Below are positions 1 to 64,000 of a DNA stretch of 64,000 bases, piece after piece. Positions within the stretch are counted from its first letter, which is position 1; every line of letters begins with the position of its first letter. The translations under genes were made by a program, and so were the position numbers. Origin of the DNA: Nitrospirales bacterium (GTDB lineage: Bacteria; Nitrospirota; Nitrospiria; Nitrospirales; UBA8639); the NCBI GenBank assembly GCA_031315865.1, contig JALDRJ010000002.1, positions 1,400,001 to 1,464,000 on the forward strand, in the 5' to 3' direction. The notes under the pieces are model-generated. The model saw only the letters and a program-made list of their open reading frames with translations, ran no database searches and was not told the origin of the DNA.

Positions 1-846
1 CCGGTGAAATTCATGATCCTGGAGCAGGCGTAGCAGTTTCGCTTGTAGCGTCAGCGGCATGTCGCCGATTTCATCCAGGAACAGGGTCCCGCCATCGGCC
101 TCTTCGATCCTGCCTTTTTGACGAGAATCCGCACCGGTAAATGCCCCTTTTTCATGGCCAAACAGCTCGTTCTCGAGGAGCGTCTCATTTAACGCCACGC
201 AATTGATGATACTGAACGGCATGGTCCGGCGCCCGCTCCATTGGTGAATGGAACGGGAGAAGAGTTCTTTGCCGGTCCCACTTTCCCCCAACAGCAGGAC
301 GGTTGCGTCAGAATTCGCGGCCCGTTGAGCGAGTTCGACGATGGACTGAATGCTCGCACTTTGACCGACGATCTGGTTATACCGGCTTTCCACTTCTGTT
401 CGTAAGGATGTCACTTGTTGTTTCAATGCTTCTCGTTCGAGCGCTTTCTTGATGACGATCTCAAGGTGATCGAAGTCAATGGGTTTGGTCAAAAAGTCAT
501 AGGCTCCTGTTTTCATGGCTTCTACGGCATTTTCGATCGTGGCGTTGGCCGTCATGACGATGATGGGAAGATCGAGGGACTCTTTGTTTGTGGAAGACGT
601 TGAATATTCCTTGGTCGGGTTGGGCGAGTGTATTTGCGGGAAGAGATGATGGAGAACTTCAAGCCCGGACATTCGCGGAAGAGACAGATCCAGCAGGACA
701 AGATGCGGAGTTTCGAGTTCGATGCTATCAATGGCCTGTTTTCCGTCGGTCGCGGAAACGGTCGAGTACCCCTGGCCTTCTAAGCGGTCCATCAGCATCA
801 ATACGATATCCGGGTCATCATCTACGATCAGAATCTTCTTTTTCAT
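1..846 (-). CDS. Sigma-54-dependent NtrC-type response regulator (3' end cut off by window edge)
   Basis: Two-component response regulator that activates sigma-54 promoters; 282 codons are visible and the DNA-binding end lies beyond position 1. The ATG at 846 opens a receiver domain ([14 protein letters not shown]) with acidic pocket D9-D11, phospho-acceptor D53 (LLDLSLP), T99 in VMTANAT and the lysine of FLTKP. A linker follows, then the AAA+ domain with Walker A GESGTGKE, the sigma-54 contact loop GAFTGA and Walker B-like LFLDEIGD. The receiver has about 16 extra residues between D53 and T99 ([18 protein letters not shown] region), which looks like a loop insertion. No partner kinase is in the window. 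Class is certain; target genes are unknown. Confidence 0.93.
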
Positions 847-1101
847 GGCAGACTCCTCTTAATCAGTCATTAAGAGATTCTATAAGCAAGCGGCTAGCAA
901 AGAAATACTGCAAAAAATAAGCCATTGGATTTTTATGGAACATTGAGTCGTTCGTTTTCGGTTCATTGACGATTCTCTGGGGCGATTCTCTGGACATGTT
1001 GGGAGGGGAAGGTCCGGAATAGAATTCTTGAATCCATTATCTCAAATCCCGGAATCCTGCCGCTCATGATCGTGGATGAGCATTGCGGGTTAGGAATCAC
1101 A

Positions 1102-2079
1102 TTAAGAGCCGATCTGCTCAATAATGGCTGCCGCTAATAAGGGCAACATGATTTCATGATGTCCGATGAGCGTATAGCCTCGTCCGCCTTTTTGAGTCGG
1201 ACGCTTCACGACATTGGTCGCCGGACGGTAATGGTGAAGAAAGTCCATGTTTACCGTCGTGATGTTTTTTAGCGCACGGCCCAGGTTACGGCTCAACGTG
1301 ACGGTTTTGAGAAAAACCTCCGGAAGCATCACCGCTGATCCAAGGTTGAGGTACACTCCGCCTTCCATGCGGGAGACCGTAGACGCGAGCAAGCGAAAGT
1401 CGATCAGCGAACTTCCTCCGATGGCAGCTCCATCCGCGGAAGGATGCATATGAATGATGTCCGCGCCCATCGCCACATGCACGGTGACCGGGATTCCGAC
1501 TTGCACGCCAGTGGCGAGGAGGCTCATTCGACGATGCGGAAAAAGTTTGGGATGTCTGGTGATATATCGTCCCACGCTTTCCCCGATACCCTGTTTGGCT
1601 TCCCAGCCTTCACAAATCGCTTTGTTGAGTATTTTCCCTGTTTCTTCTGCCATTCCAAACCGACCGGAGTCAATTTCGGTGTCGACTTCTTCCGACGTGT
1701 GTCCCAGGTAAGCCAGCTCGAAGTCATGGATGATCACGGCCCCGTTCACGGCGATGGCGGTGATGATCTGTCGTTGGATCAGGTCGATCAGGATCGGGTT
1801 CAGCCCCACTTTGGTGGGGTGCCCTCCCATTCCGAATATGACCGGTTTCCCGCGTTCGCGTGCCCGGATAATGGCGCGGACCACCGCACGTAGCGATTGA
1901 ACCGCTAAAAAATCCGGAAGAGAATCAAGAAAACTCCGGAAGTTCTTGCCTCGTTTCCACGATACCGCAAAATCTGAAATGTTGACCTTGCTGTGGCGCG
2001 AAGAAAGGGGATACGTCCGAACGTGTGAGAGGTTCAGTGGTTGAACGGTCGAACGGGGGGTGTGACGGTGTTTACGCAA
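1102..2079 (-). CDS. Conserved protein of unknown function, deoxyhypusine-synthase-like
   Basis: A 325-residue protein starting at TTG 2079, which overlaps the gmhA stop by 8 bases (TTGCGTAA) and has GAAGAG seven bases upstream; the longer open frame reaching 2334 runs inside gmhA and is unlikely. Visible segments include GKPVIFGMGGHPTKVG, an NGAVIIHDFELAYLG stretch, HTSEEVDTEIDSGRFGMAEE, and a C-terminal HHEIMLPLLAAAIIEQ. The glycine-rich and HDFELA/TSEE pattern recalls, distantly, NAD-binding deoxyhypusine-synthase-like proteins, but I cannot place it with confidence. The translational overlap with gmhA suggests co-translation and a role near heptose or other sugar-phosphate metabolism, as inference only. 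Confidence 0.7.
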   Translation of the reverse strand: MRKHRHTPRSTVQPLNLSHVRTYPLSSRHSKVNISDFAVSWKRGKNFRSFLDSLPDFLAVQSLRAVVRAIIRARERGKPVIFGMGGHPTKVGLNPILIDLIQRQIITAIAVNGAVIIHDFELAYLGHTSEEVDTEIDSGRFGMAEETGKILNKAICEGWEAKQGIGESVGRYITRHPKLFPHRRMSLLATGVQVGIPVTVHVAMGADIIHMHPSADGAAIGGSSLIDFRLLASTVSRMEGGVYLNLGSAVMLPEVFLKTVTLSRNLGRALKNITTVNMDFLHHYRPATNVVKRPTQKGGRGYTLIGHHEIMLPLLAAAIIEQIGS

Positions 2080-2644
2080 ACAGTCGCTCTTCGATGATTT
2101 CACAGAGCACGTGTCCGAGTGTGATGTGACATTCTTGAATTCGAGCTGTGACCGTCGACGGAACTTGAAAGCTGTAGTCCACAAGATCCATGAGTTGGCC
2201 TCCCGTTTGTCCTGTCCAGCCGACCGTGACGAGTCCTCGTTCCCGGGCCGTTTGAACCCCCTTGAGGACGTTTGGAGAATTGCCACTTGTACTGATCGCG
2301 ATGGCGATATCCCCTTTTCGCCCCAGTGCTTCAACTTGTCGAGAAAAAATATCCGAATAGTCGTAGTCGTTTGCGATGCAGGTCAGGGCAGCAGAATCAG
2401 TCGTGAGGGCTATGGCCGGCAGGGCAGTGCGGTCACGTCTGTAGCGCCCGATAAATTCTGCAGCGATGTGGGAGGCATCAGTAGCACTGCCCCCGTTCCC
2501 GAATAACAGAACTTTATGGGTATCATTGAATGCGCGAATCAGGACTTGGGCGACCTCGATGATTTGTTCGGCGTAGATTTCAGCGAATTGACGTTTAATG
2601 CTGGCGCTCGCTTCAAACGCGTCGATGACCCACTGTTTCTCCAT
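2072..2644 (-). CDS. gmhA: Phosphoheptose isomerase (sedoheptulose 7-phosphate isomerase)
   Basis: 190 residues, the usual GmhA length. It converts sedoheptulose 7-phosphate to D-glycero-heptose 7-phosphate, the first step of ADP-heptose synthesis for the LPS core, in the cytoplasm. SIS-domain signatures are clear: LLFGNGGSATDASHIAAEF near residue 47, ALTTDSAALTCIANDY near residue 80, and IAISTSGNSPNVLKG near residue 115. The ATG at 2644 follows an A-rich leader and fits the family N-terminus. The downstream gene starts inside its stop. No other heptose gene (hldE, gmhB) is in the window. Confidence 0.95.
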   Translation of the reverse strand: MEKQWVIDAFEASASIKRQFAEIYAEQIIEVAQVLIRAFNDTHKVLLFGNGGSATDASHIAAEFIGRYRRDRTALPAIALTTDSAALTCIANDYDYSDIFSRQVEALGRKGDIAIAISTSGNSPNVLKGVQTARERGLVTVGWTGQTGGQLMDLVDYSFQVPSTVTARIQECHITLGHVLCEIIEERLFA

Positions 2645-2834
2645 AAAAAAAGATTTTAGCAGGCTATTCTAAAAATTTCACATCTTTTGGAAAAGATTCC
2701 CCGACACTGAAAAGCGCTTAACTATTTCCTATACCCAACAAGAGATAAGATTCGCAAACATTCAGGCCGGTCAATCTACCCGTGTCTTCATCGTTATTGC
2801 TGCCTGGCCTCGGGAATGATATAGTCGGCACATT

Positions 2835-4097
2835 GTGAGTGTTGATGGGCCGGTGAAAGCCCTCCTTATCGCGATGGCGCAGAACTCTGCGCCTACGGTT
2901 TCTTCCCTGCAGCGCCTGTCCCCGGAGCGTTTGTGCTTTTTTCTTCCCGAATCCAGCATCAGCTTGATTGAGACCGAGGTTCAGCCTCACCTGTCGAAAA
3001 TGCCCCAGAAGTGGGATTGGATCATCACCCCGAATCCAGAAAGTTTCGCAGACTCCCACCGGACATTGACCGAATCCTTACCAAAAATGTTGAAAGCCTG
3101 GAATGTGTCGCCAGGTGAACTCATCATCGATATTACGATGGCAACCCCGGCTATGGCTGGTGCCATGATTCTGGCGGGTTTTCCCTTTACCGCTAAAGTC
3201 ATGAGGCTCGAGCCGACCTATCTTGAAAAACTCTCAGGTCCCGATGTTGAAATGGTGGGAGAAACTCCTGGAGTTTGGAGTCAGAGTAATCCGTGGGATG
3301 AGGAAGCCCTCGCCATCCGTCAAGAAGCAGCGGGATATTTTAACCAGGGTTCATATCGTGTGGCTGGGCGGCTATTTCACCGGTTGGAAATGCGGGTGAG
3401 CGGGAGCTTCAAGCCTCTGTATCGAGCGTACGTCGATATCTCGGACGGGTATCACCACTGGCACGTGTTTCACTACCGGCAAGCATGGGAAAAATTGAAG
3501 AACGGGGTTAAGGCACTCGACTTGGCCGCGGCCTGGGGCGGTCCGCCAGGGACGAATGCCTTCGTGAAGTCTGTCAAAGAAAACCTCCGCTTTCTAGAGC
3601 AGATTGTCTTGGATCCCTCTGAGGTGAAAACAAAACTGGTTCATGATTTGTTGGCCCAGTCCAAGCGCCAGATTGACCAGCGTCAGGATGTGGAAGTCGG
3701 GGCTCGTCTTCTCCTTCGTGCGATGTCGGCATGTGCGCAGGGCCGTTTATTTCATACTCATCGGATCAAGAGCTGGGATGTGAGTCTTAATGACGTTCCG
3801 CAATCTGTTCAGGAACAGGTCCGGCAGCGATATGTGAGTGAAGTAGACGGAAAGTATCAGCTTCCGATGCTCGCTCAATTCCATGTGTTGCAAGCATTGG
3901 AAGATCCTATCGGAAGTGCTTTCGAGAAGCACTGGCCTCAAATGAAATCGCTTATCGATGCCACGGATCACGCCGTGTTAGGCAATGGGTTCGAGCCCAT
4001 CAAGGTTGAGCGCTGGCGCCAATTCTATGAGGTAGCTTTAAAGGTAATAGACGTTGAAGAACGGGACCTTCCACAATTTCCCTCTCTATTGTTCTGA
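2835..4097 (+). CDS. CARF-domain protein, TIGR02710-like (CRISPR-associated family), no CRISPR nearby
   Basis: 420 residues if started at GTG 2835; GTG 2853 (giving MKALLIAMAQ) fits the domain edge better, and neither has a good ribosome site. The N-terminus looks like a CARF (Rossmann-like, cyclic-oligoadenylate sensing) domain: strand KALLIAMAQ, then SPERLCFFLPE, then ELIIDITMATPAMAGAM at about residue 95, in the place of the family's D/N-x-TGGTK-M loop. The middle (AAGYFNQGSYRVAGRLFHRLE and a GYHHWHVFHYRQAWEKL segment) matches the helical part of TIGR02710 proteins as I remember them. R304-LFHT-H309 forms an R-x4-H string that could be a HEPN RNase motif or chance. It is followed 24 bases later by ybgC. 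A stand-alone ring-nucleotide-responsive nuclease or regulator is an inference. Confidence 0.68.
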   Translation: MSVDGPVKALLIAMAQNSAPTVSSLQRLSPERLCFFLPESSISLIETEVQPHLSKMPQKWDWIITPNPESFADSHRTLTESLPKMLKAWNVSPGELIIDITMATPAMAGAMILAGFPFTAKVMRLEPTYLEKLSGPDVEMVGETPGVWSQSNPWDEEALAIRQEAAGYFNQGSYRVAGRLFHRLEMRVSGSFKPLYRAYVDISDGYHHWHVFHYRQAWEKLKNGVKALDLAAAWGGPPGTNAFVKSVKENLRFLEQIVLDPSEVKTKLVHDLLAQSKRQIDQRQDVEVGARLLLRAMSACAQGRLFHTHRIKSWDVSLNDVPQSVQEQVRQRYVSEVDGKYQLPMLAQFHVLQALEDPIGSAFEKHWPQMKSLIDATDHAVLGNGFEPIKVERWRQFYEVALKVIDVEERDLPQFPSLLF

Positions 4098-4121
4098 TGC
4101 TCTGAGCTGTTCGTTCTAGGC

Positions 4122-4502
4122 ATGAATATTCGAATTTATTACGAAGACACTGATTGTGGTGGAGTGGTCTATTATGCCAATTATCTCAAGTATTTTGAGC
4201 GGGCACGGACCAACTACCTGGAAGAACGAGGTCTGTCCGTTTCGGAATTGAAGAAGCAGGGAACGGAATTCCGGGTCACGCATGCAGAAGTTCACTATAA
4301 ATCCGCAGCGGTCTATGGCGATGAACTTGATATTCAGACGGCTCTTGTCATCAATCGTCGTATCTCCTTGATCTTTTCTCATGTGATTCGCGAGACTCAT
4401 TCTCGTCGCATCGTGGTTGAAGGATCGGCGACATTAGTCGGCGTTGATACACAAGGAAAAGTGAAGCGCCTGAATCCCGCCTTGCTTCAGGAGTTATCTT
4501 AA
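4122..4502 (+). CDS. ybgC: YbgC/FadM-type acyl-CoA thioesterase (hotdog fold)
   Basis: 126 residues. Hydrolyses short or medium acyl-CoA thioesters; in many bacteria the gene sits with tol-pal, but not here. The 4-hydroxybenzoyl-CoA-thioesterase-type motif IYYEDTDCGGVVYYANYL lies at residues 5-22, with D11 as the expected catalytic aspartate, followed by YFERARTNYL. The rest, including HYKSAAVYGDELDI and a GSATLVGVDTQGKVKRL end, is typical. It starts at ATG 4122, 24 bases after the CARF gene, so it may be co-transcribed with it; the Shine-Dalgarno is weak. Confidence 0.9.
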   Translation: MNIRIYYEDTDCGGVVYYANYLKYFERARTNYLEERGLSVSELKKQGTEFRVTHAEVHYKSAAVYGDELDIQTALVINRRISLIFSHVIRETHSRRIVVEGSATLVGVDTQGKVKRLNPALLQELS

Positions 4503-4573
4503 CAAACATAAACCCTTTCAATGACAGAATTCGTGGGCAACATAAGCAGGGTGTTGAAGGACGATCTAGGTTC

Positions 4574-4609
4574 TTGACATGGTTTATATTTAGAATTATT
4601 CTAAATATA
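4574..4609 (+). promoter_or_regulatory. Promoter with 25-bp perfect palindromic PerR/Fur-like operator
   Basis: A -35 hexamer TTGACA (4574-4579), 17-bp spacer and -10-like TATTCT (4597-4602) lie 33-61 bases before the Fur-family ATG. Positions 4585-4609 form a perfect 12-1-12 palindrome centred on 4597; its core TTAGAATTATTCTAA (4590-4604) has the 7-1-7 arrangement of PerR/Fur boxes (PerR consensus TTATAATNATTATAA). The operator covers the -10 element, so bound repressor would block RNA polymerase. Autoregulation by the adjacent regulator is the natural reading. Confidence 0.82.
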
Positions 4610-4634
4610 GACTTCTTTTAAATTATAAGGGACT

Positions 4635-5048
4635 ATGCTTGATTCACGGGCGATAGCGGATAAACTCGAACAGGCTGGGGTGCAGGCGACAGCCCAGCGA
4701 ATCGCCATCTATCAATATCTTTTGAACGAAGCTGACCACCCGACGGTCGAAGATATCAGAGCATGGATCGATAAGCATTTTCCTAAAATGAGTCGAGCGA
4801 CAGTGTACAATACATTGAATCTCTTGGTCAGGGCGGGATTAGTCCAGGAGGTTCGAGTCCCCGATACTTCAAGGGTGATGTACGATTCGAACATGATCCA
4901 TCATCATCATTTTCTCGACGAAGAGACGGATGAGCTTATCGATGTTGATTCCGATTTAATCGATGTTCAGCCAAGGCTGACAAAAGACTTCCACATCACA
5001 CAGGTACAGGTCTTGCTTCGTGGAAACAGACGAAAAAAAAGGCCGTGA
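4635..5048 (+). CDS. Fur-family transcriptional regulator (PerR/Irr-like), cysteine-free
   Basis: 137 residues: an N-terminal winged helix (QRIAIYQYLL near 20, PTVEDIRAWI near 36, MSRATVYNTLNLLVRAGL near 52) and a C-terminal metal/dimer domain with HHHHFLDEETDELIDV near residue 89 and a FHITQVQVLLRG end. The protein has no cysteine, so both CxxC pairs that bind structural zinc in most Fur/PerR proteins are absent (the first is DEET here). In this it resembles Irr and some alphaproteobacterial Fur-like proteins. It lies between its own palindromic promoter and a diheme peroxidase 55 bases downstream, which suggests peroxide- or iron/heme-responsive control. ATG 4635 has AAGGG a few bases upstream. 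Confidence 0.9.
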   Translation: MLDSRAIADKLEQAGVQATAQRIAIYQYLLNEADHPTVEDIRAWIDKHFPKMSRATVYNTLNLLVRAGLVQEVRVPDTSRVMYDSNMIHHHHFLDEETDELIDVDSDLIDVQPRLTKDFHITQVQVLLRGNRRKKRP

Positions 5049-5103
5049 AAGAAACCTTGACTTGACAAACAATCAAAGCCATTACTGGCTGAAAGGAGAT
5101 GTC

Positions 5104-6180
5104 ATGGCATATCGGAGTTGTATGGCGAGGAAGTATGATGAAAAAAGATTCCCCGATACCGGCTTGTTCTTTTCCTTAATGTTCATCGCTACCTTAAGTT
5201 TCATGAGCCCTGCGTTTGCCGAGGGAACGTATGAGCTGAAACTTCCGTTGGGCCTCAGGCAGGATGCGGTCGTTATTCCAGAAGACAATACATTGACTCA
5301 AGAAAAAATTGCATTAGGGAAACTGCTATTCTTCGATAAACGTTTGTCCAAGAAAAACAGTATCGCCTGCGCGACGTGTCATATCCCCAGTGTCGCTTTC
5401 ACGGACGGACAGCCCGTTTCAACCGGAATCGATCGCCTTCAAGGCGGGCGTAGCGCCCCGACGGCGATCAACCGGCTATTCAGTTCGGCGCAGTTTTGGG
5501 ATGGTCGGGCTCCCAGTCTTGAAGATCAGTCGATCGGGCCTTTTGTCAATCCCGTCGAGCATGGGTTCAGGAACCATCAAGAACTCGTCGACAAGGTGAA
5601 AAGCATCCATGGCTACGCGCCTCTCTTTGAAAAGGCATTTGGAGCAGCAGGGATCTCCAAGGAAACGATAGGCAAAGCGATCGCCAGTTTTCAACGAACG
5701 CTATTGTCGGGAAATAGCGCATTTGACCGGCATAATTCCGCCCAGGATGAACGGGCTCTGTCCGCCAGCGCCCAAAGAGGATTGTCTATCTTTAGAGGCA
5801 AGGGGTTGTGTTTTACGTGCCATTCCGGACCAAACTTTACGGATGAAAAATTTCACAATCTAGGCGTCGACTGGGACACCGATCATATTGACCTCGGACG
5901 GTATGCGGTCACGAAGAAGCCGTCGGATATCGGCGCCTTTAAGACGCCCACGTTGCGAGAGATCTCACGAACCGCGCCGTACATGCATAATGGCCGTCTT
6001 GCGACCTTGCGGCAGGTCATCGATTTCTATGATCAGGGTGGAATCGATAATCCGCACAAGGATCCGTTAGCGCAGCCCCTGAAGTTAAGCGAGGCCGAGA
6101 AAAAAGATTTGATGGAGTTTTTGTTATCGTTAGATGGTGAGGGTTGGCAGGTAGCGCCACCGACGGATTTCCCGGAGTGA
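5104..6180 (+). CDS. MauG/CcpA-type diheme cytochrome c peroxidase
   Basis: 358 residues from ATG 5104, preceded by AAAGGAGAT (5092-5100); an open frame to 5020 overlaps the regulator and lacks this site. A signal peptide (hydrophobic SLMFIATLSFM, cleavage near AFA-EG, residue 39) exports it to the periplasm. Two heme c sites are seen, C89-A-T-C92-H and C236-F-T-C239-H, with the FWDGRAPSLEDQ and KTPTLREISRTAPYMHNG stretches of bacterial cytochrome c peroxidases. It would reduce H2O2 with electrons from small c-type cytochromes, or act as a MauG-like oxidase. Likely in one transcript with the Fur-type gene and so peroxide- or metal-regulated. Family sure; electron donor and true substrate not. 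Confidence 0.93.
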   Translation: MAYRSCMARKYDEKRFPDTGLFFSLMFIATLSFMSPAFAEGTYELKLPLGLRQDAVVIPEDNTLTQEKIALGKLLFFDKRLSKKNSIACATCHIPSVAFTDGQPVSTGIDRLQGGRSAPTAINRLFSSAQFWDGRAPSLEDQSIGPFVNPVEHGFRNHQELVDKVKSIHGYAPLFEKAFGAAGISKETIGKAIASFQRTLLSGNSAFDRHNSAQDERALSASAQRGLSIFRGKGLCFTCHSGPNFTDEKFHNLGVDWDTDHIDLGRYAVTKKPSDIGAFKTPTLREISRTAPYMHNGRLATLRQVIDFYDQGGIDNPHKDPLAQPLKLSEAEKKDLMEFLLSLDGEGWQVAPPTDFPE

Positions 6181-6208
6181 CGAACATCCGAATTGAGAAG
6201 AAGGTGAC

Positions 6209-6937
6209 ATGCCGGAGGGAAGGTCCGGAGATGACCAAGCGGGAGAACGGGTGGTGGTAAAGCATCCTGGTCGTATCCTTGATCTTGCCTCCATGCCTTT
6301 TGAAACCGCCTGGGACCATCAACGCGTTCTGGTTGAGGAAAGGATAAAGGGTTCTTGTCCGGACACGCTGCTCATCGTCGAGCATGATTCAGTATTTACG
6401 ATGGGTCGGAGAACGAAAGCGCAACATTGGCATAAACTTACGACGTCCTCGTTAGAAGAGAATTTCCCAACCTATGTGATTGAACGAGGGGGGTCCGTTA
6501 CGTTTCATGGTCCCGGACAGATTGTGGTCTATCCGATTATACGGCTCCACGAGTATTGTCGGGGACCCAAGGCTTATGTGGGCCAGTTGCAGGAGGTAAT
6601 CGTTCGGGTCTTAGCCGAGTGGGACATTTCAGGCAGAATCAGAGAAAAGTTTCCAGGTGTGTGGGTGAAGAATGCGTGGGCGTCTTTTGAAAAAATCGCC
6701 GCGATTGGAGTTCGAATTACCAAAGGGGTGACGATGCATGGCCTGGCGCTCAATGCCAATGTGGACCTGAAACCGTTTGCTCTCATCACGCCGTGCGGGA
6801 TCGAGGGTTGCGTCGTGACTTCGATGAAAGAATGTCTTCACCGTCGGGTTGATGAAGAACACGTCAAAGCCCGATTTATTCATCACTTTGCAGAAGTATT
6901 CGGGATCACGTGGGTGGAACGCAGAACGACATGGTGA
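6209..6937 (+). CDS. lipB: Octanoyltransferase (lipoate biosynthesis)
   Basis: 242 residues; transfers octanoyl from acyl carrier protein to lipoyl domains, the first step of lipoate synthesis. Diagnostic motifs: LIVEHDSVFTMGRR near 55, RGGSVTFHGPGQIVVYP at 93-109, EKIAAIGVRI with catalytic K162, and TPCGIEGCVVTSM with catalytic C196. The ATG at 6209 has AAGAAGG just upstream and follows the peroxidase gene by 28 bases. The first 20 residues are not part of the fold, so a later start is possible. lipA is not in the window. Confidence 0.95.
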   Translation: MPEGRSGDDQAGERVVVKHPGRILDLASMPFETAWDHQRVLVEERIKGSCPDTLLIVEHDSVFTMGRRTKAQHWHKLTTSSLEENFPTYVIERGGSVTFHGPGQIVVYPIIRLHEYCRGPKAYVGQLQEVIVRVLAEWDISGRIREKFPGVWVKNAWASFEKIAAIGVRITKGVTMHGLALNANVDLKPFALITPCGIEGCVVTSMKECLHRRVDEEHVKARFIHHFAEVFGITWVERRTTW

Positions 6938-7001
6938 CGCCGTACATCTGAAGAATGCTGAGTTGTTTTATGAATTCTCTCGAAACCTGGCTCGTGTGCC
7001 C

Positions 7002-7784
7002 TCAGACTCCCCACCCCCCGCTAATCTGAAGATTCGCGCCATTCACATACCGGGCCTCATCGGATAACAGATACCTGACGGCCGAAACCGTATCGGTTAT
7101 TGAGCCGACATATCCGGCCGGAATCGTCGTGATCGCTTTCTCGAGTTCTCCGGCTGGTGCGCTGCCGGAATCTATAAACCCAGGAGAAATGGCGTTGACG
7201 GTGATGCCATCAGGCGCCAGCATCTTTGCCAATGTTCTGGTCAAGATCAGGATCCCCGCCTTGGCGATATAGTGAGCGGTCACGTTTGGTTGCGCTTCCA
7301 TTTTGTCGGCGTTGGCCATCCCGAATGAGATGATGCGACCGTATTTTCTGGCACGCATACCCGGCGCGACAGCTTGCACGAGGTAAAATACCGGATTGAG
7401 ATTGTTGTGTAGCATTTCATTCCATCCATCGGGCGTCTCTTTGAAGAGATCGATTCGGTGGTATGGCCCCGCTCCGTTGATTAAGGCATCGATATGCCCC
7501 CAAGATTCCTCGACGTGCCGGACAAGTTGCCGTACGGCCTTCGGGTCGGATACGTCACAACGAATGGCCAAGCCCTTCCCGCCTGAATCTTCGATACGCC
7601 TCTTGGTCTCTTCGGCTTCTGTCTGGCTTGTTCGATAGCAAATGGCCACCGACCACTGCTTGGCACCCAGGTCCAGGGCGATCCCACGCGCAATTCCCCG
7701 AGCACCTCCGGTAATTAATGCGACACGACGGGGCATCGCCGGTCTGTTCTCCAATAGTTCATGTGTCGTATGGTCTGGGCTCAT
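7002..7784 (-). CDS. SDR-family oxidoreductase (FabG/pteridine-reductase-like)
   Basis: 260 residues, NAD(P)-dependent short-chain dehydrogenase. The cofactor loop is TGGARGIA at 25-32, with alanine where the third glycine of TGxxxGIG usually stands; the NGAGPYHR segment replaces NNAG. The active site shows S153, Y172 and K175 (AHYIAKAG), and the PGFIDSG segment follows. C-terminal LLSDEARYVNGANLQISGG is typical of FabG-like enzymes. ATG 7736 (MPRRVALITGG) is an alternative start. It precedes two glycosyltransferase-type genes transcribed in the same direction from further upstream. Substrate not predictable. Confidence 0.88.
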   Translation of the reverse strand: MSPDHTTHELLENRPAMPRRVALITGGARGIARGIALDLGAKQWSVAICYRTSQTEAEETKRRIEDSGGKGLAIRCDVSDPKAVRQLVRHVEESWGHIDALINGAGPYHRIDLFKETPDGWNEMLHNNLNPVFYLVQAVAPGMRARKYGRIISFGMANADKMEAQPNVTAHYIAKAGILILTRTLAKMLAPDGITVNAISPGFIDSGSAPAGELEKAITTIPAGYVGSITDTVSAVRYLLSDEARYVNGANLQISGGWGV

Positions 7785-7840
7785 CGTTGTTTCACATGCG
7801 TCACGATATTAAAGGGAGGAGCGTGATGACCTCGAAATGG

Positions 7841-8605
7841 TTATTCTCTATCGACTAACCGTGTGTTCAGTGTCTTGAAAATTTGTGACGTGCGAGAGGA
7901 AATACGTTGACGCAAGGCCTTTGGGGATTCCTGGATATAGTATTGCAGATCGTCGGAAGTATCCAAGTCCCGTTGAAGGGGCAGCAGCTTGAGCGTCAGG
8001 CCCAGTGTTTCGGCGATTTCCTGGGTGCGCGAGATCACGTGATTTGTTGACCACGGAATCTCAGAAAATAAACCCGGAGTCGAACAATTTAGGCCGATCA
8101 AATAATACCCTCCATCGTGCGCCGGTCCAAGCACGACATCGTGCTTGGATAAGGCTTCAACGGCCTGTTGAATGATGTCATGATCGATCGTGGGAAGATC
8201 GCTGCCGATAATCATCGTTTTGAGATAATGCTGTGTAAAAGCCGCATCAAACATGTGGCTCATTCGTTGGCCCAAATCGTCATCAGGAACCTGTTCCCAC
8301 AGTTGAACAGTATGACGAGCGGCGAGGGCGTGAAAGAAGGGGTGCTGTTTGGAAGGCGCGCAGGCGACAATACGGTCGATGCCGACGAGAGGCCTGGTGT
8401 GTTCTAACGTGTCTAAGACCAAGCTGCCGTGTAACGTGGCGGCTTCATCAGGCGTCAACGGAGGACATAAACGCGTTTTCACGTAGCCAGGCGCAGGGGC
8501 TTTGACAAACACGATGAGCGCAGTGTTTGCTTGCTTCTCACGGCGAGACGTTCCCCCTCTCTGGTGAAAAGCTTTTCGCGTTTTTCGATTACCGGACGGC
8601 TCCAT
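7841..8605 (-). CDS. TIGR04282-type glycosyltransferase/nucleotidyltransferase-like protein (DUF2064)
   Basis: 254 residues; the first 28 are charged and outside the fold. Core motifs: LIVFVKAPAPGYVKTRL near 31, TMIIGSDLPTIDHDII near 130, and LGPAHDGGYYLIGL near 156, with LDTSDDLQY near 215. These are the marks of the TIGR04282 family, a GT-A-like fold related to MobA/CofC nucleotidyltransferases. It overlaps the TIGR04283-type gene upstream by 17 bases, a pairing common in bacteria and linked in some to arsenosugar or other surface glycan synthesis. Biochemical role unproven. Confidence 0.9.
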   Translation of the reverse strand: MEPSGNRKTRKAFHQRGGTSRREKQANTALIVFVKAPAPGYVKTRLCPPLTPDEAATLHGSLVLDTLEHTRPLVGIDRIVACAPSKQHPFFHALAARHTVQLWEQVPDDDLGQRMSHMFDAAFTQHYLKTMIIGSDLPTIDHDIIQQAVEALSKHDVVLGPAHDGGYYLIGLNCSTPGLFSEIPWSTNHVISRTQEIAETLGLTLKLLPLQRDLDTSDDLQYYIQESPKALRQRISSRTSQIFKTLNTRLVDRE

Positions 8606-9305
8606 AAAATTGTTGCAGGGTGTGAGGACTGATTCCCAGCCAATACAAAAACCTCAACGTCCACATATGAACAATCGTCCGAAGAGGACCGTTTTGCTCC
8701 CATCGGCGAAACGAGGTCGTCACCTTCTCACGAAGTGGAGCGATGGCCCCGAGTCGTTTCGCACGATAACTGAAGTCGATGTCTTCCATCAGTGGAATGT
8801 CGGAGAAGCCATTGAGTTGCCGGAAAATAGGCTTCCGCACAAAAATGGCTTGATCTCCGGTGCAGATGCCACTCCAACGGGAGCGCCAATTCATCATCCG
8901 GCTGATGAGCCAACCGTACCCACGATCCGGCTCGAACCGGACGTCAAAGCGACCACCGATGTAGTGTTGCTCCAACGCATGTTCAATCGCACGACGAGCG
9001 TCCTTCGGTAAGAGCGTGTCGGCATGTAAGAAGACCAGGATATCCGATTGCGCCATCCACCCGCCAGCATTCATCTGCCGTGCACGACCTCTCGGCGCAG
9101 AAATGATGTGTCCGGTAATGTGTGTGTGGGTCTGGAAGTACGATTCAGCAATCGCGGGAGTCTGGTCTTGGCTTCCGCCGTCAACGACGATGATCTCGTC
9201 CAAGCCGAGTGGAGTCACATGGGATAAGGTCTTCGCGAGTGTTGCTTCTTCGTTCAAGGCTGGAATGATGACTGCGATCTTCATGAATGATCGTGACCAA
9301 GCCAT
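8589..9305 (-). CDS. TIGR04283-type family 2 glycosyltransferase
   Basis: 238 residues; GT2 fold with the MKIAVIIPALNEEATL opening, IIVVDGGSQDQT near 39 and ILVFLHADTLLPK near 88, where D-x-D is replaced by HAD as in this family. Later comes TGDQAIFVRKPIFRQLNGF and LMEDIDFSYRAKRLG (the ED acceptor-site motif). ATG 9305 is given; ATG 9284 (MKIAVI) is equally possible. It is the first gene of the pair with TIGR04282 (overlap 17 bases). TIGR04283 carries the name arsenosugar biosynthesis glycosyltransferase, but no arsenic methyltransferase gene is adjacent here. Confidence 0.9.
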   Translation of the reverse strand: MAWSRSFMKIAVIIPALNEEATLAKTLSHVTPLGLDEIIVVDGGSQDQTPAIAESYFQTHTHITGHIISAPRGRARQMNAGGWMAQSDILVFLHADTLLPKDARRAIEHALEQHYIGGRFDVRFEPDRGYGWLISRMMNWRSRWSGICTGDQAIFVRKPIFRQLNGFSDIPLMEDIDFSYRAKRLGAIAPLREKVTTSFRRWEQNGPLRTIVHMWTLRFLYWLGISPHTLQQFYGAVR

Positions 9306-9392
9306 TGGACGTGTGACATATCTTCTCCCTGGGCCTGACTCTTTCTTGCTGAACGTCCACGAGGAGAGTGCGAGGTATTTCTCGCCTTACGG

Positions 9393-9833
9393 CTAAGACT
9401 TTGTCGGTTTCTGTGTCTTAAACATAAAGTACACGACCATCAACACCGTCCCCCAATAAATCACGTAGATGTGCCAGAACAAGACTTCGCCGAAGTGAAA
9501 AAAGGCCAGGCCGCACAAGAGAGAAAACGTGATGACCAGATACCGGATCGTCGCATTTTCTATCGAGGAATGGGCCCACAGCGCCATGCCTCCAAAATAG
9601 ATAAACATCGGAAACACCGTAATCTCCGCGCCTGTCTGAGCGGCGAGAAACACTTGAAGAAATCCGATAAATACCATCGCCGATCCGATCATTTTCATCG
9701 CGACCCGCATCTGACGATTTTCACTCTCGTCGAGATCTTCCTCATGATGAGGAGGGTCCGGCTGTGGTGGTACGTGAGGGGTGGGCTCTTCTGATGAGGA
9801 ATCTGGATTTTTCTGATCGAGATGAGACGACAT
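9393..9833 (-). CDS. Small integral membrane protein of unknown function
   Basis: 146 residues from ATG 9833 (a GTG at 9842 overlaps the dcd stop). The first 40 residues are acidic and proline/histidine-rich (PPQPDPPHHEEDLDES), followed by four hydrophobic segments at about 50-65, 75-85, 96-115 and 120-140, ending in a basic tail. It follows dcd with no gap, so it is probably translated from the same message. No family recognised. Confidence 0.72.
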   Translation of the reverse strand: MSSHLDQKNPDSSSEEPTPHVPPQPDPPHHEEDLDESENRQMRVAMKMIGSAMVFIGFLQVFLAAQTGAEITVFPMFIYFGGMALWAHSSIENATIRYLVITFSLLCGLAFFHFGEVLFWHIYVIYWGTVLMVVYFMFKTQKPTKS

Positions 9834-9835
9834 AT

Positions 9836-10999
9836 TTACCACTTAAAGTGTTTGCTCAACGTTAATCCTTGTTGATGGTACGACGATCCTAATGATGACC
9901 CATAGAGCTTGGTGGGGAGGCTGAACAGTTTTTCGTACAGCACTTTAAAAAATGTTTGTCCGTCGTAGATTAAAAACGGGACATCATGAGGGCGGACTTC
10001 TAGCACCACCTGAGTGCCTTTCCGTTTTCCGTTGACGACGCCGAACCCTGGGTCGAAAAACCCGGCATAATGCGTGCGGAGTTCTCCGCACGCGGCTTCG
10101 TAGGCCACCATTTCAGACGCATATCCCGCTGGTACCTGAATACGCTCTTTGGATGCGAGAATATAGAATTCCTCAGGTTCGAGCAACAGTGTGTTGTTCG
10201 CATGACGGGTAATGGGTTCCCAGAAGTCGAGGGCCGAGTAATAATTGATTTTTTTTAGATCAATGACATGGCTGTTTTTCTTCGCTCGATAGCCGATAAC
10301 CGTATTGGTCCCCTCGTCCGTTCCTTGCAGGTCAACGCTCAGAAAGAGTCCATGGTTGAGGTGGATCTCTCTGGCTGGCAGCGGTTTATTCGCGCGATGG
10401 GCTTCTCCGTTGAAGTAGAGCAACGGGGTTTTCCGGTGCACGGCCCGAAGATCGGTGTCGGAAACGGTTGGCTTGCCGGATATCAAGCGCAGTTGATTGA
10501 GGGCCAATCCAGTCTGGACACGGATGGTGAATGAACGGGGGACAATTTCCAGGTAGAGAGGGCCTTCATATCCTGTGCGGATCTCGTCAAACCCCACATT
10601 GCGGTTGGTGATGACGCGGGTGAAAATATCGAGTCGTCCCGTTGAACTCTTGGGGTTGGTTCTTCCCCGTATGTTTTTAGGGAGACGCAGGTGCTCGAGT
10701 AACGGAATGAGATACACGTGGCCCTTTTCAAGAATGGCTCCATCGGTGATATCCATGTCATACATGACCAAATCCGACTGAAAAGCTTTTTCCCAATGCG
10801 CGTGCGGGCCAAACGTATCGGGGTGTTCCGGCAGAAAGCTACTGAGCAGCCTGTAGGCTTTCCGTCCGAGTCGAAGGTCAAGGCTGGCGGGCTGAAATTG
10901 CGCTTCTGTCAACGCGGGTTTGGCCGTAATGGCACCATCTGCCGCGAGTTCTTTAAGGCGTTGGTAGGGAAGAATGCCTTGTTTGCGAGGAACCGGCAT
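9836..10999 (-). CDS. dcd: dCTP deaminase, two-domain form (PF06559 type)
   Basis: 387 residues, about twice the length of E. coli Dcd. It deaminates dCTP to dUTP, supplying dUMP for thymidylate. Two dUTPase-like beta-barrel halves are seen: FQPASLDLRLGRKAYRL near 36, RGRTNPKSSTGRLD near 112 and GYEGPLYLEIVPRSF near 142, then the second half with LLLEPEEFYILASKERIQVP near 270, AACGELRTHYAGFFDPGFG near 307 and VLEVRPHDVPFLIYDGQ near 336. The ATG shares one base with the kamA stop (TAATG), so the two are translationally coupled. The long form is best known from alphaproteobacteria. Confidence 0.9.
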   Translation of the reverse strand: MPVPRKQGILPYQRLKELAADGAITAKPALTEAQFQPASLDLRLGRKAYRLLSSFLPEHPDTFGPHAHWEKAFQSDLVMYDMDITDGAILEKGHVYLIPLLEHLRLPKNIRGRTNPKSSTGRLDIFTRVITNRNVGFDEIRTGYEGPLYLEIVPRSFTIRVQTGLALNQLRLISGKPTVSDTDLRAVHRKTPLLYFNGEAHRANKPLPAREIHLNHGLFLSVDLQGTDEGTNTVIGYRAKKNSHVIDLKKINYYSALDFWEPITRHANNTLLLEPEEFYILASKERIQVPAGYASEMVAYEAACGELRTHYAGFFDPGFGVVNGKRKGTQVVLEVRPHDVPFLIYDGQTFFKVLYEKLFSLPTKLYGSSLGSSYHQQGLTLSKHFKW

Positions 11000-12123
11000 T
11001 AGAGATCGTCCATTGTCTCGATACTACACGAACCATTGGAGAGATGCGCCCCTACCATCGGCAGTTCCCGTTTATGCTCTTGATCTGGCTGAGGATAATG
11101 ATAGGTCTTATTCTCGTAATTTTTCAGAACCGCGCCTTTTTCGTCAAGGTGTAGCAGGTACTCGCTGGGAAGAATCGGAATCTTCCCGCCACCACCCGGT
11201 GCGTCAATGACCAGATGCGGCACCGCCATTCCGCTCGTGTGTCCTTGAAGAGCTTGAATGATCTTGAGTCCCGTCTCGACCGGGGTACGGAAATGATTCG
11301 TTCCCTTGGTCAAGTCGGCTTGGTAGAGATAATAAGGTTTCACTCTCGCCAGGAGCAACTGATGCATTAACTGTTTCATGATCGCCGGGTCATCGTTCAC
11401 CCCCTTTAATAGGACGGTCTGTGCGCCAAGAGGCACTCCGGCATCAGCGAGTCGGCCGCATGCCTCTTTGACTTCAGGCGTCAGCTCATCGGGATGATTG
11501 AAATGTAAGTTCATGTAGATCGGATGGTATTTTTTGACGATTTCACAGAGCTCGGCCGTAATACGTTGGGGTAAGGTCCCCGGTACGCGGGAGCCGAAAC
11601 GAATCAGTTCAAGATGAGGAATTGTCCGCAAGGCTCGGAGGATCCGTTCAATGAGATGGTCAGGGAGGAGCAATGGATCGCCCCCTGAGAGAATCACATC
11701 CCGGACTTCGGTATGTTCCCGAAGGTAGGCGATGGCCTGGTCGAGTTCTCCTTTCTTTAAAAATCCTGGCTTCCCGACCAACCGTTTTCTCGTGCAAAAG
11801 CGGCAATAGATAGGACATTGATTCGTGACCATCAACAAGACCCGGTCAGGGTAACGATGGACCAAATGTGGAACAGGACTGTCGGTGTCTTCTTCCAAGG
11901 GATCATCGGGAGCATCGATGTCATCGATCTCAATGGCTTCAGGAACCACTTGTTTCCAGATCGGATCTCCCTTTTCCTTAATGGTCGCGAGCACGGTGGG
12001 CGTGATTCGCATGGGATAGGGGCCTACCACGTCTTCAATTTCCTTGGGGTCAACGCCCAGGTGTTTTGCCAAATCCTTGGGTTTCGTGATGCTTTCGGCA
12101 AGAACACGTTTCCAATCGTCCAT
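10999..12123 (-). CDS. kamA: Lysine 2,3-aminomutase family radical SAM enzyme
   Basis: 374 residues. Radical SAM/PLP enzyme moving the alpha-amino group of lysine to C3, giving beta-lysine (an osmolyte precursor in some bacteria) or acting on EF-P lysine as in EpmB. The 4Fe-4S site is C103-PIY-C107-RF-C110, followed by TRKRLVGKPG; VILSGGDPLLLPD and the PYYLYQADLTKGTNHFR segment bind SAM, PLP and substrate. Longer than EpmB, and lacking the long C-terminus of clostridial enzymes. ATG 12123 has GTGAGGA eight bases upstream. No ablB acetyltransferase or EpmA is nearby, so the product is open. Confidence 0.9.
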   Translation of the reverse strand: MDDWKRVLAESITKPKDLAKHLGVDPKEIEDVVGPYPMRITPTVLATIKEKGDPIWKQVVPEAIEIDDIDAPDDPLEEDTDSPVPHLVHRYPDRVLLMVTNQCPIYCRFCTRKRLVGKPGFLKKGELDQAIAYLREHTEVRDVILSGGDPLLLPDHLIERILRALRTIPHLELIRFGSRVPGTLPQRITAELCEIVKKYHPIYMNLHFNHPDELTPEVKEACGRLADAGVPLGAQTVLLKGVNDDPAIMKQLMHQLLLARVKPYYLYQADLTKGTNHFRTPVETGLKIIQALQGHTSGMAVPHLVIDAPGGGGKIPILPSEYLLHLDEKGAVLKNYENKTYHYPQPDQEHKRELPMVGAHLSNGSCSIETMDDL

Positions 12124-12167
12124 CTGTTATTCCTCACTCTATCGTGGTTACAGAATCGACATTGCAG

Positions 12168-12416
12168 CTACTTCTCGTCAGAAGGACGAGAGGATGCATA
12201 TTGATCGAGGTGCGTTAAGATATCAGGTGTTTCCGTGAGCACGGTCTCATTGTCGACTAAGACCGGCACGTAATACTGTCCCGATACATCATGAACTTGA
12301 GTCCGCATCGGTTGAAAGTCCGGGACGATGACGCTCTCGTACGGAATTGAGAGCGCTTCAAGCTTTTCCTTTACGATACGGCATTCCGGGCACCAGGAAA
12401 CATGGTACAAAGTCAT
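12168..12416 (-). CDS. Glutaredoxin-like/GST N-terminal-like thiol protein
   Basis: 82 residues with one thioredoxin-fold domain. The dithiol C9-P-E-C12 follows the first strand (LYHVSWCPECRIVKEKL), VPVLVDNETVLTETPDIL carries the cis-proline and a glutathione-binding-like TET-D pattern. Likely a cytoplasmic disulfide reductase. ATG 12416 has AAGGA six bases upstream. It lies 44 bases upstream of kamA in the same direction, so may share its transcript. Confidence 0.85.
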   Translation of the reverse strand: MTLYHVSWCPECRIVKEKLEALSIPYESVIVPDFQPMRTQVHDVSGQYYVPVLVDNETVLTETPDILTHLDQYASSRPSDEK

Positions 12417-12463
12417 GATCGTCCTTCGGGGTTACGTGAAACTCGTCCTTCACGCCTGTTTGT

Positions 12464-13912
12464 TCACATGTCACGTTCGGTTCTGCATGGCATCATGACG
12501 GCATCAAGCATGCCATGGATAATCTTTTTATCTTTGGGGCAGACAGTGGCCAGGACGCCACTGAGTTTCGCCCGGTCACCACGGACGAAATAATAGGGAG
12601 ACAAACGGACGCGCCCTTCCATCATGGTCCATTTTTCATGATCTTGGTCATAATACTCGACTTGATGCAGCCGGCCTTTGTGAAATTCTTGAAGAATATA
12701 CGGTGTCTTCGAGAAGGATTCCAACCCTGTCTTCAGTGTTTGAGCCCAATCGGCTTGAGAAAGATCATGACCTATGGAGACGCCTCGGCTTCCCCAGGCC
12801 AGTTCAGAAAACCCGGAAGGCTTGACGACATAGTGTCGTTCTTTCTGAGTCGCCATGTCGAGTTGACGCCAATCAGAAACGGCGCGAGTTCCGAATACGA
12901 GTCCGGGAATCACACCCATCGGCGGAATCGGCGAGGGGTCGAGTATCCAGGTATGAGGTATGAGTCTTTTGAGCAACTGAAATGTTTCATCAGGGAGGTT
13001 GGCCTCCCAATATTGTTCTACCATCGGGTGATGGACCAAGGCAAAAGCCAGTTTTTCTTCCAGCCAGGGTTTGTAGGGAGGCGTCACGACCGTGAGCCCC
13101 TTTTTGGCTGCATACATGAGTAACTCAAACTTCGGGATATTGGGGAGGTCAAACAGTTCGAAGAAACGATACACGACTGAAAGAGGTTGATCTCCGAACA
13201 GATCCGGGAGACATAACCCGTGATCCCTAAAACTGATGTCTTGAGGAGTCACGCAGGCGATCGAAAGTCCCTGGTTGTTCAGCTGTTTCGTCAGCCACTG
13301 CATTTCCGGTCGGTATGACTCGGATTCCTCGGAGACCACGATAGCGATCGCGGGAGACGGGTCTTTCGCCCGTTCGAGGAGGCTCGACGCAAAACCGTCC
13401 GACAATCCATCCGGTCCCCCCAGCACGTCTTCTCCCAGCCGGTGATACGCTTGGGTCAAGCTTCCTGTTAGCCCTATGCCTCCGGGGACAGAATCCAGCT
13501 CGGTAATAATCATCCCGGTTTCAGTCGGAATAATGTCTGGACGAATGATGTCGGGTAAGACATTCTTAAATCGATTCATTCGCGCGAAAGACACTAACGC
13601 TTCCGGTTTTCCCTGATCAAAGTACTTATGGATCCATGCCGGTTGCTGACCTTTCACGCTTTCAAGGTACAGACGGTTTAGGGATCGGGAGAAGGCCAAT
13701 AAATGATCGCCGAGTTGTTCTAAGAACCTTGCTTCAGATGATGCGAGTTGGAATGGGCGTCGAGCGACCCTCCAGGCGTCGGGTTCACCCTCTCGAAACA
13801 GTCCATCGTTGCGTAGACTCCGGCGGATGACCTCGAAGGGACCTGTCCCATCTTGAGCGCGGCTGTTTTCAGGGATGGAAATATCGTGGGGAACGGTTCC
13901 CGTTGGCACCAT
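12464..13912 (-). CDS. Conserved protein of unknown function, possible ATP-grasp fold
   Basis: 482 residues, soluble, no signal peptide. The C-terminal half reads like an ATP-grasp domain: HYVVKPSGFSELAWGSRG near 357 (strand-Lys-Pro and glycine loop), TPYILQEFHKGRL near 400 and MEGRVRLSPYYFVRG near 428 (Arg/acidic metal-site strand). The middle contains a possible pre-ATP-grasp region (SVVYRFFELFDLPNIPKFE). This arrangement recalls peptide-ligase or glutathionylspermidine-synthase-like enzymes, but I cannot name one. It begins the minus-strand run and is followed by the glutaredoxin-like gene 47 bases on. Confidence 0.72.
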   Translation of the reverse strand: MVPTGTVPHDISIPENSRAQDGTGPFEVIRRSLRNDGLFREGEPDAWRVARRPFQLASSEARFLEQLGDHLLAFSRSLNRLYLESVKGQQPAWIHKYFDQGKPEALVSFARMNRFKNVLPDIIRPDIIPTETGMIITELDSVPGGIGLTGSLTQAYHRLGEDVLGGPDGLSDGFASSLLERAKDPSPAIAIVVSEESESYRPEMQWLTKQLNNQGLSIACVTPQDISFRDHGLCLPDLFGDQPLSVVYRFFELFDLPNIPKFELLMYAAKKGLTVVTPPYKPWLEEKLAFALVHHPMVEQYWEANLPDETFQLLKRLIPHTWILDPSPIPPMGVIPGLVFGTRAVSDWRQLDMATQKERHYVVKPSGFSELAWGSRGVSIGHDLSQADWAQTLKTGLESFSKTPYILQEFHKGRLHQVEYYDQDHEKWTMMEGRVRLSPYYFVRGDRAKLSGVLATVCPKDKKIIHGMLDAVMMPCRTERDM

Positions 13913-14221
13913 CGCGTTTACGTCTCTTGGAGTTTTGTGGATTTCAAACGATGGAATCCCTCAACCTCTCCAGGTGAGTTGTGAGGGGATAAGCAATCTC
14001 GAATGATGACCTGGCATACGTATCATGTCGCCGGGGCCCAATACGCCAACTTTGGACAGGTGAAATGTAGAACCCCTTCGACTCGATCGTAACATGATGA
14101 TTCTAAACCAAACAAGGCAACGTGTCTTCTCGCAAGCCTGTCTTGCGGTGGATACGGGTCCACGTTAGGATGAAGAACCTATTATTTTATGGCTTTTTCA
14201 GCGTGATGAGGGTGGGCGTCC
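13913..14221. other. Divergent intergenic region
   Basis: 309 bases between the minus-strand possible ATP-grasp gene and the plus-strand YkgJ gene. It must carry promoters for both directions. I see no clear -35/-10 pair, no strong palindrome and no convincing small gene. Confidence 0.5.
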
Positions 14222-14815
14222 ATGTCCGCAGTTCCGCAATTCGTCCCGTCAAGGATTTGTTTCAACTGTGATGTCTGTTGTCGATTTCCGGAGCGAGATA
14301 GTTTTCTCCGTCCCTATTTCACGCGTTCAGAAATCGAAATGGCGATACAGCATGGTGTCTCACCAGAGCACTTTGCGAACCGGGGAGGGAGTCAAATCGA
14401 GGTGGTTCCGCACCCCTCAGGAGAGGGCTACCTCTGTCCGGCGTTCGATCTGTCCACCTCGCGTTGTCGCATCTATGAGGCTCGTCCCTTTGACTGTCAA
14501 CTGTACCCTTTGGTGTTGATGTGGGATGACCGGCACGACGAGATCCAGTTAGGTTGGGATACGAAATGCCCATTCTTGTCGCCAGCCGGTTCGGATGTGC
14601 CGTTTTCTCAGGATCTCTCGAAGCTGACCGTCCCCCCCCCATTGCCAGAGGAAATCATGCAACAGGCGAAACGCGTGGCGGATCGGCTGGAAGAGGGAGC
14701 GTGGCATGATCAAATTATTCAACATCCTCATCTTGTCACCCCATTTCAGGACGATGTGGTCATCCTTCGATCGTTACCACGACTGACCAATGCGGTCGGT
14801 CGTCCGAATGCATAA
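14222..14815 (+). CDS. YkgJ-family cysteine cluster protein
   Basis: 197 residues. The UPF0153/YkgJ signature is present: CFNCDVCCRFPERD at 13-26, a middle C in GYLCPAF near 71, CRIYEARPFDCQLYPLVLMW near 82, and a last C in TKCPFL. The cysteines probably bind zinc or an Fe-S cluster. Function of the family is not established. A run of nine C (14632-14640) lies within the coding sequence at residues 138-140 (VPPP). It is followed 50 bases later by the DUF2156 gene in the same direction. Confidence 0.88.
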   Translation: MSAVPQFVPSRICFNCDVCCRFPERDSFLRPYFTRSEIEMAIQHGVSPEHFANRGGSQIEVVPHPSGEGYLCPAFDLSTSRCRIYEARPFDCQLYPLVLMWDDRHDEIQLGWDTKCPFLSPAGSDVPFSQDLSKLTVPPPLPEEIMQQAKRVADRLEEGAWHDQIIQHPHLVTPFQDDVVILRSLPRLTNAVGRPNA

Positions 14816-14865
14816 GCCGGTGACCGGTCCGTCATCCAACTTTCGTTCATGAGCACGAACCCACT

Positions 14866-15813
14866 GTGGCCATTCGTTTAACGCCATTGACGCTGAACGA
14901 CCGTCACCGTTTCGAACAGGCGGTGTCGTCGATGGCAAATGGTAGAACAACGGCGTTATCCACGTGGGCCTTCGCTCCACATTATGTATGGAAAGATCAG
15001 TTTTCTTTCGCATGGACGGAGATTGAGGGGTGGTGGTGCCTGTTTGCGGAATACGTCGATGGTCTGTACATGCCCTTGCCTCCATTAGGCCCTGGCTCAG
15101 CATCAGGCAATGCTCTTGGATTTGATGCTGTCGTCAGTCAGGTCATGGAGTTTATGAGGTCCAAAAACTTCGGCTCCTCTGTGACGAGAATAGAGAATGT
15201 GCCAAGCGAGTTGGCCGCATCTTTCGAGGGCATGGGATATACGGTTCGAACGAAGGATGCGGAGTATCTTTATCGACGGGAGGACATTGCGAAGCTGGAG
15301 GGTGATCGATACAAATCGCCTCGACATGCCTATAACCGATTTCTGCAAAACGGCCGGATACGGTATGAACCCTATGGGACTGGCGATCGGGTCGAGTGTC
15401 GGGAACTCTTTCATCGATGGTCGGGTCAGAAAGAGAAGCAGTATGCTGGGGCATGCCGCGACGGTTTCGGTATCGAACGGTTCATGCTCCAGGATGCTGA
15501 GTCGGCCCATCGAATCATCATGGAATGTTCGGAGTCTTTGGACCTGACCGGACGTGTCGTGCGGGTTCATGGGGCGATGTGTGCCTATACCTTTGGCTTT
15601 AGGCGGTCTTCAGACGTATTCTGTGTTCTGGTCGAAGTGACGGACCGAACGATCGTGGGGGCTTCGCACTATGTCTTTCGGGAGTTTTGTCGGGAGCTGG
15701 AACCGTATACCTTTATCAATACGATGGACGATTCAGGTCTTCCCAGTCTCGCCAGATCGAAACAAGCTTACGCGCCTGTTGAACGGGTGCAGAATTACAT
15801 TGTCACCCCATGA
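14866..15813 (+). CDS. DUF2156 (phosphatidylglycerol lysyltransferase C-terminal-like) GNAT-fold protein
   Basis: 315 residues from GTG 14866; the nearby ATG at 14849 is in another frame and stops after ten codons. The protein has the double-GNAT DUF2156 look: ALSTWAFAPHYVW near 30, AEYLYRREDIAKLEGDRYKSP near 133 (the typical D-L-x-x-L-x-G-x-x-Y-x-x-K/R element), and a C-terminal VGASHYVFREFCREL with INTMDDSGLPSLARSK. Family members transfer aminoacyl groups from tRNA to lipids or peptides, or are uncharacterised. No membrane segments, so not a full MprF. Paired with the YkgJ gene. Confidence 0.85.
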   Translation: MAIRLTPLTLNDRHRFEQAVSSMANGRTTALSTWAFAPHYVWKDQFSFAWTEIEGWWCLFAEYVDGLYMPLPPLGPGSASGNALGFDAVVSQVMEFMRSKNFGSSVTRIENVPSELAASFEGMGYTVRTKDAEYLYRREDIAKLEGDRYKSPRHAYNRFLQNGRIRYEPYGTGDRVECRELFHRWSGQKEKQYAGACRDGFGIERFMLQDAESAHRIIMECSESLDLTGRVVRVHGAMCAYTFGFRRSSDVFCVLVEVTDRTIVGASHYVFREFCRELEPYTFINTMDDSGLPSLARSKQAYAPVERVQNYIVTP

Positions 15814-15985
15814 CTGTGAGCGAATGATGAGCGGTCCGACAGAATCGCGCTGATAGATTGGAGGCTGTCAGTATTTTCTCCGTAACCATGGGACATCATG
15901 CAGCACCAACCTTGTTCTCGTTCTCAACGCATCAGTATAATGAGTCCGCTGTCCGAGGAATCGTGCAAACAGGGGAACTATCGAA

Positions 15986-16798
15986 ATGAAGGGTCAAGAA
16001 TTAGGGATTGAACAATACCAGCTGGTTGAAGAACCGTTTTACGAAGAAGTCAACGGCGAAAAAAATCTGCTGAAGATCGCGGCGGAGAGCAAGATGCCCG
16101 TGATGTTGAAAGGGCCGACCGGGAGCGGGAAAACGCGTTTCGTGCAACATATGGCCTATGTATTGGGAAGGCCGTTGATTACCGTTGCCTGTCACGAAGA
16201 TCTGACGGCCTCTGATCTGATTGGCCGCTATTTGTTGAAAGGCGAGGAAACGGTCTGGATTGATGGACCCCTGACGTTAGGAGTCAAACACGGGGCGATC
16301 GTGTACCTCGACGAAATTGTCGAAGCCAGAAAAGACACGACCGTGGTGATTCATCCGCTGAGCGATGATCGCCGGTTTCTTCCCCTTGAAAAGAAGGGCC
16401 AAGTTTTGGAAGCGGTCGATGATTTTATGTTGGTGATCTCGTACAATCCTGGCTATCAAAGCGTTCTCAAGGAGCTGAAGCAAAGTACCAAGCAACGTTT
16501 TGTCGCGATTGAATTTTCGTATCCGCCCAAAGAAATCGAGGTTCGAATCATCCAGCATGAAGCACAGGTTGACAAAGATGTGGCGATGCGTCTCGTAAAA
16601 CTTGGGGAAAAAGTGAGAAACCTGCGAAGTCACGGACTTGAAGAAGGCGTCAGCACGCGATTGCTCATCTACGCGGGAACGTTGATCCGACGCGGCGTCT
16701 CTCCTGACCGGGCGTGCGAGGCGGCGGTCACTCGCCCGATGACGGATGACCAGGATATGCAGCGGAGCATACAAGAACTCGTGAAGGCGATTTTCTAA
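15986..16798 (+). CDS. CbbQ/NirQ/NorQ-type MoxR AAA+ ATPase, orphan
   Basis: 270 residues. Walker A GPTGSGKT at 43-50, Walker B IVYLDE at 105-110, sensor 1 VISYNPGY near 152, and the CbbQ_C-like tail [20 protein letters not shown] with arginine sensor. These ATPases pair with a von Willebrand factor A protein (CbbO/NorD) to activate Rubisco or nitric oxide/nitrite reductases by metal-site remodelling. No vWA gene, Rubisco or NO-reductase gene is in the window, so its client is not visible. ATG 15986 has AGGGGAAC seven bases upstream. Confidence 0.93.
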
Positions 16799-16881
16799 AA
16801 AAGACGAGAGAAGTGTGTAGTTCGCAAATCCTCATGACACGTGTGCATGTAACGTGAGATAACGACGAATGAGGCGAATCC

Positions 16882-17193
16882 TCAAATCGTTAAAACCATA
16901 GAGACAAGTTCAGAAATTTTCATCTGCTCGAGCGTTCGTTTGACATGACCATGGGATACGCACAGGCGCAAGGTGCGTGACGAGGTTTTGCACTGATTAT
17001 GTGCGACCATAAGAAGCCCTAACGCGGTGCTGTCAATAAAGGGAACCTCTCGCAAATCCACGACAATTTCTTCAGTGTTTTCGTCTTTGGCTTGGCTAAA
17101 GGCCGTGAGAAATTCTTGGCGCCACTTTACGTCAAAGCGCCCCCAGAGCTTGAGGATGACACGGTCTTTTTCGATCGTCAGGCTGGCTTCCAC
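16882..17193 (-). CDS. STAS-domain protein (anti-sigma factor antagonist type)
   Basis: 103 residues, start GTG 17193. A single SpoIIAA-like STAS domain: beta-strands VILKLWGRFDV, then EEIVVDLREVPFIDSTALGLLM with phospho-acceptor S55 in the DST motif, and a C-terminal RTLEQMKISELVSMV helix. It would bind an anti-sigma or switch kinase/phosphatase protein. No HATPase or PP2C partner is adjacent. It is convergent with the AAA+ gene. Confidence 0.88.
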   Translation of the reverse strand: MEASLTIEKDRVILKLWGRFDVKWRQEFLTAFSQAKDENTEEIVVDLREVPFIDSTALGLLMVAHNQCKTSSRTLRLCVSHGHVKRTLEQMKISELVSMVLTI

Positions 17194-17514
17194 AAAACAT
17201 CACCAATGAACACTCGGCGGGAAGGTCTCTGTTCCATCCGTCCACCAGTGATGTGTAGGTAATTAATTAACTAGGTTGGGTCTGAAGCCCACGTGAGGGC
17301 TTGAGAGCTTGTGTGTAATACCGCCTATGGTTATCTGGTGTCAAGATATCATCAAAGTTTTCTCATTCAAGCTGGATTCACATTCTCAGGCTTCTCACGA
17401 TCGATATTTCCCTGAGTGGCCTATGACTTTAGTCTGCGGCCGCAAATGACCGATAACAGAAGATGTAAAGATAAATGGAAGGATATCGGCAATCGATGCG
17501 AAGGAGAGTCCCAG
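17194..17514. other. Divergent intergenic region
   Basis: 321 bases between the STAS gene (minus) and the pentapeptide gene (plus). It holds a small hairpin, AAGCCC (17285-17290) with GGGCTT (17297-17302) and six-base loop, without a T run. The AATTAATTAA tract near 17260 is AT-rich. No gene is supported upstream of 17515. Confidence 0.45.
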
Positions 17515-17853
17515 ATGACACCACGCATACCTTCAGATCCCATGTACCAGTTACTTCGGGAAGGAAAGGTCGAGGACTTTAACGACCGGCGGGCTTTGGG
17601 TGAGAACGTTGATCTTACGAACTGTGATTTTCGGAACGTCGATCTTCGAGGGTTAGACGCAAATGGCCTCGATCTTCGAGGTGCGTATTTTCGGCAAGCC
17701 GATCTTCGTGGTGTAGACCTTTCGGAAGCGCAATTAGAAGGCGCTAGCATCAACGGTGCCCATATCTCCGGCACCTATTTCCCCAAGGCCCTGAGTTCCA
17801 CAGAGATCTTACTCTCTTTTCAACATGGAACGAGGATGCGCTATTCCGCTTAA
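17515..17853 (+). CDS. Small pentapeptide-repeat protein
   Basis: 112 residues from ATG 17515, with AAGGAG at 17501-17506; the frame is open upstream to 17416 but this site fixes the start. Residues 35-85 hold about ten A(D/N)LxG-like pentapeptides (NVDLTN-CDFRN-VDLRG-LDANG-LDLRG-AYFRQ-ADLRG-VDLSE-AQLEG). It forms a short right-handed quadrilateral beta-helix, too short for a Qnr-type gyrase mimic. Function unknown; a protein-binding surface is the usual guess. Confidence 0.85.
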   Translation: MTPRIPSDPMYQLLREGKVEDFNDRRALGENVDLTNCDFRNVDLRGLDANGLDLRGAYFRQADLRGVDLSEAQLEGASINGAHISGTYFPKALSSTEILLSFQHGTRMRYSA

Positions 17854-18151
17854 GAGTATCTTGTCTTCGCGCTTGGTCCGGCTCATGTCGGGCCGCACAC
17901 AAGTCTAAGACGACAACTGCCAAGCAACCTTTGCAATCCTCCCGCTATAGCCGTTTCAAATAACTTCCATATGGTTCAACCTCGTACTGCGCAGAGTATG
18001 TCGTATGTATCGATTGGAACTTATTTGGATTCGCTATAACATAGGCTTTTGAGCCGTTGCCCGCCTCGCACTGCACGATTCACTCGCATTGACACTCCAT
18101 TGTTTGCCACATACACTCCATCCCTGACCCACTGACGAAAGGACATATGGG
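17854..18151. other. Intergenic region before the HAD phosphatase gene
   Basis: 298 bases with no gene I can support. A weak promoter candidate is TTGGAA (18014-18019), 15-bp spacer, TATAAC (18035-18040). Confidence 0.35.
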
Positions 18152-19030
18152 ATGAGTCACCCCCATAATATCATCGCTATCGTGTATGACTTTGATCATA
18201 CCCTGAGTCCCCATTATATGCAGGACCATACTATTCTGCGCCATGCGGGCATCGATCCCAAGGAATTCTGGCCGAGTTGTACGGCCTTGATTCAATCGAA
18301 GGGCTATGACCAGGAATTAGCCTACATGAAAAAGCTGCTCGAGCATGAGGCCATTCGCGCCCTGTCTAACAAAGATCTGGAGACCATGGGAGCGGAGCTG
18401 ACGTTTTTCCCGGGGGTGCCTGATTGTTTTGAGGAATTGAATGCGTTGTTTGGCCCCGAAGAGTATGAAGAATTCGGGATACGTTTAGAACACTATGTTG
18501 TGAGTTCAGGGCTCAAGGCCATCCTTGACGGAAGTCTTATTGCCAAGCATGTCAAAGCAATCTTTGGCTGTGAGTTTGATGAAGATGACGGACACATTAG
18601 TTTTCCCAAGCGGACGATTAGCCACACGCAAAAAACACAATTTTTGTTTCGGGTCAATAAGGGCCTGCTGGACTTGGATCAAGACGTCAATGATCACATG
18701 CCCGAAGAAGTGCGACGAGTGCCGTTTCGTCATATGATTTACGTCGGAGATGGGCCAACCGATGTGCCGTGCTTCACGCTCATGAAAAAGAATGGCGGAT
18801 TTGCCGTGGCCGTGTATAACGCCGAAGATCATTCTCGCCGGTCATTTGAGAAATGTTACCAACTGGCCCATCATGCCGATCGAGTGCATTTCATGGCACC
18901 AGCCGATTACCGGGAGGGGAGTCATTTGCGTTTGATATTGGAACAACACATCAAGGAGATTGCGAAGGGCGTGCTCGAAGAACGGCGGCAGGGAGTCGAG
19001 AAGTCACGGGTCGCAGCGCCGACTCCATAG
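18152..19030 (+). CDS. HAD-superfamily phosphatase (phosphoserine-phosphatase-like)
   Basis: 292 residues. HAD motif I is VYDFDHTLS with nucleophile D13 and acid D15; motif II is the VVSSGLKAIL segment near 115; motif IV is GDGPTDVPCF near 197. A large helical cap lies between residues 20 and 95. The serB-like C1 subfamily is likely, though the cap is longer than in SerB, so the substrate is open. ATG 18152 has AAAGGA a dozen bases upstream. Transcribed alone. Confidence 0.85.
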   Translation: MSHPHNIIAIVYDFDHTLSPHYMQDHTILRHAGIDPKEFWPSCTALIQSKGYDQELAYMKKLLEHEAIRALSNKDLETMGAELTFFPGVPDCFEELNALFGPEEYEEFGIRLEHYVVSSGLKAILDGSLIAKHVKAIFGCEFDEDDGHISFPKRTISHTQKTQFLFRVNKGLLDLDQDVNDHMPEEVRRVPFRHMIYVGDGPTDVPCFTLMKKNGGFAVAVYNAEDHSRRSFEKCYQLAHHADRVHFMAPADYREGSHLRLILEQHIKEIAKGVLEERRQGVEKSRVAAPTP

Positions 19031-19166
19031 GGGCCCCAGAAGAATGGCGCAGGTGCAAACGTTCACGACTCTCATATTGCCCAAGGCCTGTGCATTGTGT
19101 GCCGAATTTGGAGTACAATAGAGGTATTGGGTGATGAAACAGTGAGAGAGGCCGGGAGGTGGCGAG

Positions 19167-19772
19167 ATGATGAGGTTTCCGACATATTATTCCAATAACC
19201 GTGTGAGGCTTGCCCTTGTTCTTGTGTCGAGTATCCTGGTCGGTCCCGCATTTGCGAAAGATCCGTTTGGCACAGAAGAATCTCCTCAAATATTGATCGA
19301 AAAACCGACGGATATAGCCCTAGATCAGGTCAATTGGAAAAAGCCTCAGGGTGTGTTTACGTGGATTGCCATGGCTCGAGGGTACGACACGCCCTGGGCC
19401 ACTCATGGCAGACCCGGATGGATGACTGATGATGCGATGGTTGAACCCATTGATCCCGGCGTTTCCACGTTCGCACCCGATACTCCTGAGATTTACATCG
19501 TCTTTGAGGGGCAACCACTTGATGCACCGGGACAATTTGCCGCTGCCTGGCATTTGCTTGCGGATGGCAAGAAAGTGGGTGACAAACCCCTGGGCAAAGA
19601 TGTCGTCGAATTAGAGATGAACCAACGGTATGCCTATTTCATCATCACCCCACCCAAAGGAGTCTGGGACCCGGGAAAATATCTTGTAGATATTTACTAT
19701 GGCAGTCCCGGCCAAGAACTGCATGCCATCAACATTATCGGCACGATGACGTTTACGATTCAGGAGTCATAA
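19167..19772 (+). CDS. Exported protein of unknown function
   Basis: 201 residues; signal peptide with hydrophobic LALVLVSSILVGP and cleavage near AFA-KD (residue 31). The rest is a beta-rich domain with FTWIAMARGYDTPWA near 63, TPEIYIVFEGQPLDAPG near 108 and PGKYLVDIYYGSPGQELH near 168, which looks like an immunoglobulin-like fold. ATG 19167 follows GGGAGGTGGC (19155-19164). No family recognised. Confidence 0.8.
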   Translation: MMRFPTYYSNNRVRLALVLVSSILVGPAFAKDPFGTEESPQILIEKPTDIALDQVNWKKPQGVFTWIAMARGYDTPWATHGRPGWMTDDAMVEPIDPGVSTFAPDTPEIYIVFEGQPLDAPGQFAAAWHLLADGKKVGDKPLGKDVVELEMNQRYAYFIITPPKGVWDPGKYLVDIYYGSPGQELHAINIIGTMTFTIQES

Positions 19773-20026
19773 GCGATTCCCAGTGAACGCATGCGGAGTT
19801 AAAGCTCAACGTCGGAATCCCGGCAATCATCCAACGAACCCATTCCTTTCTTCCCGGCCCTCCTGTGCAATCTCATACGAACGCTTTCTAACGCCTGCCA
19901 TTGAGGAATAGTCGTTTCTCCAATTTTTTCCTCAGACGACTGAATCTGTCGGAGCGAACCAACCCCCCAAAACGTGAACAGCCCTATATGCGGCGTTTCC
20001 TGCCATTCGGGATTCACGGCTGGCCG

Positions 20027-21679
20027 TTAACGGCGAAGCCGCGGCTTGAGGAATCCCCGGGCCAGCCAACGGTCGAGCAATTGAAGGCGTTTCTTGAGTT
20101 GGCTGATTGTCGCCTCGTGAATGGAGGTCCCGGTCGCGTCTTTTAGTGCGGTATTCACTTGCCAGGGGTCGAGCCGTTCTTTGCGGGTCAACTGAGAGAC
20201 GAGTTGTTTATGATGGTCCCGCAAGCTGGCCTTCTGCTCGAAGAGGCTCAATTCAGGTTCAGGTGGTTTGGGCGAGGTCGGTCCTTCTTCGGGATTGGAT
20301 TCTTGAGCAGAGCTGTTAGGGCGAAAAAAGGCTTGCTGTGATTCGGGGACTTCAGGATGAGTCAGAAAAAACGTTCCTCCTATCCATTCATCGGCACGCG
20401 CTACGCCGTCTAATGGAACGAAGTCGTCATCCTGTCCGGTTCTTTGGCTGGGCGCCGCTAAAGGCTGTGAAACGGGAAAATCCCGTTCCTTCAACGCGTG
20501 GGCGCGTTCTTCGGTGATCTGTTTCGCATGCTGCACGATCGTGGGATCTTGAGAGATGTAGAGGTAGGATTTACGATCCTGCCCTCCATGCTCATTGACC
20601 CGGACAAAGCGACCAACGACCTGACGAAAATACATTTCCGTTAACACATTGGTGGCATAGACGCCGACTCGCAGCCGAGGGATATCGACGCCTTCGCTCA
20701 CCATATTGACCGCGACTAACCATCGTTGCCGTCCTCTGGCAAAGCGCTGAATCGTCTTGTGGGCCGTGGGGTCATCGGAAACGGCGACTAGCGCCCGTTC
20801 ACTCGTGAGTTCTTGAACGAGTGCCGCGATGTCGCGAGCATGTGTCTGGGACATGGCGACAATCAGGCCACCAGCCCGGTCGTGGCCAGCCGAACGCACG
20901 GCAGATAGTCGTTCATCGGCATCCTGAATGACTTGACCAAGCCAGCGGTCTTGTAAGAGCGCGGTGCGCAGTCGTTCACGACGCCATGGTTTTTTTATGC
21001 CGTCTTTGAACGTGGCTTCAACGGTTTCACCTCGTGACGTCCAAGCCAGTTCCCCTTCATACGATGGAAAGATGACTGGACGGCAGACATGATCCCGAAG
21101 GGCTTCAGGGTATCCATATTGAAAGTCAGCGATACTGCGGCGGGCCGAATCGTAACGGACGTAGGGGATGGGATTCTGGTCACTGCGGAATGGTGTCCCT
21201 GAAAGGAGGAGCCGTTGAACGGCTGGGTCAAAGGCCACGCGTAAGGCATCACCCCACTCCTTCCCCTCTCCCGCATGGTGGATTTCATCAAAAATGACCA
21301 ATGTCTTCGATCGAAGGCATTGCGCTCGATAGCGTGTAGGTTCGAGGCAGACTTGTTGGTAGGTGGTGGCTAATCCATGAAAATCGTTGGCCTCGCGATC
21401 CTGTTGAGTGGACGAGGTGGGGTCAAGCTGAAGGCCTTCAAGATGAGCGGCCTTGGCCCATTGTCCGCGCAAATGCGTAGTGGGGCAGACGACCACGATT
21501 CGATCGGCTCGTCCTTTCGTGAGTGCATCGTGCGCGACATGCAACGCGAGCCGGGTTTTCCCGGCACCGGGCGTGGCGACAGCTAGAAAGTTCGGGGAAG
21601 CATGCTGGGAAATGGCCGAAAATGCTTCTTCCTGCCAGGGGCGAAGCGGCGAGGTCCAGGGATCGGGTGGCTGCGGCAT
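20027..21679 (-). CDS. SF2 DEAD/DEAH-like helicase (ResIII/HelicC)
   Basis: 550 residues. RecA domain 1 has the Q-like LRPWQEEAF near 13, Walker A TPGAGKT at 36-42, IVVVCPTTHLRGQW, Walker B DEIHH at 131-135 and LSGTPFRSD near 160. Domain 2 has the VSEGVDIPRLRVGVYATN segment near 320 and QVVGRFVRVNE near 352. The C-terminal 150 residues are not helicase-like (proline-rich, then a helical KERLDPWQVNTALKDATG segment). Resembles helicases of restriction or phage origin; nothing of a restriction system is adjacent. Acts on nucleic acid with ATP; specific job unknown. Confidence 0.9.
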   Translation of the reverse strand: MPQPPDPWTSPLRPWQEEAFSAISQHASPNFLAVATPGAGKTRLALHVAHDALTKGRADRIVVVCPTTHLRGQWAKAAHLEGLQLDPTSSTQQDREANDFHGLATTYQQVCLEPTRYRAQCLRSKTLVIFDEIHHAGEGKEWGDALRVAFDPAVQRLLLSGTPFRSDQNPIPYVRYDSARRSIADFQYGYPEALRDHVCRPVIFPSYEGELAWTSRGETVEATFKDGIKKPWRRERLRTALLQDRWLGQVIQDADERLSAVRSAGHDRAGGLIVAMSQTHARDIAALVQELTSERALVAVSDDPTAHKTIQRFARGRQRWLVAVNMVSEGVDIPRLRVGVYATNVLTEMYFRQVVGRFVRVNEHGGQDRKSYLYISQDPTIVQHAKQITEERAHALKERDFPVSQPLAAPSQRTGQDDDFVPLDGVARADEWIGGTFFLTHPEVPESQQAFFRPNSSAQESNPEEGPTSPKPPEPELSLFEQKASLRDHHKQLVSQLTRKERLDPWQVNTALKDATGTSIHEATISQLKKRLQLLDRWLARGFLKPRLRR

Positions 21680-22215
21680 CTCAGAAGAGTACGGAAATCT
21701 GTCTCAAGTCGAGGAATTAAGGAAAGGCGGTACGATAAAGATTTTGTCGTTTGATTGCAATGCGTAAGTAAAAATACGTTACTTTCAGGCTTTCAAGTGT
21801 GCGGATTTGCCAGGGGAGTGCCGAGCGCAAAACGATGAAACCGCACACATCAACAAGGATTGTTTCGTAACTGTTTGATATTGCAGGCTGTTCGGATTGG
21901 CACGTCTGTTGCTGAAGTTCAGTCGGGCAACCGCATGTAGTTGCACAACACAATCACGCCAAACTCTATTATGTTTTAGAGGGTGGTTTTGATATGTGAT
22001 CGGCGGAATTACCGCTGACATGTTCATAGTCCATCCTTAAATTTTGTTTCCTCATAACAATTTGATATTGTTTCCCGTTGGGAGTGGCTGTGTATGACAC
22101 GCAGTCCACTCGGATAATGGCATACATATGGGTATACGACACGATCATGTCGGTCTCTGTTGTTCTAAGGGATGATTGACGTCTGTGTACTCAAAATTCA
22201 CAAGGAGGAATTATC
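21680..22215. other. Intergenic region upstream of the small ORF/PepSY genes
   Basis: 536 bases. Minus-strand frames here (for example 21785-22027) lack ribosome sites and do not look like proteins. The stretch 21857-21897 shares two ordered blocks, GGATTGTTTCG and ATTGCAGGCT, with 42516-42541, so both may be remnants of one degenerate element. Confidence 0.4.
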
Positions 22216-22380
22216 GTGAATGTGCCCACACGCGGGGATCCAATGGAAGTATTTCAAGGCATTGAGAATCATCAGTTGTCATGGTTTGGCCGTAGGCCCG
22301 ATGACAACACGCGAGCAAGGTCTCCACTCAATTTAATGATGGGGCCTTTTAATTCACTCAAACATGAAAGAGGAAATTGA
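22216..22380 (+). CDS. Small ORF with strong ribosome site, unknown function
   Basis: 54 codons from GTG 22216 to TGA 22380, too short to be noticed by length alone. AAGGAGG (22202-22208) lies seven bases before the GTG, one of the best ribosome sites in the window, and the stop ends two bases before the PepSY ATG, suggesting coupling. The product is polar (MNVPTRGDPMEVFQG near the start, PLNLMMGPFNSLKHERG near the end) with no signal peptide or motif. It might be a leader peptide or a decayed gene. Confidence 0.45.
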   Translation: MNVPTRGDPMEVFQGIENHQLSWFGRRPDDNTRARSPLNLMMGPFNSLKHERGN

Positions 22381-22382
22381 TC

Positions 22383-22709
22383 ATGAAACATGCACGTTTT
22401 TTAATGTTTTTCACGGCCTTATCGATCATGCTTGGAGTAGGTTTCGGAACCGACATGGCATCCGCGAATAGTCATAAAAAGCTCTTGCCGACCTCCGAGG
22501 CTATAAAAATTGTTGAAGCCCAATATTACGGTCAAGTAGAGACCGTCCACTTCCGTTCGACAAAGGGCGGGAGCCCGTACTATCAAGTCACCGTGTTCAG
22601 CGATGCTGACGGGAAAGAACTAAAAGATGTGCTGGTTGATGCCGTCACCGGGAAAGTTAAGGAGGTATTCGTGCATCCAGACCTCGTATTGAAAGAAATG
22701 GGGCATTAA
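22383..22709 (+). CDS. PepSY-domain periplasmic protein
   Basis: 108 residues from ATG 22383 with AGAGGA eight bases upstream. Signal peptide: MKHARFLMFFTALSIMLGV with cleavage near ASA-NS (residue 28). One PepSY domain follows: EAIKIVEAQYYGQVETVHF, YYQVTVFSDADGKELKDVLVDAVTGKV. PepSY domains bind or inhibit peptidases or sense ligands at the cell envelope. It heads the stress-like cluster; a palindrome and a 13-bp hairpin lie just downstream. Confidence 0.86.
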   Translation: MKHARFLMFFTALSIMLGVGFGTDMASANSHKKLLPTSEAIKIVEAQYYGQVETVHFRSTKGGSPYYQVTVFSDADGKELKDVLVDAVTGKVKEVFVHPDLVLKEMGH

Positions 22710-22758
22710 GTCTTCACGTTCTCTGCTTGTGTTGTATGACGAAGTTAGCAATAAGCAT

Positions 22759-22779
22759 ACGGTGGTAGGCTACCATCGT
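22759..22779. promoter_or_regulatory. 21-bp near-perfect palindrome, possible operator
   Basis: ACGGTGGTAG (22759-22768), centre G (22769) and CTACCATCGT (22770-22779) form a 10-1-10 inverted repeat with one G-T mismatch. The absence of a loop favours a protein-binding site over an RNA hairpin. It lies 50 bases after the PepSY stop and about 210 before the BON gene. Confidence 0.45.
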
Positions 22780-22912
22780 GTCATGAACACAGAGAGAAGA
22801 GACGGGCGATTGCTCATCACAAGGGGTAAGCGGATAAAGACTTATCACTTACACATTAACAACGCTGAACAACATTGATACAGCAGAGAAGCTCTAAGAC
22901 ATTTTTCCGGCG

Positions 22913-22945
22913 GGTGAAGATGTCGGCGTTTTCGACATCTTCACC
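22913..22945 (+). promoter_or_regulatory. 13-bp perfect stem-loop in the BON-gene leader
   Basis: GGTGAAGATGTCG (22913-22925), loop GCGTTTT (22926-22932) and CGACATCTTCACC (22933-22945) pair perfectly. No T run follows on either strand, so it is not a normal intrinsic terminator. It ends 41 bases before the BON ATG at 22987, so a leader structure affecting mRNA stability or translation is more likely. Confidence 0.6.
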
Positions 22946-22986
22946 AAGGCCAATTGGAAAGAAAGAGCGAGAGGGAGATTCCGATT

Positions 22987-23655
22987 ATGAAGAATACATG
23001 GGTACATGTAAACCGAGGTAATACGTCGCGAGGAATTGTCAAGGCGAGAGGCACGAATATGCTAAAGATGGTCGTCGCGGCGCTCTTGGGTCTGTTCGGA
23101 GCAGTAACCATTGGCACCGGGGTGTCAGCCAGCGACGCTCCGCCGTCTGCTCAGGCTACTGAACAAAAGCAACGTGATGATCAGATCAAATATGATGTCG
23201 AGGATCGCTTGCGAACGGATGGACGGATTGATTGGGAAGTGCTCGACGTCGAAGTCAAGCATGGTCATGTGACGCTGTACGGTGAAGTCCGGACTCAGGA
23301 AGAAAAGGGATTCGCGACGGATATTGCGATCGATGTTGCCGGGGTCACGGAGATCTTCAACCGCATTATCGTCGACGTGCCGCCATCGAAAGACCATAAC
23401 CTTCAAAAAGCCGTGTGGGAAACCTTGCGGGGTGTAGACGTGCTCCAAACAGACCCCTTGCGTGTCCGGGCCAGAAATGGAGTCGTGACGCTGTCCGGCG
23501 TGGTCGAAACTGAGAGGGAAAAAGAGGCCGCCCAGAGAGCGGTTGAATCGGTTTCCGGTGTCGAAAAGGTCATTAATGCGATTCATACCGGGGCTCCGCC
23601 CTTACGATCAGAACAAGAGACGTTGCTTAAGCAGAATCGTCAGGAGGTGGAATGA
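22987..23655 (+). CDS. Exported protein with two BON domains (OsmY-like)
   Basis: 222 residues from ATG 22987 (GAGGGAGA upstream); ATG 23059, at the start of the hydrophobic MLKMVVAALLGLFGAVTIG segment, is an alternative that gives a standard signal peptide. Cleavage near VSA-SD. BON domain 1 covers DDQIKYDVEDRLRTDGRID through GVTEIFNRIIV; domain 2 covers NLQKAVWETLRGVD through VSGVEKVINAIHT. BON proteins such as OsmY bind membranes and are induced by osmotic and general stress. Neighbouring stress-type genes support such a role. Confidence 0.9.
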   Translation: MKNTWVHVNRGNTSRGIVKARGTNMLKMVVAALLGLFGAVTIGTGVSASDAPPSAQATEQKQRDDQIKYDVEDRLRTDGRIDWEVLDVEVKHGHVTLYGEVRTQEEKGFATDIAIDVAGVTEIFNRIIVDVPPSKDHNLQKAVWETLRGVDVLQTDPLRVRARNGVVTLSGVVETEREKEAAQRAVESVSGVEKVINAIHTGAPPLRSEQETLLKQNRQEVE

Positions 23656-23807
23656 TCGCGCTGACCGAAGCACGAGTATTTAGATGAAACCAGTGTATCA
23701 ACGTAACACATGATTTTGGCGGTGTGGACCACGGACTCATGGAGGTATTTTCGACCATGAGTTTCGTGGTCAGTCTCGCCAGAACCTACAAGGAAAGGAG
23801 TTCTGAA

Positions 23808-24326
23808 GTGGGTGACAACAGCAGCAGCTGTATCGGTATTTACAATACACATACCGATGCAGAAAACGGCATCAAAGAATTGCAGCGGGTGGGTTTCGAC
23901 ATGAAAAAGCTCTCCATCGTTGGTAAAGGGTATCATACGGAAGAGCATGCGGCGGGTTTTTATAATACGGGAGAGCGAGTCAAGTTTTGGGGAAAACTCG
24001 GGGCGTTTTGGGGAGGACTGTGGGGAATCCTGTTCGGCTGGGCTACTTTCTGGTTACCAGGCATCGGACCCTTGATAGCCGCCGGGCCGCTGGTGAGCAC
24101 GATCCTGGCTGGGCTTGAGGGCGCGGCCGTGGTTGGCGGTTTGAATGCCGTCGGGGCTGCCTTGTTCAGTCTCGGCATTCCCAAAGACAGTATCATTACC
24201 TATGAAACGGCGCTGAAGGCAGAAAAATTTCTCCTAATCGTGCATGGAACGCCAGACGAGGTGTCGCGTGCCAAAGAAATCTTGAGTACGCAGCCGAATC
24301 ATCAGGTAGAGACCCATGTTGCTTGA
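23808..24326 (+). CDS. YflT/GSP17M-like general stress protein with glycine-rich hydrophobic core
   Basis: 172 residues from GTG 23808, which has AAGGAG (23795-23800) seven bases upstream; longer frames to 23724 lack this. The N-terminus SCIGIYNTHTDAENGIKELQRVGFDMKKLSIVGKGYH is a ferredoxin-like YflT/DUF1269-type domain. The middle (LGAFWGGLWGILFGWATFWLPG and GPLVSTILAGLEGAAVVGG) is glycine-rich and hydrophobic, as in proteins of this class thought to associate with membranes. A C-terminal YETALKAEKFLLIVHGTPDEV repeats the strand-helix pattern. Confidence 0.84.
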   Translation: MGDNSSSCIGIYNTHTDAENGIKELQRVGFDMKKLSIVGKGYHTEEHAAGFYNTGERVKFWGKLGAFWGGLWGILFGWATFWLPGIGPLIAAGPLVSTILAGLEGAAVVGGLNAVGAALFSLGIPKDSIITYETALKAEKFLLIVHGTPDEVSRAKEILSTQPNHQVETHVA

Positions 24327-24530
24327 AGAATCATGACTACGGTTTTCATTCATAGAGAAATTATACCGTGCTGGTCGTCGATGACCTATTTGTGACGCAT
24401 CGATTTTCGATGGCAATGCATTACTCACCCTCAAGAAGGCAATTTTGAGGGAAATGATTGCATAGCCATTCCGATCGGTGCATATACGATGTTGAGGCTC
24501 TTCGATGAAGAAGAAAGGGTTGTAAAAAAA

Positions 24531-25142
24531 ATGTTTGCACAATCAAAAAATCCTCGAATTCTTGTCTCTCTGTTGATTTTAGGCGCACTCGTATTTTCCT
24601 TTTTCCCGTTATCAGTGGTTTGGGCCGGATCTGACCAAAATGCTCTCATGCGTCGAGGCTTGATGTTGCCGAATGAATTTATCGTAATTGGCACCATTCA
24701 ACATGTAAAATCCGGGCTCATTCAAGTGAACATCGATAATCTGGACCCACTGTTTCTCTCATTGCAAGCTGCGGCGGACAAAGGGATGACTTCTATTCAA
24801 GCAGGAGACAAGGTAGAGATTATCGTGAGTGACCAAAATCAGGTCATCGATTTTCGTAAAGCTGGTACTCCAGGCTGGGATAAGGCAGTCAAGGGACATC
24901 TCCTCCAACCCCTCCTGAGAGGTCAAAAGTGGGCAGTATTGGAGACGGAAAAGGGAGACAAAGGAACGTATGAAGTGAACGAAACGGTCCGCCATACGCT
25001 TGAAAACATTCCCGCTGGGGTACCGGCCATATTCTTGATCAATAACGAACATAGGGTTATTGATGCCACGTTTGGCGAAGAAGGGACACTACTGGATACT
25101 CTGGCCAAATGGGCAAAGGAGCGGCAACGAACCCTTCAGTAA
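24531..25142 (+). CDS. Exported protein of unknown function
   Basis: 203 residues from ATG 24531; this gives a neat signal peptide (basic N-term, ILVSLLILGALVFSFFP, cleavage near VWA-GS). ATG 24489 upstream adds 14 charged residues. The mature part has FIVIGTIQHVKSGLIQVNIDN near 50 and GDKVEIIVSDQNQVIDFRK near 92, short beta strands like an OB or SH3-like fold, then ETEKGDKGTYEVNETVRHTL near 140. No family recognised; it belongs to the envelope/stress cluster by position. Confidence 0.75.
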   Translation: MFAQSKNPRILVSLLILGALVFSFFPLSVVWAGSDQNALMRRGLMLPNEFIVIGTIQHVKSGLIQVNIDNLDPLFLSLQAAADKGMTSIQAGDKVEIIVSDQNQVIDFRKAGTPGWDKAVKGHLLQPLLRGQKWAVLETEKGDKGTYEVNETVRHTLENIPAGVPAIFLINNEHRVIDATFGEEGTLLDTLAKWAKERQRTLQ

Positions 25143-25442
25143 CGATGATGGCAGAGAAGTGCCGCATGTGTCTCGTAAGAGGCTGAAGAACGGTAACGCA
25201 GGATGTCTACTTGACAGGTTGTCAGCAAAAAAAAGCGAGGTGGGAAAGTCACTCAAGGGATCATGCAAGTACTGTCACGGTCATTTGTTCCCAGAAACGA
25301 GTCGGCAATTTTGAAAAAACGTTCAGAAAATACAACACGTGTGCGAAGAACTCTTGAGTGATATCCCAACCCTCTTCTCGCCAACATGTTGACCTTGCTC
25401 GTAGGACATGAGTCTCATTCAAAACAAAAAGTAGGGGTCAAC
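25143..25442. other. Intergenic region in the envelope/stress cluster
   Basis: 300 bases; frames reading through here lack ribosome sites. Nothing further seen. Confidence 0.45.
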
Positions 25443-25742
25443 ATGACAAATATTGAAAAAGAAAAGATGATTCAGCCATGGATCGATCCGGAAGAACGGA
25501 TCACCGTGAAGTTTCTTGATTCATCAGACCTGAATGCTGAAGTGACGGGTTGTACGGATGAAATCGTCGACTTATCCCTTGAGACTCACATGACTCATTT
25601 GAAACAACACGTTTCGGTTCCTCTTAGTCAAGTTGAGGTATCAACAGACTTCTCGCACTATACGCGCGACCCTGATCGACCGCTTCAACATCAACGATTA
25701 ATGTTAGTGGTCAATGAAACAAGGCCAGCGATCATCTATTAG
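25443..25742 (+). CDS. Small protein of unknown function
   Basis: 99 residues from ATG 25443 with GTAGGGGT eight bases upstream. Acidic, soluble, with ERITVKFLDSSDLNAEVTG and HVSVPLSQVEVSTD strands and a QHQRLMLVVNETRP end. It could be a small beta-barrel (PilZ- or SH3-like), but no signature residues decide. Last gene before the YdeP-type oxidoreductase. Confidence 0.65.
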   Translation: MTNIEKEKMIQPWIDPEERITVKFLDSSDLNAEVTGCTDEIVDLSLETHMTHLKQHVSVPLSQVEVSTDFSHYTRDPDRPLQHQRLMLVVNETRPAIIY

Positions 25743-25813
25743 CGATGAGCGAATCCCAAGTGGATTTTTGGGTTCAAGCTGGGCGACGTTGAGAGTACAA
25801 GGAGGAACGTGGC

Positions 25814-28078
25814 ATGCCAAAGACGCCTCACTATAAGAAGAGCGATCAACCTGCTGGCGGATGGGGAGCCGCGGCGGCAACTGCCAAAGTCCTGCTTGAG
25901 CAGAGCGTGATCGCCAAAGGATCCCGTGCTCTCCTTTCGATGAATCAGCCTGGTGGTTTTAAATGTCCTAGCTGCGCGTTTCCCGATCCTGATTGCAGAA
26001 AAACATTTGAGTTCTGCGAGAATGGCGCGAAGGCGTTGGCCTTTGAGGCAACGAAGTTCAGGGTTACCCGGGAATTTTTCGAAAAATACACCGTATCCGA
26101 GCTCATGAAGCAATCGGACCATTGGCTCGAAATGCAGGGTCGCCTGACCGAGCCGATGCGATACGATGCCGCTCTCGATCGGTATGTGCCCTGTGACTGG
26201 GAGACGGCTTTCGAATTAATCGGACATCATTTGAGGGCGCTCACGAGTCCGCACCAAGCCGAATTCTATACTTCCGGCCGCACTCCTAATGAAGCGGCGT
26301 TCCTGTACTCAATCTTTGTTCGTGAGTTCGGGACCAATAATTTCCCCGACTGTTCGAATATGTGTCATGAGCCCACGAGCCGTGGTTTGCCTTCTTCAAT
26401 AGGCGTCGGAAAGGGGACCGTGGTCATGGAGGACTTCGCGCATACCGAAGCACTCTTCGTGATCGGGCAGAACACGGGCACAAATTCGCCACGGATGATG
26501 ATGAATCTTGTCGACGTGCGAAAGCGCGGCGTACCAATCGTCGCCGTCAATCCGATGCCTGAACGTGCGCTTATTCGTTTCACGGCTCCACAGGATATCG
26601 TGCAGATGGCCACGTTCGGGTCGACAAAGATCGCGAGTGAATTTGTGCACATTCGTATCGGCGGTGACCTCGCGTTGTTTAAAGGCATGATGAAGGTGAT
26701 TTTCGAACGCGAGGCGGGCGGGGAGCATATCATCGACCACGACTTTATTCGTGCGCATACCACTGGGTTTGAGGCTGTACGCGACGATGCCCTTGCTCAA
26801 GAGTGGTCCGATATCGTCGAGGTGTCGGGCGTCACGGAGGAGCAAATCCGCCGCGTCGCAGAGATCTATATTCGTTCGCGCGCGACGATGATCTGCTATG
26901 GGATGGGTCTGACCCAACATCAAGAGGGGTCTCGGCTTCTCCAGCAGGTCGCGAATTTGCTGCTGCTGCGCGGCAATTTCGGGAAACCCGGGGCCGGTAT
27001 TGCCCCCATTCGCGGTCACTCGAACGTTCAGGGTGATCGAACGGTCGGTATCGATGAGAGGCCGTCTCAGGCATATTTGGATCGCGTACGGGATGTCTTC
27101 GGTTTCGAGCCGCCGCGCGAGCCGGGGCACCACACAGTGGAATCCGTGAAGGCGATGCAGAATGGCTCTGCCAAGGTCTTTGTCGGGATGGGTGGAAATT
27201 TTGTGCGTGCGGTTCCCGATACCGAGAGAGCCTACGAAGCCATGCGTAAGCTCGAGTTGACGGTCAGCATTGCCACGAAATTGAACCGCGGACACCTGGT
27301 TCACGGTAGGGACGCGCTCATTCTGCCTGTTATCTCGCGTTCTGAAACGATACAGACATCGGCAGGTGAACAATTCCTCACGATCGAAGATTCGATGTCG
27401 AAGGTTACCGCCTCCAGGGGTGTCTTAGAGCCAGCCAGCCCTCACCTCCTCCCGGAGGTGGAGATCGTATGTCGGATGGCGCTCGCGACGTTACCGGACA
27501 GCAAGGTTCCGTGGGAACGTTACATGCACGACTACGGTCTCATTCGTGAAAAGATCGCCGAGGTCTATCCGGAGATCTTCGCCGGCTTCTCCGAAAAGAT
27601 CAAAGATCCCGAGGGATTTCACTTGGACATACCACCGCGCCGCTTAGTCTGGCCAACACCGAATGGCAAAGCAAATTTTCTGCTCTTTCCGAATCTAGAT
27701 GTGGATGCCCGGGTCTCCGATCCGGAAATGTTACGGCTGGCGACAGTTCGTTCGCACGATCAGTTCAACACGACGATCTACAGTTACAACGACCGGTATC
27801 GCGGCGTGTACGATGATCGCATGGTGCTCTTCATGAATCCAGATGACCGGGCAGCGAGAGGACTGGAGCCGGAGAGCCGTGTCGCGGTGGAAACAATCAG
27901 CGATGATGGCATACGGCGTCGTGTGGAAGGATTGACCGTATTGGACTATTCGATGCCGCGTGGCGCCGTGGCAGGATATTATCCAGAGCTCAACCAGCTT
28001 TTGCCGATCGAGTACTACGACAAAATTAGTGGTACGCCTGCGGCGAAATCGATTCCCGTTCGCGTCGTCGCCATGTAG
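25814..28078 (+). CDS. FdhF/YdeP-family molybdopterin oxidoreductase
   Basis: 754 residues, cytoplasmic. Mo/W-bis-MGD enzyme of the YdeP branch. It opens with GGWGAAAATAKVLLEQ, then FKCPSCAFPDPD near 50 and FEFCENGAKA near 68, the reduced cysteine set of this branch in place of a canonical 4Fe-4S site. Further: DWETAFELIGHHL, TSGRTPNEAAFLYSIFVREFG near 155, CSNMCHEPTSRGLPSSIG near 181, and the GNFGKPGAGIAPIRGHSNVQGD segment near 390 for cofactor binding. YdeP in E. coli is linked to acid resistance; true substrate unknown. GGAGG lies eight bases before ATG 25814. The convergent fdhD supports molybdoenzyme maturation. Confidence 0.93.
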   Translation: MPKTPHYKKSDQPAGGWGAAAATAKVLLEQSVIAKGSRALLSMNQPGGFKCPSCAFPDPDCRKTFEFCENGAKALAFEATKFRVTREFFEKYTVSELMKQSDHWLEMQGRLTEPMRYDAALDRYVPCDWETAFELIGHHLRALTSPHQAEFYTSGRTPNEAAFLYSIFVREFGTNNFPDCSNMCHEPTSRGLPSSIGVGKGTVVMEDFAHTEALFVIGQNTGTNSPRMMMNLVDVRKRGVPIVAVNPMPERALIRFTAPQDIVQMATFGSTKIASEFVHIRIGGDLALFKGMMKVIFEREAGGEHIIDHDFIRAHTTGFEAVRDDALAQEWSDIVEVSGVTEEQIRRVAEIYIRSRATMICYGMGLTQHQEGSRLLQQVANLLLLRGNFGKPGAGIAPIRGHSNVQGDRTVGIDERPSQAYLDRVRDVFGFEPPREPGHHTVESVKAMQNGSAKVFVGMGGNFVRAVPDTERAYEAMRKLELTVSIATKLNRGHLVHGRDALILPVISRSETIQTSAGEQFLTIEDSMSKVTASRGVLEPASPHLLPEVEIVCRMALATLPDSKVPWERYMHDYGLIREKIAEVYPEIFAGFSEKIKDPEGFHLDIPPRRLVWPTPNGKANFLLFPNLDVDARVSDPEMLRLATVRSHDQFNTTIYSYNDRYRGVYDDRMVLFMNPDDRAARGLEPESRVAVETISDDGIRRRVEGLTVLDYSMPRGAVAGYYPELNQLLPIEYYDKISGTPAAKSIPVRVVAM

Positions 28079-28137
28079 GTCTCATCTGTTTGAGAAAAAA
28101 TCTCAAGAGAATCACTATCAGGTGAATACGCCCAGTC

Positions 28138-28977
28138 TCAAGCGATATTCCCCAAAGCATCGCAGACCACCAGCGCTGAATCCTGGCGTGCGAGCGTGAC
28201 CAGCGTGAGTTTGGCATCAATCGCCCGCTCGATGGCAAGGCTGGTCGGCGCAGAAACCGTGACAAGCATCGGGCAACCGGCGAGCACTGTTTTCTCCACC
28301 AGTTCATAACTGCATCTTGCCGACAGCAGAATGAAGCCTGATGACGGAGAGGTGCCGTTCACCGCCAGCGCGCCGATCAGTTTGTCGAGCGCGTTATGCC
28401 TGCCAACATCCTCACGTACACAAACAATACATCCATCCGGCGTACAGAAGGCGGCTGCGTGAACGGCTCCGGTCGCCTGCCCGAGCGGCTGATGGTCCTG
28501 CAGCTGAGACAATGCGTTAGCCATGGCGAAACGGTCCGTCGCGATACGTGCAGTCAGTTGGGGCAAGGGCCTCAGGACCTGTTGAATGTTCTCGATGCCG
28601 CACAGGCCACAACTGCTTTCTGAGATACGCCTGCGGGCGCGCTTGAGCGCGATTGCCGCACTCTCGGGGGGCAATTTGATCTTAATAACCCAACCGCGAT
28701 CGGCCTGATGAATGTCGATTGTGCTGACTTGGTCCGATCGAACCACCAATCCTTCGGCAAGCGCAAATCCCAAGGCGTAATCACGCAGGTCGGACGGCGT
28801 GGCCATCATAACGGCGTATCCGATCCCGCACACCTCGATGGCAACCGGCGCCTCGATCGGGGCGTGATGTCGCAAGTCGCCATCACATGCCTCCATAAAG
28901 CCGAGTCGTTGAACGGCAAAGTCGCGGGATTGAAGCGGAAGCGCTGTCATTGCATGCGGGTCCGATGATTCAGTCAT
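28138..28977 (-). CDS. fdhD: Formate dehydrogenase accessory sulfurtransferase
   Basis: 279 residues. FdhD passes sulfur from a cysteine desulfurase to the Mo-bis-MGD cofactor. The CxxC loop C123-GL-C126-G is present, as are DLRDYALGFALAEGLV near 63, VHAAAFCTPDG near 167, REDVGRHNALDKLIGA near 184 and SARCSYELVEKTVLAG near 213. Start ATG 28977. Convergent with the YdeP-type gene, from which it is 59 bases away; the two probably form one functional unit. Confidence 0.95.
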   Translation of the reverse strand: MTESSDPHAMTALPLQSRDFAVQRLGFMEACDGDLRHHAPIEAPVAIEVCGIGYAVMMATPSDLRDYALGFALAEGLVVRSDQVSTIDIHQADRGWVIKIKLPPESAAIALKRARRRISESSCGLCGIENIQQVLRPLPQLTARIATDRFAMANALSQLQDHQPLGQATGAVHAAAFCTPDGCIVCVREDVGRHNALDKLIGALAVNGTSPSSGFILLSARCSYELVEKTVLAGCPMLVTVSAPTSLAIERAIDAKLTLVTLARQDSALVVCDALGNIA

Positions 28978-29308
28978 CTTACCTCACTACCACGATTTCT
29001 CAAGACAAAGCAATCGATCCTGCCTTTGTGTTCTCCGTTATGCAGCAAACCCTGTTCTGTTTTCCGAGGTTTTGGTAAAGTGTGCGGCCATACCATGTAT
29101 GTACGGGCGTTCTTGGCGGTTATATCCGTGTCAATTCTCATATGTCAGTGAATCGGCTCTAGCCACCAATCATTGAGCTATCGGTTACCGAACAAACGGT
29201 GCGCAGTGCGCACCCTACGAATATCCGGAGTGGTGAGGGGGAAATAATGCGCCTTGCCCACCAATTCTTTGGGTAAAACTTTCTATGGCTAAGGAGAGGG
29301 AATACGTC
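28978..29308. other. Divergent intergenic region with a 17-bp palindrome
   Basis: 331 bases between fdhD and the YrhK gene. GGTGCGCA (29198-29205), centre G and TGCGCACC (29207-29214) make a perfect 8-1-8 palindrome followed by CTACG; it resembles GC-rich dispersed repeats seen in other bacterial genomes. Otherwise no gene is supported. Confidence 0.5.
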
Positions 29309-29581
29309 ATGAAGCTGTTTAATCCGGATAATGCTTCTCGCAGTGAAAAGCACAAAAAGATCTACGCGTTCTACGCGCTTGCCTATACGATCGTCGATTT
29401 CTCGGCGGCCGTTCTTTTTATCGTGGGCAGTATTCTCTTTTTCAAACAGAGCACGACATATGCCGCGACGTGGCTGTTTCTCATCGGCTCGATTTTCTTT
29501 GGGTTACGCCCGACGACAACATTGCTGCGCGAGCTCGCGTACATTCGCGCAGGTGACTATGACGATGTTCATTCGAACTGA
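29309..29581 (+). CDS. YrhK-domain small membrane protein
   Basis: 90 residues from ATG 29309 with GAGGG eight bases upstream. A basic N-terminus (SRSEKHKKIYAFYALAYTIVDF) precedes two transmembrane segments, about residues 22-46 and 50-68, ending in the TTTLLRELAYIRAGD tail of YrhK-type proteins. Function unknown. Lies 92 bases before the transporter gene, in the same direction. Confidence 0.82.
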   Translation: MKLFNPDNASRSEKHKKIYAFYALAYTIVDFSAAVLFIVGSILFFKQSTTYAATWLFLIGSIFFGLRPTTTLLRELAYIRAGDYDDVHSN

Positions 29582-29673
29582 GTTCAAGGACATATCGGCT
29601 ATTGCCCTCTTCAGGGAACCACTGAAATCGATGATGTATGCAGGATTGAGAGTGAAGCGGGAGGACGCATGAA

Positions 29674-30888
29674 ATGACGGTCATAAATATCACACTCGTG
29701 GTCGTCTGTGTCGCGGCCTTCGGGATCATGGTCAGTGGACCTGTGCGCAACAACAGAAATTGGTCTGCGACGGTCACGCCTTTGGCGTCGATTATCGGCA
29801 GCGGATTCCTCGTCTCTGTCCCTCTCCTGGCCAGTGCGATAGGCATCTGGGCGGTTGCCGCGGTGGCGGCACTGACGCTGCTCGCGTACTTCATCGGCGG
29901 CGCGATACGGTACAATATCGGCTTCGGGGAACCGATTTTCGAGAAGGCTCAAACGGGGCACATCATCAAATCCGTCGAGACCTTGTCGCACCTCGTGCTG
30001 ATCGGGGCCTATTTCATCTCCGTGGCCTACTATCTGGTTTTGCTTGCGGCCTTTGGGATGAAGTTGCTCGGCTTGAACGAACCGCTCATCGGAAAAATCG
30101 TCGCCGCCGTCATGATCGTCGGCATTTGTGGAGTTGGAGCGACTAAGGGACTGGAAGGCGTCCAGCGCACCGAGAAGTTTACCGTGAGTGCCAATTTGGC
30201 CGCCATTGCCGCGCTGCTGGCGTCACTTGCGATCTTCGACCTCCATCTTCCGTCAGAATACAGTTGGACCGCCGCGGCAGAGCAACAGCACACTATCAAC
30301 TGGGACACGTGGAGATTTCTCATGGGACTCCTGATCATCGTGCAGGGGTTTGAGACGACGCGGTTCATGGGGCAGGTCTACGACCCCGAGACGCGGATCT
30401 CCGCGATGAAGAAGGCGCAGATTTCGTCTTCCATCGTGTATATCGTCTTCTTCGTCTTGATGATCCCGCTCTTCCCGTATTTTACATCGACCGCAGACGT
30501 GGCCGGGTTCATAGGCGTGATTGACCGGGTTTCTCCATGGCTGCCTTATGTCGTCACGGCCGGAGCGATCGCCAGCCAGTTCAGCGCCTCGGTGGCTGAC
30601 TCGATCGGGGCCAGCGGATTGATCTCCGAGACGACACGCAAGCTTGTCAACATAAAGCATTCGTACATCCTGATCGGGGCCGTATCGCTCCTGGTAATCT
30701 GGACGACAGACGTGGTGGCAGTCGTGGCATTGGCCTCGCGTGCCTTTGCCTTGTTTTACGCGTTGCAGTGCATTGTAGCCTTTCTCATCGCCCAACACAG
30801 GGGGGAGAAGAGCAGGGCATGGGTCTTCGGCGTGCTTGCCGGTTTGTCTTTTATCGTCGCAATCATGGGGATTCCAGCGGGCGGGTAG
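29674..30888 (+). CDS. Multi-pass membrane transporter of the APC/NCS type
   Basis: 404 residues with about 11-12 hydrophobic segments along the whole length. Near residue 37 is PLASIIGSGFLVSVPLLAS, resembling the broken first helix (GSG) of amino-acid/polyamine/organocation carriers; near 218 GLLIIVQGFETTRFMGQVY resembles the sixth helix. A cation symporter of APC fold is the best guess; the substrate cannot be told. ATG 29674 follows GGGAGG by about eight bases. The pairing with a YrhK protein and the neighbouring YdeP/FdhD genes suggests a transferred unit. Confidence 0.8.
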   Translation: MTVINITLVVVCVAAFGIMVSGPVRNNRNWSATVTPLASIIGSGFLVSVPLLASAIGIWAVAAVAALTLLAYFIGGAIRYNIGFGEPIFEKAQTGHIIKSVETLSHLVLIGAYFISVAYYLVLLAAFGMKLLGLNEPLIGKIVAAVMIVGICGVGATKGLEGVQRTEKFTVSANLAAIAALLASLAIFDLHLPSEYSWTAAAEQQHTINWDTWRFLMGLLIIVQGFETTRFMGQVYDPETRISAMKKAQISSSIVYIVFFVLMIPLFPYFTSTADVAGFIGVIDRVSPWLPYVVTAGAIASQFSASVADSIGASGLISETTRKLVNIKHSYILIGAVSLLVIWTTDVVAVVALASRAFALFYALQCIVAFLIAQHRGEKSRAWVFGVLAGLSFIVAIMGIPAGG

Positions 30889-30979
30889 GACGCACATCGA
30901 TGACGCAGGGTGCATTCGGAAAACTGCGTCACCTGTTGGCTTTTCATGCCAATCAATGCTTTTGAGAGTATTCGACGAG

Positions 30980-32611
30980 TTAAGAAGACGGGGTTGGCGT
31001 GGGGGCTGGTGCGTTCTGCCCGGAGGTTTTGGACTTTCTCGTAAGGAGAATTTCTTCGAGCGTCAGAAGGGCGTCTCGTCCGGAATTCGTCTCAAATCCC
31101 TTGGAAAGACTGGAGTCGGCGTAGGAGTGGCCGTGTTCTTGCGTGGCGCTTTGACTGAGGCTGCCTGACCAGGCGCGCGGGTCGCGTGAGCCGTGTTTGC
31201 GGTTCCAGGCGGTCAAACAGGCTTTGGCGATGAGCTTGTTGAGGGGCGCCGGATTGTAGAGGAGCTTTTTGATATTCCAGGGAGTCAGGCTCAAAGGGTT
31301 GTAGCCAGCCGAGAGATAGCCATCCGAGAGGAGTTTTTCCTCCAGATCGGTGTTGGGCTGGACGCCCAGAAAAAACATCAGGGGAAAGACGCGCTCTTCT
31401 CCGAGGATGGAGGCCACGACCTTATAGGATTCAATGCTTTGGAGTAATGTCTCTTCGGTTTCTTCCGGCGAGTTGAGTGAATAGTTCAAGATCACGCGGC
31501 CTTGAAAGCCCGCCTCTTTCAGGTATCGGCATCCGTCATAAAGATGTTCCAGTTTAAAGCCCATGTGTAAGCTATTGAGCACTTTTTGCGAGCCGGCCGT
31601 GATGGCGACCTCCAAGTCGCCGACGCCCGATTGGACCATCAGCTTGGCAAGATCGGCGTGGATCATCGACGTCCGCACGTACCCCGACCATTGAATCTCC
31701 AGTTTTTCTCGGATAATGCGTTCCAGGATTTCCGTGCATTGCGGATAGGCATCTTTTCCGGGAATGAACTGCGCATCCGTAAACCAAAACCGCCGGGCAC
31801 CCCATTGGTGATAATACTGTGAAATATCCTTGACGACGTTTTCGGCTGGCCGGTAGCGCACGCGCTTGCCTTCAATATACGGATAGAGACAGAACGCGCA
31901 GTCATAGGGGCAGCCGCGCTTGCTCTGCACGCCGATGGATTCACCAATGTACTCTCGATATTGCGGAAAGATGGTCGTGAGATAGGGAATATCCACGGTC
32001 AGCGAATCGAGCATGGCCGGGGTATTCTTCGTCCCTTTCTTGACCGTGCCGTGTTCTTTGACGATGAAGCGTTCTTCACCCAGGGATTCATCGTTCAGGA
32101 CTTTGAGAATGGCGTCTTCTCCTTCGCCGAGAATGCCGATGATTCCTTCCGGCAGCTTTTCGATTAACTGATCGGCAAAGGCCGTAAACGCCCCACCCCC
32201 GATCATCATCCGCATAGCCGGGAATCGTTTGTGAATCAGCCAGGGATACGACAAGTTATTCCGGATATCCATGTAATACCGGTAGAGGTTCCGTAACCCC
32301 TGGAACGAGGCCACCAGGCGTTTGAGCGGATTGCTGGCGTAATAGAAATTAAAGGCCTGTTCGAGCGAAGCGTCTCCTTCATGGGGTGAGAAAATCTGGA
32401 TATCCCGCCAGGAAAAACATACGAGTTCAGGTTGAAAGGAGCTTGTCACGTCTTGTAGGGCTTGTTGCCGTTCGCTCAATGGATACAGCGAGAGGTCTAA
32501 GATGCGTTGCCGGACGTCAGGCCGACGGCGGTGGATGAAATCAGCCAGATAGGTAATGCCTGTAGGGTAGACTTTCTTGCACGGAAGAAAGACGTAGAGG
32601 ACGGAATTCAT
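30980..32611 (-). CDS. B12-binding-type radical SAM protein
   Basis: 543 residues. N-terminal cobalamin-binding-like Rossmann region (TYLADFIHRRRPDVRQRI, PELVCFSWRDIQ, MMIGGGAFTAFADQLIEKLP and GILGEGEDAI), without a clear DxHxxG. The radical SAM cluster site is C234-PYD-C238-AF-C241, in a SKRGCPYDCAFC stretch; TDAQFIPGKDAYPQC and the NYSLNSPEETEET segment follow. The last 70 residues are low-complexity (TPTPSS end). Probably a methyltransferase or C-C bond-forming enzyme on a lipid-like or cofactor substrate; 4 bases separate it from ubiE, suggesting work on a quinone or related molecule (inference). Confidence 0.88.
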   Translation of the reverse strand: MNSVLYVFLPCKKVYPTGITYLADFIHRRRPDVRQRILDLSLYPLSERQQALQDVTSSFQPELVCFSWRDIQIFSPHEGDASLEQAFNFYYASNPLKRLVASFQGLRNLYRYYMDIRNNLSYPWLIHKRFPAMRMMIGGGAFTAFADQLIEKLPEGIIGILGEGEDAILKVLNDESLGEERFIVKEHGTVKKGTKNTPAMLDSLTVDIPYLTTIFPQYREYIGESIGVQSKRGCPYDCAFCLYPYIEGKRVRYRPAENVVKDISQYYHQWGARRFWFTDAQFIPGKDAYPQCTEILERIIREKLEIQWSGYVRTSMIHADLAKLMVQSGVGDLEVAITAGSQKVLNSLHMGFKLEHLYDGCRYLKEAGFQGRVILNYSLNSPEETEETLLQSIESYKVVASILGEERVFPLMFFLGVQPNTDLEEKLLSDGYLSAGYNPLSLTPWNIKKLLYNPAPLNKLIAKACLTAWNRKHGSRDPRAWSGSLSQSATQEHGHSYADSSLSKGFETNSGRDALLTLEEILLTRKSKTSGQNAPAPTPTPSS

Positions 32612-32615
32612 GAAT

Positions 32616-33380
32616 TTATTTCACGGCTGTGTGAATGGCGACGATGCCGCCACTGAGGTTTTGATAGTCGACATGCTGGAACCCGGCCTTGAGAAGCAGT
32701 TCGCGAAGCCGTTCTTGATCGGGAAAGGTGCGGATCGAAGCCGGCAAGTATTCGTAGACACCGGTCCCGTCACGCGCCACGACCGTTCCAATCCACGGCA
32801 GGAGTCGAAACGAATAGACATCGTATAATTTTCGCAGAATCGCAGTGGTTGGCCGGGAAAACTCCAAACAGATAAACCGCCCGCCAGGCTGTAACACGCG
32901 ATGGATTTCTTTGAAGGCCCGCATGTGATCGCCCACGTTTCGAACGCAAAATCCTGCCGTAACGGTGTGGAACGAATCATTCTGAAATGTCAGATACTCG
33001 GCATTCATTTGAAAGCATGAGATTCGTGGTTCTAAGCGTTTTTCCTGGATTTTCTGAAGTCCGACTCGCAGCATGGCTTCGTTCAGGTCTGCTGCCACGA
33101 CCTGACCGGATGGTCCGATCTTTTGATTCAGCAAAATGGCTAAATCCCCTGTTCCGGCGCCCAGGTCCAGCGCTCGGCCTCCCGTATCGGTCACACCCCG
33201 CACGGCGCGCTTTTTCCAGAGATGGTGCAGACCGAAACTCAGCAGGGAATTATTCAGGTCATAAAACCGCGCGATGCCGGTAAACATCCGTTGTACGGCT
33301 TGCTCGCGGGCTGTGCCGGTCCAGGTTGAGATCGATTTGGCGGAGTCGGATTTTTCAGGACTGTGGGCGACGGGGACCAT
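32616..33380 (-). CDS. ubiE: Ubiquinone/menaquinone C-methyltransferase
   Basis: 254 residues from ATG 33380; the frame is open to 33560 but that portion overlaps the upstream gene and lacks family resemblance. SAM-dependent class I methyltransferase: MFTGIARFYDLNNSLLSFGLHHLWKK near 32 (UbiE signature 1), ALDLGAGTGDLAILL near 71 (SAM motif I), GFCVRNVGDHMRAFKEIHRVL near 145 and LLPWIGTVVARDGTGVYEYLP near 194. Methylates demethylmenaquinone (and/or the ubiquinone precursor). First gene before the radical SAM gene. Confidence 0.93.
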   Translation of the reverse strand: MVPVAHSPEKSDSAKSISTWTGTAREQAVQRMFTGIARFYDLNNSLLSFGLHHLWKKRAVRGVTDTGGRALDLGAGTGDLAILLNQKIGPSGQVVAADLNEAMLRVGLQKIQEKRLEPRISCFQMNAEYLTFQNDSFHTVTAGFCVRNVGDHMRAFKEIHRVLQPGGRFICLEFSRPTTAILRKLYDVYSFRLLPWIGTVVARDGTGVYEYLPASIRTFPDQERLRELLLKAGFQHVDYQNLSGGIVAIHTAVK

Positions 33381-33423
33381 GGAGAGACGGTAGAACCGTC
33401 TTTCGGCATTTGTCAAGAAAAAG

Positions 33424-34233
33424 TCAGTCCTTGTGCCACAGACTGATGATCGGGATTTCGGAGCGGGGAAAAAGTGGTTGAAGAGCTTGAGGGGGTTGAA
33501 AACCCTGGAATCCGCTCCGTTGAGCAAATTCACATGCCCAGCCCGCTTCTTCTTTTCCATGGTTCAGCATGAGGAGGAACCCTTGTGCGTTCAGACTCTT
33601 CTCCATCCGCGCGAATAACCGTTGCGGACGATAGACTTTGAGCGGTAATCGCCAGGCGACCAAGGGGTCAGGGATGACGAACGGATAAAAGCAGGTGATC
33701 CCATCCACTGAACCGCCGTACTCGCAGAAGTCCATCACCGTATACGAGGTATTGGGGAGACCACGGATATAGTACTGGGCGTAGTCAAAGCGGCTGTAGA
33801 AGTTGGTATACACCCGATAGCCCTCGATTTCGATCCCTGCGAGCTGCCGGGGACGAAAAAAGGCATGAATGGCTGGAGCGTAGTAAAAGTTCAGTGAGCC
33901 TACATCGACGAGTGATTGATCGGCTTGAGGGCGCCAGTCCAGAATCTGTGTAACCTGATGCAGCATATCCAGATATTCATAGTTGTCCAATGCTGTTGAG
34001 GACTGGAATTGATTTTCAAATTGAACTCCGTATTGGTCTTGAAGCGATTCTATACGTTGGCGTTGCTGGGCCGTCAGTGATTCGGGCAGGGTGTGAACCG
34101 GATCTTCCCGGTATTCTCGACGAATCCATGTGAATCCTCGAGACACTTCATACCAACACCGGTAGTAGGCTGAACGGATGCGCAGGAGTGGGGATATGGG
34201 GGGAACGGTTAAAACTGATGAGGGTTGAGTCAT
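33424..34233 (-). CDS. Methyltransferase-like protein of unknown function
   Basis: 269 residues. SLVDVGSLNFYYAPAIHAFF near 105 looks like SAM motif I; GIEIEGYRVYTNFYSR near 132 the acidic second strand; DGITCFYPFVIPDPLVAWRLP near 178 and FLLMLNHGKEEAGW near 220 follow a Rossmann methyltransferase order. The N-terminal 80 residues have a helical segment. Lies 43 bases upstream of ubiE in the same direction. A SAM-dependent enzyme is likely, substrate unknown. Confidence 0.68.
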   Translation of the reverse strand: MTQPSSVLTVPPISPLLRIRSAYYRCWYEVSRGFTWIRREYREDPVHTLPESLTAQQRQRIESLQDQYGVQFENQFQSSTALDNYEYLDMLHQVTQILDWRPQADQSLVDVGSLNFYYAPAIHAFFRPRQLAGIEIEGYRVYTNFYSRFDYAQYYIRGLPNTSYTVMDFCEYGGSVDGITCFYPFVIPDPLVAWRLPLKVYRPQRLFARMEKSLNAQGFLLMLNHGKEEAGWACEFAQRSGFQGFQPPQALQPLFPRSEIPIISLWHKD

Positions 34234-34389
34234 GCTTGACCGTGTCTATGGAGATCAGTCTGTCGCATTTGTCTGGCGGCTTTTTTCAACAGCCCCTACT
34301 AATTGTATGTCGGTCATCGAGGGATATTCCTGAGTCTGGCCCCAGGAGGCCCCAACAGTATGAAACCGATATCTGTTCAAGACGCGCAC

Positions 34390-34980
34390 TCAGATGTCCA
34401 GGACTATTTTTTTCCTTGATTTCCACATGATCCAACCAATGCTTCCCAGAAGTGCCAAGCTGGCGATCATGAGCCACAGGAGGTTGGTCCAAAAGTCGGA
34501 CCCCTGTGAAGCGGGAGCCGGCTCTTCTTTCTTCTGGTCGATTAAATTGTTGTTGTTCAAGAGAGCGGTCGATTGCAGTTTTTCGGGGTGTGGAAGAAGA
34601 CGAAATGAAAAAAGAGGATGATCGGTGGTTTCAAGCGGGTCAGGTGTAGCCGTATAGGGTCGTCCGAGGGCCGTGAAACGAATTTCGTAAGTCAGGGAAG
34701 AAAGGATTGTACTAAACAGAGCCGAAAACGACGTTTTCGGAAAAACGTTGTGCACAAAACCTTCAGGGGAAGCCGTTGGCGGTGGTGGCGATGTTTGTGT
34801 GATTTCCCGGAAGTGATGGGCCGGTGAAGATTCGGCGGATGGCTGAAGGTCCTGGTCCGTGAGCGACGAATTGATGGGAACGGCGAAAGCCGTTCCTGCC
34901 AGAAGCAGATGACATTCGAGTATGATCACAATAAGCCAACGCATCGGGAATCGAAATGCAAACAATCGTTTGAAGAGCAC
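34390..34980 (-). CDS. Exported, C-terminally membrane-anchored protein of unknown function
   Basis: 196 residues from GTG 34980 (ATG 34944, MRWLIVIILEC, is a good alternative). Signal sequence (WLIVIILECHLLLAG, cleavage near AFA-VP), a proline-rich linker (TQTSPPPPTAS), a short domain (LTYEIRFTALGRPYT) and a single C-terminal helix (FWTNLLWLMIASLALLGSIGWIM) before a basic tail. The topology fits a periplasmic domain anchored by its end. No family recognised. Confidence 0.65.
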   Translation of the reverse strand: MLFKRLFAFRFPMRWLIVIILECHLLLAGTAFAVPINSSLTDQDLQPSAESSPAHHFREITQTSPPPPTASPEGFVHNVFPKTSFSALFSTILSSLTYEIRFTALGRPYTATPDPLETTDHPLFSFRLLPHPEKLQSTALLNNNNLIDQKKEEPAPASQGSDFWTNLLWLMIASLALLGSIGWIMWKSRKKIVLDI

Positions 34981-35112
34981 ATGGAGAATTCAGAGGGGAG
35001 ATAACGCTTAATCGTTCCATAAAACTTCGCCTGAATCAATAGTAAAAATCCCTGCTGAATACATGCAGTGGGTTCGCTAAGAGATCATCGTCTGGCAGAC
35101 ACACGGTGATCG

Positions 35113-36294
35113 TCATGGTGTATACCGGAATGCCCATACCGCGAGGCGCTGTGCATGGAATTGGGGTTTTTCAAAATGCAGGAACACGTCAGCTTTCGAA
35201 TCATACTGCATGAGATAATTCATGCCGAAGAGAGGCGGGCTTTTCACGGGCAATCTGCTCCACTGCTGGTTGTCGCTGTGATAGAGGAATGTGGCGCTGC
35301 TTCCGGATGGATTATCGTACGATGAGGGCCCGTCGTTCGCCAGATATAGGAGAATCTGATGGCGGGTATCGTAGGCGATAGCGGCGCCGTTGGCCGGAAG
35401 TGGCGGGTGCGTGGCATTGATTCGTTTCCATACCACCGACTGCGGGGAATAACTCCACAATTCATGGCTTCTTTGATTGTTCCCCAACGATAAGAATGCC
35501 TTGAGGTATGTGTCGTAGACCAGCCTAAAATGATAGCCGGACAACGCGGAGGCCGAATAGGCGGTCCATTCAGGATGTCGAGGGTCATAGTGATAGGTTT
35601 GCTCGCCGTCGTACGCGATAAAGCGGTGTCCAAGCGAATCCCAGGCGAGTCCACTGGCAAAGAGTTGTGGCGTCGAGATGTCAAGGCGTTCCCATGCCCG
35701 GGTATCTGGATCATATTTCCAGGTAGCAGGTTGGAGAGACTGAGCGGCAGTGGGATTTTTTGTGGTCAGACGGAAGGCTAGTGTGGCATGTCTCGGCGAA
35801 CCGACGAGCAGCAGCGTGCGGTTTTTCCGGTCATAATCCCATCCGTCAAAGGCATGCATGGCCCATGGGCGATTCGTGGCTGTCACGGCATGTCCCTGTG
35901 AGGTGATGCGATAGCCGGTCAGCGGGTCAGCTTGGTAATCTTTCGTCCAACTCAGGTCTGTGAGCAGAAGTCGATAGACGCTGTTGTCATAGTCCTCTTC
36001 ATGCGTATCTGCGCCGAAGAAAAAGACGGTGCGTCTATCGGAGGCCATCGCGGAAGCGCCGTGGAACACTTTTGGCGCTGGAGTCAGGCATGTCGATAAT
36101 CTGACCCATTGATTGGGAGTGAGTGTTCCCCAGTCGAATGTCTTGCATCGTTTAGCCGGTTCAGCGGAACGTCCAACCGTGGGGAAAGAGAAGAGCAGTC
36201 CCGCCAGTACGCAAAGCCAGTACGCAAGAAGGAACATCATAGTTTGTCCTGCGGAATGTCTTGTGTGCGACGACATGTTGCCAGTGTAATACAT
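35113..36294 (-). CDS. Exported Kelch/beta-propeller-like protein
   Basis: 393 residues from ATG 36294 (ATG 36276 or 36240 are also possible; the frame is open to 36531 over the divergent TlpA gene). Signal peptide MMFLLAYWLCVLAGLLFSF, cleavage near GRS-AE. The mature part has six to seven repeats with W-x-Y/x-D-P-D-T-R-x-W-E-R-L type strands (WKYDPDTRAWERLDI, TYHYDPRHPEWTAYSA, LWSYSPQSVVWKRINA, FLYHSDNQQWSRLPV), a Kelch-like beta-propeller. Ligand unknown. Confidence 0.7.
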   Translation of the reverse strand: MYYTGNMSSHTRHSAGQTMMFLLAYWLCVLAGLLFSFPTVGRSAEPAKRCKTFDWGTLTPNQWVRLSTCLTPAPKVFHGASAMASDRRTVFFFGADTHEEDYDNSVYRLLLTDLSWTKDYQADPLTGYRITSQGHAVTATNRPWAMHAFDGWDYDRKNRTLLLVGSPRHATLAFRLTTKNPTAAQSLQPATWKYDPDTRAWERLDISTPQLFASGLAWDSLGHRFIAYDGEQTYHYDPRHPEWTAYSASALSGYHFRLVYDTYLKAFLSLGNNQRSHELWSYSPQSVVWKRINATHPPLPANGAAIAYDTRHQILLYLANDGPSSYDNPSGSSATFLYHSDNQQWSRLPVKSPPLFGMNYLMQYDSKADVFLHFEKPQFHAQRLAVWAFRYTP

Positions 36295-36417
36295 CGTGCA
36301 TTGCTGAGACTCCTGTTTTATGGAGATGGTCGCATTGTTGGATATCGGACAAGGAAATTCAAGGATGGTCATGTATTTGGCAATTTGGCGATGATTACGA
36401 GAGAGAAGGAGTAGACA

Positions 36418-36963
36418 ATGAGTACTCGCAGTGTCATCGTGACCGGAATGTGCCTCGTTAGTCTCATTCTCATGTTCGGAGGAATATGGAGCGGTGCCTA
36501 CCCCACTGCTCAGGCAGGAGTAGGCATTCAAGCTCCGGAGATCACGAGCGAGGTGTGGCTGAACTCACAACCCCTGAAACTCTCGGATCTCCGGGGGAAG
36601 GTCGTGATGGTGGAGTTTTGGACGTTCGGGTGTTGGAACTGTCGAAATATCGAACCATATGTGAAGGCCTGGCATGAAAAATATGCTGAAGAAGGATTGG
36701 TCGTGATCGCTGTGCACTCACCGGAGTTTCAATACGAGCATGATGTGAATCGCGTCAAAGAGTATATTCACGATAAACGACTGGCTTATGCCGTGCCGAT
36801 TGATAACGACTTTAAAACCTGGCGGCAGTATCGGAACCGGTACTGGCCGACGCTGTATTTAATCGATAAACAGGGCGTCATTCGGTACATCAAGATCGGT
36901 GAAGGGGACTATGAGAAGACAGAGAATGAAATTCGACGTCTTTTAGCCGAACGCTCGTCATAA
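36418..36963 (+). CDS. TlpA/ResA-like exported thioredoxin-domain protein
   Basis: 181 residues; signal peptide (VIVTGMCLVSLILMFGGIW, cleavage near AQA-GV, residue 33). Thioredoxin fold with VVMVEFWTFGCWNCRNIEPYV (C72-WN-C75) and YWPTLYLIDKQGVIRY carrying the cis-proline. Extended insertion EFQYEHDVNRVKEYIHD as in DipZ/TlpA-type reductases. Periplasmic disulfide reductase or thiol transfer. ATG 36418 has GAGAAGGAG at the proper distance. Confidence 0.9.
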   Translation: MSTRSVIVTGMCLVSLILMFGGIWSGAYPTAQAGVGIQAPEITSEVWLNSQPLKLSDLRGKVVMVEFWTFGCWNCRNIEPYVKAWHEKYAEEGLVVIAVHSPEFQYEHDVNRVKEYIHDKRLAYAVPIDNDFKTWRQYRNRYWPTLYLIDKQGVIRYIKIGEGDYEKTENEIRRLLAERSS

Positions 36964-36972
36964 AAAACGGCA

Positions 36973-37590
36973 TCAGGGATTTCTTCGCGGGATCACTATG
37001 CCTTCATCGCCGCCGAGCATTTCTCCTTTTCCCTGGAGGTACCATTGCCCCACGAGAGCGGCGGTCACGGCGTCGAGTTCGTCACCCGTGGCCTTCTTGG
37101 TTAACCCCTTGATGCCGAATTTCTTGAGCCCCTGGAAGAGTCCTGTCAGATCTTGATGCTGACGGGGAATTTCCCAAATATCCTGGGCCGCTCCCGGGTA
37201 ACATTCGACCGCTCGATAGCCCATGGCTTCGAGTTGTTTCTTCAGACGCAGCCCCCGCTCTGTCAGCATCCGCATCGGCCCGAGCGTGATCGGGAAAAAT
37301 CTGATTCCGAGACGCTGTAACTCACGGTCACATTCACGGAGATGTTCACCATTGCGGTCGTGGATCGTTGTTCGGCCCCTGGGTAGGCTTAGCGGAGCGT
37401 CTATCGGCACGAGGTCGGGCTTGGCCTGGTCTACGAATTCCAGAATGCGCTGATCGTCATACGCGACTTCAGAAAGTGCCGTCATTCCCCGAAGTGTACA
37501 TAGACCCGTCGGGCGGCGAGGAGAGCCTGCCAGGTCTACTCCAACGATGACGATTGTTTGACGTGCAGACATCGCACCATAGTCTAGCAT
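36973..37590 (-). CDS. DUF429 protein (predicted RNase H-fold nuclease)
   Basis: 205 residues from ATG 37590 with GAGGGG nine bases upstream; ATG 37572 (MSARQTI) is an alternative. VIVGVDLAGSPRRPTGLC near 14 carries the first acidic residue of the RNase H-like fold; VPIDAPLSLPRGRTTIH near 63, YRAVECYPGAAQDIW near 125 and TGDELDAVTAALVGQWYL near 170 are typical DUF429 elements. Converges with the TlpA-like gene, 10 bases apart. Role unknown. Confidence 0.85.
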   Translation of the reverse strand: MLDYGAMSARQTIVIVGVDLAGSPRRPTGLCTLRGMTALSEVAYDDQRILEFVDQAKPDLVPIDAPLSLPRGRTTIHDRNGEHLRECDRELQRLGIRFFPITLGPMRMLTERGLRLKKQLEAMGYRAVECYPGAAQDIWEIPRQHQDLTGLFQGLKKFGIKGLTKKATGDELDAVTAALVGQWYLQGKGEMLGGDEGIVIPRRNP

Positions 37591-37719
37591 GATGGAATGC
37601 CCCTCTTCGAAAGGACTGAGCCCTGCTCCATGGGCATGAATATGGTACATTCCCAAAAGAACAGTATTGAATAAGTGATGTGAAACGGCTAGGGGACTAA
37701 GAATTGAGACGCATGTAGC

Positions 37720-38418
37720 ATGCTCGTCATCATCAGATTCATAACCTTGTTGATCGCCATGGTCTTCATCGGAGGGCTATGGGCAGATAAGGGATATTCG
37801 GCGACGGACCATGATGGCCAGCTCTGGTTCCCGATCTACAATCGCGTGCATTTACCGAACAGTTTTCTCGGGTGGATCGAGGTGAATCCCAGGTTTGGGC
37901 ACAACATATCGGAAATCGATCAACTGCTGCTTCGTCCAGCGTTGGGCTATCAGATTTCACCCTCGTTTTCCATCTGGCAAGGCTATGCATGGGTGACGAA
38001 CTATGAACCTCGATTCCTGGATGAACACCGGTTGTACCAACAGTTGAGCTTTCGCCAGGCCTGGACGGGGTTCCGCATGTCTAGCCGAACCCGATTTGAA
38101 GAGCGGTTTATTCGGGACGCAAGGGGAACGGCGCTTCGTGCGCGAGAAATGATTCGCGGGGACATTCCCTTTGGGGCCAGTACAGGTTGGGGACTCGTGA
38201 TTTACGATGAAATCTTCGTCAACCTGAACACGCTCCAGGGAGGACCGAAATCCGGGTTCGATCAGAATCGGGTCTTCATCGGCGTCAGCCGCCGATGGAC
38301 GAACTTTCTGAGCATGGATGTCGGATACCAGAATCAGGCTATCAACAGAAGACGGGGCCCGAATTCAATGAATCACATCATCCTGGCTCAGTGGTTTATC
38401 GACTGGGGAAAGAACTAA
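37720..38418 (+). CDS. DUF2490 outer-membrane beta-barrel protein
   Basis: 232 residues; signal peptide (FITLLIAMVFIGGLWA, cleavage near YSA-TD, residue 28). The domain begins QLWFPIYNRVHLPNSFLGWIEVNPRFG and shows alternating strands with aromatic ends (FSIWQGYAWVTNYEPRF, GWGLVIYDEIFVNLNT, MNHIILAQWFIDW), as in DUF2490 barrels. Terminal W-F-I-D-W resembles an outer-membrane insertion strand. Function unknown. Confidence 0.85.
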   Translation: MLVIIRFITLLIAMVFIGGLWADKGYSATDHDGQLWFPIYNRVHLPNSFLGWIEVNPRFGHNISEIDQLLLRPALGYQISPSFSIWQGYAWVTNYEPRFLDEHRLYQQLSFRQAWTGFRMSSRTRFEERFIRDARGTALRAREMIRGDIPFGASTGWGLVIYDEIFVNLNTLQGGPKSGFDQNRVFIGVSRRWTNFLSMDVGYQNQAINRRRGPNSMNHIILAQWFIDWGKN

Positions 38419-38483
38419 GCCATTGTCCGTGAGGCATTTGCTCTTGAGCGCGCACTCAGATGGCATGAAACGTCTAGGCCGGT

Positions 38484-39458
38484 CTAGCGCCATTGCCAGC
38501 TTTTGGGAAGGAAGGTATAGAGTTCGAGCATCAGGCGGGCGCCGTAGGTTGGGCCGAAATCTTTATTGTTGAGTTGATCGTTCCATGTCTCGATCGTAAT
38601 GGGATGAAACCGTATGGCCACCGAATAAAAACGTTCTTCTAAAGAATCCCCGAACACATCCAAGAATATTCCGGAATCGATCGTCACGCCGAATTCAACT
38701 TCAAATTTTGGAAACCCGTCAGGCCTGAACCACCCATAACTGAGGGAACCTTGGGCGATGTGCGACTCGGACGCCAGCGCTCGAAAGGCCGCACCTTCCC
38801 ATATTCTTGAATACCGGTAGATTCCAGAGAGCTTTAAAGGTCCAAAGACCGAGACCCACCAAGGCTGCTCTTTGTCAGACTTTTCATAGAATGTCTCCAC
38901 GATGGACCAGCGGCGAAACCCAATCCGTCCGAAGACCTCATGGTACAAACTGCCGGAAGTCACCCCTAATCCGGCAAATCCGAGCCGTTCATGCGACGCG
39001 ATCGAGAGCCACCGATTGAGTGAACCCGTTATCATGAAATCCGTTTGCCGCCGCTTCTCACCGACCGGAACTTTGGGAATCCCCTTGAGCCCTTCGTGGA
39101 CAACCTCGTTCTGAAGGTATCGGGTCGGTTGATCTCGAGTCGGCCCTGCCCCAACCGTCAGGTTTGTGCTCCAGTTTTTCAATGTCGTGAAATGTTCGGT
39201 CCAGCTCAAGGTAATCTGATTCAGCCCGATCGTTTCATGGATGCCATTGAATCGTTCGCCTTCTCCGTTAAATTCCGTAAAGCGATTGAGGGTGAGTCCT
39301 AATTGAAGGATTGGATATTGATCAGGATAAGCGAGTGCGCCCCAGTGGATTTCCGGAGCGGGAGTTTCCGCGTAAGCCCTGCCATGCAAGAAAACGACGA
39401 GGACTAGTAGAAGGGAGAAAGAGAGCAGCGGCACTGGATGTCGGAAATAGGCATTCAT
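38484..39458 (-). CDS. Exported beta-barrel-like protein of unknown function
   Basis: 324 residues; signal peptide (LLSFSLLLVLVVFLHG, cleavage near AYA-ET). Mature part is rich in amphipathic strands (YPILQLGLTLNRFTEFNG, GSLYHEVFGRIGFRRWSIVE, ARLMLELYTFLP) and ends in aromatic SWQWR, suggesting an outer-membrane barrel. Start ATG 39458. Its promoter region (39459-39698) contains a run of ten G at 39550-39559. Confidence 0.7.
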   Translation of the reverse strand: MNAYFRHPVPLLSFSLLLVLVVFLHGRAYAETPAPEIHWGALAYPDQYPILQLGLTLNRFTEFNGEGERFNGIHETIGLNQITLSWTEHFTTLKNWSTNLTVGAGPTRDQPTRYLQNEVVHEGLKGIPKVPVGEKRRQTDFMITGSLNRWLSIASHERLGFAGLGVTSGSLYHEVFGRIGFRRWSIVETFYEKSDKEQPWWVSVFGPLKLSGIYRYSRIWEGAAFRALASESHIAQGSLSYGWFRPDGFPKFEVEFGVTIDSGIFLDVFGDSLEERFYSVAIRFHPITIETWNDQLNNKDFGPTYGARLMLELYTFLPKSWQWR

Positions 39459-39549
39459 GTTTGTGGACCTCCCGAATCGTAGGTGCCGACAGACTTCACT
39501 GAGTATTCATTCGTGTTTGGAATGGGTTTGAGGCATGTCTTATACCAGA

Positions 39550-39559
39550 GGGGGGGGGG
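39550..39559 (+). repeat. Homopolymer tract of ten G in a divergent intergenic region
   Basis: Ten consecutive G on the plus strand, about 92 bases upstream of the outer-membrane-like gene (minus) and 140 upstream of the AsmA-like gene (plus). Such tracts slip during replication and can vary promoter spacing. Confidence 0.75.
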
Positions 39560-39698
39560 CATCATGTGATGATGAAAAATCGGTAAAGACTTAACCTCTA
39601 TTACAACATATAATCGTTTTCAGTAAAGATTGTCGAGGCAAAATGTTTTAAAAATAGTTCTATGTCCTATTCTCTGCACGAAATCCCAATGGGGAAGC

Positions 39699-40487
39699 TT
39701 GAAAATCCTGTTTAAAATTAGCGGTTTTTTCCTGATCCTGGTTGGAGCCGTCGTCCTGCTCCTTACCTTGTTTCTCAATGATATGATCAAGGCAGGAATC
39801 GAAAGACTTGGCCCGGAGCTGACAGGTACACCCGTCACGTTGACGCAAACCAATCTGTCCGTGTTCTCTGGTCAGGGACAATTGGAGGGATTGACGATCG
39901 GCAATCCGAGCGGATACGAGACTGGGCATGCGTTAAAGGTGGGAAACATTCAGGTCGCGCTTTCTCTTTCTTCCATGCTTTCAGGCACGCTTCTCATTGA
40001 AGAAATTCTGATTGAGAGTCCGGAAATTGTGGTTGAGGGCGGTCTGACACAGAATAATTTACAGCAAATTCAGGAACGTGTTGAAGCGTACGCTTCTTCG
40101 AATCACGAGGGCGATCAGCCTGATGAAGAGACAACCGTCAACGAAGCAAAAGTGAAAATCGAACATCTTCGCATTCACGATGCTCGAGTCCAACTGGCTT
40201 TGAGTCTGCTCGATGGAAATGGTCCAACGATTTCCCTGCCGGATATTCATCTTCGGGATATCGGGAAAAAGACCGATGGAACGACCTGGCAGGACGTGAC
40301 GGAGCAGCTTCTGGATGCCATACAGTCATCGGTACTTCAGGTCATCCCGAAAGCCGGAAAACATATAGAGCGTGGAATACAAAAGATGACGGAATCGGTG
40401 CAAGATCTTGGCGTTGTCTCGAAAGATGCCGTGTCAGAAGTCTTTCAGGGTATCGGGGAATTGTTGCAACCTCAGAGAGGCCGGTGA
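39699..40487 (+). CDS. AsmA-like membrane-anchored periplasmic protein
   Basis: 262 residues from TTG 39699 (GGGGAAG just upstream gives weak support); no better start exists, since the rest of the frame upstream to 39630 lacks a signal. MKILFKISGFFLILVGAVVLLLTLF is a signal anchor; then GIERLGPELTGTPVTLTQTNLSVFSGQGQLEGLTIGNPSGY near 32, the classical AsmA-type opening, and LLIEEILIESPEIVVEGG near 105. The end is helical (HIERGIQKMTESVQDL). AsmA-like proteins bridge the membranes for lipid traffic; this one is much shorter than AsmA and covers only the N-terminal domain. Confidence 0.82.
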   Translation: MKILFKISGFFLILVGAVVLLLTLFLNDMIKAGIERLGPELTGTPVTLTQTNLSVFSGQGQLEGLTIGNPSGYETGHALKVGNIQVALSLSSMLSGTLLIEEILIESPEIVVEGGLTQNNLQQIQERVEAYASSNHEGDQPDEETTVNEAKVKIEHLRIHDARVQLALSLLDGNGPTISLPDIHLRDIGKKTDGTTWQDVTEQLLDAIQSSVLQVIPKAGKHIERGIQKMTESVQDLGVVSKDAVSEVFQGIGELLQPQRGR

Positions 40488-40554
40488 TTCAGATCATGAA
40501 GAACGAGATCATCCTGACTGGAAAGAGACGGAGATTGAGAGGTTCCGGAATGTA

Positions 40555-40944
40555 CTAAGATTGGGTGGCTTCATCAACGGTGTGGACGAGCTCTCGAAAG
40601 TTACAAGGTTTATCGACGATTGCATAGGCTCCAAGCTCCATCGCTTTCTGCTTGTCTTTTAGTTTCAACACACCGCTGAGCATGATCACAGGCGGAGCCT
40701 TCCCATTCTGGTTTTCATTAAGGCGTTCGAGCAAACGCATTCCACTCATAATTGGCATGTGATAGTCGGCGATGATGAGATCTGCATGGTTTTCTTCCAG
40801 CCAGGCGAGACCAGCGGCCCCATTTTCCGATTCTGCACATTCATACCCGGCAGATTCCAGTGCCGCTCTCACAGTTCTGCGTACGGCCGGTTCATCATCG
40901 ACGATCAGAATACATTTTTTTCGCTGTTCCGTAGGTCGAACCAT
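40555..40944 (-). CDS. CheY-like single-domain response regulator
   Basis: 129 residues: receiver domain only. Acidic pocket D16-D17 (LIVDDEPAVRR), phospho-acceptor D60 (LIIADYHMP), S in VIMLSGV (Thr/Ser switch) and K in IVDKP. No output domain, so it acts by protein contact. No adjacent kinase. Convergent with the AsmA-like gene. Confidence 0.92.
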   Translation of the reverse strand: MVRPTEQRKKCILIVDDEPAVRRTVRAALESAGYECAESENGAAGLAWLEENHADLIIADYHMPIMSGMRLLERLNENQNGKAPPVIMLSGVLKLKDKQKAMELGAYAIVDKPCNFRELVHTVDEATQS

Positions 40945-41252
40945 TTCACGCTTTCGTCAAAGTTTCCGACACTATGAGTTTTCATGCAGCGTGAAGGTAA
41001 ATATACTTTATTTTTCATGTGCTTGGCTATCATAAACTACGTGTTCGTACTTGGGAAATGATATGGAACTAGATTTTGTATCTCGAGCAAAGCATGACAC
41101 AATGCCTAATTATTGAGCAACCTGCTTAATTGGTTCATCTGCTTGAGGCCTGATGAGTTCAATTCACTTTTCTCACAGACTTGTCCACAGAATTAGGGGA
41201 TTCATGTGACGGAGGAGCGAGAGAAGCCGAATACCTGAGATCCACGGGGAAG
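40945..41252. other. Divergent intergenic region
   Basis: 308 bases between the CheY-like gene and the lipoprotein gene. AT-rich around 40990-41040. No supported gene, no strong repeat. Confidence 0.45.
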
Positions 41253-41531
41253 ATGACAGTTATGAGCAGCCTATCCTGGAAACATTTGACGTTCGTCTTG
41301 GTGGGGATATGGTGCGCTGGCTGTGCCAGTGTGGACTATGGACTCTACAAACCTGGAGGCACTGAGGAAGAATTTAATCGTGATGCGTCGGAATGTCGAA
41401 GGAGTGTCGGCCTGGGAGAAGGTAGATACAATCCCTCGCAGATGCTCGCATTTGTTATCCCCCGTTATAAGGAAGAGCTACGCTCTTGTCTTCACGAGAA
41501 AGGATGGAAGCTGAGACCTGATGCCGTATAG
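41253..41531 (+). CDS. Small lipoprotein of unknown function
   Basis: 92 residues from ATG 41253 (ATG 41262 also possible). Hydrophobic FVLVGIWCAGC forms a lipobox-like end with the acylated Cys in GC-ASV (residue 24). After it YGLYKPGGTEEEFNRDASECRRSVG and SCLHEKGWKL, a pattern seen in short outer-membrane lipoproteins with a disulfide pair. Function unknown. Confidence 0.75.
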   Translation: MTVMSSLSWKHLTFVLVGIWCAGCASVDYGLYKPGGTEEEFNRDASECRRSVGLGEGRYNPSQMLAFVIPRYKEELRSCLHEKGWKLRPDAV

Positions 41532-41573
41532 CGCGCGCCATGTTTTCGTCCCGAAATTTTCAACATTCCAGGG

Positions 41574-42089
41574 TCAATGCAAGCCCATGGGCATTGCCCC
41601 GCTCGCGTTTTCATAGATCTGATATGGAACGATATCGCACGGGGATCCATCGCCTTGCCGGTCGATCCACATGTCAAATTCTCCATCCTGATCATCGTCT
41701 TCCCAGTATAAAAGAGGAAATTCTTTTGTCTCGACGACGGAGTTCCAATGTTCATTGTATTCGGAAATCAGAATCTGGCGGGCGGTCTTGTAATCGATCA
41801 CACCGTCTTGTTGTCGGGAATAGGAGCGAGTATACAAGCCGGTGATAATGTTGACATCTTCGTTCACTAGATACTCTTCCAGGGGTTCGGGGGAGAGTGT
41901 CTTTGTCGTCAGAGACCAATTGGTCTGGCCTGATGCGCGGACCCACTGGCATTGGGTCTGCCGATCGAAGGAATTCTCCGGTCCAGCACGTGCTAACTGA
42001 AGGGTTGGGAAGATCGCCAATATGCAAGCGCCCAAGAATACAGTCAGGAATTTCTCGAATGGTTTGGTATGTAAGCGAAGCGACATCAT
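41574..42089 (-). CDS. Exported protein of unknown function
   Basis: 171 residues from ATG 42089, preceded by AAGGAGA at the right distance; the frame is open to 42221 but without a ribosome site. Signal peptide (FLTVFLGACILAIFPTLQ, cleavage near ARA-GP). The C-terminal part (YWEDDDQDGEFDMWIDRQGDG) holds a DxDxDGEFD-like loop that resembles calcium-binding loops or thrombospondin-type-3 repeats. No family recognised. Confidence 0.72.
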   Translation of the reverse strand: MMSLRLHTKPFEKFLTVFLGACILAIFPTLQLARAGPENSFDRQTQCQWVRASGQTNWSLTTKTLSPEPLEEYLVNEDVNIITGLYTRSYSRQQDGVIDYKTARQILISEYNEHWNSVVETKEFPLLYWEDDDQDGEFDMWIDRQGDGSPCDIVPYQIYENASGAMPMGLH

Positions 42090-42817
42090 CGGTAATCTCC
42101 TTGGTAAAAAGTTAAAAGGTTCGAGCATTGGAGCGGTTTGAGTGTTTTGAGCTTCATACTTTGTGACGGAGCAACCTATGTGCCAGGTTCGGTTCATCAC
42201 GAACAGGAACGCGAATATCATGTTGCTGCGCAGGACTTCGCAGGAAGATTGGCTAATTCTCTACCGAGGGGTCTCACAGTTCTGTATTCTTTAGAGAGAC
42301 ATATATGTTTGAGAGTGAGGGGCGTGAAAAGGGATGATGTCTATGGCCAAAGGGCTGACATCAAACATGTTTCATAATCAGGCGGGTTGAAGAGCCATCG
42401 ACCAAGGGTTGGCCATGTCAATTTTTTGTCGCGCAATGTCCGGCCATCTGACGCTACGGTGACGGCAGCTTTTTGTATCTCTTCCAGTCGCACGTTGTAT
42501 CCGATTCGATACACCGGGATTGTTTCGATTGCAGGCTATTCGTATCATTGCCGTTCTAAGCCATCCTTGTTCAACGTGTCCTTGCTTATGCTGCGTCACA
42601 ACGTGTATTGCATGCTGGGATGTGAGCATGACCGCATTTTGTAAAGAAGTGCCTGATGGTGTAATTTATGCAGCATATCATAGACATTGGATGAGATGGT
42701 CGAAGTGAGTTGTGAAAATGGTCTGATGGAAACGTCCATGAAAGAACACGTTCGGCAATTTCAAGCATTGCCGTTCAGTGTTGTCACGAACGATCGAGGA
42801 TCTGCGAGGTCAAGCCC
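42090..42817. other. 728-base divergent intergenic region
   Basis: No gene I can support; the frames 42138-42377 and 42387-42644 have no ribosome site and no protein-like composition. 42516-42541 shares two ordered blocks (GGATTGTTTCG and ATTGCAGGCT) with 21857-21897, hinting at a diverged repeat. Confidence 0.4.
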
Positions 42818-43135
42818 ATGTTCTCTACCCTCATTCCCTGTCTCTTCGCCGCTTATCTGTATGGAGGGTCTCTGGCTTCCGCCTACGACTATCGGCCAGT
42901 CCAAATTACACCTGCCGATTGTCAGTTCAAGGCGTATATCACGGAGAACAAAAACTTTATGCTGATTCTGCTGAATCCGAATGTCGCGACCACGGATGCT
43001 GCGCAGATTCGTGTTGAGATTCCCATGCCGAAGAGTAGCGGGTGGAAACGGTTTCAGTATTGGTGGGGGTCTGATCGCGCGTATATCGAAGGCGAAGAAG
43101 TGCTCGTCAAGCATGGGCCCATCAGCGTGTATTAG
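42818..43135 (+). CDS. Small exported protein of unknown function
   Basis: 105 residues from ATG 42818 with GAGGT about eight bases upstream. Signal peptide (FSTLIPCLFAAYLYGG, cleavage near ASA-YD). Mature domain has strands YRPVQITPADCQFKAYIT, FMLILLNPNVATTDAAQIRVEI and a basic YWWGSDRAYIEGEE turn. One cysteine. No family recognised. Confidence 0.7.
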   Translation: MFSTLIPCLFAAYLYGGSLASAYDYRPVQITPADCQFKAYITENKNFMLILLNPNVATTDAAQIRVEIPMPKSSGWKRFQYWWGSDRAYIEGEEVLVKHGPISVY

Positions 43136-43481
43136 TCAGTTGTCCTCTTTAGTGGCTTTGCGTCTGTCCAGCCGTTTCGGCATTTCATGTTCTTCCGACT
43201 CTGCTACCATTATGAACACGGGTCAGGTTGAGCGCCCGAGAAGCAATGTGTGTGTCCGTCCATTTCCCGGCCCTAGTGGTTGGCAGGAAGAAGACACGAT
43301 AGTCATTATGGTCTTGACCTGAGTGGAGCCTTTGGTCATTTCTTCTTGAAAACGATGTGAGATAAGTGAAAGAATGGGCACTTCGTTTTCAGGCTTGGGT
43401 CGTCGGCCTGTAGTATCATTCCACCTCCTGTATTGTTGGTCTCCTTTTCTACGGAACAGCGAACGTGATTGACCGTTTCTT
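43136..43481. other. Intergenic region upstream of the MMPL exporter
   Basis: 346 bases; nothing convincing seen. The promoter of the exporter must lie here. Confidence 0.4.
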
Positions 43482-45986
43482 ATGACCTCCCTGTTTGTGA
43501 AGCTTTACAAGAAAGTCGTGATCGAGAAGCCGTACTTCTCGTTGATGCTTGTCTTCAGTGCGTTCGTATTTTTCCTTTTACACAGCACCGAACTCAAATT
43601 AGATGCCTCGTCTGAGTCAATCGTCTTAGAGAATGATCAAGATTTAAAGTACTACCGTTCCACTCTTAAAACTTACGGCTCCGATGATTTTCTCATCATC
43701 ACTTTTTCTCCGAAAGATGACCTATTCTCGCCCTCATCCTTAACGACGCTCAAGTCGCTACGGGATGAATTGTCCAAATTGGAACGGGTTGAATCCGTCC
43801 TCACGATTCTGGATGTGCCATTGCTGAACAGTCCCAGGGTTTCCATCTCGGAGTTGACTGATGGCGACGCCAAGGTTCGGACACTTGAAACTCCAGATGT
43901 GGACCTTGAATTGGCCCGTCTGGAGTTCCTGGAAAGCCCGATTTATCGGAATAATCTCGTCAGCCTTGATGGGCTTACCGCGGCTGTGGTGGTCAACTTC
44001 AAGACCGATGAACGTTACCAGGCGCTGTTACAGAAGAGGAATCAGCTGCGGGAAAAAAAGAAAACGGCAACTCTGACGGCGGAAGAAACAACACGATTGG
44101 AAGAGGTATCTCGAGAGTTTATTGCGTACCATGCCCGCATCGTTGAGCGAGAAGGGCTGGATATCCAACGTATCCGGGCCATCATGGGACATTATCGTGA
44201 ACATGCCCAGTTGTACTTGGGCGGAGTTCAGATGATCACGTCCGATATGATCAGTTTTATCGAACATGACATCGTCGTGTTTGGGATTGGAGTGACCGCC
44301 TTCTTAATCGCCGTCTTGTGCCTCTTTTTCCGGAAGCTCCGCTGGGTCTTGATTCCGATGTCGTCATGCTTAATTTCCGTCGGCATGATGATGGGCTTCC
44401 TGGGGTTTACCGACTGGAATGTGACGGTGATTTCGTCGAACTTTACGTCGCTTCTCCTCATTATCACGATGTCCTTGACGATCCATTTGATCGTGCGATA
44501 CCGGATACTTTGTGAACAGTGCCCAAACGACAGTCAACAGTCACTCGTGTTTGACACGATGAAGACGATGGTCATGCCATCGTTCTTTACGGCCATGACG
44601 ACGATCGTGGCGTTTTGCTCGCTCGTCGTCAGTGATATCCGACCCGTCATCGATTTTGGATGGATGATGACGATAGGTATTGCCTTGGCCTTTGTCCTGA
44701 ATTTTCTGTATTTCCCGTCCGTGTTGTCCTTGCTTCCTGTGGAGAAGGTCGTGCCTCAACGTGATCTCACGAGGCGATTCACGTCCTGGATCGCGACGTG
44801 GACGTTGAAACATGCGACATTCGTGATGATCGGAGGCGGGATTCTGGCTCTCATCGGAATTATCGGGATCACAAAGTTAAAAGTCGAAAACCGGTTTATA
44901 GATAATTTTAAAAGCACGACGGAAATCTATCGGGGGATGGACTTGATCGATTCCCAACTAGGTGGGACGATTCCACTGGACATCATCATCGATGCTGATG
45001 CGGATTTTTATCAGGGTCTGAAAGAGAGCCAAACACAGCGTGATCCTTTCGATGACCCGTTTGATGAAAGTGACAGCGCAGAAGAGGTGACGTATTGGTT
45101 CAACGGAGATCGCTTAGGCCTGGTCGAGAAAATCCATGACCATTTGGAAGAATTGCCGGAGGTGGGGAAAGTCCTCTCAATCGCCACGGGCATGAAAGTC
45201 TTCAAGCAACTCAATGATCAGAAAATACCGGAGGATTATGAATTGGCGCTTCTCCGAAAATGGGCACCAGATAGTGTCAAACAAGCGCTGATTAACCCCT
45301 ATCTTTCACCAGATGGCAATCAGGTCCGGCTGACGATGCGTCTGATAGAGTCTGCTCCGACACTCAATCGAAAGCTGTTGATCGAGGAAATCAGGTCGTA
45401 TCTGACGGAGGACATGGGGCTCTTGCCGGAAAACGTCCATCTCACCGGGATGGCCGTGCTTTACAATAATTTGCTTCAGAGCCTGTACACGTCACAGATC
45501 CAGACTTTAGGGGTGGTCTTCGTGAGTATCCTGGTCATGTTTGTGATCGCGTTTCGGCAGGTCGCGATTTCGTTGATCGCGATCGTCCCCAATATTCTGG
45601 CCGCTGGCGTCGTATTGGGCCTCATGGGGTGGGTCGGCATTCCCTTGGATATGATGACGATTACGATTGCGGCCATTACGATCGGTATCGGTGTGGATGA
45701 CACGATTCATTATGTTCACCGGTTCCAAGTGGAGTTTCCGACCTATCAAAATTACAGAGAAACGGTCAAAGCTTGCCATGGAAGTATCGGTATCGCGATG
45801 TACTATACCTCATTGATCATTACGGTTGGATTTTCAATCTTGGCGTTGTCGAATTTTATCCCGACGATCTACTTCGGATTATTGACTGGCGTGGCGATGT
45901 TGACGGCGCTCATGAGCAATCTGACTTTGCTCGCTGCGATGCTTGTCGTATTTAAACCGCTCGGGCCTGAGCGGAAGCCGGCATGA
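43482..45986 (+). CDS. MMPL/RND-superfamily exporter
   Basis: 834 residues with 12 expected transmembrane helices: one near 20-38, a periplasmic domain to about 258, five helices at 262-425, one near 445, a second periplasmic domain to about 665, and five helices at 670-825. The two-fold repeat and motifs such as GVDDTIHYVHRFQVE near 745 and LVVSDIRPVIDFGWMMTIG near 383 fit the MMPL/HpnN family (lipid or hopanoid export). No adaptor or outer-membrane partner is adjacent. The Shine-Dalgarno is weak. Confidence 0.9.
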   Translation: MTSLFVKLYKKVVIEKPYFSLMLVFSAFVFFLLHSTELKLDASSESIVLENDQDLKYYRSTLKTYGSDDFLIITFSPKDDLFSPSSLTTLKSLRDELSKLERVESVLTILDVPLLNSPRVSISELTDGDAKVRTLETPDVDLELARLEFLESPIYRNNLVSLDGLTAAVVVNFKTDERYQALLQKRNQLREKKKTATLTAEETTRLEEVSREFIAYHARIVEREGLDIQRIRAIMGHYREHAQLYLGGVQMITSDMISFIEHDIVVFGIGVTAFLIAVLCLFFRKLRWVLIPMSSCLISVGMMMGFLGFTDWNVTVISSNFTSLLLIITMSLTIHLIVRYRILCEQCPNDSQQSLVFDTMKTMVMPSFFTAMTTIVAFCSLVVSDIRPVIDFGWMMTIGIALAFVLNFLYFPSVLSLLPVEKVVPQRDLTRRFTSWIATWTLKHATFVMIGGGILALIGIIGITKLKVENRFIDNFKSTTEIYRGMDLIDSQLGGTIPLDIIIDADADFYQGLKESQTQRDPFDDPFDESDSAEEVTYWFNGDRLGLVEKIHDHLEELPEVGKVLSIATGMKVFKQLNDQKIPEDYELALLRKWAPDSVKQALINPYLSPDGNQVRLTMRLIESAPTLNRKLLIEEIRSYLTEDMGLLPENVHLTGMAVLYNNLLQSLYTSQIQTLGVVFVSILVMFVIAFRQVAISLIAIVPNILAAGVVLGLMGWVGIPLDMMTITIAAITIGIGVDDTIHYVHRFQVEFPTYQNYRETVKACHGSIGIAMYYTSLIITVGFSILALSNFIPTIYFGLLTGVAMLTALMSNLTLLAAMLVVFKPLGPERKPA

Positions 45987-46080
45987 GATCACGCCAGGAT
46001 CTGAATGTGAACTAGGGGCGGCAGGGTTGGGATGTGACGGTTATGGAGATCGCATAAAAGCGCCTCTTGCTGGAACAACA

Positions 46081-46120
46081 GTTACCCTTCTCCCGCATAC
46101 GACATGAAGAGAAGGGTAAC
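46081..46120. terminator. Bidirectional hairpin between convergent genes
   Basis: GTTACCCTTCTC (46081-46092) pairs perfectly over 12 bases with GAGAAGGGTAAC (46109-46120), loop 16 nt. It lies between the exporter (ends 45986) and yegP (ends 46139 on the other strand), the place for a shared terminator, though no clean T run follows. Confidence 0.6.
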
Positions 46121-46138
46121 CGTTCGATCATCCTGGCT

Positions 46139-46477
46139 TCAAACTGATTCAATCACGGCGGCAGGGGCAGCGGTTTTGACGGCTTGAATACTCTTCTGCA
46201 TCGAGGCTTTCGATTCAAACATTTCGCTCTTTCCGATTGGCTGCATATTTTTAGCGATCAGAACGAAGTAGTGTTTACCGTTTTTCGAAACTTTTTCTTC
46301 ATACTGCCCACCCAGTTGGGCATTGGTTTTTACCGATGCAATCGCACGTCGGGCACCCGACGGTGAATGGTAGCCCTGGCTTGCCAGGATACATTCCCCG
46401 CTTCGCGCCTTTAAGCGAAAATAGGCCTTGCCGTCTTTTCCCTTGAACACTTCAAACTTCGGATCTTTCATTGCCAT
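46139..46477 (-). CDS. yegP: YegP-like protein with two DUF1508 repeats
   Basis: 112 residues: KFEVFKGKDGKAYFRLKARSGECILASQGY and a second copy YEEKVSKNGKHYFVLIAKNMQPIGKSEMF, each a small beta-beta-alpha module. YegP/DUF1508 proteins are common and uncharacterised; some are made under stress. ATG 46477 has CAAAGGAGA a few bases upstream, so expression is probably high. Convergent with the exporter gene. Confidence 0.9.
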   Translation of the reverse strand: MAMKDPKFEVFKGKDGKAYFRLKARSGECILASQGYHSPSGARRAIASVKTNAQLGGQYEEKVSKNGKHYFVLIAKNMQPIGKSEMFESKASMQKSIQAVKTAAPAAVIESV

Positions 46478-46807
46478 GGATGATCTCCTTTGGTTGGTAG
46501 TGAGTGAGGAGGGGAACGTGACGCTCGCATGAATCGGGAACTTATTGTGCCATGATCCATCAAAATTTCAAAGTCGTAAGCAGGCTTTGCCGATGTCGCA
46601 TTGGCCCTGAGGTGCTTTCAACAGGCGTTCAAGGTCTGAACTCAGATTTTCCTGCTTTGGTTCTGAACTTCATCCTGATTCTATTCCTCTCTTCTTGACC
46701 TTCCCTCTAAAGAAGCTGGATACTCTTGCCTGATAACGCGTGCGGGGTTTCATGGGCATCGAAATCGTGCAACGTCTCAGCTGGACCAGCTATTCGGGGG
46801 AGGAATT
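46478..46807. other. Divergent intergenic region
   Basis: 330 bases between yegP and the aldo/keto reductase. GGGGGAGGAATT just before 46808 is the reductase ribosome site. No other feature seen. Confidence 0.4.
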
Positions 46808-47650
46808 ATGAGTGCATACATCGCGTCTAACGGGGTATCAATTCCGTCGTTCATGTACGGAACGGCCTGGAAAAAAGGGACGACAGCCCAGCTTGTCGAG
46901 TTGGCCGTGTCTTCCGGATTTCGAGCGATCGATACGGCCAATCAGATCATTCATTATCACGAAGCCTTGGTGGGCGAGGCGCTTTTGACTCTCGCGGGGC
47001 AGGGTATCAAGCGCGATTCCCTCTTTCTCCAAACGAAGTTTACACCGGTCGGGGGGCAGGATCATCGCACACCGTATGACCCGTCCAAGCCTATTTCTGA
47101 ACAGGTAGAGCAATCATTCCGGAGTTCCCTGGAGCATCTGCATACCGACTATATTGATTCATATGTTTTGCACGGCCCCTATTCACGGGGAGGGCTGGGC
47201 GCTGAAGATTGGGAAGTGTGGGCGACTCTTGAAAAGCTTTATGAATCAGGGACAGTCAAGATGATTGGCGTGAGTAACGTGACTGCGGGACAGCTCCGTC
47301 TTCTTTGCGACAAGGCCAAGATTCAACCCATGGTCGTGCAAAATCGGTGTTATGCTGCGTTTGGATGGGATAAAGACGTGCGGGAAATCTGCAACATGCA
47401 CAAGATCATCTACCAGGGGTTTTCATTGTTGACGGCGAATCAAGATGTGTGGATCGACCCGACTATTCGATCCATCGCGCAACGGGTTGGCGCAGGACCT
47501 GCGCAAGTCATCTTTCGGTTTTCACAGCAGATTGGCATGCTTCCGCTGACTGGCACGACCGATGCTGACCACATGAAAGAAGACTTACGCATCGAAGAAT
47601 TTGAACTTACCCCAGAGGAAGTTGATCACATAGAAAAGATCGCAATGTGA
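46808..47650 (+). CDS. Aldo/keto reductase
   Basis: 280 residues; NAD(P)H-dependent TIM barrel reducing carbonyls. AIDTANQIIHYHEALVGEAL near 37 gives Asp and Tyr, but the Tyr is shifted from the usual DTAxxYxNE spacing; LFLQTKFTPVGGQDHR carries the Lys and DYIDSYVLHGPYSRG the His. QNRCYAAFGWDKDVREI near 178 and PLTGTTDADHMKEDL near 250 follow the AKR order. This shifted active site occurs in a fungal/plant-like AKR branch as I recall it. GGAGGAATT lies before ATG 46808. Confidence 0.9.
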   Translation: MSAYIASNGVSIPSFMYGTAWKKGTTAQLVELAVSSGFRAIDTANQIIHYHEALVGEALLTLAGQGIKRDSLFLQTKFTPVGGQDHRTPYDPSKPISEQVEQSFRSSLEHLHTDYIDSYVLHGPYSRGGLGAEDWEVWATLEKLYESGTVKMIGVSNVTAGQLRLLCDKAKIQPMVVQNRCYAAFGWDKDVREICNMHKIIYQGFSLLTANQDVWIDPTIRSIAQRVGAGPAQVIFRFSQQIGMLPLTGTTDADHMKEDLRIEEFELTPEEVDHIEKIAM

Positions 47651-47702
47651 AGAGTTCTTCACAAACTCATCGGATGCACTGTGCATAAGCTTCATGTCAA
47701 AA

Positions 47703-48419
47703 CTAGTAGCCTTGCCTCGTGATGTAAGCATTGGCAAGGGCAATTCTCTCTCGCCGACATGTTCGTTCAAGTAATTGATGATGGTAAAACGAGTCTGTCA
47801 CGGCGATGAGCTGGAACTCATGACAAAGCTGGATCGTGTATTGCAGAGAGGCAGAAGTTTTAATCAACGCCATCCCATACTCATAGAAGACTTTTTCGTC
47901 GTCCAATACAAACTTCCTGCTCAAAATCCTGACTATGTCGACGTCATATACGGCTGACTCCCGCTCGGCTTCTTGTAAGCGGCATAACGCCGCCGGATCG
48001 GTTGGGCCGGTACTGTTTCCGTGGGCATCCTGGCAAAAGGGGACAAGGCCGCGTTGAAATTGAGGATTCTTCTTCAACCCTTCATGAAAGGCTGAACGCC
48101 AAGTTGGATCGCGAAGATCGAGATTGACGGCCAGTTCGGTTTCAGATGACAGGGCTCCATTCACTGAATGCCCCTGGACGATTCGTCCGGTCTCGACAAG
48201 GTGTGAGTGGGTATCACCCATCCGATCTGAGTATGCGATCGTTCCCGCCAAGGGCGAGAGCTGTAGGGCCATGTAGTCTCGAAAGTGGATTTGCTGGTAC
48301 GTTTGCAACAACTGGTGCAGCGTGCGTTCGTGACAGAGGTGGAAGGGATAAAAGAGGGCGTTCAATGATTCAAGTCGACCGAATGGTGTCTTATGACTGG
48401 CCAGGTGGCAGACGAGCAC
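47703..48419 (-). CDS. Protein of unknown function overlapping the cysteine-repeat gene
   Basis: 238 residues from GTG 48419; the frame is open to 48491 inside the upstream gene. Start uncertain. Segments: GTIAYSDRMGDTHSHLVETGRIVQG near 60, TELAVNLDLRDPTWRSAFHEGLKKN near 93, VYDVDIVRILSRKFVLDDEKVFYEYGMALIK near 160. Cytoplasmic by composition; two cysteines near the end. No family recognised. The start overlaps the end of the secreted cysteine-repeat gene (stop at 48391) by 29 bases, so they are likely coupled. Confidence 0.6.
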   Translation of the reverse strand: MLVCHLASHKTPFGRLESLNALFYPFHLCHERTLHQLLQTYQQIHFRDYMALQLSPLAGTIAYSDRMGDTHSHLVETGRIVQGHSVNGALSSETELAVNLDLRDPTWRSAFHEGLKKNPQFQRGLVPFCQDAHGNSTGPTDPAALCRLQEAERESAVYDVDIVRILSRKFVLDDEKVFYEYGMALIKTSASLQYTIQLCHEFQLIAVTDSFYHHQLLERTCRRERIALANAYITRQGY

Positions 48420-49692
48420 CCAGCCGGCAATCGTGAATATAGGATTTTTCTGAACGTGCGCATTCTCGCGACCGATCATCAACTGTCGCATAGAGGGTCA
48501 ACAGTTCTTCGCCGATCGCGAAATGACAATCCTTTTTGTGCCGTTCGGGGGTCTGCTGACAGAACTCGAACGCATTGTCGGAGGCGTGACCCGATACATT
48601 CAGGAAATTCTTCACGACACCGACGAAACAGCGGCCCTGGTACGTGGCGCCTCCTAATTCACACAGGGCGATCGATTGTCTGATGTCGCGCAGCGTATGC
48701 CCGGAAATATCGCGTCCCATGCTTTGGTAGCAGGTCGGTTGCATGTCTTGAGGAGCCTTGTCGCATTCGCCAAAGGCTTTGGCAACGTCATACTGTGTCA
48801 GGTGTAAGATGATCGACGTCTGCATCATGTAACATTCTCGTAAGTACCGGGTTTCGAGGTTGGAGCAGGGGTACAGTGGATCTTTCGGATCGATGAGCTT
48901 GGGTGGTTGAGACATTTCGTGGTGATCCTGAGCCTTCCCGTGATGCTGGTGAGTTTGTTGTGGGCCGCGGATTCCTGTCACGACTGTTTCCATGAAGACT
49001 CCGCCATAACACGATTGTTGATCCCACGCAGTTTGTAACTTGTCACACATGGATAACGCACGTTTAAAATCGTGGTTGAGGTGCATGGTGAGCCCATGTC
49101 CCAACCCGTGGAAACAATTGAAATAGGCGAATCGTCCTTTTTCCTGCTCGAGTCTAGCGCTACAAATGGCCACGACGTCTTCAGGGGTTACGTGGGGCTT
49201 GCTGCTTAAATATGCCTCGAGGGCTCCATGATAACATCCGGACTGATGAGCGGCCGTACATTCAAACATGACGGCTGAGACATCATGCAGATGATGATAC
49301 GAGGTCCGTCCGACATGATGAGTCAGGTTGTGAGCTTCACTGCGGGCAACGGGATCCTGAGCTACGATTTGGTCAATGACTTGTAGCGCTCGTAGAATGC
49401 CTTGCGTGTTGATGGTCTGTTCCAAATGGTGCTTGTAGCAGTCGATCTGTCCTCGACACCGTTCGTGAAGAGGCGCGGACGGCTTGGTTGGCGCGGGAGA
49501 GATATTGAGGCCTTGAGGCTTTGCGGGAGAGGCGTGAGGTTGTGCTTCTACCGTCGTCTGACTCATTCCTGAGTGAGGGGTTATCCCGTCAGCTAGAAGA
49601 AAGAGTCCTATCCACCCAACTATCCAAACAAACCGTGCGTGAGCCAGTATTCTCATGACCTTCTCCATCGATGAGTCTGTCTTGTGGGTCAT
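48391..49692 (-). CDS. Secreted protein with repeated cysteine pairs and His-rich segments
   Basis: 433 residues from ATG 49692 (AGAGGTG upstream; GTG 49704, ATG 49668 or 49656 are alternatives). Signal peptide WIVGWIGLFLLADG. Mature part has eight paired-cysteine repeats, e.g. CTAAHQSGCYHGA, CDKLQTAWDQQSCYGG, CSNLETRYLRECY, CDKAPQDMQPTCYQS, CELGGATYQGRCFVG, CQQTPERHKKDCHF, CARSEKSYIHDC; the last five have exactly ten residues between cysteines. Histidine clusters (HNLTHHVGR, YHHLHD, CFHGLGHGL, QTHQHHGK) precede or interrupt them. This looks like a disulfide-stapled helical repeat (Sel1-like in rhythm) with possible metal binding. I do not know the family. Confidence 0.72.
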   Translation of the reverse strand: MTHKTDSSMEKVMRILAHARFVWIVGWIGLFLLADGITPHSGMSQTTVEAQPHASPAKPQGLNISPAPTKPSAPLHERCRGQIDCYKHHLEQTINTQGILRALQVIDQIVAQDPVARSEAHNLTHHVGRTSYHHLHDVSAVMFECTAAHQSGCYHGALEAYLSSKPHVTPEDVVAICSARLEQEKGRFAYFNCFHGLGHGLTMHLNHDFKRALSMCDKLQTAWDQQSCYGGVFMETVVTGIRGPQQTHQHHGKAQDHHEMSQPPKLIDPKDPLYPCSNLETRYLRECYMMQTSIILHLTQYDVAKAFGECDKAPQDMQPTCYQSMGRDISGHTLRDIRQSIALCELGGATYQGRCFVGVVKNFLNVSGHASDNAFEFCQQTPERHKKDCHFAIGEELLTLYATVDDRSRECARSEKSYIHDCRLGARLPPGQS

Positions 49693-50015
49693 TGCTGAGG
49701 GCACCTCTAAACACGGTCCTTTTCCGCGATGACGACGTCAACCGCGTGCTCAAATCCTCATGTATTCCCGCATACACTGCGGTTTTCCGCGCGCGGTTTC
49801 CTTGCCCCCACAGAAAAATCCTCGTTTTTAGAGATACCCTTGACGAGGAATTCCTGAGAAGCACATCTTTTATATGAGATGACGTTCAATATTAAACCTT
49901 TTCATGTTCTTCGATCTAGATTAAGCTATGGCCAGCCGGATTTTCATCAAACGACATCGCTGGACCAACAAGAGTGATTCATCTTGGTCATCTTAATATA
50001 TACGGAGGAATTATC
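49693..50015. other. Divergent intergenic region
   Basis: 323 bases. The plus-strand leader ends in ACGGAGGAATTATC before the TRL gene. Nothing else seen. Confidence 0.4.
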
Positions 50016-50378
50016 GTGAACTGTCTCCCATCATGGTTGAAAGCATCGGTAATGTCTAGTTTGCTCGTAGCGGTGTTGTCCGGATGTTTATACACGGATA
50101 TTCAATCGCCGCGGGCCTATCGTTCTGCGAGTCCAATAGATGTTCAAGCGAAAAGCACCGACAAAGTCGTGACAGGGGAAAGTTGCAATCGTTCTGTTCT
50201 CTTCCTGGTGGCATGGGGGAATGGCGGATATGTCGAGGCTGTCCGTAATGCCCTGTCAAACGAACCTGTCGGTTCCGTGCTCTACGATGTCCATGTCGAT
50301 ACGAATGCTCAAGCGTATCTATTCGGGCTCTACGCCAAATGGTGTACGGTCGTGAGAGGAAAAGTCGGGTCCCTATGA
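50016..50378 (+). CDS. TRL-like lipoprotein (first of tandem pair)
   Basis: 120 residues from GTG 50016, with CGGAGG (50003-50008) seven bases upstream. MSSLLVAVLSGCLYTD gives a lipobox with Cys near residue 24. The rest matches the TRL-like family (PF13146): TDIQSPRAYR, GESCNRSVLFLVAWGNGG, VLYDVHVDTNAQAYLFGLYAKWCTVVRGKV. These are small outer-membrane or periplasmic lipoproteins of unknown role. Its stop overlaps the start of the next gene (ATGA). Confidence 0.82.
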   Translation: MNCLPSWLKASVMSSLLVAVLSGCLYTDIQSPRAYRSASPIDVQAKSTDKVVTGESCNRSVLFLVAWGNGGYVEAVRNALSNEPVGSVLYDVHVDTNAQAYLFGLYAKWCTVVRGKVGSL

Positions 50379-50872
50379 GAACGAGGGTGATCGTGCTATT
50401 CGTCGTACTTGCCCTTTGCAGCGCTTGCGCACCGTTGCAACGGTGGAACTATGAAGCGCGTTCCGGTTTAATCTTCGTGGGAACATTCGTCGTGTTTTAT
50501 GACTCGGAAGGGCCCCTTTCCTATCAAGCATTGACCCCGCATGACATTCTTCCTGCTATGGTTCCGGTCGGGGAAGTCGTGGGGGATAGCTGCCAGCATG
50601 GTCTTTCGATTCCCATCATATTTTCTGCGAACGATCGCTTCAGTGTTTCGGGCGCCAAAGGGGATGGCAGTTACAGGAAGGCGCTTCGAAACATTCAAGA
50701 AAAGTATCCGCATCTTGCGGGTGTTTACGATGTGAAGGTGGATGTACAGAAATGGTCGATATTGACGATTTATAGGCGGGAATGCACGGTCGTTGCGGCT
50801 CAAGGGTTCACCCATCCTGATTCTGATAACCTTGTCAAGGTTTCTGCTCAAAGCTCGCCGTTCAGGGAGTAA
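50375..50872 (+). CDS. TRL-like lipoprotein (second of tandem pair)
   Basis: 165 residues from ATG 50375, coupled by an ATGA overlap. Signal VIVLFVVLALCSAC ends in a lipobox (Cys 18, LCSAC). Same core as its neighbour: VVGDSCQHGLSIPIIFSANDR, YRKALRNIQEKYPHLAGVYDVKVD, ILTIYRRECTVVAAQG. The N-terminal part (NYEARSGLIFVGTFVVFYDS) differs, so the two are diverged paralogues. The 3' end overlaps the convergent hydrolase gene by 11 bases. Confidence 0.75.
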   Translation: MRTRVIVLFVVLALCSACAPLQRWNYEARSGLIFVGTFVVFYDSEGPLSYQALTPHDILPAMVPVGEVVGDSCQHGLSIPIIFSANDRFSVSGAKGDGSYRKALRNIQEKYPHLAGVYDVKVDVQKWSILTIYRRECTVVAAQGFTHPDSDNLVKVSAQSSPFRE

Positions 50873-51788
50873 ATTCCTTGGATGAAAGCGAGTCGGATTG
50901 AAGGGCGGAGGATGTCTGCGGACAGTGCAGGTGCGTGTTGAGAAATGCACGCACGCGAGTCTCGTACTCTGCCGGCGCATACAGGTGGAAGTCTTGGTGA
51001 CGAGCGCCTGTGATGAGCCAGAGTTCCTTTGGCGACTGCGCCTGAGAAAAAAGAGCTTCCGTTTCCGATCGCAACGTGTGTTGATCGTCGGTGCCGCCTA
51101 TGACGAGGGTCGGAACCGGTAACGAGTGAATGGCGTCGATTGGACGCAAGCCGGCAGGGTCGATCCCATAGAAAAAATGAAAGTGCCATAACAGGGGATA
51201 GGCCAAAAGCGGAGCCAGCAGCCCCACTTTCTGTCGTACCCGATTGACTATGGCTTGATCGAGCGTCGAAAACACGGCTTCGAGGATCAAGACGTCGGCT
51301 TGTAACGACGCATCTGTTAAGACTGCGGCCGTACCGCCCAATGAAAACCCGATCAGGCCGATTTGGCTCGACGGATTTCCCTGCCTCACATACTGAATGG
51401 CCGCTCGAACGTCTTCTTTTTCCAATGCGCCGTACGTAATCGTCTCTCCTTCACTTTCCCCATGGGCTTGAAAATCGAACAGCAGCACGGAATAGCCGGC
51501 GTCATGTAAAAACGGAACGCGACTGGCCATGCCGAGACGATTGCTTCTTACTGCATGCATGAGAATCACGGTGCCGCATGCGGGATTTCCAGGGACGAGC
51601 CATCCTGCAAGCTGTTTCCCGCTGGGGTCTAAAAACTGAATGGACTGGGGGCGAGGCACAAACGAAGATGGACTGATGCGGGTATGAGCAGGGGCTGTGA
51701 GTTGCGTGCCCATCCAATACGTTCCAGCCAGGATGATCAGAATGCCGACACTGGATAGCCAGACGACGTACTTGAAGAACTTAGTCAT
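50862..51788 (-). CDS. Alpha/beta-hydrolase with N-terminal membrane anchor
   Basis: 308 residues from ATG 51788 (the frame runs to GTG 51836). N-terminal YVVWLSSVGILIILAGTYW is a signal anchor. Serine hydrolase core: GTVILMHAVRSNRLGM near 80, VLLFDFQAHGESEGE near 104, LIGFSLGGTAAVL (nucleophile elbow) near 155, TLVIGGTDDQHTL near 240 (Asp), GARHQDFHLY near 268 (His). Acts outside the cytoplasmic membrane; substrate unknown. Converges with the TRL pair with a short overlap. Confidence 0.86.
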   Translation of the reverse strand: MTKFFKYVVWLSSVGILIILAGTYWMGTQLTAPAHTRISPSSFVPRPQSIQFLDPSGKQLAGWLVPGNPACGTVILMHAVRSNRLGMASRVPFLHDAGYSVLLFDFQAHGESEGETITYGALEKEDVRAAIQYVRQGNPSSQIGLIGFSLGGTAAVLTDASLQADVLILEAVFSTLDQAIVNRVRQKVGLLAPLLAYPLLWHFHFFYGIDPAGLRPIDAIHSLPVPTLVIGGTDDQHTLRSETEALFSQAQSPKELWLITGARHQDFHLYAPAEYETRVRAFLNTHLHCPQTSSALQSDSLSSKEFTP

Positions 51789-51989
51789 TGGAGTGGATGA
51801 GTCGCTTTCACCGGAATACCTGTGAATTCCCCCCACATCTGCTCATTGTACAGGAAAGCCATACACCAGCCCATTGAGGAAATATCAGTCTGTTGGGCGT
51901 AGCGGATAACTTTTATCTTGCCAAGGCCGTGAAGCAGCGATTACGGTAGGACTATTTCCCGTACATTGATTCGTTGAAGGAGCAACCCC

Positions 51990-53651
51990 ATGGCTGAATT
52001 TCAGTACCAAAAAATTTTTGAACATGCCGTCGATAAGACGAGATACCGGAAGCTGACATCAGAATTCGTCTCTACGACCGTCTTTGAAGGTCAAGAAATC
52101 CTCAAAGTGCAACCGGAAGCCTTGACGTTGTTGGCGCGTGAGGCGATGGATGATGTCACGCATTTGTTACGATCCAGCCATTTGAAGCAATTAGCTAAAA
52201 TTTTGGAAGATCCCGAAGCCTCAGAGAACGATCGGTTTGTCGCCCTGGAACTGCTCAAGAATGCCAATATTGCCGCGGGGCGTGTGCTGCCGGGTTGTCA
52301 GGACACGGGAACGGCCATCGCGCTTGGATATAAAGGACAACACGTCTTTACAACCGGGAATGACGCTGAAGCGCTTTCCCGGGGCATCTACGAAGCGTAC
52401 GACCAACGGAATTTGCGGTATTCGCAAATGGCTCCACTGGATATGTACACCGAGAAAAACACCGGCACAAACTTACCGGCCCAGATCGACCTCTATGCAG
52501 ACTCGGGTACCGATTATCGCCTATTGTTCATCGCCAAGGGGGGAGGGTCGGCTAACAAAACCTTTTTATATCAAGAGACCAAGGCTCTACTGAACCCGGC
52601 GTCGCTGCGAAAATTCGTCGCGGAAAAAATTCGGACGATTGGGACATCCGCATGTCCGCCGTATCATCTCGCGTTGGTCATTGGTGGTCTGTCGGCGGAG
52701 TTCACGTTGAAAACCGTCAAGCTTGCCAGCTGTCATTATTTGGATGATCTTCCGACCTCCGGAAACGAACTGGGCAGGGCCTTTCGAGACCTCGAGTTAG
52801 AAAAAGAGATTCTACAGCTTTGCGCAGAGACCGGAATCGGTGCGCAATTTGGCGGAAAATATTTCGCCCATGACGTGCGGGTCATCCGCTTGCCACGACA
52901 TGGGGCTTCTTGTCCTGTAGGGCTTGGAGTGTCATGCTCGGCTGATCGACAAATCCTGGGGAAAATTTGCAAGGATGGCGTCTTTCTGGAACAGCTTGAA
53001 ACGAACCCAGCCCAATACCTTCCGGAGGTCACCGAAAAAGACCTGGAGGGCGAAGTGGTCAAGATCGACCTGAATCGACCCATGTCCGAAATCCTGGCCG
53101 GGTTGAGGAAGCATCCTGTGGCTACTCGACTGTCACTCACCGGGCCGCTTGTCGTTGCGCGTGACATTGCGCATGCCAAACTCAAAGAACGGTTGGACTC
53201 GGGAGAGGGGTTGCCTCAATACATCAAAGATCATGCGGTCTATTACGCGGGGCCAGCCAAAAAACCGGATGGATTGCCCTCGGGTTCTTTTGGTCCCACC
53301 ACCGCTGGCCGTATGGATTCGTACGTGGATCAATTTCAGGCAGCAGGCGGAAGCATGATCATGCTGGCGAAAGGCAATCGCTCCAAGCAGGTGCGCGACG
53401 CCTGCGGCAAGTATGGCGGGTTTTACCTGGGCTCAATCGGCGGGCCAGCCGCACGTCTGGCCGAACATAGCATCAAAAAGGTTGAAGTTCTGGAATACGA
53501 AGAACTCGGAATGGAAGCGGTTTGGAGGATCGAAGTCGAAGACTTTCCAGCCTTCATCGTCGTCAACCACGAAGGGAAAGACTTTTATGCCGACCTGGAC
53601 GCCCAACGGCCAGCTACACTTGTTCAGGTAACGGAAAGAAGTGAGTCATAG
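51990..53651 (+). CDS. fumA: Class I fumarate hydratase (Fe-S dependent)
   Basis: 553 residues. Interconverts fumarate and malate using an oxygen-sensitive 4Fe-4S cluster; FumA/FumB of E. coli are alike in length. Cluster cysteines lie in [15 protein letters not shown] near 103, [12 protein letters not shown] near 243 and a [15 protein letters not shown] stretch near 312. The C-terminal half shows [19 protein letters not shown] near 388, [19 protein letters not shown] near 417 and [22 protein letters not shown] 51990 follows AAGGAGCAACCC. The remaining TCA cycle is elsewhere. Confidence 0.95.
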
Positions 53652-54259
53652 CAAATGTAATATAATCGAATTTTTCGAGAGAACATAACTGACTAGGAGT
53701 ATTCAATCTGACATTTATCCTCATGTTAGGTGCCAAATATGAGTAAGAGGAGATGCTCAGGTTGAGCCCCGGTTGTCACTCGCTGAGTTTCCAGAGCAAC
53801 ATTTCGTCAGCTTGCTGTTGGGATCTTCATTATCAAAATAGATACGATGAATACATAATTAGATACAAGCCTAGTTAATTCCTCACGTTCTTTCTCCAGA
53901 GATTCTCCTCCTTTCGATCAACAATTGCTGGAAAAACCAACTGATTTTCCGACGTTTCAATTGGCTCGTTCAGGTTCGTTCTATCTGGTACGACGTTTGC
54001 TTTCTCGCGGGTAGAACGAACCGGATCAGTTCTCACTCTGCCCCGTCCCTTCGAGATGGCCGCTCTTGGGTCTGGTGGTGAAAAGTATCTAGTCTCGTCT
54101 CTTCAACTGCCACAGTCCTGCGTGACGAAGATCGGTTTCCATGGAACCGTTCATCGAAGCTCTGTGCCATTCCGGCATAGGGAGCTTAGGATACTGAGGT
54201 GGTGAAAAGAGCGAAGGTAACAATAATGACGCGAAAACACGAATGAAAGGAATATGTAT
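53652..54259. other. 608-base intergenic region with an 11-bp inverted repeat
   Basis: Between the fumarase gene and the first S8 gene. GGTTCGTTCTA (53973-53983) and TAGAACGAACC (54012-54022) form a perfect 11-bp inverted repeat around a 28-base centre. No T run. No gene is supported; a minus-strand frame at 54089-54274 looks spurious. Confidence 0.5.
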
Positions 54260-56167
54260 ATGCCAATGTTTCACACGTCCAAATTGACGACAAGTCTGTG
54301 CTCGGTCATGATGGGCTATTCCATGGTGGTGGCACCGGTGTTTGGTGCCGACATGGAAGTGGTCGCCAAAAAGACAAAAATCATCAATGGGAAAGAGTAT
54401 GTTTTTACGAAGTATTTAGATGAGAAACATGACGTGAGGAGCATGATTCAGGATCGGACGGGGCAGAGAGTGAGTGAGAAGATGGTCGCTGGAGAACAAC
54501 GCCGGGTTATTGGAAAAAAATTACAAGCAGTCCTGGAACAAAAGGAAAGGGGGCTTGCTTATGGAGATCGAGTGACGGTCAACATTGCTTTAAATGTAGA
54601 AGTGTCAATGGTTCGGGAAGCCCCGCAATCTGGTGGAGGAGAGATAGTGCAAGGACGGACACTTGGCTCTGTCCTCAATGGACGCCAGCTTTCGGACGCT
54701 GAACTTCAACGTCAGAGCAAGACAGAAATGTCCCAGTTACGTAGTCGCCATGAACAAAGAATGGATCAGCAAAAGAAGCAAATTATGGCGTGGGCAAAAG
54801 AACATGGTTTCAGTCAACGAGCGGACGTTGAAAAAGCCGTTAAAGACGGCCGAACGATGGTGACGATCGAGTTGTCGAGATCAGAGATTCACGATCTGGT
54901 CCAATCTCGGGATATGAAAATCGCCGGGATTGAGCTGTATGAAGCTGGAGAAGATGATATTGCTCAAGCCATGTTGGACACCAGTGTCAATCCCACGGCT
55001 CTTACGAATACGAACACGCGGGGAAGCACGATCGGCGTCTATATGACTGAAAGTGGTTGTGCCAATGAAACCCGGATTACGAACTACAATCGTTTATCTG
55101 GCAGCGAAACGGATCATTCCAGAAACGTGGGCGCGATCATTCGGGCGGTGTCTCCCGATTCGTTTCTCTATTGCCGCGGTGGTGCCGTGTTGCCAACCTC
55201 TATCGATCTCAATGGATTGCGTCTCTTTGGCATTCAAATCATCCCACCCCTCGATCCACCAATCCACATCGTGACTCGTTCGCACAGTACCAATGATAAT
55301 ACGGACTATACGTCCCTTGATCGCGAGTGGGACAATTTTGTGTATAACGAGAACATTGCAGTCTTTAATAGCGGTGGGAACACAGGAAATGGTACGGGAA
55401 ATGTCCGGTCGCCAGGTAAAGGGCTGAATGTGATTACGGTCGGAAACTATGATGATGCGACCGATACCATTTGGGGGAGCTCGCCATTTGTTGATCCAGA
55501 GACGGGCAACGAGAAGCCAGAAGTGGCGGCACCTGGCCGGAGTATTGCTGCCGGAGGATTTACGATGACCGGGACAAGTCAATCGACTCCCCACGCTGCA
55601 GCTTTTGCGGCCGATATGATGTCAGATCCCTTTCGTCCTTGGTTGAGGCATCGGCCATACTTATTGAAAGCCAACATGTTGGCGGGGGCGACCGATGATA
55701 TCGCGTCGAACAATTCCACCTCCCAACTGGAAAAGGCCGGTCTGGGAGGGATTGATTTTGCCAGTGCGCATCTGAATGGCTGGTATTGGTACTGGTCCGG
55801 AAACAACAACGCCTTCGACTCGTTCGCGAGTAACGACGGGAACGATGATCAGTACATCGAAAAGAAGTTTTATATCTCCAATTCCTGGGACAAGGTTCGC
55901 GCGGTTATCAGCTGGCTCAACAGAGGGAGCTACACCTATGACCATCGGAATGATACCCATCCGATCGGTATGGATCTGGATTTCCGGGTGTATGATCCCA
56001 ACGGCAACTATGTGGGGAGCTCCGCTTCTTGGGACAACCCATACGAGAAAGTCGAGTTTACGCCAACGGTGTCTGGCAACTATACGTTTAAGATCAACCG
56101 CTATGCCAATCGGGATACCGCTTCAAACCTGCGATTAGGGATGCAAGTGAATCTGTACGATGAATAG
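54260..56167 (+). CDS. Secreted subtilisin-like (S8) protein with Glu in the Asp position
   Basis: 635 residues from ATG 54260, with AAAGG nine bases upstream; ATG 54254 is also possible. Signal peptide with hydrophobic SVMMGYSMVVAPVFG, cleavage near FGA. A 230-residue charged pro-region (LRSRHEQRMDQQKKQIMAW) precedes the catalytic domain: IGVYMTESGCAN (E264 where subtilisins have Asp of DTG), TDHSRNVGAII (H286), FNSGGNTGNG (N374 oxyanion), MTGTSQSTPHAAAFAAD (S440). A C-terminal P-domain or jelly-roll of about 110 residues follows (GMDLDFRVYDPNGNYVGSS). A secreted peptidase or pseudo-peptidase. Confidence 0.85.
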   Translation: MPMFHTSKLTTSLCSVMMGYSMVVAPVFGADMEVVAKKTKIINGKEYVFTKYLDEKHDVRSMIQDRTGQRVSEKMVAGEQRRVIGKKLQAVLEQKERGLAYGDRVTVNIALNVEVSMVREAPQSGGGEIVQGRTLGSVLNGRQLSDAELQRQSKTEMSQLRSRHEQRMDQQKKQIMAWAKEHGFSQRADVEKAVKDGRTMVTIELSRSEIHDLVQSRDMKIAGIELYEAGEDDIAQAMLDTSVNPTALTNTNTRGSTIGVYMTESGCANETRITNYNRLSGSETDHSRNVGAIIRAVSPDSFLYCRGGAVLPTSIDLNGLRLFGIQIIPPLDPPIHIVTRSHSTNDNTDYTSLDREWDNFVYNENIAVFNSGGNTGNGTGNVRSPGKGLNVITVGNYDDATDTIWGSSPFVDPETGNEKPEVAAPGRSIAAGGFTMTGTSQSTPHAAAFAADMMSDPFRPWLRHRPYLLKANMLAGATDDIASNNSTSQLEKAGLGGIDFASAHLNGWYWYWSGNNNAFDSFASNDGNDDQYIEKKFYISNSWDKVRAVISWLNRGSYTYDHRNDTHPIGMDLDFRVYDPNGNYVGSSASWDNPYEKVEFTPTVSGNYTFKINRYANRDTASNLRLGMQVNLYDE

Positions 56168-56191
56168 CTAATTGAGAATGTCAACTTCTAA

Positions 56192-56225
56192 AAGGAGGAC
56201 TCGGAGCAAGCTCGGGGTCCTCCTT
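56192..56225 (+). terminator. Rho-independent-type hairpin after the first S8 gene
   Basis: AAGGAGGAC (56192-56200) pairs perfectly over nine bases with GTCCTCCTT (56217-56225), followed by CTT. It begins 25 bases after the stop at 56167. The T run is short. Confidence 0.65.
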
Positions 56226-56262
56226 CTTAGCCTAAAATAAGTACCGAATGTGTTCCTTTGTT

Positions 56263-56297
56263 TATCCAATTTGATACACTATGAATCGAATTGGATA
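56263..56297. repeat. 13-bp inverted repeat between the S8 genes
   Basis: TATCCAATTTGAT (56263-56275) and ATCGAATTGGATA (56285-56297) pair over 13 bases with one G-T wobble, nine-base loop. It lies between the terminator-like hairpin and the second S8 gene, 305 bases upstream of it, so it may be an operator or a second hairpin. Confidence 0.5.
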
Positions 56298-56601
56298 GCG
56301 AGCCCCTCTTTATTTAAGCCCTCTTTTGCTTTTTTCGTCTTCATAATCATTGAATTTCCTTGCCATACCTGATTGTTTGAAAAAAATAAATTCTCAACTT
56401 CCTCTCATTGCTTTGGTGCGTCTTTTGCTTGGATACGCTCATGAATAGAAGCGTGCAGGTAAACGTTGTCCCCGTGCAGGTTAGGCAGCATGGAATTTCT
56501 ACAAACAGAAGCCTCAAACAGAAGATAGAGTTAAATACTTGCGGTCGTTCCAACATGAAACGCACGGATGTTCGTTACAAGATGCCTAGGAGAGGTACAT
56601 G

Positions 56602-58977
56602 ATGAAACAGAGCAGGCGTTGGCTTCTCATGAACAGCAACATGATGGTTTCACTCCTGATCCTATTGGGATTCAGCATTGGCTTGGCCGAGGCCGCTGAT
56701 CGTCCTTCCCTTCCTCAGTCAGCCTTACGTCAGATTGAGGCCTTGATGCTCGAAAAATCATCCCGGTCTCCCGTGCAACAAAAAATCAGTTCACGCTTGT
56801 GGTATGCCAGTAAGATGCGGCGGGGTGACGCGATTGCCAACGGGGTTTCGCGCTTACGAAGTCGTGTGGAAGTGTCCCGGGACAATACCACGCTCGTGGA
56901 TATTCGAGCCGTCGTGTCAGAGTCGGTTCTAGCGCAAATTGAGGCGGTGGGCGGGACGATCGTAAATCAATTCCCACGGCGTCGGGCAATTAGAGCCAGA
57001 ATTCCCATTGACCAAGTGGAAACGATCGCCACGATGCCGCAAATTCAGTTTCTCAAGCCTGCGGATACGATGATGAGAAATTCTCATTCAAGTTCAGCGG
57101 TGAATGTCACCGAAGGCGATGTGGCAAGTAAGGCGGACCAGGCCCGTGAAGTGTTTAACGTAGATGGGACAGGTATAAAAATTGGAGTTTTGTCGGATGG
57201 AGTCGATTCTTTAGCCGATAGGCAAGCCTCGGGTGATGTGCCCGAGAATGTGACGGTATTGCCGGGGCAGGCTGGTTCGGGAGACGAAGGGACAGCCATA
57301 CTTGAGATCGTTCATGATCTGGCGCCTGCGGCCGAATTGCTGTTTGCGACGGCTTTAAATGGACAAGTCTCGTTCGCAGAAAATATTGAAGCGCTTCGAA
57401 CCGCCGGGGCCGATGTCATTGTCGATGATATCTTTTATTTTGCCGAACCGACGTTCCAGGATGGGGTGATCGCTCAGGCGGTCAACTCCGTCGCTCATCA
57501 GGGGGCGTTATACTTTTCCGCTGCCGGAAATTCTGGAAATGTGAATGATGGCACCTCAGGAGTCTGGGAGGGAGACTTTGTGGCGATCGATGCTCCGGCT
57601 GTCCTTGGCGACGGGGTGATCGCACATGATTTTGGCGGAGGAACAAATGCGAATCGTATCACCGTGGACCCTCCGTTTGTGATGACGCTTTCCTGGGCAG
57701 ATCCACAAGGTCAGTCAGGGAATGATTATGATCTTTACCTTCTAAGCCCTGATTTAACGCAGGTGTTTGATGCGTCAACTAACGTACAGTCCGGCACGCA
57801 AGATCCCTTGGAACTGATCGATTCGGGACCATTCAATGATATCGGCAATCGGCTGGTTATCGTGAAAACGTTCGGAGAGGACCGCTACCTTCACTTGAAC
57901 ACCCATCGAGGGCAGTTGGGATTGGCGACCGACGGGCAAACTTCCGGCCATGCGGCGACGTCAGGGGCCTTTGGCGTCGCCGCGGTGAATGTGGCGACCG
58001 CGAATGGAGGAGTGTTTACGGGAGGAGCAGATAATCCAGTCGAGACATTCAACTCCGACGGTCCGAGACGAATGTTTTTCGATGAAAATGGTGTTCCTGT
58101 GACCCCGGGCAATTTTTCTTCAACCGGAGGTCTTGTCCTTCAAAAACCGGACCTGGCTTCGGCGGACGGGGTGATGACCTCGACGCCAGGATTTAATCCT
58201 TTTTTTGGAACATCGGCTGCCGCTCCTCATGCGGCCGGAATTGCGGCTCTTGTATTGGAGGCGAATCCCAATCTCACTCCTTCGGAAGTTCGTGACATCC
58301 TTACATCCACAGCCTTGGATATTGAGGAGGCCGGAGTGGATCGGGACTCAGGGTATGGGATCGTTGATGCCTTTGCCGCGGTTGGTGCGGTGGGTTCAGG
58401 CGATCCACAGATTATCAGCCCTCTTCCTGGCACAACCTTCGATGATTCATTAGCTGTGTTTGAATGGTCTGCCAATGGGACGACGGTTACGGATTGGTGG
58501 CTGTACGTTGGGACGGCTCTAGGGAAAAGCAATATCCATAATAGCGGTCCATTAGACAGCCAGACGCTTTCGGCCTTCGTCGCCGGTCTTCCGACCAATG
58601 GTCAAACAATATCTGTTCGTCTATGGTATCGAACCGATTCCTGGAAATTTCTCGACGTGCAATACACGGCTCTGAAAGTTCCAGGAATCTTGGATCCGCG
58701 TCCATGGTCCCTGTTGACGACGAGAGAAGTGACATTCAAGGGAGAACCGACTGCCGATGCGCATCAGCATTGGCTCTGGATCGGGACCAAAAAAGGAAGA
58801 GCTGACGTTCTCAGCCAGAACATGGGACAGTCCAACGAGTTGATGGTCGAGAGGCTGCCAGTGTTTGGACGTATCTTCGTGCGCTATTGGACCAGACTGG
58901 GAGGCGGCTGGCGATACCGGGACCAGTCCTATTTCATGTGGGCCATACCCAATAGGGCGCCTTCTGGGATGCCCTAG
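56602..58977 (+). CDS. Secreted S8-like protein with Glu at the His position and two C-terminal carbohydrate-like modules
   Basis: 791 residues from ATG 56602, six bases after AGGAGAGG (56588-56595); the adjoining ATG 56599 is too close. Signal peptide VSLLILLGFSIGLA, cleavage near AEA. Subtilisin-fold core: IKIGVLSDGVD (D199), GSGDEGTAILEIVHDLAP (E229 where HGTxV usually has His), YFSAAGNSG (N310), FFGTSAAAPHAAG (S538). The DEGxAxLxIVHD form is a recurrent branch, as I recall, in bacterial S8 proteins. Two C-terminal repeats near 610-700 and 700-785 share W-x-L-x-V/I-G-T...G, and W-K-F-L-D-V-Q/W-R-Y-R-D-Q-Y strands. An enzyme of unusual chemistry or a non-catalytic relative. Confidence 0.85.
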   Translation: MKQSRRWLLMNSNMMVSLLILLGFSIGLAEAADRPSLPQSALRQIEALMLEKSSRSPVQQKISSRLWYASKMRRGDAIANGVSRLRSRVEVSRDNTTLVDIRAVVSESVLAQIEAVGGTIVNQFPRRRAIRARIPIDQVETIATMPQIQFLKPADTMMRNSHSSSAVNVTEGDVASKADQAREVFNVDGTGIKIGVLSDGVDSLADRQASGDVPENVTVLPGQAGSGDEGTAILEIVHDLAPAAELLFATALNGQVSFAENIEALRTAGADVIVDDIFYFAEPTFQDGVIAQAVNSVAHQGALYFSAAGNSGNVNDGTSGVWEGDFVAIDAPAVLGDGVIAHDFGGGTNANRITVDPPFVMTLSWADPQGQSGNDYDLYLLSPDLTQVFDASTNVQSGTQDPLELIDSGPFNDIGNRLVIVKTFGEDRYLHLNTHRGQLGLATDGQTSGHAATSGAFGVAAVNVATANGGVFTGGADNPVETFNSDGPRRMFFDENGVPVTPGNFSSTGGLVLQKPDLASADGVMTSTPGFNPFFGTSAAAPHAAGIAALVLEANPNLTPSEVRDILTSTALDIEEAGVDRDSGYGIVDAFAAVGAVGSGDPQIISPLPGTTFDDSLAVFEWSANGTTVTDWWLYVGTALGKSNIHNSGPLDSQTLSAFVAGLPTNGQTISVRLWYRTDSWKFLDVQYTALKVPGILDPRPWSLLTTREVTFKGEPTADAHQHWLWIGTKKGRADVLSQNMGQSNELMVERLPVFGRIFVRYWTRLGGGWRYRDQSYFMWAIPNRAPSGMP

Positions 58978-58996
58978 CGGCAGGCTGATGAGTTTC

Positions 58997-59749
58997 TTAC
59001 AGTTGCGTCATGCCTCCATCGACGGTCAAGTCGATGCCCATGATGTAGGAGGAGTCATCCGAAGCCAGAAACAATGCGGCTTTGGCGACTTCCTCAGATG
59101 TGCCCATGCGTTTCATGGGGTTTTCCTTCATAAAACCTTCCTGGACCTCGGGTAATGATTCTTTCGGGATACCGATTTTTTCAAAAATCGGTGTATCGAT
59201 AGGTCCCGGAGCGACGGCGTTGACTCTGATTTTGCTTTCAAACAACTCTCCTGCCAAGGTTCGGGCAAGGCTGCGGACAGCGGCTTTCGTGGCCGCGTAG
59301 ATATTCGTCCCGGCAAACCCTTTTTGATCGGCAATGGAAGAGTTGAAAATGACGGAGGCGCCCTCTCGAAGGAGAGGCAACGCTTTTTGAACGTTAAAAA
59401 ACAGGCCTTTGAAGTTCACATTGACCATGTGATCGAATGTGGCTTCATCCATGGTCGTGAACGGACCAAACGTCGCGACGCCAGCGTTGAGAAAGAGCAC
59501 ATCAATCTTGCCAACCTTCTCGTTGATGGTTGCGTACAAGGCATCAATGTCCTGCATGTTGCCGGCATCCGAAACAATTCCGACCGTCTTGCCTCCAATA
59601 TCCTGAACCGCCTGGTCGACCGCGTCTTGTCGGCGGCCGGTAATCACTACGGTGGCGCCTTCAGCATGGAAGAGTTTGGCCGTAGCTAACCCAATGCCGC
59701 TATTGCCTCCAGTAATGACCGCCACTTTGTTTTTCAGTTTATTTCCCAT
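58997..59749 (-). CDS. SDR-family oxidoreductase
   Basis: 250 residues. TGGNSGIG at 13-20 (cofactor binding), LFLNAGVATFGPF near 84, INSS-like NSSIADQKGFAGTNIYAATKAAV with Ser, Tyr and Lys near 137-155, and VNAVAPGPIDTPIF near 180. C-terminal FLASDDSSYIMGIDLTVDGG is typical of glucose 1-dehydrogenase-like SDRs. ATG 59749 has AAGGAGAG a few bases upstream. Stands alone. Confidence 0.92.
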   Translation of the reverse strand: MGNKLKNKVAVITGGNSGIGLATAKLFHAEGATVVITGRRQDAVDQAVQDIGGKTVGIVSDAGNMQDIDALYATINEKVGKIDVLFLNAGVATFGPFTTMDEATFDHMVNVNFKGLFFNVQKALPLLREGASVIFNSSIADQKGFAGTNIYAATKAAVRSLARTLAGELFESKIRVNAVAPGPIDTPIFEKIGIPKESLPEVQEGFMKENPMKRMGTSEEVAKAALFLASDDSSYIMGIDLTVDGGMTQL

Positions 59750-60049
59750 GAGATCTCTCCTTATTTTCTCTGATGTAAGAATGCTCTAAAATCGCAAGAA
59801 AGGCGGTAGATGTCAACACGAACATGATGACCAAGCTGACGTTTGAACGATTACGAAAATATATCTGGATGGCCCATGTAGCTCGTACCCTGTTTCTCAG
59901 ACCATGATAGCCATATACTGAATATTCTGTTAGTGTGAGCGCAACAATTCATCTTTAGTCTGGATCCGCTCGCCTCTCCATTTCCTGACAAAACCGCGAT
60001 CTTTTCCAGCCTACGCTGTATTCACTTTTTTATACGGAGGAATCATCTC
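59750..60049. other. Divergent intergenic region
   Basis: 300 bases, ending in the ACGGAGGAATCATCTC leader of the FKBP gene. No gene or strong repeat seen. Confidence 0.4.
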
Positions 60050-60589
60050 ATGGCGTTGCAAGCATTAGCCGTCAGAATGGTGTGCGCGTTTTTTCTGATC
60101 GCCGTTACATGTCTACCCATCGCGCAGGCGGAAGTTCCAGGCGATGCGGCCGGAACCGTCTCTGACGGAAAGACCATTTCAATGGAATATACCCTCACGC
60201 TCGATGATCAAAAGGTGGTGGACACCAACGTTGGGCGAGAACCGTTGAAGTTTACGCAGGGGGCGCATCAAATCATTCCGGGGCTGGAAACGGCGCTTGC
60301 GGGGATGAAAAAGGGTGAGAGCAAGCAGGTCACAGTCGAACCAGAACAAGCCTATGGCGTCCCTAACCCGAAGGCGATTCAAGAAATTCCTATTGATAAA
60401 ATTCCACCGGAGGCTCGAAAAATCGGAGCGACTCTTCAGGGAACGGATGCGCAAGGACGGACCGTCCATCCTCGAGTGGCGGAGGTGAAGGAGCAAGTCG
60501 TGGTTCTAGATTTTAATCATCCGCTGGCGGGCAAAACACTGAACTTTGACGTCAAAATTCTGGATATCGAAGACGCCCAAACCCCATAA
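60050..60589 (+). CDS. Exported FKBP-type peptidyl-prolyl isomerase (SlyD-like)
   Basis: 179 residues. Signal peptide (VRMVCAFFLIAVTCLPIAQA, cleavage near AQA-EV). SlyD-type FKBP domain with insert: GKTISMEYTLTLDDQKVVDTN near 46, GREPLKFTQGAHQIIPGLETAL near 68, GMKKGESKQVTVEPEQAYG near 92, then an insert-in-flap domain, and LDFNHPLAGKTLNFDVKIL near 157. It folds proteins outside the cytoplasm. Good ribosome site GGAGG; a hairpin terminator follows. Confidence 0.93.
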   Translation: MALQALAVRMVCAFFLIAVTCLPIAQAEVPGDAAGTVSDGKTISMEYTLTLDDQKVVDTNVGREPLKFTQGAHQIIPGLETALAGMKKGESKQVTVEPEQAYGVPNPKAIQEIPIDKIPPEARKIGATLQGTDAQGRTVHPRVAEVKEQVVVLDFNHPLAGKTLNFDVKILDIEDAQTP

Positions 60590-60605
60590 ATTCAGACTGC
60601 CGAGA

Positions 60606-60638
60606 AGGGATGAACCTTCCTTGGGAGGGTTCATCCTT
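60606..60638. terminator. Hairpin terminator between convergent genes
   Basis: AGGGATGAACC (60606-60616) pairs with GGTTCATCCTT (60628-60638), 11 bases including one G-T, with an 11-base loop and TTATTTCC after it. Lies between the FKBP gene and a minus-strand gene that ends at 60698. Confidence 0.65.
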
Positions 60639-60697
60639 ATTTCCTTCCCCCATTCCTTCGAGAAAAGAAGCTGAATCCCAAATGTCAGACAACGCGA

Positions 60698-61735
60698 TTA
60701 AGGCTCAACCGTGATATCCACGAAGTCTGGAATACTATCTGCGCCCTGGATGTCTCTGACACGGAGTTTAAAGCGAAACGTGCGAGTGTCTTCCACGAAG
60801 GGGGCTAAGAAGCTCGCATTCGCGGAATAGGGATCAAGAAGAGAAACTTTACTCCCCCCAACCTGCGACCAATGATATTCAAGCGATCCCCCCTCCGGAT
60901 CAAAACTATTCAACGCTTGTAATTGGACGCGGGTGGCTTCCTGGACGGTCTGATCTTTACCTGCATCAGCCACGGGCGGTTCATTCGGTTCCTCATTCAC
61001 ATCCACGACCACTTCCAGGGTAGCCTCAAGTCCTCGATTTTTGGCAGTCACGATCGCCGTTCCGTTTCCAGCCAACTGGAGAAACCCATCAGAGTTGACG
61101 ATCACGACATGTTCGTCTGACGAATGATAGGTGGTCCCAGTTGAACTGAGACGAAGCGGTCTGGTGACCCCATCGGCGAAGGTGCCGACAACCGGAAGCT
61201 CAATAATTTTTCCTAGCGAATCGATTTCTGCGTAAACGGCCGCCAACGCAGCACGCCCAAATCCCAGAGGTTTCTCAATCTCAAAATCAATGTCTGTGAG
61301 TTCCGAGTCCGGTTCAACGTACAGGGTTACTTCATCAAAAATGGCCCAAGGCTCCGTTCGAAATCGTGCGCTCGCACGTTCTCCGACTCCGAGCAATCTC
61401 AGCGGGCCGATCGCCGTCTCTGGTACCCTGAGCGCCCCACCAAACGGAGGATCGTGAGTACTTGATGACACAAGCGCAAGATTTTCTTCAGCTGATTCTT
61501 TGAGCATGTCTTCTTGCTCGTGATACCAGAAATACGTGGCCTGAATCAGATTGTCGAGGTCTTTGGGGTCCAATCGAACAGTGATAACTTGTCCAGGTTT
61601 GACTCGTTGCGCATCTGTAGGTTCAATGATCGTAAACCCAGATGCATGCCCACTAGCGAATATGGATACGGCCAAGAACGGCAAAGTCGCCGAACGCATG
61701 AATTGAATAACGGGGGACGAGAAAAGAGTCATCAT
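60698..61735 (-). CDS. Exported protein with Ig-like/PKD-type domains
   Basis: 345 residues from ATG 61735 (TTG 61765 and ATG 61699 are alternatives; the last gives the cleanest signal peptide, SATLPFLAVSIFASGHASG). Beta-rich domains: VKPGQVITVRLDPKDL near 45, TYHSSDEHVVIVNSDGFLQLAGNGTAIVTA near 200 (BIG2-like), then PPVADAGKDQTVQEATRVQLQALNSFDPEGG near 255 (PKD/REJ opening). Likely a surface or periplasmic binding protein. Ligand unknown. Confidence 0.78.
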   Translation of the reverse strand: MMTLFSSPVIQFMRSATLPFLAVSIFASGHASGFTIIEPTDAQRVKPGQVITVRLDPKDLDNLIQATYFWYHEQEDMLKESAEENLALVSSSTHDPPFGGALRVPETAIGPLRLLGVGERASARFRTEPWAIFDEVTLYVEPDSELTDIDFEIEKPLGFGRAALAAVYAEIDSLGKIIELPVVGTFADGVTRPLRLSSTGTTYHSSDEHVVIVNSDGFLQLAGNGTAIVTAKNRGLEATLEVVVDVNEEPNEPPVADAGKDQTVQEATRVQLQALNSFDPEGGSLEYHWSQVGGSKVSLLDPYSANASFLAPFVEDTRTFRFKLRVRDIQGADSIPDFVDITVEP

Positions 61736-61829
61736 GGTCGATGGATTATTGAGATGAACCGTCAATTTTCTAGGCCTGTCTGTCCGGTTTTCTTGGTATG
61801 ATGCGATGAGTTTCCTATTATCTGAAATA

Positions 61830-63008
61830 TCACTCCTGTTCGTCTACGCTTGGGGAAAACAAAATATAACCGTAGGCGACAGCAAATAACAGATATGCGC
61901 CACTCCAACTTGCTCCCGCTATTTCAAGTATGAGATGGCCAGGCAGGTGAACACTTGGGCCAAATACCCGTAGAGCGGCCCCGAGATTGATCAACAGGTA
62001 CATTGTCACGGTCAGTGGGTCGGCATGTTTCACTCGTCCAGTATGTCCTAAGCTCGCTCGTGTCATAATTGCCAGAGTCATGACACCGACGGCTCCCGTC
62101 GTGAGCGCGTGTATAGCATCTTCCGGATTAAGCCAAACGCCAAGGATAGAACTGCCCAACAGGAACAGTGAAATGACCAACCACCCGTAGCCTACATGGA
62201 GAACCAGGACGAGTGGCTCGCGCCATGTCATCCAGCCATACCAGCGAAGTAATCGAACCATATGGATGAGGCCGGCGACAAGGAACAGCATGCCGGTTGC
62301 GGTCGATCGTGGAGCGAGGACCCAGAAGCTGGCGGTGATTCCGAGAAGAAGGATCGAAAATCCATCGTAGCGAGAGAACGTAGACGGTTGTTTCGAATAT
62401 TGTCGCTCAGCCATAAAGTCTTCGGTAAATCCCGGGGTAACCCGGCCGCCAATCAGCGCGAGCAAGACCAGGAGAATAGCCAAGCCCATTCGATAAGCCG
62501 GATCGGCTTCTTCATTATGTACCGACAAGGCATGAAACGTCAGATTGGCGAGGGCATAGAACGTAATGAGGATGCCGATTGGCGAGCGGTCCCAGATTTG
62601 ACTGAGCATGATTTCACGCCAAACGATCCCGGCCACGACGACCAAAAACGATCCATCTATGATGGCCGCAAGGACTGGGGCGATTGAGGCGTTGGCCATA
62701 GCCATTCGCCCACATACCCACGTTGCCAAGAGAAGCATGAGGGTCCATCCGCAGATTGGAGGACGATCAGACCAATTGGGGATGGCGGTGAAGACAAATC
62801 CGGCGATGATGCAGGGCACGAAGCCAAAGACCATTTCATGCACATGCCAATCTCTTGCGGCATAGAACAGTTCGATGTCGGTGGACCCGGACAGGAGCAG
62901 AATCCATAATGGAACGGCGATGCCGGCAAACAAAGAAGCTGAAAAAAAGAATGGGCGAAATCCATAGGAAAAAAACGCTGGTCCTTGAGAACTGGAGTCA
63001 TGATTCAT
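61830..63008 (-). CDS. nnrS: NnrS-family heme/copper membrane protein
   Basis: 392 residues with about 12 hydrophobic segments. FFSYGFRPFFFSASLFAG near 12 is the NnrS opening; DWHVHEMVFGFVPCIIAGFVFTAIPNW near 52, and LTTGAVGVMTLAIMTRASLGHTGR near 293 carry the conserved His/Met residues. NnrS is tied to nitric-oxide stress and denitrification in several bacteria. ATG 63008. No norB/nirK near it. Confidence 0.92.
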   Translation of the reverse strand: MNHDSSSQGPAFFSYGFRPFFFSASLFAGIAVPLWILLLSGSTDIELFYAARDWHVHEMVFGFVPCIIAGFVFTAIPNWSDRPPICGWTLMLLLATWVCGRMAMANASIAPVLAAIIDGSFLVVVAGIVWREIMLSQIWDRSPIGILITFYALANLTFHALSVHNEEADPAYRMGLAILLVLLALIGGRVTPGFTEDFMAERQYSKQPSTFSRYDGFSILLLGITASFWVLAPRSTATGMLFLVAGLIHMVRLLRWYGWMTWREPLVLVLHVGYGWLVISLFLLGSSILGVWLNPEDAIHALTTGAVGVMTLAIMTRASLGHTGRVKHADPLTVTMYLLINLGAALRVFGPSVHLPGHLILEIAGASWSGAYLLFAVAYGYILFSPSVDEQE

Positions 63009-63133
63009 GAGTGTTTTACGCTTAAGGATTGTGAATCTGTATGATACGGTGGATGCGCAAACTCTGTACAGGGATTGTGTCTGACATTATGTCAGTTAGG
63101 TCGTTTCACGATTGACTTGAGGGCTTTTCCACG

Positions 63134-63838
63134 ATGAATACATCCGTCCAATCAATTTCACTCGTTGGATTACTGGCTGCTTTCGCGCCAGTCGGTATCG
63201 TCATTCTCATCCTGAAACACTGGGCATTGGGTGCCAAGACCGCTCTGTATGCCGTCGCACGAATGTTCATCCAACTGCTCCTCATCGGCTATGTCTTGAC
63301 CTATATTTTCGAGGCGAAGCATGCTGGAATCATTACGGGAGTGCTGGCAATTATGCTGTTGACCGCCAGCTGGATCGCCCTTCGGCCTCTTCAGAAGAAA
63401 GAACCTCACGTGTACGGTAAGGTCTTGGGGGCCATTCTGTTTGGTGGAGTGCCGGTACTTGTTTTAGTGACTCAGATTGTTCTTGAAGTGCAGCCTTGGT
63501 TTCTCCCCCGTTACGTTGTTCCACTCGCCGGGATGATCTTTGCCAGTTGTATGAATACGGTCAGCTTGGCAGCAGAGAGATACCAAGCAGAGCTTGACCG
63601 GGCGGCTTCATACATCGAAGCCAGGAATGCGGCCTTTCACTCTTCGTTGATTCCGGTCACGAACTCCCTTTTGGCGGTCGGTCTTGTCTCGTTGCCTGGA
63701 ATGATGACCGGTCAAATTCTCTCTGGAGTTTCGCCCGTGATTGCCGCCAAATACCAAATGGTGGTGATGTGCATGATTTTCGGAGCCTCCGGGATATCTG
63801 CGGCCCTCTATCTTATACTGGCTGGATGGCGGCGGTAG
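63134..63838 (+). CDS. fetB: FetB/UPF0014 ABC-type permease
   Basis: 234 residues, seven or so transmembrane helices. ALGAKTALYAVARMFIQLLLIGYVL near 34 and VVPLAGMIFASCMNTVSLAAER near 132 and PVTNSLLAVGLVSLPGMMTGQILSGVSP near 180 are typical of FetB, the permease of the FetAB exporter that raises iron export and peroxide resistance in E. coli. No FetA ATPase gene is in the window, though it may lie to the right or elsewhere. ATG 63134. Confidence 0.9.
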   Translation: MNTSVQSISLVGLLAAFAPVGIVILILKHWALGAKTALYAVARMFIQLLLIGYVLTYIFEAKHAGIITGVLAIMLLTASWIALRPLQKKEPHVYGKVLGAILFGGVPVLVLVTQIVLEVQPWFLPRYVVPLAGMIFASCMNTVSLAAERYQAELDRAASYIEARNAAFHSSLIPVTNSLLAVGLVSLPGMMTGQILSGVSPVIAAKYQMVVMCMIFGASGISAALYLILAGWRR

Positions 63839-63874
63839 CGTCTGCGCCCACGGCTCTCTGCCTTGTATGCGACG

Positions 63875-64000
63875 CTAATCTTTCCAGGCAAAGCCTGAAT
63901 TTACAGCAAGAGAAGAAGGAGTCTGCAGGCCGGTATAGCGCGTGTCGTTGATAATCCAGGTGGGGTAACTTTTGATTTTTTCGGCCGCGCAAGGCTTGGT
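63875..64000 (-). CDS. VKOR-family protein, C-terminal end (cut by window edge)
   Basis: The last 41 codons of a minus-strand gene, stop TAG 63875-63877, entering from the right edge. The visible part KPCAAEKIKSYPTWIINDTR followed by YTGLQTPSSLAVNSGF matches the C-terminal thioredoxin domain of bacterial vitamin K epoxide reductase fusions (the SYPTWxING and L-A-x-x-SGF end, as I remember it). It would drive disulfide formation in the periplasm. No more can be said from so short a stretch. Confidence 0.62.
   Translation of the reverse strand, partial: TKPCAAEKIKSYPTWIINDTRYTGLQTPSSLAVNSGFAWKD

Follow-up and report, generated by a model that had tools for sequence, protein, structure and literature searches.

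CARF-HEPN proteins are usually annotated as CRISPR effectors or defence RNases. The closest solved structure to the protein described here is Csm6 of Thermus thermophilus (TtCsm6; PDB 5FSH, 8JBC), and the two share the CARF-6H-HEPN order and fold. In TtCsm6, the loop that joins helices 18 and 19 holds the catalytic R-X4-6-H motif, and alanine at R415, N416, H422 or the nearby E332 in each case nearly abolishes the RNase activity (PMC4748810). A positive residue after strand 4 of the CARF domain was tied to nucleotide binding by Makarova and colleagues (PMC4012209), and CARF families lacking it were suggested to bind other ligands (PMC4012209). The proteins of the NCBI model TIGR02710, such as those of Synechocystis PCC 7339, Rubrobacter and a Thermus brockianus plasmid, can be aligned with our protein over the full length. 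They are located among cas10, cmr, csm, cas6 or cas1/cas2 genes and still have H-G at the end of the HEPN motif, whereas our gene has a chromosomal housekeeping setting and its motif is degenerate. The plasmid copies are such CRISPR-linked proteins, with about 23% identity. Outside CRISPR, RtcR is a CARF protein as well, but its architecture is CARF-AAA+-HTH. MtlR is a precedent for a non-catalytic HEPN function, although we know of no CARF domain in it; we claim no membership in either group by sequence.

The analysed stretch of 64,000 nucleotides (the window) contains an open reading frame for 420 residues with a GTG start, and the starts of aligned orthologues agree with it. The gene and its domains are as follows.

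2835..4097, forward strand: gene of a CARF-6H-HEPN (Csm6-like) protein (ORF call, profile matches, orthologue starts, AlphaFold2 model)
2850..3287, forward strand: CARF domain, about residues 6-151 (TIGR02710, AlphaFold2 model, Foldseek)
3318..3596, forward strand: Csm6 6H helical domain, residues 162-254 (PF22205)
3630..4046, forward strand: Csm6-type HEPN domain, catalytically degenerate, residues 266-404 (PF09670)

TIGR02710, which is named for a CRISPR-associated CARF protein, matched from residue 21 with 94 bits (cut-off 83.9). The Csm6_6H model PF22205 (47.5 bits, cut-off 27.6) and the Csm6 HEPN model PF09670 (39.2 bits, cut-off 27) matched as well. The PADLOC model PDLC01812 (CARF1--CARF_HEPN) covered the full length with 523 bits (E 1e-157), which places our protein in the same family by score, and the same model gave 787 bits on a Nitrospira copy. 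The first-pass annotation had proposed a CARF domain and a resemblance to TIGR02710-type proteins, and these matches bear it out. The structure prediction agrees. In the AlphaFold2 model, built from 40 orthologues (mean pLDDT 83, pTM 0.68), strands and helices of the CARF region alternate in a Rossmann-like manner. Foldseek found TtCsm6 as the best solved structure (E 3.6e-12, probability 1.0) and paired the CARF region with the CARF domains of Csm6 and Cam1. The whole-chain TM-scores were modest (about 0.43-0.55), so the match between the domain arrangements of the model and TtCsm6 is only rough. Since the sequence of the protein gave only chance-level matches to solved structures (E 0.9), the comparison with solved Csm6 was made through motif-intact relatives and the fold search. 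Judging from the profiles and the predicted model, the product is a Csm6-type CARF-6H-HEPN protein.

We inspected the HEPN active site in an alignment of 67 Nitrospirales rows and 16 outside relatives (4 of the sister clade and 12 paralogues). The C-terminal motif R-N-x-S-x-L-A-H-G is present in all 16 outside relatives. Motif-intact relatives align with the R-N-x6-H motif of TtCsm6; in one of them, aligned to solved Csm6, the motif falls on R-N-S-A-L-L-V-H-G. The motif loop of TtCsm6 corresponds to residues 377-384 of the window protein. Two features of this site are degenerate.

3963..3986, forward strand: degenerate HEPN motif T377-D-H-A-V-L-G-N384, canonically R-N-x-S-x-L-A-H (alignment)
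3726..3728, forward strand: S298, replacing the conserved HEPN Glu (family alignment)

The equivalents of R415, N416 and H422 are T377, D378 and N384. S298 is taken as the equivalent of E332 from the conserved Glu of the family alignment rather than from a structure overlay. The features of an active RNase, R-X4-6-H with the Asn and a nearby Glu, are thus missing from the window protein. The HEPN Arg is found in none of the 67 orthologues, 65 of which have Ala there, 1 Thr and 1 Val. Of the 67, 51 retain the His, which is N, Q, Y, G or A in the clade of the window protein, and the Glu is lost in its genus and in a few single rows. Because Arg, Asn, His and the nearby Glu are all substituted, a functional HEPN RNase is not expected of the window protein, and by homology to the TtCsm6 mutants its HEPN RNase activity has likely been lost. 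The orthologues that keep the His may have an altered active site, which hardly applies to the window protein without this residue. A new catalytic site elsewhere in the protein is possible.

The first-pass annotation had suggested another string as the HEPN motif.

3744..3761, forward strand: R304-x4-H309, the earlier HEPN candidate, not conserved (family alignment)

The string exists, but it is located in a helix other than that of the catalytic motif of the family, and the TtCsm6 motif loop does not align with it. Position 304 is Q in 37, R in 24, H in 5 and E in 1 of the 67 orthologues, and position 309 is Y in 39, H in 24 and F in 4. Both R304 and H309 are found in 14 orthologues, the window protein and 13 others. 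We rejected the string as the active site. An RNase that remains active through R304-H309 or through other conserved HEPN residues (R295, Q302, K371 and R393) could draw on these 14 proteins and on the invariance of R295 and Q302 in the whole superfamily set. We regard it as improbable, given the variability of the string and the loss of the true motif at residues 377-384.

The CARF domain has changed as well.

3129..3155, forward strand: degenerate CARF strand-4 loop D99-I-T-M-A-T-P-A-M107, canonically D-Y-T-G-G-T-K-x-M (alignment)
3012..3020, forward strand: W60-D61-W62, newly fixed in Nitrospirales and absent from motif-intact relatives (alignment)

As the earlier reading of the loop had it, T-M-A-T-P-A-M stands in the window protein at the place of T-G-G-T-K-x-M in relatives. 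The Lys of the loop, equivalent to K137 of TtCsm6, is Pro105, so that K137 is substituted along with E332, R415, N416 and H422. This Lys is present in 16 of 16 outside relatives against 0 of 67 Nitrospirales rows. Every aligned outside relative has T-x-G-T-K in the strand-4 loop, and the Nitrospirales orthologues mostly have [TS]-x-A-[TS]-P-A-M. The general CARF ligand motif (D/N)-X-(S/T)-X3-(R/K), in this family D-x-T-G-G-T-K, is therefore missing from the window protein. Most Nitrospirales orthologues have likewise lost the Gly in the loop that follows strand 1. The family signature has thus disappeared from both loops that contact the nucleotide, and binding of cyclic oligoadenylate has probably been lost. 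D99 is invariant across the Nitrospirales orthologues, and positions 101 and 104 are mostly Thr or Ser. Most members retain Asp99 and both Thr/Ser positions, so the domain may still bind some ligand. Nineteen positions are fixed to at least 95% in the order yet differ in the sister clade and in nearly all paralogues, among them W60-D61-W62, A103, A108, E185, W234, K312, W314, Q348, A377 and G383. In the alignment, this pattern of newly fixed positions looks like remodelling, not decay.

The gene was described earlier as stand-alone, and this description holds: the 64-kb window has no direct-repeat array, and no Cas10, Cas1, mCpol or SMODS match was found in the genome (98% complete). TtCsm6 differs in this respect, as our search for Cas10 and Cas1 found no type III CRISPR system in the genome of the window protein. 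The 60 relatives include 46 carriers, of which 4 have a strong Cas10 match (G008, G009, G020 and G024), and the gene has a conserved synteny of the housekeeping kind. By comparison, a strong Cas10 is encoded elsewhere in the genome of 4 of the 5 sister-clade carriers (Fisher p 0.0013, uncorrected for shared ancestry). An mCpol was found in 1 of the 60 relatives, at a Cas10-type ORF. The window protein is therefore neither an accessory with a Cas10 system linked or in the genome nor part of an mCpol-CARF/HEPN module, and none of the searched synthase families (Cas10, mCpol, SMODS) is general in the order. In three members of one genus (G012, G021 and G027 of g9), weak partial matches to the Cas10 palm were seen in ORFs of about 525 residues, which could be GGDEF-type or Cas10-like proteins.

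These results bear on the main rival reading, a live sensor of a different, possibly cyclic, nucleotide with a changed CARF pocket, whose helical domains signal to a partner and which has no RNase activity. The proposal of a cyclic-nucleotide sensor decoupled from CRISPR had been made in the first-pass annotation; its independence from CRISPR and the altered loop stand, but both CARF loop signatures are lost and no synthase is general. The CARF fold is kept in the AlphaFold2 model and the Foldseek comparison, the Asp and Thr/Ser positions persist, the newly fixed W60-D61-W62, A103 and A108 point to a remodelled pocket over a decayed one, and RtcR offers a precedent for a CARF sensor outside CRISPR. 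On the other hand, the Lys is gone from every row and the Gly-rich strand-1 loop from most. Moreover, a core sensor needs a core synthase, which the searched families do not supply, and this counts against the sensor. We consider it unlikely, though a serious candidate.

Another rival is a CRISPR effector that acts in trans with a remote or foreign type III system. The few carriers with Cas10 and the frequent Cas10 in the motif-intact sister clade would fit such a role. However, the genome of the window protein has neither Cas10 nor Cas1, and the orthologues of the Cas10-bearing G008, G009 and G020 show the same losses in alignment and tree (the G024 copy was not aligned). G008 and G009 also hold a separate TIGR02710 paralogue with intact motifs, which in G008 adjoins cas1. 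A role in trans is thus highly improbable.

A CRISPR locus was seen beside the gene in one relative of the same family, G020 of genus g4. This type II-like locus (L116:9401-15530) starts some 0.6 kb downstream from the CARF gene and has a Cas9-like protein of 1130 residues, Cas1, Cas2 and 22 perfect 36-base repeats. L117:1-8201 of G017 matches it in array and gene order. The association looks coincidental, since there are no repeats at the same place in G014 (L118).

An orthologue with 32-34% identity and both motifs intact is found in the sister clade, which is family f20 within the same phylum. In G097, the gene is located between a NAD kinase gene and the genes of Rho, PrfA and an EPSP-synthase-family (MurA-like) protein, indicating that it is stand-alone in this genome too; G083 has it in another non-CRISPR context. 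At the f20 loci L107, L108, L109 and L110, the TGGTK-type loop and R-N-x-S-x-L-A-H-G are kept although the surroundings are housekeeping genes (for the L108 gene, 4977-6224, those of NAD kinase, Rho and PrfA) and no cas genes, and the L109 protein is without a stretch inside the HEPN region. In addition to its core copy, the Nitrospiraceae genome G282 has two more TIGR02710-type paralogues (L111 and L112), which are distant and have intact motifs. When the motif columns were left out of the tree building, the 39 Nitrospirales rows grouped as a single clade (100/100) on a stem of length 0.84, and f20 was its sister; long branches meet at the root, so the deep part should be read with care. The losses of Arg, Lys and His each map as one change. 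On this tree, Arg and Lys were each lost once, along the stem of Nitrospirales.

The gene is widespread in the order. In a phylum sample it is present in 96 of 99 Nitrospirales genomes, with 18 of 19 in the family of the window genome (f1), 78 of 79 in the family whose loci are named Nitrospira (f3) and 0 of 1 in f2. The named carrier loci are those of Nitrospira and of Nitrospirales MAGs, and this sample yielded no convincing match from other families of the class. Among relatives sampled separately, it occurs in 2 of 8 f2 genomes and in 0 of 4 f4 genomes, so that the word core is true of f1 and f3, not of the whole order. The protein had no match among 50,697 phage records searched for a phage origin. 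The median dN/dS is 0.095 (212 pairs with dS < 1.5), and by this estimate the gene is under purifying selection. About 90 columns are invariant among 40 orthologues with identities to the window protein down to 44%, and the ORF is intact in nearly all carriers. A decaying remnant without function, which the missing catalytic motifs in both domains might suggest, is refuted already at the level of selection; with the intact ORFs, the invariant columns and the near-universal retention also against it, its probability is negligible. In one Nitrospira MAG (L041:565-1738, and G041:C113), the gene is divided between two frames, and residues about 83-112 have no match between them; this is either a true break or an assembly error.

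The neighbours named in the first-pass annotation (gmhA/SIS, a YbgC-type thioesterase, Fur and a di-haem peroxidase) were confirmed by profile matches, and three genes flank the CARF gene in conserved or close arrangement.

1102..2334, reverse strand: deoxyhypusine-synthase-like protein (weak PF01916 match; conserved synteny)
2072..2644, reverse strand: GmhA-like SIS-domain protein, divergent neighbour (PF13580; conserved synteny)
4122..4502, forward strand: YbgC-like thioesterase, co-directional, 24 bases downstream of the CARF gene

The true start of the deoxyhypusine-synthase-like ORF probably makes it shorter. Among 38 loci with enough flank, this gene is divergent upstream in 33 and the GmhA-like gene in 32. 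The YbgC-like gene is co-directional less than 1 kb downstream in 30 of 45 loci, which include 4 sister-clade loci, and is a possible operon partner. The neighbouring genes by themselves do not name a pathway.

Taken together, we think it likely that a Csm6 homologue has been domesticated here, is catalytically dead and is kept as a housekeeping gene, probably as a dimer that does not cleave RNA but binds it or has a regulatory role. What the sequences show in this reading is the identity, the losses of the motifs, the tree, the spread, the synteny and the selection. An active CARF-HEPN effector of the CRISPR type, similar to Csm6, would first have been fixed in the chromosome. In the ancestor of Nitrospirales, or at least of its two main families, the HEPN Arg and the CARF Lys would have been lost within one stem interval, and the gene would then have been retained under purifying selection as a chromosomal housekeeping gene. 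The His would have been lost later in the clade of the window protein and the nearby Glu in its genus. The Csm6 dimer architecture has most likely been kept, and the window protein presumably dimerises, with neither HEPN cleavage of RNA nor a response to CRISPR cyclic oligoadenylate. The old substrate cleft or the remodelled CARF surface may have a regulatory function by binding RNA or else a protein partner. We prefer an RNA-binding regulator because HEPN domains without the motif, for example MtlR and Swt1, have been proposed as non-catalytic RNA binders (PMC3710099); for the window protein, RNA binding is perhaps the case, and we put it forward tentatively. A broader proposal, held with a little less than even confidence, is that a type III effector was exapted in the Nitrospirales ancestor into a non-enzymatic housekeeping regulator of RNA or of a new nucleotide ligand, which may couple to the thioesterase and sugar-phosphate isomerase genes.

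The family is already known as a cluster through the PADLOC and NCBI TIGR02710 models. Our literature search found no paper with TIGR02710 in its text and none describing the Nitrospira family; the main CARF classification was outside its scope, and prior notice there is possible. In the literature searched, the loss of both sites together, the single origin of this loss and the near-core status of the gene appear to be unreported.

Nitrospirales include the nitrite-oxidising Nitrospira, nitrifiers of global importance. The PDLC01812 name implies a CARF-HEPN defence RNase, but the catalytic losses and near-core status of the family argue against it, and in this near-universal clade of two nitrifier families the annotation as CRISPR effector or defence RNase looks wrong. 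The results suggest an ancient recruitment of an immune effector to another job. The CRISPR-linked paralogues, the intact stand-alone sister clade with Cas10 and the degenerate core gene form a natural series, which makes the recruitment testable. If this is true, the scaffold of an immune RNase would have been turned into a core cellular gene.
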